DNA from: a virus
Direction: 5' to 3' (one strand)
Length of the DNA: 22,974 nucleotides
IMG/VR virus record: IMGVR_UViG_3300010883_000524
Location: 1 to 22,974 of that record
The position numbers and the translations under genes are program-made. A model generated the notes under the pieces. The model saw only the letters and a program-made list of their open reading frames with translations. It was not told the DNA's origin and did not search any database. This document shows, one piece after another, positions 1 through 22,974 of the stretch. Numbering within the stretch: position 1 is the first letter of the stretch; each line of letters starts with the position of its first letter.

Positions 1-55
1 GATTACTTCTCTTAAAGCCACGCTCGCCAAGGTGCTTGCTAAGCTTGACAAGTAA
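1..55 (+). CDS. 3' end of an upstream gene, product unknown
   Basis: An open frame enters from the left edge (codons in phase from position 2) and stops at TAA 53-55. The visible C-terminus reads ITSLKATLAKVLAKLDK, a lysine/leucine/alanine-rich stretch that looks like an amphipathic helix. It is followed by a strong terminator, so it ends an upstream transcription unit. In T4 the genes before the scaffold are portal and prohead protease, so a head gene is plausible by position only. Seventeen residues are too few to identify it. Confidence 0.6.
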   Translation, partial: ITSLKATLAKVLAKLDK

Positions 56-88
56 GAACTAAGTTCTTTAAAAATCATTTTGATTTAT

Positions 89-122
89 GCCCGCCCAGTT
101 CTTGTGACTGGGCGGGCTTTTT
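89..122 (+). terminator. Intrinsic terminator
   Basis: A perfect 10-bp GC-rich stem, GCCCGCCCAG (89-98) with CTGGGCGGGC (108-117), has a 9-nt loop and is followed directly by TTTTT (118-122). This is a textbook rho-independent terminator. It closes the upstream unit and insulates it from the head block that starts at 170. Confidence 0.95.
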
Positions 123-135
123 AATTAAAAAAACT

Positions 136-144
136 CTATTTATA
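136..144 (+). promoter_or_regulatory. Candidate phage late-promoter box CTATTTATA (copy 1)
   Basis: CTATTTATA lies just after the terminator and 26 bp before the ATG at 170. The same CTATTTAT(T/A) core recurs before the genes at 735, 6406, 11128 and 16273. Its position after a terminator and before a new gene argues for a promoter element. It is not the T4 late box in the reading direction (TATAAATA appears here only on the minus strand), so the assignment rests on recurrence and placement. Confidence 0.5.
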
Positions 145-169
145 GGGTAGAATAGGGAAGAGGTAAAAT

Positions 170-658
170 ATGGCAGAGACAACTTATAGACCGAAGGCTG
201 GCTTGGGGCACGCCCCATCATTCCAAGTGTCTGGTCGACCGTGGATGACCGGCTCTCAACTGGAACCATCTGGTACGGTTACCATCACTTTTCCGAGCGT
301 TACAAAGAACTTCACGATTGTTAATACTCGACACCACCGAGGGGAGGCAAACAACAATATTCACACTGGTTCTCTAGCTGTTTATTTTGGTCCAGCGCCC
401 GAGGTAACATGGGACGGTACCAATATTTCACAGATATATCACAACCACTATGTTATGTTGGATGGACCAGATGACGCCTATACTTTTGAAACAAAGGCAT
501 CGCAAGTTTCAGTCACTTGTTTAGGGTTTGGCAATTATTCTTCTGGCATACCAACACAACAAGTTCAGTGTAAAGGGTCCTTTCGCATCATCGCAGAACT
601 TACAGGCATCGAATCGGAAAACATGTACTCCCTTACTGGTTCCGGAATTGACGAATAA
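170..658 (+). CDS. Probable virion structural protein (162 aa), family not named
   Basis: 162 residues, no signal peptide, no membrane segment. The composition is rich in Thr, Ser, Gly and Asn with alternating hydrophobic residues (for example TVTITFPSVTKNFTIVN and ASQVSVTCLGF), which points to an all-beta or immunoglobulin-like fold. The N-terminus carries a PSFQVSGRPWMTGS stretch of a kind I associate with small proteins beside capsid genes of marine myoviruses. ATG 170 is preceded by GGAAGAGG with suitable spacing. It is first in the unit that leads into scaffold and capsid, so a head decoration or other virion-surface role is likely from context. Direct evidence of function is lacking. 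Confidence 0.7.
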   Translation: MAETTYRPKAGLGHAPSFQVSGRPWMTGSQLEPSGTVTITFPSVTKNFTIVNTRHHRGEANNNIHTGSLAVYFGPAPEVTWDGTNISQIYHNHYVMLDGPDDAYTFETKASQVSVTCLGFGNYSSGIPTQQVQCKGSFRIIAELTGIESENMYSLTGSGIDE

Positions 659-681
659 AAGGTTTTTTCTCACAAACGATA

Positions 682-690
682 CTATTTATT
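682..690 (+). promoter_or_regulatory. Candidate phage late-promoter box CTATTTATT (copy 2)
   Basis: ACTATTTATT occupies 681-690 in the 76-bp gap before the scaffold gene, 45 bp upstream of its ATG. It is identical over 10 bp to the copies at 6362-6371 and 11089-11098. A short inverted repeat (CACAAA 671-676 with TTTGTG 689-694) flanks and partly overlaps it. It probably starts a scaffold/capsid transcript. Confidence 0.5.
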
Positions 691-734
691 TGTGTTAAAA
701 AGTAACTTTTATTCATAATTTTAGGAGCACGCAA

Positions 735-1721
735 ATGTCAAAGATGTTACAAGAGGCTATCATAGATGCAGAAGCATTAAAAGAAGCCGCCCTTCGCAAT
801 GCCGAGCAGGCTATTGTAGAAAAATATGAATCAGAGATTAAGGACGCCGTGACAGCTTTATTGGAAGCCCCCGAGGACGAGTTTGGTATGGGCGAAGAAG
901 ATCCCCTGATGGATATGGGTGACGAGGGTAGTCACGAGGAACTTGCGCAGCAATTGCCCGATGCAGCCACGGACGGAGAAAATCTTTGCCCGTGCCCGGA
1001 CGACGAAGAACCGATTACGCTCGATTTAGATTCTCTGGTCGCCGCAGCAAACGCAGAAGACAAGGTAGAGGATGAACAAGCTATGGCGATGGGTCTCTCC
1101 GGAGATCTCGCCCTAGAAGAAAAGGTCGATCTCAGCGAAGACCTTCTTGCTAAAATTATAGAAGAATTAACTGTCGATGTCTCCCCCCAGTCTGATGGGT
1201 GGAATGGAGCCACTTCTGGTCAGGTAGAAGAGGCTGAAGAGCAGGCAGTAGCTGAAGAACAAGATACGGAAGCTTCCGAGGAAAACGAAGAACTCCGAAA
1301 GAACGTCAAAGAACTTGAAGAGAAATTGGCGAGAACCAACAAAAGATTCAAGATTCTTAAAGAAGAAAAGAACAAAATTAAAAATATCACTCTGAAGATG
1401 CGCAATCACGTTGATAGTGTAAACCTTCAGAATGCCAAACTACTCTACACTAATCGTGTTTTGTCTAGCGCCTCCCTGAATGAGCGGCAAAAAATTAAAA
1501 TTGCTGAAGCTATTTCAATTGCGAAATCCGTAGATGAAGCGAAGACCATCTTTGAAACTCTTCAAAGCGCAGTGGGGACTTCTTCTAAGAAGAATCCCAA
1601 ATCACTGAGCGAAGCGGTGGAACGAAGGACTTCAACTCTGCCTCGGGTAACCAAGACAGAAAAAGCATCCGATCCGACATCGGAAAGGATGAGAATTCTA
1701 GCAGGAATTTCTAAGAAATAA
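735..1721 (+). CDS. Prohead core scaffolding protein (T4 gp22-like)
   Basis: 328 residues, very acidic in the first 180 (long Glu/Asp runs), then a charged coiled coil at about 181-225 and a helical tail. The segment near 231-280 (NAKLLYTNRVLSSASLNERQ, then an IAEAISIAKSVDEAKTIFETLQ-type helix) matches the C-terminal pattern of scaffold proteins in marine T4-like phages. The N-terminus (about 1-42) is a predicted helix rich in Ala/Glu/Lys. The scaffold forms the inner core around which the capsid protein assembles and is then removed, usually by the prohead protease. The gene lies 26 bp before the major capsid gene, the T4 22-23 order. Start: ATG after AGGAG. Family call is firm; extent of processing is unknown. 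Confidence 0.78.
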   Translation: MSKMLQEAIIDAEALKEAALRNAEQAIVEKYESEIKDAVTALLEAPEDEFGMGEEDPLMDMGDEGSHEELAQQLPDAATDGENLCPCPDDEEPITLDLDSLVAAANAEDKVEDEQAMAMGLSGDLALEEKVDLSEDLLAKIIEELTVDVSPQSDGWNGATSGQVEEAEEQAVAEEQDTEASEENEELRKNVKELEEKLARTNKRFKILKEEKNKIKNITLKMRNHVDSVNLQNAKLLYTNRVLSSASLNERQKIKIAEAISIAKSVDEAKTIFETLQSAVGTSSKKNPKSLSEAVERRTSTLPRVTKTEKASDPTSERMRILAGISKK

Positions 1722-1747
1722 AACAATTAATAAGGGAGGACAATAAA

Positions 1748-3577
1748 ATGTCTGTTTTAGAAAAACTTACAGAAGGTATCGTCAATCGATCCCTCGCCAA
1801 AGATGGTCAGGCTCTCATGTCAAAGTGGGAAAATACTGGTCTTTTGGAGGGGTTGAGTAACGACAATACCAAGAATAGTATGGCTTGTCTCCTAGAGAAC
1901 CAAGCCAAGGAGCTTCTTCGTGAAGCTTCAGCCATGTCACAGGGTGACGTGGAAGGGTTCGCAGCAGTTGCGTTCCCAATCGTCCGTCGTGTATTCGGTG
2001 GACTCATTGCTAATGATCTCGTTAGCGTTCAGCCTATGAGCTTACCCTCTGGTCTGATCTTCTTCCTCGACTTCCAGCACACTGATGCCAAGTTGCAGTA
2101 CGCCGCAGCGGATTCCATTTATGGTGGCGGTGTCGTGGGTAAGGGGATCGTCGATGGTGTTTCCACAACTGGGGGATTTTATGATCTTTCAAGCGGATAT
2201 ACCTCACCGACCGGTTCGCTCGTTATCGACGGTAATGTCGCCACTGATAGCCACAACACTGTTGCTGGCACGATCTCTGACACGCTGACGAAGACTAATT
2301 CTCCGTGGGTTCCCGCCGGTGACACTGTTGCCGCCTTGAGCAACGCCCAGAAGAAGTCTGTTCGCTGGGATCCGGACATTCTTGGTGCGGCAGATACTAC
2401 GCAGGAAGTGTTTAGTGCTGTTCTTCGCCTCACGACCGCTCAGATGACTGAGGTTAATAAGGGTGCGCTTCACGCGCTCTCTCTTAACACCACCGCCGGC
2501 GGTCAGACTACTATGGATGCTGGACTGGGTAATGGTGCGACATTGCAGCGACGCCTGACTGAGTTAGGTCGTCGTGATGCCAACGGCGCTCTCGTTGCCG
2601 GTTCTGCGGCTGATCACATTTCGTTCTATTGGTTTGGAACGGCGGATACCTTGGATATGCCCACGGGTGGCACTGCGATTTACTTGCAGTACCCTCGCAG
2701 TGATGGTTTCGGCGCCGGTGGCGCTGATGGTTCTATTGTTGGTTCGGCTCCTTGGGGTCTTGAGAGTCGCAATGATTCTCCAGCTTCTGACGTCACCAAT
2801 GCAGGAGCAAACGCTCGTATCCCTGAGATCGACATCAAGGTAGACAGCATCGCTGTGACTGCCGTGACGAAGAAGCTCAAGGCTAAGTGGACACCGGAGT
2901 TGGGACAGGATCTTCAAGCCTATCACAACCTTGATGCTGAGGTTGAATTGACTGGTATTCTCTCCGAGCAGATTGCTCTAGAGATTGATCAGGAAATCCT
3001 CAGTGATCTCATTCAGGGTGCAACTGCTGGTACGCTCTACTGGAGCCGTCGCCCCGGTCAGTTTGTTAATCCTGAGACTGGAGCTAGTATCACTAGTGCA
3101 ACCGCTCCTCCGGACTTCACCGGAACGGTTTCTGAGTGGTATGAGACTCTTTGTGAGACGATCAATGACGTTTCCGCTCGCATTCACCGCAAGACTCTTC
3201 GCGGTGGCGCCAACTTCGTTGTTTGTGGACCAGAGGTCGCAAACGTTCTTGAATTCACCAGTGGCTTCCGCGCAAGTGTAACCGCTGATGATGACAAGGG
3301 AACGATTGGTGCTGTTAACGCTGGTTCAATCAGCAAGAAGTGGGATGTTTGGGTTGACCCATACTTCCCGCGTAACCTGATCCTTGTGGGTCGTAAGGGT
3401 GGTAGCTTCCTTGAGAGTGGCTATGTATACGCTCCTTATGTTCCTCTTCAGGTCACTCCGACTATCTTTGGTGACGAAGACTTCCTCCCTCGCAAGGGAG
3501 TAATGACTCGTTACGCTAAGAAGATGGTTCGCCCCGACATGTATGGTCTTGTCGTGGTTCGCGATCTTGTTGGTTAA
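1748..3577 (+). CDS. Major capsid protein (T4 gp23-like)
   Basis: 609 residues. It builds the hexameric shell. T4 gp23-type landmarks are in order: VRRVFGGLIANDLVSVQPM (about 79-97), KLKAKWTPELGQDLQAYHNL (about 376-395) with the following DAEVELTGILSEQIALEI helix, RGGANFVVCGPEVANVL (about 485-501), WDVWVDPYFPRNLILVGRKG (about 532-551) and YAPYVPL near 561. T4 gp23 has 521 residues; the surplus is mainly between residues 110 and 375, the insertion/E-loop area. LRE|A at 57-60 fits the L/I-x-E prohead-protease consensus and lies close to the T4 cleavage position. ATG follows GGGAGG. A terminator follows the gene. No T4 gp24 vertex homologue is seen here. Confidence 0.93.
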   Translation: MSVLEKLTEGIVNRSLAKDGQALMSKWENTGLLEGLSNDNTKNSMACLLENQAKELLREASAMSQGDVEGFAAVAFPIVRRVFGGLIANDLVSVQPMSLPSGLIFFLDFQHTDAKLQYAAADSIYGGGVVGKGIVDGVSTTGGFYDLSSGYTSPTGSLVIDGNVATDSHNTVAGTISDTLTKTNSPWVPAGDTVAALSNAQKKSVRWDPDILGAADTTQEVFSAVLRLTTAQMTEVNKGALHALSLNTTAGGQTTMDAGLGNGATLQRRLTELGRRDANGALVAGSAADHISFYWFGTADTLDMPTGGTAIYLQYPRSDGFGAGGADGSIVGSAPWGLESRNDSPASDVTNAGANARIPEIDIKVDSIAVTAVTKKLKAKWTPELGQDLQAYHNLDAEVELTGILSEQIALEIDQEILSDLIQGATAGTLYWSRRPGQFVNPETGASITSATAPPDFTGTVSEWYETLCETINDVSARIHRKTLRGGANFVVCGPEVANVLEFTSGFRASVTADDDKGTIGAVNAGSISKKWDVWVDPYFPRNLILVGRKGGSFLESGYVYAPYVPLQVTPTIFGDEDFLPRKGVMTRYAKKMVRPDMYGLVVVRDLVG

Positions 3578-3602
3578 TAACTGAGTTATTGCCTTTAATC
3601 GC

Positions 3603-3639
3603 AAAGCCCCGTGTTAGTTTCGACTGGCACGGGGCTTTT
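3603..3639 (+). terminator. Intrinsic terminator after the capsid gene
   Basis: Stem AAAGCCCCGTG (3603-3613) pairs with CACGGGGCTTT (3628-3638), with a 14-nt loop and a T-rich tail (TTTTCTTTTG, from 3636). It lies 26 bp after the capsid stop codon and would keep the abundant capsid transcript from running fully into the neck genes. Confidence 0.92.
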
Positions 3640-3681
3640 CTTTTGTCCGAAAACTAATTACTCTCGGAGGATTCTCACACT

Positions 3682-4983
3682 ATGGCAACACCTACTTTAA
3701 CCCCTGCTTCTAAAACGAGCGCTATAAGGCTATCAGTCACCGGGACGCTCACCGACGTGTTTGGAAATCTGCCACTGGGGATATATGGCGGCTCGAATAA
3801 TGGTCTAGAAACCGTTGGTCAGCAGGACTTTATTTCCGGCGCCGTAGACCAAGTTGCTTATGTTTATAAAAAACTTGGTGGCGACGTGCTTGATGTTGAA
3901 ATAACTGATGGTCAAGTATATACAGCCTACGAAGAGGCAACGTTGGAATATTCTTACCTTTTAAACATCCATCAGGCGAAAAACATCCTTGGTAATGTTC
4001 TTGGTGGTACAACCGGCTCGTTTGACGAAGACGGTCAGTTACCCTCGGGTCATGTGCTTGAAGGGAAAAACGTTAATCTTAGGATCCCACGATTTGACTT
4101 TGCGTACGCCCGTCGCGTCTCGGAGGGTATTTCCGCGGAAGCACAGATGGGGAATAGCCAAATATATTCTGCGTCCTTTGCTTTAACTGGCGGCGTTCAG
4201 GATTATGACTTGCAAAAGGCGATTTATAATGCTTCCGCAGATTCGGACAATAGCGACTACCCGTATTATAATAAAGTTGGCTTAAACAAAATTAGTATTT
4301 CCAAGATATATTTTAAAACACCTGCTGCGACATGGAGGTTCTTCGGTTATTATGGTGGCTTGAACACTGTTGGAAACCTCGGCACGTACGGTCAATATGC
4401 AGACGATTCGACTTTTCAGGTTGTCCCAGCGTGGCAGAATAAAGCGCAGGCGATGGCTTTCGAAGATTCGATTTATACTCGTAACTCTCATTGGTCGTAC
4501 GAGTTAAGAAACAACACAGTACGGGTATTCCCCATTCCTCCGGAGAGCGGTGGATATCCAGCAAATCTGTGGGTCGACTTTTCTGTTGGAGGCGTGGACA
4601 CTTGGGAGGAGCAGGCAGATCGCAAGGAAGGAGTTGAAGGCATTAATAATATGAATACACTGCCCTTCGAGAACATTCCATATGCGAACATTAATGCAAT
4701 CGGTAAACAGTGGATCCGCCGATTTGCTCTTGCTCTTAGCAAAGAAATGCTTGGGCACGTCCGAAGCAAATTCGCGTCAATTCCGATTCCCGGCAACGAT
4801 GTTTCTTTGAACGGGAGCGATCTTATAAGTCAAGGTAAAGAAGAACAAACTGCTCTAAGAGATGAGCTTAAAACAGTCCTTGACGAACTGACCTACGGGG
4901 AGCTTATGAATAGCGACGCTAGTATGGTCGAGTCTACAAACACAATCCAGCAACACGTGCCCATGCTGATATATAGCGGGTGA
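3682..4983 (+). CDS. Neck / head-to-tail connector protein (T4 gp13-like)
   Basis: 433 residues. Near 55-95 it shows the neck-protein pattern of a helix, an LGGDVLDVEITDGQVY motif and an EEATLEYS helix, resembling the 'LG-PV-ID-V-D-QV' start of gp13-type proteins in T4-like phages. A second conserved block is IGKQWIRRFALALSKEMLG (about 343-361) and the C-terminus ends in a short helical stretch. Such proteins sit on the portal and connect head to tail. The gene is followed by gp14-like and gp15-like genes, the T4 13-14-15 order, which supports the call. It is longer than T4 gp13 (about 309 aa), with a Tyr/Asn-rich middle. ATG follows GGAGG, and no promoter motif is seen in the gap. Which of the two T4 neck proteins it equals is inferred. 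Confidence 0.65.
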   Translation: MATPTLTPASKTSAIRLSVTGTLTDVFGNLPLGIYGGSNNGLETVGQQDFISGAVDQVAYVYKKLGGDVLDVEITDGQVYTAYEEATLEYSYLLNIHQAKNILGNVLGGTTGSFDEDGQLPSGHVLEGKNVNLRIPRFDFAYARRVSEGISAEAQMGNSQIYSASFALTGGVQDYDLQKAIYNASADSDNSDYPYYNKVGLNKISISKIYFKTPAATWRFFGYYGGLNTVGNLGTYGQYADDSTFQVVPAWQNKAQAMAFEDSIYTRNSHWSYELRNNTVRVFPIPPESGGYPANLWVDFSVGGVDTWEEQADRKEGVEGINNMNTLPFENIPYANINAIGKQWIRRFALALSKEMLGHVRSKFASIPIPGNDVSLNGSDLISQGKEEQTALRDELKTVLDELTYGELMNSDASMVESTNTIQQHVPMLIYSG

Positions 4984-4997
4984 GTGGGGGATAGAAC

Positions 4998-5486
4998 ATG
5001 GCAGACGAAAAATGGACACAACCATCAGCGCCACCGCCTCCTTTATTTACTGGGGAAAAAGAGCGGGATCTGGTTAAGCAAGTCAATGACGAATTGATTG
5101 AGCGAGTTATTGGGCAACAAATTGTATATTATCCAATAAGCATAGAACGCACAAATTTTCACCCATTATATGGCGAAGCAATTAATAAAACGTTTTTGCC
5201 GCCGGTACGAGTTTATGCTTTGGTAGAATGGGAAGGAAGTGACACCACCACCTCTAATTTTGGCATTGATAGAAAAAGCTCGATTACTGTACATTTTCAT
5301 AAAAGGCGGCTTGTAGAAGATCAAGACTTATTTGTCCGCGAGGGGGACTTTCTTGCATATGGCAGTAGCTACTATGAGATTGTAAATCTCGGGGAGCCGA
5401 GAGAGATTTTCGGGCAGACGGAACACAAAATGGAAGTGGTGGCTAAATGTATCAAGGCGCGAGAGGGGCTGTTTAATGGCGAGTAA
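4998..5486 (+). CDS. Neck protein (T4 gp14-like)
   Basis: 162 residues. The core pattern resembles T4 gp14: VYYPISIER (43-51), PLYGEA (56-61), YALVEWEGS (73-81), NFGIDRKSSITVHF (87-100), REGDFLAYGSSYYEIVNLGE (114-133) and an EIFGQ (136-140) that matches the 'YQLGQ' region, ending in a short helix. gp14 closes the head neck together with gp13 and contacts the tail terminator. It lies 14 bp after the gp13-like gene and overlaps the gp15-like gene by 11 bp, so the three are probably translated together. The N-terminal 20 residues are proline-rich. It is shorter than T4 gp14 (256 aa). Start ATG follows GGGGGA. Confidence 0.62.
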   Translation: MADEKWTQPSAPPPPLFTGEKERDLVKQVNDELIERVIGQQIVYYPISIERTNFHPLYGEAINKTFLPPVRVYALVEWEGSDTTTSNFGIDRKSSITVHFHKRRLVEDQDLFVREGDFLAYGSSYYEIVNLGEPREIFGQTEHKMEVVAKCIKAREGLFNGE

Positions 5487-6336
5487 AGATCCAAATACGA
5501 GAGAAATTCCGTTTCAGCCATCGACGATTGAAACAATCGATTATGCCGCATCTAACTGGCTTAAAGATTTGGGCATTCATGTCGACACCAACAAGGGGTT
5601 TAAACAGATCCCGATACAGTGGACCGCTCCGGAACGTGCATATTCAGTTAAAAAAAATAAAAATGTTCGTGATGGATCCGGATCTTTAATTATGCCCATT
5701 ATGACCATCGAGAGGACTTCAATGGAAAAGGACCCTTCTCGCAAGGGAGGTTATTCAGGAAATGTGCCACCGAATTCCGATCATAAAGGCGGTTCTATTG
5801 TTGTTTCTCGAAAGATTAATCAAGAACGAACATCAGCATATGCGTCGGCAGACGCAAAAGAAAAAAGAAAACAATTTAATTTTCCGCGAAAGAATCCAAA
5901 GGTCGTATATCAGTCTGTTATTATGCCAATGCCAGTATATATTAATGTGACTTACAAGGTGAGCATCCGCTGTGAATATCAACAGCAAATTAACCAAGCG
6001 ACTCAACCCTTTATCACTCGCTCTGGTGGAATAAATTATTTTGTTATTGAGCACGAAAAACACCGATACGAGGCATTTATGCAGCCCGACTTTACACAGG
6101 AAAGCAACGTGGCTGAGATCGGGGAAGAAGAACAATTTTATCTAACGACATTCGAAGTTAAAGTGCTTGGATATTTGATAGGCGCTGATAAAAATCAAGA
6201 GCAGCCAAAGATGGTTATTAGAGAAAATGCCGTGGAAGTTAAGATAGGGCGAGAACGAGTAATTCTTGGAGATGAAATAGGGCACGCCGATCTCAATAAA
6301 AGCAAAGCGGGCATTGATGGAAAGTATCGCGGTTAA
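5476..6336 (+). CDS. Tail terminator / sheath-stabilising protein (T4 gp15-like)
   Basis: 286 residues. Compared with T4 gp15, the corresponding elements are FKQIPIQWTAPERAY (42-56, T4 'RVPITYASKEH'), LIMPIMTIERTSM (71-83), MPVYINVTYKVSIRCEYQQQ (152-171, T4 'MIYELSIFTRYEDD') and FYLTTFEVKVLGYLIG (221-236, T4 'EWSLTFEVNGWMYPP'). gp15 caps the finished tube and sheath and docks the tail to the neck. The gene overlaps the gp14-like stop by 11 bp, with AGAGGGG as ribosome site inside the upstream gene. It is followed by a new promoter-like motif before the sheath, so it ends the neck unit. Length is close to T4 gp15 (272 aa). Confidence 0.72.
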   Translation: MASKDPNTREIPFQPSTIETIDYAASNWLKDLGIHVDTNKGFKQIPIQWTAPERAYSVKKNKNVRDGSGSLIMPIMTIERTSMEKDPSRKGGYSGNVPPNSDHKGGSIVVSRKINQERTSAYASADAKEKRKQFNFPRKNPKVVYQSVIMPMPVYINVTYKVSIRCEYQQQINQATQPFITRSGGINYFVIEHEKHRYEAFMQPDFTQESNVAEIGEEEQFYLTTFEVKVLGYLIGADKNQEQPKMVIRENAVEVKIGRERVILGDEIGHADLNKSKAGIDGKYRG

Positions 6337-6362
6337 AATTGGGTTTTTCGTATTTTATGTAA

Positions 6363-6371
6363 CTATTTATT
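6363..6371 (+). promoter_or_regulatory. Candidate phage late-promoter box CTATTTATT (copy 3)
   Basis: ACTATTTATT at 6362-6371 is in the 69-bp gap before the sheath gene, 35 bp from its ATG. It is identical over 10 bp to copies 2 and 4. It probably starts the sheath transcript, which must be strong because sheath is one of the most abundant virion proteins. Confidence 0.5.
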
Positions 6372-6405
6372 AGAGAAATTCTTTAGTTGAAGGAGAACAA
6401 TTATC

Positions 6406-9339
6406 ATGTCAGTAAAGAGATTCAAGTTTGTATCCCCCGGTATTTTTCTTAACGAGATCGACAACTCGTTTTTACCGGCGACACAGGACAAATCTGGACC
6501 GGTTATTATCGGTCGAACCCTACGCGGACCAGCAATGCGTCCGGTGAAAGTAGAGTCACAAGCAGAACTTGTGGAGATGTTCGGAGCCCCGGTCCCCGGC
6601 GGTCGCGCCAACGATGTTTGGCGAGAGGGTAACCTCCAATCGCCAATGTATGGAACATACGCAGCTATGTCCTATCTTAGAAACAACGGACCAGTTACTA
6701 TGGTTCGCCTGCTCGGTCACGAACACGAAGACCGAACCTCATCCGGAAAGTCGGGTTGGTATGCAGAAAAGGACGCTTGGGCTTTATGGGTTTTCCCGTC
6801 AGGCGGCATCAGCCCGAACCACGAGGTCAGTCTGGCTAACAGCCTCGCCGACCCCGGCTCAGTCACAGGCACTCTAGCGGCAATTTTTTATTCTGACACT
6901 GGAGCCCCGTCACTTAAGGGAAACTCTCGTCATAAAGTGCCGACAGCCATTCAAGGAACCAACGCTGCAATTCAATCTGTCGGCGACAATTATGAGTTCA
7001 AGATGGTGGTGCACTCAGATAACGCTGCCACAACCGAGGCACTCGTTACAACCTTCAACTTCGATAAGAGATCGAGCAAGTTTATTCGCAAAGTGTTTAA
7101 TACCAATCCGGCGCTCTTGAACAGCAACGTTATTGGTACAGGAAACAAGCAAGAATATTTCTTGGGTCAAACTTTTGAAAATAATATTGCCGAGTATTTT
7201 TCCGGTTCGCTGCTTAGCACGACTGGTAATGCAATGGGTATGGTAACTCGTTTAGCGCAGGGACACTCCAGTGGAACAAAGGTCGGAAGCGACTACCGTA
7301 CCGGTGGAGGCGCCGCGGCTGGCTCGTCCGGGTGGATTTTCTCTCAGGATTTGAGCGCAGATCACGCGAGTTTTGCACCGGCAATATCGGCTACTAGTAC
7401 TGTCACCGGTGGCGTAGCTCGCCTGTTTAAAATTCACGCGCTGAATAGTGGTGAATGGGAATCTGCCAATCTTAAGATATCCATCGCGGATATCAAATAT
7501 GCCCGAAACCCAGAGGAAGATCCATATGGGTCGTTCACGGTTCAGGTACGCGGAGTTGGAGATAACGATATTGGTCCGGATATTGTTGAACAGTTTACAA
7601 ACTGCAACCTTAATCCGAATTCAAGCAACTACGTTAAACGAAAAATTGGTGATCAGCTTTTGGCGTGGAGTGAATCCGACCGCCGCTACACCTTTCAGGG
7701 AGATTACGAAAACCAGTCTCGTTACATTCGAATTGAAACTGATGACGATTGTGATAGCGCCGCACTGGATCCACAGTGTTTACCGTTTGGGTTCTTTGGA
7801 CCCCCACGCTTGTCAACCATTATCTTTGACAACGATGCGACGTCAGAGTCTTCTACACTAGTTACGCAGTTTATCGACGGTAATAACACAGACCCTGATA
7901 GTCTCGCCTCTGCTGCCCATAAGGTTGATTTCTATAGTGGGCACCATGTGAAGCTTCAGTTTCCGAAGGTTCCAACACGTGCAACCTCTGAATCCGGATC
8001 GCTTTCAAATAGAAAGCAGGCATATTGGGGAGTTTATGATTTAGAACCCGGTAGTAACAAAATGGTGAATGCCTCTTGGGCGGATCTTATGTATCCACTT
8101 CCCGATGGGTTAGCACCGGGTGCAGCCAATAGCCTTGTAGAGGTATCACAGTTTGTGTTCTCGCTCGATGATGTGGGCTTGGTTGGTACTGGGAACGCCG
8201 ACGCCGCGTGGGCAGAAGGTAAGCGCGCCGCCAAGACATCTTGGAGTGCAAGCGGAAGCGACGGAAACGGCGCAAACGGTAGCTGGTCGGGTTCTCTCGA
8301 TCAGGGAATCGATAAGTTTACAATGCCTCTTTGGGGAGGATTTGATGGGTTAAATATTAAATCTTTAGATCCCTTCGCACCAGATATCGCCATGGCTGCT
8401 GCCTCGACCGACAAGGGCAACTACGCATATTATTCTATCCGAAAGGCAATGGATACTTGTGCAGACTCTGAAGTGGTAGAGATGAATGCAATGGTCGCAC
8501 CGGGCATTACAAATGATAACCTTAACGTGCACATGACAAACATTTGCGAAGCTCGTGGAGACGCTCTTGCGATTCTTGATATTGGTGGAGGCTATAAGCC
8601 CCGTGCCAACCGAGCCGCTGGTGCAGCATTTAGTACTTATGGAGGTACTGTTGACGCTACGCTTAGTCGAATCGAGGGACTTGGTATTAACTCTAGCTAT
8701 GCTTGTTGTTATTACCCTTGGGTTCAGGTTCAAGACCAAGCCAACGGCGCAAGCCTTTGGGCACCCCCATCGGTCGTCGCACTTGGTACGATGGCTAGCT
8801 CGGAAGCTAAATCCGAAGTATGGTTTGCCCCGGCTGGATTTACTCGTGGTGGCTTGACTGAGGGATCTGCTGGTATGCCAGTCACGTCAGTGCGTGATCG
8901 GCTGACCTCGAAAGACAGAGACAAGTTGTATGCAGCAAACGTCAATCCGATTGCTACATTCCCATCAGAGGGAATCGTAATCTTCGGTCAGAAGACTATG
9001 CAGGTAACGCCTTCGGCACTCGATAGAATTAATGTACGTCGATTGATGATTTATGTCAAGAAAGAAATTTCTAAGATGGCAGCAACGACACTCTTTGAGC
9101 CGAATATCCGTTCAACGTGGAATAACTTCTACACTCGTGCGGAACCGTTCTTGAGAAGTGTACAAATCGGTATGGGTCTTATGGACTTCAAGATTATCTT
9201 GGATGAGACTACAACGACACCAGAGTTGATTGACCGCAACATTATGTATGCGAAGATTTTACTTAAGCCGACTCGTGCAATCGAGTTCATTGCCATTGAT
9301 TTCGTGATCACTGATAGTGGAGCATCATTTGAAGATTAA
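6406..9339 (+). CDS. Tail sheath protein (T4 gp18-like)
   Basis: 977 residues. The N-terminus (FVSPGIFLNEIDNSFLPA, then GPVIIGRTLRGPAMRPVKV) is the usual sheath start, with the ELVEMFG segment and MSYLRNNGPVTMVRLLG (about 88-104). The C-terminal core runs from about residue 700 to the end and includes NVNPIATFPSEGIVIFGQKT (about 845-864), INVRRLMIYVKKEISK and WNNFYTRAEPFL, typical of contractile sheaths. The sheath surrounds the tube and contracts to drive it through the cell envelope. T4 gp18 has 659 residues; the extra 300 or so lie in the middle (about 110-640), the surface-exposed insertion domains. AAGGAG precedes the ATG. Tube gene follows, as in T4. Confidence 0.93.
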   Translation: MSVKRFKFVSPGIFLNEIDNSFLPATQDKSGPVIIGRTLRGPAMRPVKVESQAELVEMFGAPVPGGRANDVWREGNLQSPMYGTYAAMSYLRNNGPVTMVRLLGHEHEDRTSSGKSGWYAEKDAWALWVFPSGGISPNHEVSLANSLADPGSVTGTLAAIFYSDTGAPSLKGNSRHKVPTAIQGTNAAIQSVGDNYEFKMVVHSDNAATTEALVTTFNFDKRSSKFIRKVFNTNPALLNSNVIGTGNKQEYFLGQTFENNIAEYFSGSLLSTTGNAMGMVTRLAQGHSSGTKVGSDYRTGGGAAAGSSGWIFSQDLSADHASFAPAISATSTVTGGVARLFKIHALNSGEWESANLKISIADIKYARNPEEDPYGSFTVQVRGVGDNDIGPDIVEQFTNCNLNPNSSNYVKRKIGDQLLAWSESDRRYTFQGDYENQSRYIRIETDDDCDSAALDPQCLPFGFFGPPRLSTIIFDNDATSESSTLVTQFIDGNNTDPDSLASAAHKVDFYSGHHVKLQFPKVPTRATSESGSLSNRKQAYWGVYDLEPGSNKMVNASWADLMYPLPDGLAPGAANSLVEVSQFVFSLDDVGLVGTGNADAAWAEGKRAAKTSWSASGSDGNGANGSWSGSLDQGIDKFTMPLWGGFDGLNIKSLDPFAPDIAMAAASTDKGNYAYYSIRKAMDTCADSEVVEMNAMVAPGITNDNLNVHMTNICEARGDALAILDIGGGYKPRANRAAGAAFSTYGGTVDATLSRIEGLGINSSYACCYYPWVQVQDQANGASLWAPPSVVALGTMASSEAKSEVWFAPAGFTRGGLTEGSAGMPVTSVRDRLTSKDRDKLYAANVNPIATFPSEGIVIFGQKTMQVTPSALDRINVRRLMIYVKKEISKMAATTLFEPNIRSTWNNFYTRAEPFLRSVQIGMGLMDFKIILDETTTTPELIDRNIMYAKILLKPTRAIEFIAIDFVITDSGASFED

Positions 9340-9346
9340 TAAATGG

Positions 9347-9382
9347 GTAGGTTGGAGTGGGAGATATTTCACTCCAACCTAC
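9347..9382 (+). other. Perfect 13-bp hairpin between sheath and tube genes
   Basis: GTAGGTTGGAGTG (9347-9359) pairs exactly with CACTCCAACCTAC (9370-9382) around a 10-nt loop. It starts 8 bases after the sheath stop codon. The downstream sequence is TTATAATAAG, not a real U-run, so termination would be weak. It may be an attenuator or an RNA-stability/processing element that sets the ratio of sheath to tube message. Confidence 0.75.
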
Positions 9383-9425
9383 TTATAATAAGAAAACGAT
9401 TTTTTAATAATAGGAGAAATAAAAA

Positions 9426-9920
9426 ATGTTTTGGTCAAGCCCAAATAGTGAACCGAAAAGAGCATATCGCTGGACGATGGAATTCAATGGAATCCCCCAG
9501 TGGTTGTTGAAAAAAGTTACAAAGCCTAGTTTTGCAGTAACAGAAACTGCACACACCTATCTAAACCACAAGTTCTTCTACCCCGGTAGAGTTGAGTGGA
9601 ACACCATTAATATTACATTGGCGGATCCGGTTACCCCGGATGCATCAAAGACAATTATGGATATTATTGGACACGCGGGCTACCACGCCCCTACTGATTC
9701 GACCGACACTCAAACAATGTCAAAGTCGAAAGCAGTTGCAAACTTCGGAAATCCGTTGACGATTAATCAACTGGGTCCGGACAATCAGGTTGTAGAGCGC
9801 TGGGAACTATATAATCCTTGGATCAAGGATGTAAAGTTTGGAGAACTCGATTACGAATCTGACGATATGGTTGATATCGAGCTTGAAATTCGTTATGACT
9901 ACGCTAAAATTACAAAATAA
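9426..9920 (+). CDS. Tail tube protein (T4 gp19-like)
   Basis: 164 residues, almost the same as T4 gp19 (163). The overall pattern fits the tube beta-barrel: an N-terminal strand (YRWTMEFNGIPQWLLKKVTK), a central loop with HKFFYPGRVEWNTINITLAD, and a C-terminal block NPWIKDVKFGELDYESDDMV followed by an IELEIRYDYA strand, equal to T4 'GLWPTNVGELQLDWDSNNEI...LALDYWE'. It polymerises inside the sheath to form the DNA channel. Position directly after the sheath matches T4 18-19. AGGAG precedes the ATG. The hairpin at 9347-9382 separates it from the sheath. Confidence 0.88.
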   Translation: MFWSSPNSEPKRAYRWTMEFNGIPQWLLKKVTKPSFAVTETAHTYLNHKFFYPGRVEWNTINITLADPVTPDASKTIMDIIGHAGYHAPTDSTDTQTMSKSKAVANFGNPLTINQLGPDNQVVERWELYNPWIKDVKFGELDYESDDMVDIELEIRYDYAKITK

Positions 9921-9949
9921 GACTTAACAATCTTTATAAAATCTTCTAT

Positions 9950-9957
9950 TATAAATA
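9950..9957 (+). promoter_or_regulatory. T4-type late promoter box TATAAATA
   Basis: An exact TATAAATA, the consensus -10 element of T4 late promoters (recognised with gp55/gp33), lies in the gap between tube and gp26-like genes, 26 bp before the ATG at 9984. It is the only exact copy noticed in an intergenic gap on the + strand; the other gaps carry CTATTTAT(T/A). Confidence 0.5.
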
Positions 9958-9983
9958 TACAATGACAATCGACGAGGTGATTA

Positions 9984-10844
9984 ATGTCAACTAGAAACAA
10001 TGAGGAACGCTCTGGCGCACGGGCAGCGGCAGACGCTCCTCCCTCTCAAATGGTCTCTTCACAACAGACAGAAACCAATACTTTAGATTTCTCCACTCCA
10101 ACTGAATTCGTAGACCTACCGTCACAGGGAAAATTTTATCCAAGTGATCATCCTTTGCACGGCAAGGACAGCTTGGAAATCCGGTATATGACCGCCAAAG
10201 ACGAAGATATTTTGACGTCAAAGTCTCTTCTTAAAAAGGGTTTGGCAATTGACAGGCTGCTGCAAAATATCATTGTTGATAAGACAGTCAGGATATCAGA
10301 CCTTTTAATCGGAGACAAGAATGCTCTGGTTGTTGCAGCTAGAGTCACAGGGTACGGGGCAGATTATGTAACAAAGGTGACTTGCCCGTCGTGCTTGGAT
10401 TTGCAAGACCACCAGTTTAATCTTGAGGACCATATATTAACTGACGGTGGGATAACGAGTGGCGCCACAGCGACAGATAATGGCATCTGGGAGGTTGTAT
10501 GCCCCAAGAGCAACGTTGCAGTGGGGTTGCGCCTCTTGACAGGAAGGGATGAAAAGCTGCTGATGCAGACCGAGCAATTGCGAAAGAAGCAAAACTTGCC
10601 CGAGTCTCAAGCTACATCGAATCTAAGGCTTATAATCGCGTCTGTCAATGGCAGCGCAGAAGCAGCTACAATTACAAAGTTTATTAATGTTATGCCAGCG
10701 CAAGACGCAAGGTTTGTTCGCAAGGCGTATGACGATTTGATGCCAAACATTGATTTGACTCAACATTTCGAATGTCAAAGTTGTGGTTTTGACATGGATA
10801 TGGAGGTTCCGTTCACAACGGACTTTTTTTGGCCTAAGCAGTGA
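9984..10844 (+). CDS. Baseplate assembly protein, T4 gp26-like (T4_baseplate family)
   Basis: 286 residues. Conserved core: VDLPSQGKFYPSDHPLHGKD (about 43-62), EIRYMTAKDEDILTSKSLLK (65-84), AIDRLLQNIIVDKTVRISDL (88-107) and IGDKNALVVAARVTGYG (109-125). This is the pattern of the T4 baseplate hub/assembly family to which gp26 belongs. Two CxxC pairs, C134/C137 and C264/C267, could bind zinc. The N-terminal 40 residues are disordered and polar. GAGG precedes the ATG, and a TATAAATA box lies upstream. The C-terminus DFFWPKQ-stop is reached through a run of seven T, where ribosomes may shift into the next frame (see 10824-10830). Confidence 0.8.
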   Translation: MSTRNNEERSGARAAADAPPSQMVSSQQTETNTLDFSTPTEFVDLPSQGKFYPSDHPLHGKDSLEIRYMTAKDEDILTSKSLLKKGLAIDRLLQNIIVDKTVRISDLLIGDKNALVVAARVTGYGADYVTKVTCPSCLDLQDHQFNLEDHILTDGGITSGATATDNGIWEVVCPKSNVAVGLRLLTGRDEKLLMQTEQLRKKQNLPESQATSNLRLIIASVNGSAEAATITKFINVMPAQDARFVRKAYDDLMPNIDLTQHFECQSCGFDMDMEVPFTTDFFWPKQ

Positions 10845-11037
10845 ATATATTGAAAGTGTGTATGAACAAATCTTTTTGTTAAAACATCACGGAGGCTGGA
10901 GCTTTATTGAAGCCTATAGCCTCCCGATTGGACTTCGACACTGGTTTGTTAAAAGATTGACCAAGCAGTTCGAGAGAGAAAAAGCAGATATGGACGCTGC
11001 GAAGTCCAAGTCTAAATCGTCTTCACGACGAGGATAA
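10783..11037 (+). CDS. Frameshift extension of the gp26-like protein (baseplate/tail assembly)
   Basis: The frame is open from a GTG at 10783, but 10783-10830 only shadows the end of the gp26-like gene. The meaningful part starts at 10831 and gives 68 residues: GLSSEYIESVYEQIFLLKHH, then GGWSFIEAYSLPIGLRHWFV, a helix, and a Lys/Ser-rich tail. The WSF-EAY-LP-GLR pattern looks like small proteins that follow gp26 in T4-like phages. No ribosome site precedes GTG 10783 or the later GTG 10858 and ATT 10849. The frame is +1 relative to gp26, and the T-run 10824-10830 joins the two as ...DFF-GLSS. A fusion of about 350 residues is therefore likely, comparable to the G/GT tail assembly chaperones. 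A terminator follows. Independent initiation is possible but less likely. Confidence 0.6.
   Translation: MVLTWIWRFRSQRTFFGLSSEYIESVYEQIFLLKHHGGWSFIEAYSLPIGLRHWFVKRLTKQFEREKADMDAAKSKSKSSSRRG
10824..10830 (+). other. Candidate ribosomal frameshift site (T7 run)
   Basis: In the gp26-like frame the codons are GAC TTT TTT TGG CCT AAG CAG TGA. Skipping one T (+1), or slipping back two, places the ribosome in GGC CTA AGC, the frame of the conserved downstream protein. The seven T occur 12 bases before the TGA. This is inferred from the lack of a start signal for the downstream frame and from conservation of sequence starting exactly at this point. Confidence 0.55.
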
Positions 11038-11050
11038 TACTTTCTTTACC

Positions 11051-11076
11051 AAGGGCGCCATAAGGCGCCCTTTTTT
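11051..11076 (+). terminator. Intrinsic terminator
   Basis: AAGGGCGCC (11051-11059) pairs with GGCGCCCTT (11064-11072), with an ATAA tetraloop and the T-run 11071-11076. It lies 14 bp after the stop at 11037 and closes the gp26-like unit. Confidence 0.95.
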
Positions 11077-11089
11077 CTTTATAAACACA

Positions 11090-11098
11090 CTATTTATT
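11090..11098 (+). promoter_or_regulatory. Candidate phage late-promoter box CTATTTATT (copy 4)
   Basis: ACTATTTATT (11089-11098) directly follows a terminator and lies 30 bp before the ATG at 11128. The terminator-then-motif arrangement is the same as at 89-144. It would start the long tape-measure/baseplate transcript. Confidence 0.55.
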
Positions 11099-11127
11099 AT
11101 GACTTATTATATTTTGGAGGGAGAGAA

Positions 11128-11466
11128 ATGGAAGCAGGGAAGGATGAGCTAGCACCGATTATCATAGACTTAGCCGCGGCTAAAAGTGGTGATATTGAAG
11201 AAGGCTTTGGTATATTTCAAATGGGCGCCGGGATCAAAGAAATGTTGAAGGCGATGTTCGGAGGCTCAGCAATCCCTGTTTCAGTTAGAGGCTCGCGAGA
11301 TGACGTAAAGTCATTCGCCAAGACTCTGGGTAAGGAAAAAAGATATGCAGCCGCATATCAAAAATACGGCTTGAATGATCCTCGCACATTTAAAAATAAG
11401 TTCAAGCTCAACAAGTCTATTAAAGACTTTAATAAAAAGACTGGTCTCAAGTGGCCATTTAAGTAA
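11128..11466 (+). CDS. Small conserved phage protein upstream of the tape measure, function unknown
   Basis: 112 residues. An N-terminal acidic/hydrophobic part is followed by VSVRGSRDDVKSFAKTLGKE (about 51-70), KYGLNDPRTFKNK and a C-terminus KTGLKWPFK, which I associate with small proteins next to tape measure genes in marine T4-like phages, without a known role. It is basic in its second half, with no membrane segment. It has a strong ribosome site (GGAGG, 8 bp) and its own promoter-like motif, and the tape measure starts 17 bp after it. A tail-assembly or chaperone role is possible by position. It is not a usual-size tail lysozyme. Confidence 0.7.
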   Translation: MEAGKDELAPIIIDLAAAKSGDIEEGFGIFQMGAGIKEMLKAMFGGSAIPVSVRGSRDDVKSFAKTLGKEKRYAAAYQKYGLNDPRTFKNKFKLNKSIKDFNKKTGLKWPFK

Positions 11467-11483
11467 AATGAGGGTCCGGATGA

Positions 11484-14400
11484 ATGGCTGAAAAAACCGT
11501 ACAACAGCTTGAGGCAGAGGGAGCCCAGTTAGCTAAAAACAAACAGCAACTGGGCGAGATCAATTCTGCGGAAGAAGCTCGCAGGACGATTCAGGGTCAT
11601 ATCATTGACTCGCAAAAAGAACAATTATCAACCCTCCAGCGAATTAAACAAGATTACGCCGGATATCATTCAGAGCTTTCAGACTCCGTAATTGTAGCCG
11701 AGCAGCAACTGACGAAGCTTAAAGAGCAGGGGACCGCCTCCGCGGACCTTATAAAGCAGGCTGAAGAGCAGGTTCTGCTATCTAAGGAAAATCTAGACTA
11801 TGCTATAGCCAATAAGGATGTTACGGAAGAGCACCTTGATTCATTGGGCGAAGAACTTAGTGTACGCCAACGAATCAATGGCGCTATGGACGAGGCTGCT
11901 GATAAGTCCGATCGCGCTAATGACAGCATATCAAATTCATTGACGATGCTAACAAATGTTAGTGCTAATTGGGAAGACACCGGCGCCGGCGCTTTTGCTG
12001 CCACTGCGGCAACAGAGGGCTTCGGGGCTGCGATTGGAAAGGTTGCCGTTGAGTCTAAAAAATTATTATCAACGGCGAACATTCTTGGCTCTGGGCTCCT
12101 GCAAATCGGTGTCAACTTGATGCAAATGGTGTTTGCTTTGGATGGCGCACGTGCGGAGTTTAACCGCACCACCGGTGCAGCAGGAAAATACGATGAAGTA
12201 ATCTCGCGCAACTATGAGACGACGCTGGCAATGGGTGGTTCTATAGAACAGCAGAATGCATCCCTCCAGAGCCTGCGTAACAACCTTACCTCCTTTAGTA
12301 AGCTGGGCGCAGAGGCAACCGACGAAACTGTAAACTTGGTAACAGCAATGCAGTTGTTGGGCGCAAGCACGGACGACTCAGTGAAGACATTAGAATTCGC
12401 TCAAACCGTAATGGGAAAAACAGGAAAAGAATCTCAACAATTTGGGGCAGATCTCAAGGGTTTCGCAGACAAATTTGATATGGACTTTAATGTTGTAATG
12501 GGCAACTTTGCACAACATATGGATACTTTTGCAGCCGAAGGCGAGAATGCTGGAAAAGAGTTTATGAGAATGCAAGCCATAGCAAAGAAGACAGGAATTG
12601 AGCTTGGTAATCTCATAGAACTAACAGAACAATATGACACCATTTCCGGAGCAGCCGCTGCCACGGCGAAGCTGAATGCTGCTCTAGGGGGCGCTTACCT
12701 TAGCTCAAACGATATGATGAACAAATCTCTTTCTGAGAGAATGATCGCTATTCGTGGAGCAATCGATGCGTCCGGAAAAGATTTTAAATCTATGACCCGC
12801 GCCGAGAGACAATATTATACCAACGCTCTGGGACTTAAAAGTGTGACGGCTGCAACAAAACTCTTCGGGGATATGTCAGCCGAAGAAATGGCAAGGGTCG
12901 CCAAAGAAGCTGAAGACGCCGGTATGAGTATCGAGGAGATGATGAATCAGACTGAGCACGGTATGACAGCAGGTCAAAAATTTAGCGCTGTGTTGGCATC
13001 TTTAGCAGATATAGCTGCGCCAATTGCGACTCTGTTTAATGGGATTGCGACGGCATTTCTTGCGATTAGGAATTCTCTCGGCGGCGGGCTTGTCGGCACA
13101 GTTGCAGCCTTGGGCGCAGCATTTCTTGCACTTCGTATGGTGCCCAAACTGCTCGGACACATCTCCACCGCTGGAAGTGGAATGGCTGCAAAGTTTGCCA
13201 CAGCCATGCCGAAGACGAGTAAAGCAATGGGGAGTATATTTGGGAAGGGTCCAGCCGGCGACCCAAAAAAGAAAGGCAAGGCTATTTCTACGTCGATTCG
13301 GCAGATAGGTAAAGCGGCGCAAGATACTTGGCGCGGACTGCTTGCGCTCGGTCTCACATTTATTTTAATATCGGTTGCTGTCTTTATCGCAGCTAAGGGC
13401 GTCGCAGAATTGGTAAGGTCTTTTGAAGGCTTCTCAGCCACCCAGATTTTAGCAATTTCTGTTGCAATTGGAGTCTTTGGTTTAATGATGGTTAAACTTT
13501 TGACCGTGTTGGCTGGTGTTGCAACCGCCGCACCTGCCGTAGCCACGGGCTTGGTACCTTTAGGGTTTGCGATGCTCCTTATTGGCGGGGCAGTTGCCCT
13601 CGCCGCTTGGGGAATGGGGTTTCTGGTAAAAGCTTTTAAGAGTATACTGGGAAAGTTGGGAGACTTTGGTACCTTTGTTGGGTTGATGGTGACACTGGCA
13701 GTCGCATCCGTTGGCGTCGGTGCCGGCGGGCTTCTCGCTATGGGTGGCTTGATTGCCATGTCTCTCGGTCTCCTCGCCTTGGCATTTTCATTGTTTTTCA
13801 TATCAACAGACGATCTAACTGCCCTTGGAAATATGATGCAAGGCTTAGGTAAGGTTGCTGAGCACGCTGGCACAGGAATGGGCTCTGCGGTACCTCAGGT
13901 TAAATCATTAATGCACACGCTCTTGGGTCTTGGTATGTGGATTCGAATGTTCAAACTGGAAGATTCCTTGAGATCAATGGGAGATGGGTTTTGGATGATG
14001 GGCTTTGGCGCGGAACGCGCAGTCACAACCCTCCCTTTGTTGGCGTCTCCATTACAAATGATCGCCGAGGCGACTGGTAAGTGGGCAGATAACTTGGGCA
14101 GGCTTATGGGGCAATTGCCGATGTTCGTGATGCTTATGGGCGGTCTCGCATTGGCACTTATGGGTATCGGTTGGGCTTGGTTTGGAATATTGGCTGTGAC
14201 CGGCTTAGCCTATGGTTTAGCTGAGTCCCTGTCGGCACTTCCTGAGTCCAAAGCGGGAACATTCACGAGAATGATAGAGACCCTAGAAGATGCAACTCCT
14301 GCGATGCAGCAGATAACCCCGGCAGTTGTCGATAACGTGACAGGTCTGGTTGAGCAGGCACACGCATATCAGAGCGCCGTGAGTTATGGCGGCATTTTTG

Positions 14401-14570
14401 ATGGTTTCGCGGATATGCTGGGCTTAGCTTCTTCTACTTCGAAACGCGGAGGCGGTGGTGGTGGAGACACTGCGCCTACGACCGTTATTTTGGAGTTGGA
14501 CCACAAGGAGCTAGGTCGGGTTGTCGACAAGTTGGTATCGAAAAAACATCGAGTATCGGTAAGCGAATAA
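11484..14570 (+). CDS. Tail tape measure protein
   Basis: 1028 residues. Residues 1-145 are a Gln/Glu/Lys-rich coiled coil. 195-220 is hydrophobic, 230-500 mostly helical and soluble, and about 505-560, 617-640, 653-712, 726-772 and 878-912 are strongly hydrophobic Gly/Ala-rich stretches like membrane-inserting segments. A Gly-rich linker (988-994) precedes a short final domain, TTVILELDHKELGRVVDKLV. This layout is typical of tape measures, which fill the tube, set tail length and help DNA cross the inner membrane. At the usual ~1.5 Å per residue the tail would be about 150 nm. T4 gp29 is shorter (590 aa). The long antisense open frames over it are composition shadows. Start: ATG 11484 with GAGG 10 bp upstream. 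Confidence 0.85.
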   Translation: MAEKTVQQLEAEGAQLAKNKQQLGEINSAEEARRTIQGHIIDSQKEQLSTLQRIKQDYAGYHSELSDSVIVAEQQLTKLKEQGTASADLIKQAEEQVLLSKENLDYAIANKDVTEEHLDSLGEELSVRQRINGAMDEAADKSDRANDSISNSLTMLTNVSANWEDTGAGAFAATAATEGFGAAIGKVAVESKKLLSTANILGSGLLQIGVNLMQMVFALDGARAEFNRTTGAAGKYDEVISRNYETTLAMGGSIEQQNASLQSLRNNLTSFSKLGAEATDETVNLVTAMQLLGASTDDSVKTLEFAQTVMGKTGKESQQFGADLKGFADKFDMDFNVVMGNFAQHMDTFAAEGENAGKEFMRMQAIAKKTGIELGNLIELTEQYDTISGAAAATAKLNAALGGAYLSSNDMMNKSLSERMIAIRGAIDASGKDFKSMTRAERQYYTNALGLKSVTAATKLFGDMSAEEMARVAKEAEDAGMSIEEMMNQTEHGMTAGQKFSAVLASLADIAAPIATLFNGIATAFLAIRNSLGGGLVGTVAALGAAFLALRMVPKLLGHISTAGSGMAAKFATAMPKTSKAMGSIFGKGPAGDPKKKGKAISTSIRQIGKAAQDTWRGLLALGLTFILISVAVFIAAKGVAELVRSFEGFSATQILAISVAIGVFGLMMVKLLTVLAGVATAAPAVATGLVPLGFAMLLIGGAVALAAWGMGFLVKAFKSILGKLGDFGTFVGLMVTLAVASVGVGAGGLLAMGGLIAMSLGLLALAFSLFFISTDDLTALGNMMQGLGKVAEHAGTGMGSAVPQVKSLMHTLLGLGMWIRMFKLEDSLRSMGDGFWMMGFGAERAVTTLPLLASPLQMIAEATGKWADNLGRLMGQLPMFVMLMGGLALALMGIGWAWFGILAVTGLAYGLAESLSALPESKAGTFTRMIETLEDATPAMQQITPAVVDNVTGLVEQAHAYQSAVSYGGIFDGFADMLGLASSTSKRGGGGGGDTAPTTVILELDHKELGRVVDKLVSKKHRVSVSE

Positions 14571-14593
14571 TAAGTTAACGGAGCGGAAATAGA

Positions 14594-15919
14594 ATGACAA
14601 CCAAAATAATAGAGCCCCCTAAAAAGGAAAAAACTCAAAAACCGGGTGACAAAAAACCAACGCCCCCGCCTCCAAAAGATGGAGTGGTGCAAAAGCCAGA
14701 ACAGACACCAGCGAAAGCTGCACCTCCAAAAGATGGAGTGGTACAGGCACCAAATACCACGCCAGCAAAAGCTACACCTCCTCCAGCCACCGCAAAAGAA
14801 GGCAAGTCTGAGGCAAAGAAGGTTGAAACACCAGAGGCAAAAGAAGGCAAGTCTGAGGCAAAGAAGGTTGAAACACCAGAGGCAAAAGAAGGCAAGACTA
14901 ACGCAGAAGATGCAAAGTCGCCACCACAGGTAGGTGAGGCAAAACAAAAACCAAATGCGACGCCAAAAAAGCCCCCGCCCCCGGCAAAGATTGGCAACCA
15001 TACCCGGCTGAAAGAACGAACGGCTTGGAATACAGATCCGTCAGAAATATTTAAAAGTGAGTATTCTATTGATATACACAGCATAACTTCGGGAATCGGC
15101 GTTACCTTTAAAGCATTTGTAACTAACTTTTCTGATTCGTTTTCAAGCAATTGGAACTCTATCAATGCGGTAGGGAAGATGGATCCTATTCAGACTTTCC
15201 AGAATACGGTTCGAGTTATAACTATCGAGTTTGATGTAATAGCATCGTCTTTGGCAGAAGCAAAAACTAATATGGCAAAGTGTCAAAAGTTGATTCGTTC
15301 TTTATATCCAACATACAAGACATCGCCGGGAGCTTTGAACGCCAGCCTTCGCGCACCGCCATACTTTAAAATAAAATTCGCCAACCTTGTGCAAAGCAAA
15401 AACGGCGGCAACACTATCGCTGGAAAGCCCGGTCAGGCAGCAGCCAACACAGGGTTATTCGGAACTCTTGCCGGCGTCGATTATGCGCCGTCTTTTGATG
15501 TGGGGGTATATACTGCCAGCGGTAATATTTATCCGAAGTTGGTATCTTTGAGTCTCGAATTAACGGTATTGCACGATTTCGCTTTGGGATACGACGCGGG
15601 AGGAAGCCTCCGAGGGGCAAAAACCTTTGGTCAATTTCCGTACGGCATCGAGGGCACGGGTCCAAGCAACCCAACATCGTTTTCAGATATTGATGAAATC
15701 ACGTCGATAAACCAGTTGAATAATATAGAGGCATCGGCTGCGGCAAATAAATCGATAGAAGACGAGAAAAAAAAGGTAGACGAAGCCAAAGAAAAAGAAA
15801 AAAAACCAGCCGGCGGCACCACGAGCCCCGGCGCAAAACCCACCACATCGCAGCAGAAAGCCGTCGAAAAGAGCAAGAAAGCAAAAGTACTACAGATGGA
15901 CAAGCACGTGGGAAAATAA
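14594..15919 (+). CDS. Baseplate tail-tube initiator-like protein (T4 gp48/gp54 type) with repetitive N-terminus
   Basis: 441 residues. 1-140 is low complexity, rich in Pro, Lys, Ala and Glu, with repeated PPKDGVVQ-P-TPAKA and AKEGKSEAKKVETPE units. 141-370 is a folded domain with FKAFVTNFSDSFSSNWNSIN, DPIQTFQNTVRVITIEFDVI, MAKCQKLIRSLYPTY, RAPPYFKIKFANLVQ and PKLVSLSLELTVLHDFALGY, the pattern of baseplate proteins that cap the hub and nucleate the tube. The last 60 residues are again Lys/Glu/Ala-rich. Position after the tape measure fits the T4 gp48/gp54 region. The long charged arms are unusual and may be disordered linkers. ATG follows GGAG. Which of gp48 or gp54 it equals is uncertain. 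Confidence 0.65.
   Translation: MTTKIIEPPKKEKTQKPGDKKPTPPPPKDGVVQKPEQTPAKAAPPKDGVVQAPNTTPAKATPPPATAKEGKSEAKKVETPEAKEGKSEAKKVETPEAKEGKTNAEDAKSPPQVGEAKQKPNATPKKPPPPAKIGNHTRLKERTAWNTDPSEIFKSEYSIDIHSITSGIGVTFKAFVTNFSDSFSSNWNSINAVGKMDPIQTFQNTVRVITIEFDVIASSLAEAKTNMAKCQKLIRSLYPTYKTSPGALNASLRAPPYFKIKFANLVQSKNGGNTIAGKPGQAAANTGLFGTLAGVDYAPSFDVGVYTASGNIYPKLVSLSLELTVLHDFALGYDAGGSLRGAKTFGQFPYGIEGTGPSNPTSFSDIDEITSINQLNNIEASAAANKSIEDEKKKVDEAKEKEKKPAGGTTSPGAKPTTSQQKAVEKSKKAKVLQMDKHVGK
14669..14776 (+). repeat. Two 54-bp imperfect tandem repeats inside the tube-initiator-like gene
   Basis: Units 14669-14722 and 14723-14776 both begin CCTCCAAAAGATGGAGTGGT and encode PPKDGVVQ(K/A)P..TPAKAx. They are identical over the first 20 bases and diverge in the middle. 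They keep the reading frame. Confidence 0.85.
14792..14896 (+). repeat. 45-bp perfect tandem repeat (2.3 copies) inside the tube-initiator-like gene
   Basis: Units 14792-14836 and 14837-14881 are identical, followed by a 15-bp partial copy 14882-14896. Each encodes AKEGKSEAKKVETPE. The exact identity implies recent duplication, and the 15-codon unit keeps the frame open. Confidence 0.92.
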
Positions 15920-15934
15920 ACAGGAGAGGGAATT

Positions 15935-16270
15935 GTGAGATACAAAAGGGCACCAGTAAGATACGCACTGCATCCGATTTATACTGAGCAGATGCGCCGC
16001 AGACGTCGCAATTTGAGAGTTGCGCATTATGGCACAGCAAAGTTTGTGGAGTTGTCAGACGAGCAGCGCGCCAATTTAACCAATACGCCGCACATCTGGA
16101 AACTGGGAGATCGTTTTTATAAGTTAGCTCAGACACATTACGGATCTCCGGAGGCTTGGTGGGTTATTGCTTTGTACAATGGTCTTCCGACAGAGGGTCA
16201 CGTTGCCGTGGGCGCAACTATTTATATACCAACCCCGGTTGGTACTTTGCTGGCATATTATGGAATTTAA
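15935..16270 (+). CDS. Small baseplate protein with gpX/LysM-like domain
   Basis: 111 residues, starting at GTG 15935 with AGGAGAGGG 5-13 bases upstream; no ATG fits. The N-terminal 30 residues are Arg-rich. The C-terminal half, HIWKLGDRFYKLAQTHYGSP (about 53-72), EAWWVIALYNGLP and VAVGATIYIPTP, is the typical LysM/tail-protein-X pattern (phage P2 gpX, T4 gp53 LysM region). These proteins act in the baseplate hub or wedge. It lies 15 bp after the tube-initiator-like gene and 2 bp before the 1043-aa gene, so the three are probably one operon. Being a baseplate component is well supported; the exact T4 counterpart is not. Confidence 0.72.
   Translation: MRYKRAPVRYALHPIYTEQMRRRRRNLRVAHYGTAKFVELSDEQRANLTNTPHIWKLGDRFYKLAQTHYGSPEAWWVIALYNGLPTEGHVAVGATIYIPTPVGTLLAYYGI
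16218..16226 (+). promoter_or_regulatory. CTATTTATA motif inside the gpX-like gene (copy 5, tentative)
   Basis: ACTATTTATA (16217-16226) lies inside the preceding gene and 46 bp before ATG 16273. It matches the four intergenic copies, but it also encodes conserved residues (Thr-Ile-Tyr-Ile), so it may be coincidence. Confidence 0.25.
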
Positions 16271-16272
16271 TT

Positions 16273-19200
16273 ATGAGCACTGACGAAAAGCCAACTAGCG
16301 ATACCGGATCCGGCAAACCCCTTGGAACCAAGTCGACAGCACAGATTCAGGCTGAGGCGAAAGCACAATCAGAAAAACACGCCTACGGCTCGACGCACAC
16401 AAAAGATACTAATAGCGAGGGCGAGGATAGTGCTGAATTCATTAAACTCCAAAGAAAAAATGCCAGCGCGAGAGAGACCGCTCGACTGAATGCGCAGTGT
16501 TTTCTTATGGAATCGATGGGCGATCTTCGACAGTATGCAGAAAATAGTTTTAAATCACTTACCTCAATGAAGGGCAGCACCGAAACGCTCAAAGAGAAAC
16601 TGCTGGCAAAGAGTGGTCTGGCAAGTTTTTTAAATCTCAGACCATTTCAGATTGCAGCGATGGTACCCTATGTTGATATATATCTGGTGCAAGGTTCGCG
16701 CTCCGCTATGATGAAAGCGGGATCAACCGCAAAAGGTCGGACCACGCCGGTACTTTTTACTGGGTTTTATAAACAGGAGAACATACAAGCATTGATGGCG
16801 GGTTCTTCGCTCTCCGGCGGAAGAGGCACGGCAGTTGGGTTAAAAGAATTTTATTATGAGGGAGACGGCGGCGCCCCCGGAGGAAAGGAGGTTAAATCAA
16901 CAAGGAAGGCAACACTAAAGTTTGTTGGTGAGTCCCTTTCTGCGCTCGATCATAGAGAGCCCGGTTACGCAACGGTACTAGACCTTGCTATGGTTCCTTT
17001 GGATACCCTAGAGCTTGATGGCGCTGACGCCATGCCAAACCCACAAAGTTATCTTGTAAGGATCGTATGGGGATGGAGCGTACCTCTTGCTATGCAAAAA
17101 CATTTTAACACGTTTCAGCTAGAGTCTATTTCTCGCGGCGCCGAATCGATGTTGTTGTTTAATAGCGATGTGCCGAAGATCACGATGACTGAAGACGGGG
17201 GCACAGAGTTGGAGTTGACATACATATCAAAGATAGAGTTGCAGCACTCGAATTCTCCGGACAATAGAAACATTAACGTATTTGAGGATAGCACCACCGC
17301 GGGGAATAAGGTCACCAACCCCGGACCATATACTGGGGACAGCAAGGCGAAAACCCACCTAAACACGCTCCTGCGAGATGTGAAGAAAACCCTCACGCCC
17401 GAAGGAATTAAGGAATTGGCTGGCTCTGGTGACTTTAACGCAGATAACGCCATACTAGTCAACAGCCTAACGTCTAAAAAGAATGGCTATCATTCTTTTC
17501 AGACCAAAAATGATTCAGTCGACCTCGAAGGTTACGGCGGTAACGAATATCTCAAGAATGTCGATGAGGACCCGGGCCACAAACTCTTTTCTGACGACAA
17601 AAGTTTTGAGAAGTTTTCAGCCAAGGTCAAAACAGCGGGAGATGCAGTGAACGCTCTTCGGACGCAAGAGGACAGAGAACAGCTAGGAGGTCGGGTCGCA
17701 CGCTGGAGTGTTTTCTTGAACAGCATGTTGTCAGAAAAAAAAATCCACAGTATTATGGTTAAGAAGGAAGAGTTGGGATTTTTTGTTAATTATGATGGCA
17801 GCAATGACTACGCAATCGGGAAGAGAAAGCGACCTAGAATCCTTTCTGCTGAAGAGTTGGCAAAGCTTTCGGAATCGGAGCGCAAATCTTATAACAACGC
17901 CCTCGCCGCGTATAGATCAGGAGCCATAATCGATGCCGAGGACCACGAGGGAGCCAAAGTCACGGAGGTATCCAACAAACTCCAGAAGACGGGCACCGCC
18001 GCCGTCGACGCCGCACAACGCGGAAGCGCAACGTTTAATCACTCAACCGACCAGAGCGCCGACTCAACGTCGCAATACGGTGGTGTTGTTAAAGCGACCG
18101 TGGAAGGAATAAGCGCGCAAGAAACGATGAAGCAGCGCGAATCGCGAGATTCCGCGGAGCAAAGCCTCAAAGAACGGGTGTTTGGAAACGCCGTAGATCA
18201 TACCACGGGCTATCTACAGCTTGACAATACCGGCTTATATGTCAAGCTTCAATATTTCTATTTGGGAGATCTGATTGATCAAGTACTTTTTAATAGTGAT
18301 TTCAAGGAATCCTCAACTGCTACTCGATTACCAGATAAGCCTATGTTTATTCTTGGAGCGCTAGAATACCCGGATATGGCTCAAACCATAAGAAGAACAA
18401 TACCGTTAGCCGAGGTACCAATCTCTTTAGAGCTTTTTAAGGCTTGGATGATAAAAAACGTTGTATCTAAACTTAGGGACCGCATATCTTTAAAAGAGTT
18501 TATTGACGAAATTTTAAAAGACTTGGTTATTCCCGCACTCGGCGGTGGTCCGCAGGGTTGCATAAGCGGACCCGCCGGACAGATGAACGGCTCGGGGCTA
18601 ACTTATCAGGGCTTCGAAGCGCCGGGACAAACCGGCAACAATAAATGCCGCCTCGCGATCCACAGACCTAAGACTGGGCATTTGGATCCTACAGTTGTAG
18701 AGCCACTACAAGCAGAGAGTTTAGGCACCCGAGAAAATATGGGTGAGCGAGTAGACCACAGATATATTGTTGTCACTGCTAGTACAAGAACAACCTCCAA
18801 TCTTAATGGAAAAAAAGAACAAGATCAAAAAGCTGGAATATACTGGTTAGGGATGGGTCACGACGGCGGTCCTGTACTTTCAACAACCTTTGAGAGGATT
18901 GATGACGAAGCATTCAAGAGTGTATATGCTGGCAGCAATAGAGAGACATTCGCACGAAGAGGTCTTGATGGTTCCATCGTGGTGCCACAGACTGTCGAAA
19001 TAAAGATGATTGGCAATAATTTGTTTGGCTTGGGATCCACATTCTTTTCTGATATCGAAAATGTTGGGTCAAGTAGAGATTATGCAATTGCCTCCGCTCT
19101 TGGGTTTGGGGGGTATTACACTTGTATTAACTACCACTCGACAGTCAATGAAAACGGGTGGGAGAAGACTGTTAGCGGGTACCCTAAGGCAGGAACAGGT

Positions 19201-19404
19201 ACACAGGCATCGAGGGAAAAGTGGCTTGAAAACCGCGGGAAAATTTTTGGAGAAACTCCGGAACAGCAAAATCAGCGCGAGGCTCAAGAAGCAGCGGCGG
19301 TGGCACATAAAGAAGGCATACTGACCGCCGCGGCACAGAAGCAAAAGGCCGTCAAAGCCGCCGCCGCAGCGAAAAAGGTCAAGGGAAGTATTAAGGTAAA
19401 GTGA
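16273..19404 (+). CDS. Large virion protein, probably baseplate/tail, conserved in marine myoviruses
   Basis: 1043 residues from ATG 16273. An in-frame ATG at 16156 exists, but it lies inside the gpX-like gene and reads a meaningless leader. The weak ribosome site and 2-bp gap suggest coupling to the upstream stop. Recognisable conserved blocks are FQIAAMVPYVDIYLVQGS (about 125-142), GTAVGLKEFYYEGDG (about 185-199), STRKATLKFVGESLSALDHR (209-228) and YLVRIVWGWSVP (about 260-271), then, after about residue 600, LQYFYLGDLIDQVL and PISLELFKAWMIKNVVSKLR. This set recalls a large uncharacterised structural protein of marine phages. Its N-terminus is disordered and its C-terminus is an Ala/Lys-rich helix. 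It could be a hub or wedge part; its function is not known to me. Confidence 0.7.
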   Translation: MSTDEKPTSDTGSGKPLGTKSTAQIQAEAKAQSEKHAYGSTHTKDTNSEGEDSAEFIKLQRKNASARETARLNAQCFLMESMGDLRQYAENSFKSLTSMKGSTETLKEKLLAKSGLASFLNLRPFQIAAMVPYVDIYLVQGSRSAMMKAGSTAKGRTTPVLFTGFYKQENIQALMAGSSLSGGRGTAVGLKEFYYEGDGGAPGGKEVKSTRKATLKFVGESLSALDHREPGYATVLDLAMVPLDTLELDGADAMPNPQSYLVRIVWGWSVPLAMQKHFNTFQLESISRGAESMLLFNSDVPKITMTEDGGTELELTYISKIELQHSNSPDNRNINVFEDSTTAGNKVTNPGPYTGDSKAKTHLNTLLRDVKKTLTPEGIKELAGSGDFNADNAILVNSLTSKKNGYHSFQTKNDSVDLEGYGGNEYLKNVDEDPGHKLFSDDKSFEKFSAKVKTAGDAVNALRTQEDREQLGGRVARWSVFLNSMLSEKKIHSIMVKKEELGFFVNYDGSNDYAIGKRKRPRILSAEELAKLSESERKSYNNALAAYRSGAIIDAEDHEGAKVTEVSNKLQKTGTAAVDAAQRGSATFNHSTDQSADSTSQYGGVVKATVEGISAQETMKQRESRDSAEQSLKERVFGNAVDHTTGYLQLDNTGLYVKLQYFYLGDLIDQVLFNSDFKESSTATRLPDKPMFILGALEYPDMAQTIRRTIPLAEVPISLELFKAWMIKNVVSKLRDRISLKEFIDEILKDLVIPALGGGPQGCISGPAGQMNGSGLTYQGFEAPGQTGNNKCRLAIHRPKTGHLDPTVVEPLQAESLGTRENMGERVDHRYIVVTASTRTTSNLNGKKEQDQKAGIYWLGMGHDGGPVLSTTFERIDDEAFKSVYAGSNRETFARRGLDGSIVVPQTVEIKMIGNNLFGLGSTFFSDIENVGSSRDYAIASALGFGGYYTCINYHSTVNENGWEKTVSGYPKAGTGTQASREKWLENRGKIFGETPEQQNQREAQEAAAVAHKEGILTAAAQKQKAVKAAAAAKKVKGSIKVK

Positions 19405-19455
19405 TTGTTTCATCGAGGCTAATACTTTAAGCCACATCAAAGGAGGTACAAACAT

Positions 19456-20640
19456 ATGATAGAAATAGATTCAGATATAAGTCAGTTGGCAATTGCAAAC
19501 GGCTCAATGGAGTCATTGGAACTTTTTAATTTTCGCAATTACTGGAAATATATGCTGTCAAAAAACTATGTTTTTAAGGATACAACTGACCTGTGGAATG
19601 GTAAAAATCTTTATGGTAAAGTGAATCACAAGGGAGAAGTGGTATACCTCTCCGAAACAAACCTTAAGGAATATCCATCTGAGGGATCTGATATCGTGCT
19701 CGGTATTGATTTTGTTGTTGATGCTTTTAAGGATTTGCAATCGCATATGAAAAAGGCGGCGATTGGGCAGCTACTCAATTTGAAGGGTGAACTCGAAATT
19801 AGGACCCCAAGAGCAAAAAAGGGCTGGATTAGTGAAAAGCAATTATATAATAAATATATAGAAACGCTGTATGACGGAATCGTTGGCACGTGGTTTAAAA
19901 ATAACTTACGAGAAACGGACATTAAAGGGCTTTCTTCTTTCAATAAGTCTATGATGGAAATGATGACAATAAACAATGGTCAGGCAATTTTGAGCAAAAG
20001 CGCGTTTATCGTATCTAAGTTGACGCCGGCTCGCATATGTGGCTTGATAGTGGAAATCTCAATGAAGGACCACGATGATGATAAAGAAAAATTTACTTGG
20101 ATTAAAGACACTAATTATGAATTCTTTAAAGCTTCGGCACAAAATCACGGGTTTATGATCGACGCGAATGCGCCATGGCGCCTCATCGCAGACATTAACA
20201 ATCCGGTAATGATGAAGCATATGGATAAATATGGCGTAACGCCACAAAATTTATTTAAAAAATATTATTATCGTAGCTACAAATATGATATTGAAAACCT
20301 TAAAGACATCCTAGTTGGTTTTTACAACACGTATAGCCACTCATATCCAACGATCATCGAGACGACCACGTGTGATGGTGTCGTCGGAGGCAAGACAAAA
20401 ACAACAATGGTTGATCGATATCCCGTGGACTTGGAGGACGTCCCGTATACTCATCCGGACGAGTATTGGATAGAGATGTACTATTACATTCGCCTTCGAG
20501 AACTGGGAGCCTCACTGGACCCTGAACATTTTAACAGAGAGACCAAAAAAGTAATTCAAGTATATAAGCATTTTGGGCTTGACAAATCCAAGGATTATGT
20601 TAATATGTTAATTAGTAATACAAGAACAGATATCATATAG
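19456..20640 (+). CDS. Conserved phage protein of unknown function (394 aa)
   Basis: 394 residues, soluble, mixed helix/strand, rich in Lys, Tyr and Asn. The stretch NHGFMIDANAPWRLIADINN (about 230-249) followed by PVMMKHMDKYGV and an FKKYYYRSYKYDIENLKDIL helix recalls an uncharacterised protein I have seen repeatedly in marine myovirus late regions ('VDKNAPWRLVAD...SP'). It has the best ribosome site of the window (AAAGGAGG) after the 51-bp gap but no promoter motif. It is followed 13 bp later by the polymerase-like gene. By neighbourhood it could be a virion protein or a partner of the next two genes. No catalytic motif is recognised. Confidence 0.7.
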   Translation: MIEIDSDISQLAIANGSMESLELFNFRNYWKYMLSKNYVFKDTTDLWNGKNLYGKVNHKGEVVYLSETNLKEYPSEGSDIVLGIDFVVDAFKDLQSHMKKAAIGQLLNLKGELEIRTPRAKKGWISEKQLYNKYIETLYDGIVGTWFKNNLRETDIKGLSSFNKSMMEMMTINNGQAILSKSAFIVSKLTPARICGLIVEISMKDHDDDKEKFTWIKDTNYEFFKASAQNHGFMIDANAPWRLIADINNPVMMKHMDKYGVTPQNLFKKYYYRSYKYDIENLKDILVGFYNTYSHSYPTIIETTTCDGVVGGKTKTTMVDRYPVDLEDVPYTHPDEYWIEMYYYIRLRELGASLDPEHFNRETKKVIQVYKHFGLDKSKDYVNMLISNTRTDII

Positions 20641-20653
20641 ACAGGGTTGTTGA

Positions 20654-21838
20654 TTGATTTTTCACACTTTAGACACAAAGACAGAGTGCGCGGGGATATA
20701 CACAAACGGCAAGATATATCGGGGACAGCCCCCGGCAGAGTTGTCGGCGACGTGGAAGTATGTTTCTAGCTTAAATTTACCCGTAGAATATGTTAGTCTA
20801 TATTGTGCTGGAAAAACACTTGAGGAAATGTGCCCATTGAACAAGTCGCAAGCTTGGGCAGATATTAATGACATCTTGCGAAATCATCTGACTGCGTGCA
20901 GAGCAGCTAAAGTCGATTTGGAACAGAACTGCTTTTATGACATTGTACCCGAAAAGTTTTTATTACAGTATTGCAGTCTGCGTACGGACATTACAGAGCA
21001 CGTGCTTAAAACATGCCCAAAACCAGAGAACTACGGCTTCTTGTTGCAACTGGTTAAAATGATATCTAAAATAAAAGAGCAGCCCCTAAACGTAGATTCA
21101 TCAAGTCTGATAGGGTATATGGCTCTTCCTCGCGCACGTGCATTATATAAAAAAATGGTTCGGAATCCCGAACAGAGAATAGACTATGATGCGTTTAGAT
21201 CCAAAACAGGTCGGCTTACGACCACCAAATCCAGCTTTCCGATCCTTACGTTGGATCGGAATTTTCGCTCGATAATAAAACCAAACAACGATTATTTTGT
21301 GGAGCTTGACTTCAACGCAGCGGAGCTTCGTACACTTTTAGCCTTGTCAGATAAGGAACAACCTAAGGGTGATATTCACGACTGGAATATAAAAAATATA
21401 TACGGTGGCGCCTTAACAAGAGACGAAGCTAAAAAGAAAATATTCGCTTGGTTGTACAACCCGGAGTCTAAGGACCGCTTCCCAGCCACCGCCTATAACC
21501 GCACAGCAGTCCTCGATAAATACTTTGACAAAGGGTTCGTGCGTACACCTTTTGATAGACTTATTCCGGCGGATCACCACCACGCGCTCAATTATATTGT
21601 TCAGAGTACAACGAGTGACTTATTTTTAAAAAGAGCAATTGCGGTCGGTGAGCAGCTTGAAAATAAAAAATCAAACATTGCGTTCTTGCTCCACGACTCC
21701 TTGGTTATTGATTTTTCTAAAGAAGATTCGAGCGCTTTAGGTACCCTGATTGAGTCGTTTTCAAACACGCACTTTGGAGAGTACGTTACAAATATCTCCG
21801 TTGGTAAAAACTTTGGCTCGATGAGGAGACATAAATAA
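20654..21838 (+). CDS. Compact family-A DNA polymerase-like protein
   Basis: 394 residues, starting at TTG 20654 (TGA is the codon just before; first internal ATG is far downstream). Family-A signatures are in order: SKTGRLTTT (183-191, the TGR motif), FVELDFNAAELRTLL (motif A; D219, E224, R226), RDEAKKKIFAWLY (256-268; R256, K260, F264, Y268 with exact +4 spacing, motif B/O-helix), ALNYIVQSTTSD (N313, Q317) and LLHDSLVI (motif C; H347, D348, S349 in place of Glu). There is no 3'-5' or 5'-3' exonuclease domain; the first 150 residues are unrecognised. Pol I is over 900 residues, so this is a reduced palm/fingers. T4-like phages replicate with a family-B enzyme, so a second, special role is likely. 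It overlaps the next gene by 1 bp. Confidence 0.78.
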   Translation: MIFHTLDTKTECAGIYTNGKIYRGQPPAELSATWKYVSSLNLPVEYVSLYCAGKTLEEMCPLNKSQAWADINDILRNHLTACRAAKVDLEQNCFYDIVPEKFLLQYCSLRTDITEHVLKTCPKPENYGFLLQLVKMISKIKEQPLNVDSSSLIGYMALPRARALYKKMVRNPEQRIDYDAFRSKTGRLTTTKSSFPILTLDRNFRSIIKPNNDYFVELDFNAAELRTLLALSDKEQPKGDIHDWNIKNIYGGALTRDEAKKKIFAWLYNPESKDRFPATAYNRTAVLDKYFDKGFVRTPFDRLIPADHHHALNYIVQSTTSDLFLKRAIAVGEQLENKKSNIAFLLHDSLVIDFSKEDSSALGTLIESFSNTHFGEYVTNISVGKNFGSMRRHK

Positions 21839-22671
21839 TGAGCGTGGTCATTGGTCTTGGCGAAACCGGTTGCGCGATCGCCGATGAATTTAAAAAATAT
21901 CCGCAGTATATAGTTTATAATATTTTAGCAGATACCAAAAGAACGTCTGGAAGAACAAAATATATTAAGCCAGCCCTTGGCGCTGAAGAATATGAGAAAA
22001 ACTGCCCGTCGTTTAAAAACTTTCTTAGAGCAGTGTCAGGGGACGTGCTGCTTATTTTAGACGGCGCAGAACTTGTAACTGCGGCTGCCTTAAGAATATT
22101 ATCACATATAAAAGAGTGCAACATCAGCGTGCTGTATGTCAAATCTGAGTCGAGTTTTATTTCGCAACGGGAAAAATTGAATCAAGCCGCAGTATTTGGA
22201 GTGCTACAGGAATATGCCAGATCCGCGGTGTTTGATAAAATGATTCTGGTTGATATATCCCTGATCGCCACCGCGCTTCCAAACTTGACGGTGAAGACAT
22301 ATCATTCTAAAATTAGAGAGGCTATTGCATCAACCCTTCATATGATAGAAATATATTCTAGAACGGCGTCGGACTTGGGTAACCCAATCACACCACACCC
22401 AGCAGCACGACTTATGGCGGTTGGCACCATGGATATAAACACTGGAAAAGAAAATATGTTTTTTCCTCTTGACTATCCTCGCGAGAAGTGTTACTATTAC
22501 GCTATCAATGAGAAAAAACTTGAATCAGATTCATCCCTGCTTGGGAAAATAACCGATCAGGTGTCTGATCATATGCACCCGGAGCTTGCAGTATCATATG
22601 GAATATATTCGACAGATTATGACGCCGATTATGTATTTGTCACATATCGCAGTTCGGCAATACAAAAATAA
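21838..22671 (+). CDS. FtsZ/tubulin-fold-like protein with degenerate GTP loop
   Basis: 277 residues. VVIGLGETGCAIADEFKKYP (3-22) has the N-terminal GxGxxG strand-loop-helix of FtsZ/tubulin, and YIVYNILADT matches the 'AINTDAQ' strand. SGDVLLILDG (67-76), the AALRILSHIKECNISVLYVK helix-strand (82-102), the following SFISQREKLNQAAVFGVLQE block (106-125) and a KMILVD strand (134-139) follow FtsZ order closely ('VF...GMGGGTGTGAAP...A...VVT.P...EG..R...A..GI..L...D..I...N'). The glycine-rich GGGTGTG loop is replaced by DGAELVTAA, and no NxDxxE catalytic loop is seen, so GTP hydrolysis is doubtful. Start ATG 21838 overlaps the previous stop (TAATG); GAGGAG is 9 bp upstream. Confidence 0.6.
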   Translation: MSVVIGLGETGCAIADEFKKYPQYIVYNILADTKRTSGRTKYIKPALGAEEYEKNCPSFKNFLRAVSGDVLLILDGAELVTAAALRILSHIKECNISVLYVKSESSFISQREKLNQAAVFGVLQEYARSAVFDKMILVDISLIATALPNLTVKTYHSKIREAIASTLHMIEIYSRTASDLGNPITPHPAARLMAVGTMDINTGKENMFFPLDYPREKCYYYAINEKKLESDSSLLGKITDQVSDHMHPELAVSYGIYSTDYDADYVFVTYRSSAIQK

Positions 22672-22680
22672 AAAAAAGAC

Positions 22681-22709
22681 TTGACAAAAGAAATATGCTG
22701 TGTTACAGT
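22681..22709 (+). promoter_or_regulatory. Sigma70-like promoter for the gp32-like gene
   Basis: Perfect -35 TTGACA (22681-22686), a 17-bp spacer, and an extended -10 TGTTACAGT (22701-22709; -10 TACAGT). It lies 10 bp after the stop of the FtsZ-like gene. This host-type promoter contrasts with the late-type motifs of the structural genes and fits early or middle expression of a replication protein. A second candidate -10, TATACT (22711-22716), has too long a spacer (24 bp). Confidence 0.7.
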
Positions 22710-22768
22710 ATATACTAGAAACTTGGAAGATTAGCTGAGTTTACTTTAACAATTAGGAGAAAGGTCAA

Positions 22769-22974
22769 TGGCTATTGATTTGAAGAAAATGCAAGAGAGA
22801 AAGTTCGCTCTTGATAACCGCGGCGGTTCACAAAAGAATGGGTTTTGGAAACCACAGGATGGAGAACAGACCATTCGGATTATTCCGACTGCGGATGGAG
22901 ATCCTTTCAAGGATTATTGGTTCCACTATAATGTGGGCAAGAATTCTGGGTTTATGTGCCCGAAGAAGAATTAC
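22769..22974 (+). CDS. Single-stranded DNA-binding protein (T4 gp32-like), N-terminal part
   Basis: 68 codons are visible before the right edge cuts the gene. It starts MAIDLKKMQERKFALDN and continues NGFWKPQDGEQTIRIIPTAD (24-43), the gp32-family opening ('W...DG....IR.LP....'), then DPFKDYWFHYNVGKNSGFMC PKKNY, which should lead into the zinc-binding region (first Cys visible at the end, residue 64). gp32 coats ssDNA and coordinates replication, recombination and repair. TAGGAG is 8 bp before the ATG, and the sigma70-like promoter is upstream. Length and C-terminal domain lie outside the window. Confidence 0.82.

Follow-up and report, generated by a model that had tools for sequence, protein, structure and literature searches.

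Phage tail assembly chaperones can be made in two versions from one gene. For the G/GT proteins of phage lambda, and for the HK97 chaperones, a frameshift near the 3' end of the gene yields both products, and the gene lies between those for the tail tube and the tape measure protein. The lambda shift is -1. Phage Mu uses a -2 shift in its tail chaperone gene and the haloarchaeal myovirus HSTV-2 very likely uses +1 (PMC5009743). Phage T4 differs in having two genes, 26 and 51. Both products belong to PF12322, with gp51 consisting of a gp26-like domain and a C-terminal extension. The two genes are paralogues and are divergently transcribed (L351, positions 3803-5229). According to papers that cite it (PMC10885494, PMC12846349), work by Vladimirov, Gautam and Davidson in 2022 has already described the chaperone genes of T4-like phages, the arrangement with two genes, and polyT -1 sites. 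PMC12846349 names such sites for T4-like phages.

Here, we describe a gp26-like gene that probably produces its long form by a +1 shift. The gene is found in a stretch of 22,974 nucleotides from a marine T4-like virus (IMG/VR record IMGVR_UViG_3300010883_000524), hereafter called the window. An initial annotation proposed that gp26 is extended by programmed frameshifting. Our analysis supports this, and it is by far the best reading of the locus. Judged from sequence, the whole explanation, a +1-frameshifted tail assembly chaperone of a T4-type phage with short and long forms, has a probability of roughly 0.86. The relevant features are as follows.

6406-9339, sheath gene
9426-9920, + strand, tail tube protein (gp19-like), upstream neighbour; matches phrog_4542 tail tube at E 6.5e-28
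9984-10844, + strand, gp26-like open reading frame, predicted short tail assembly chaperone product of 286 amino acids (TAC-N); PF12322, phrog_150 and AlphaFold model
10808-10822, + strand, predicted 5' hairpin TCCGTT-CAC-AACGGA, whose 3' end is one base short of the slip codons; minimum free energy (MFE) and stem excess
10824-10832, + strand, slip site TTT TTT TGG; shared exactly by 261 relatives
10831-11037, + strand, +1-frame extension of 68 amino acids plus stop; 341/341 relatives, cyanophage gp51 profile match and three-helix model
10842-10844, + strand, 0-frame stop TGA ending the short product; read directly
11484-14570, + strand, probable tape measure protein of 1028 amino acids, downstream neighbour; position, size and annotation of relatives

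As with gp26 and gp51 of T4-like phages, the products belong to one protein family and would comprise a short form and a long form with the gp51 C-terminal domain. T4 encodes these in two genes, whereas the window's group would use a +1 shift in one. With lambda and HK97, the locus shares two products, here predicted, from one gene, a frameshift near the 3' end and a position between tube and tape measure. It differs from lambda, where the shift is -1 and the sequence family is another; the gene in the window belongs to PF12322 and has paired CxxC motifs. As in Mu and HSTV-2, the +1 frame is reached within a tail chaperone gene.

At the end of the gp26-like gene (10818-10844), frame 0 reads ACG GAC TTT TTT TGG CCT AAG CAG TGA. 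Past the T-run, the +1 frame reads GGC CTA AGC AGT GAA TAT and onward (G L S S E Y I E S V Y E Q I F) until the stop codon at 11035-11037. This extension, open to 11037, encodes GLSSEYIESVYEQIFLLKHHGGWSFIEAYSLPIGLRHWFVKRLTKQFEREKADMDAAKSKSKSSSRRG. Together, gp26 and the extension compute to a long product of 350 amino acids (TAC-NC, gp51-like). Under a first-order model of the window, an open +1 frame of such length past a stop has a P of about 0.03. Hence, the window alone proves little, and it is conservation that makes the frame real.

Of the 349 loci that we retrieved as relatives of either the gp26 part or the extension, 341 had enough sequence. The domain lies directly after gp26 in all 341. 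It is in the +1 frame in 336 and fused in frame in none. An alignment of the T-run and frames across related phages had been suggested at the outset as a check, and in this comparison the observation holds. In the other five relatives, the domain is in another frame. Two (L009 and L010) are +1 with a later one-nucleotide indel, one (L168) has a -1 slip and in two (L339 and L344) the domain begins at its own ATG past the gp26 stop. A 342nd locus, L167, had no profile match, but inspection placed its domain in the -1 frame. We rejected L009 and L010 as a second frame class; the +1 slip site is kept and one extra base occurs further on. The apparent insertion falls a few codons past the slip site (3839-4060). 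The sequence is identical in two assemblies, so this is a real variant or one shared contig. A scan of genome contigs gave a single locus, on an alphaproteobacterial MAG contig (L436), which combines TTTTTTTGG with a +1-frame domain. No match was returned when phage records were searched at the DNA level with 3 kb. From these sequences, the +1 version seems to be shared by a large group; its members include the window as well as phages of Flavobacterium, Microcystis, Bacillus, Listeria and Streptococcus.

We then took 126 representatives, defined as sequences less than 80% identical. Ahead of the slip site, residue identity in the +1 frame is 0.07-0.31. Identity reaches 0.92-0.95 within the T-run, and the two codons that follow have 0.89 and 0.95. 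No +1-frame stop occurs between the slip site and codon 19 in any of the 126, and, from the slip site onward, the pattern of codon-position variation is that of the +1 frame. The 0-frame stop falls a few codons past the slip site in most relatives. Conserved-looking sequence had been noticed to start at the T-run, and the comparison bears this out; the slip site is exactly where the +1 frame becomes conserved. At the level of sequence, the shift between frames, its position and the conserved domain are demonstrated.

The T-run (10824-10830) is the sole TTTTTTT on the + strand of the window. A P-site UUU can re-pair here with UUU one base forward; the next codon is UGG in frame 0 and GGC in the +1 frame. 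The slip nonamer is TTTTTTTGG in 261 loci, TTTCTTTGG in 41, TTCTTTTGG in 17 and TTTCTATGG in four. Rare variants include TTTTTTCAC in phage SP-15, TTTTTTAGT in LIS04 and TTTCTATTC in an uncultured 484-kb phage, among others. All loci have TTT, CTT or CTA as their second slip codon. TTC never occurs there, although it makes up 27% of Phe codons elsewhere in these genes. Both the T-run and the choice of slip codons are conserved beyond the need of the protein. The arrangement resembles the +1 site of prfB (CUU UGA), in which YUU is followed by U and, probably, a slow A-site codon. The 41 relatives with CUU UGG (CTT TGG in DNA) have a prfB-like CUU-U context. The prfB site differs in having a stop codon and a Shine-Dalgarno sequence 3 nt upstream; the window has the sense codon UGG and a hairpin in place of the Shine-Dalgarno sequence.

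The hairpin has an MFE of -5.5 kcal/mol and a synonymous-shuffle p of 0.007, calculated on L001, whose sequence is identical. Across 184 distinct sequences taken from upstream of the slip site, folding energy averages -4.0, compared with -2.0 in synonymous reshuffles. This excess is strongest beside the slip site and is gone in windows at least 21 nt away. Stems of at least 5 bp adjoin the slip site in 64 of the 126 representatives, against 21.9 expected. Their arms vary, with 42 distinct pairs that include TGTACC/GGTACA, CTGCCG/CGGCAG and TCCGTT/AACGGA. About half of the representatives have no hairpin of at least 5 bp. Eight control windows matched expectation or came close to it; the greatest excess among them was 21 versus 13.3. 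An upstream hairpin beside the site is reported to stimulate +1 shifting in yeast, to attenuate -1 shifting in human cells and to do both in a 70S system (PMC6321510). In the phages described here, the hairpin probably favours the forward move. No prfB-type internal Shine-Dalgarno sequence is present about 3 nt before the slip codon in the window. A GGAGGT occupies 10802-10807, its end 16 nt from the T-run. The clade of the window keeps GGAGGT at about this distance, with no start codon in range; purine-rich stretches resembling GGAGG lie a little further upstream in other clades.

The initial annotation left the direction as +1 or -2. Both shifts reach the same frame, and the T7 run of the window permits either, so the window alone does not decide. 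A -2 slip, as used by Mu (PMC5009743), would give the same chaperone with one extra Phe at the junction (FFFGLSS, where the +1 product is FFGLSS), and 313 of the 336 loci allow it. However, the P-site tRNA can re-pair at +1 in 336/336 loci, while -2 re-pairing is impossible in 23 (TTCTTTTGG, TTTCTATGG, TTTCTATTC and TTCTTTCGT), which fall in 7 of the 126 representatives. The shift is most likely +1 because sites such as TTC TTT TGG bar -2 re-pairing and allow +1. In addition, the site resembles the +1-prone CUU U or UUU U type before UGG, and the upstream hairpin is of a kind reported to act against -1 and for +1. We consider a -2 slip unlikely. Of the two directions first offered, +1 is strongly favoured for the family on these sequence grounds.

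It is also conceivable that no ribosome changes frame. The downstream frame could be an ordinary separate gene with a start inside gp26, and a GTG is indeed present at 10783. The same domain is encoded separately in L339, L344 and Pseudomonas phage Cygsa01 and so can work unfused. In some loci (for example L012, L018, L042, L048 and L078), a Shine-Dalgarno-like GGAGG and a +1-frame ATG occur 20 nt before the slip site. Yet in 76 loci the +1 frame contains neither ATG nor GTG nor TTG ahead of the slip site, and the position of starts in the other loci is not conserved. The lack of a ribosome site at GTG 10783 noted at the outset is confirmed, and this GTG has no bearing on the matter; conserved sequence sets in at 10831 and the +1 frame upstream of the slip site is not conserved. 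Nor would a separate gene call for a T-run and slip codons kept beyond the need of the protein. We regard a separate gene as very improbable. Slippage of RNA polymerase on the T7 run would create mixed transcripts, some encoding the fusion, and most loci do have a homopolymer of seven T. Such transcriptional slippage generally needs longer runs. Moreover, the 41, 17 and four loci with TTTCTTTGG, TTCTTTTGG and TTTCTATGG, respectively, keep the arrangement without a long homopolymer. Because T-runs are interrupted in some loci, we exclude transcriptional slippage, to which we give hardly any credence. Finally, one-base homopolymer errors are common, and a sequencing or assembly indel might split one continuous gene. 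The chance of this is negligible, given that 336 loci, drawn from many contigs as well as from several cultured phages, share one frame relation and that the domain is never in frame. We conclude that programmed +1 frameshifting best explains the locus.

The gp26-like reading frame matches PF12322 (T4_baseplate, gp26/gp51) with an E-value of 7e-11 and 42.6 bits, against a curated cut-off of 24.5. It also matches phrog_150. We modelled the gp26 part and the extension separately. The AlphaFold model of gp26 has a pLDDT of 87.5. Its best matches to solved structures are YqbN (Z 5.4) and the HK97 tail assembly chaperone (Z 4.9), with the next at 3.2. These are the top two of 781 chains and align 79-82 residues at modest Z (<8). 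The predicted gp26-like fold may resemble that of the HK97 chaperone 2ob9. A sequence search of solved structures gave no match. The gene sits between those for the tube and tape measure, as in the annotation of relatives, with one 112-aa reading frame between the gp26-like/extension locus and the probable tape measure gene. The counterpart of the latter is annotated as tape measure in Flavobacterium phage immuto, SP-15 and LIS04; the gene itself (11484-14570) had no convincing family match among Pfam and PHROG profiles. The sheath gene is long (977 aa) and sheath family matches cover only about residue 669 onward, which leaves the first two thirds of the protein, at its N-terminus, unassigned. 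Elsewhere in the window, positions 20654-21838 resemble, by eye, a shortened family-A DNA polymerase core, and 22768-22974 the start of a gp32-like single-strand binding protein.

The extension has a profile match to the cyanophage gp51 segment (E 2.1e-8), and cyanophage gp51 matches the C-terminus of T4 gp51 (E 2.5e-11). The cyanophage segment also matches PHROG 634, baseplate hub assembly catalyst, in 30/30 cases. Compared directly with T4 gp51, the extension gives a weak match (E 0.06). Its model has three helices and a pLDDT of 91.5. Among its best structure matches is Gp51 of P-HM1, with a TM score of 0.78 over the target and a Foldseek E-value of 0.1; none is significant by E-value. By these profile matches, the extension corresponds, through cyanophage gp51, to the C-terminus of T4 gp51. 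We rejected membership of PF20546 (DUF6760), for which the extension scored 20 bits, below the curated cut-off of 27; 11 of 59 relatives match DUF6760 at E<=0.01. DUF6760 may be linked to contractile injection systems of bacteria. NCBIfam matches of the extension were also rejected, being isolated, weak and to unrelated large proteins.

Because of its position between tube and tape measure, the solved-structure matches and the equivalence of the extension with the T4 gp51 C-terminus via cyanophage gp51, the gene is most likely the tail assembly chaperone of a T4-type phage, with a gp26-like short form and a gp51-like long form as predicted from sequence and models. The short form and frameshift-extended long form appear to be paired as in tail assembly chaperones of long-tailed phages. 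Hence, the parallel with lambda G/GT drawn in the initial annotation is closer than was claimed, whereas its label of baseplate assembly gene probably does not stand.

Other T4-type lineages appear to have solved the same problem differently. We inspected 82 cyanophage-type loci, comprising S-RIM8, Aeromonas 65.2, Nitratidesulfovibrio SRB7757 and 79 contigs (L352-L354, L356-L435). In 82/82, a single codon and the stop of gp26 follow TTTTTTC, and in the -1 frame some 60 codons of the gp51 segment stay open. The T TTT TTC in each is a classical -1 slippery heptamer. No upstream start for the gp51 segment was found in any of the 82. The annotated gp51 of S-RIM8 (45 aa) is only an internal piece of that segment. 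Sullivan et al. 2010 reported that cyanophage gp51 is without the first ~200 residues of T4 gp51 (PMC3037559), and fusion by frameshifting would explain this. In Cygsa01, the extension is reached via an overlapping stop-start, TAATG. L339, L344 and L355 encode the extension separately, from an ATG that overlaps the gp26 stop or follows it closely; here, frameshifting has been lost naturally. The extension lies in the -1 frame in Stenotrophomonas phage RAS14 (L167, 3690-3990) and in an uncultured phage of 595 kb (L168, 3570-3930), with slip sequences T TTT TTT and T TTT TTC, respectively.

On this sequence comparison, the direction of shifting would have switched within the T4-type tail chaperone family. 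One proposal, to which we give even odds, is that a homologous T-run FF slip site has been tuned in opposite ways: to -1 (T TTT TTC) in the cyanophage type and to +1 (UUU-U or CUU-U before UGG) in the window's group, where a refolding 5' hairpin would replace the Shine-Dalgarno duplex as a natural +1 stimulator. In the literature covered, which includes the 2022 work by way of its citing papers, we found no description of the +1 version. What appears to be new is this widespread +1 version, its breadth and the covarying upstream hairpin.

Briefly, we propose the following. Most ribosomes would read 9984-10844 and make the 286-aa short chaperone. In a minority, tRNA-Phe would sit on the second UUU (10827-10829) with UGG waiting in the A site. 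After a one-base forward move, probably favoured by the hairpin refolding directly behind the ribosome, the tRNA would re-pair with UUU at 10828-10830 and GGC would be read next. Reading would continue to 11034, giving the 350-aa long form, which includes the additional three-helix domain of T4 gp51. If lambda G/GT is a guide, the tape measure protein may be coated by many copies of the short chaperone and few of the long one, whose additional domain may recruit tail tube subunits.

Few +1 frameshifts in bacterial viruses are well supported, and the present one turns up in hundreds of contigs from environmental phages as well as in several cultured phages. Sister lineages would make the same short and long pair by -1 shifting, +1 shifting, two genes or a separate start. 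Hence, the direction of the shift and the effect of the 5' hairpin are directly comparable between them. The second protein is unannotated or miscut in the annotated phages that we looked at. In cultured phages (L161, L162, L164 and L166), the extension is either not annotated or annotated wrongly; a hypothetical gene overlaps it in Mel-JY01, immuto and SP-15 have only a tail end of 36-39 aa and LIS04 has nothing.
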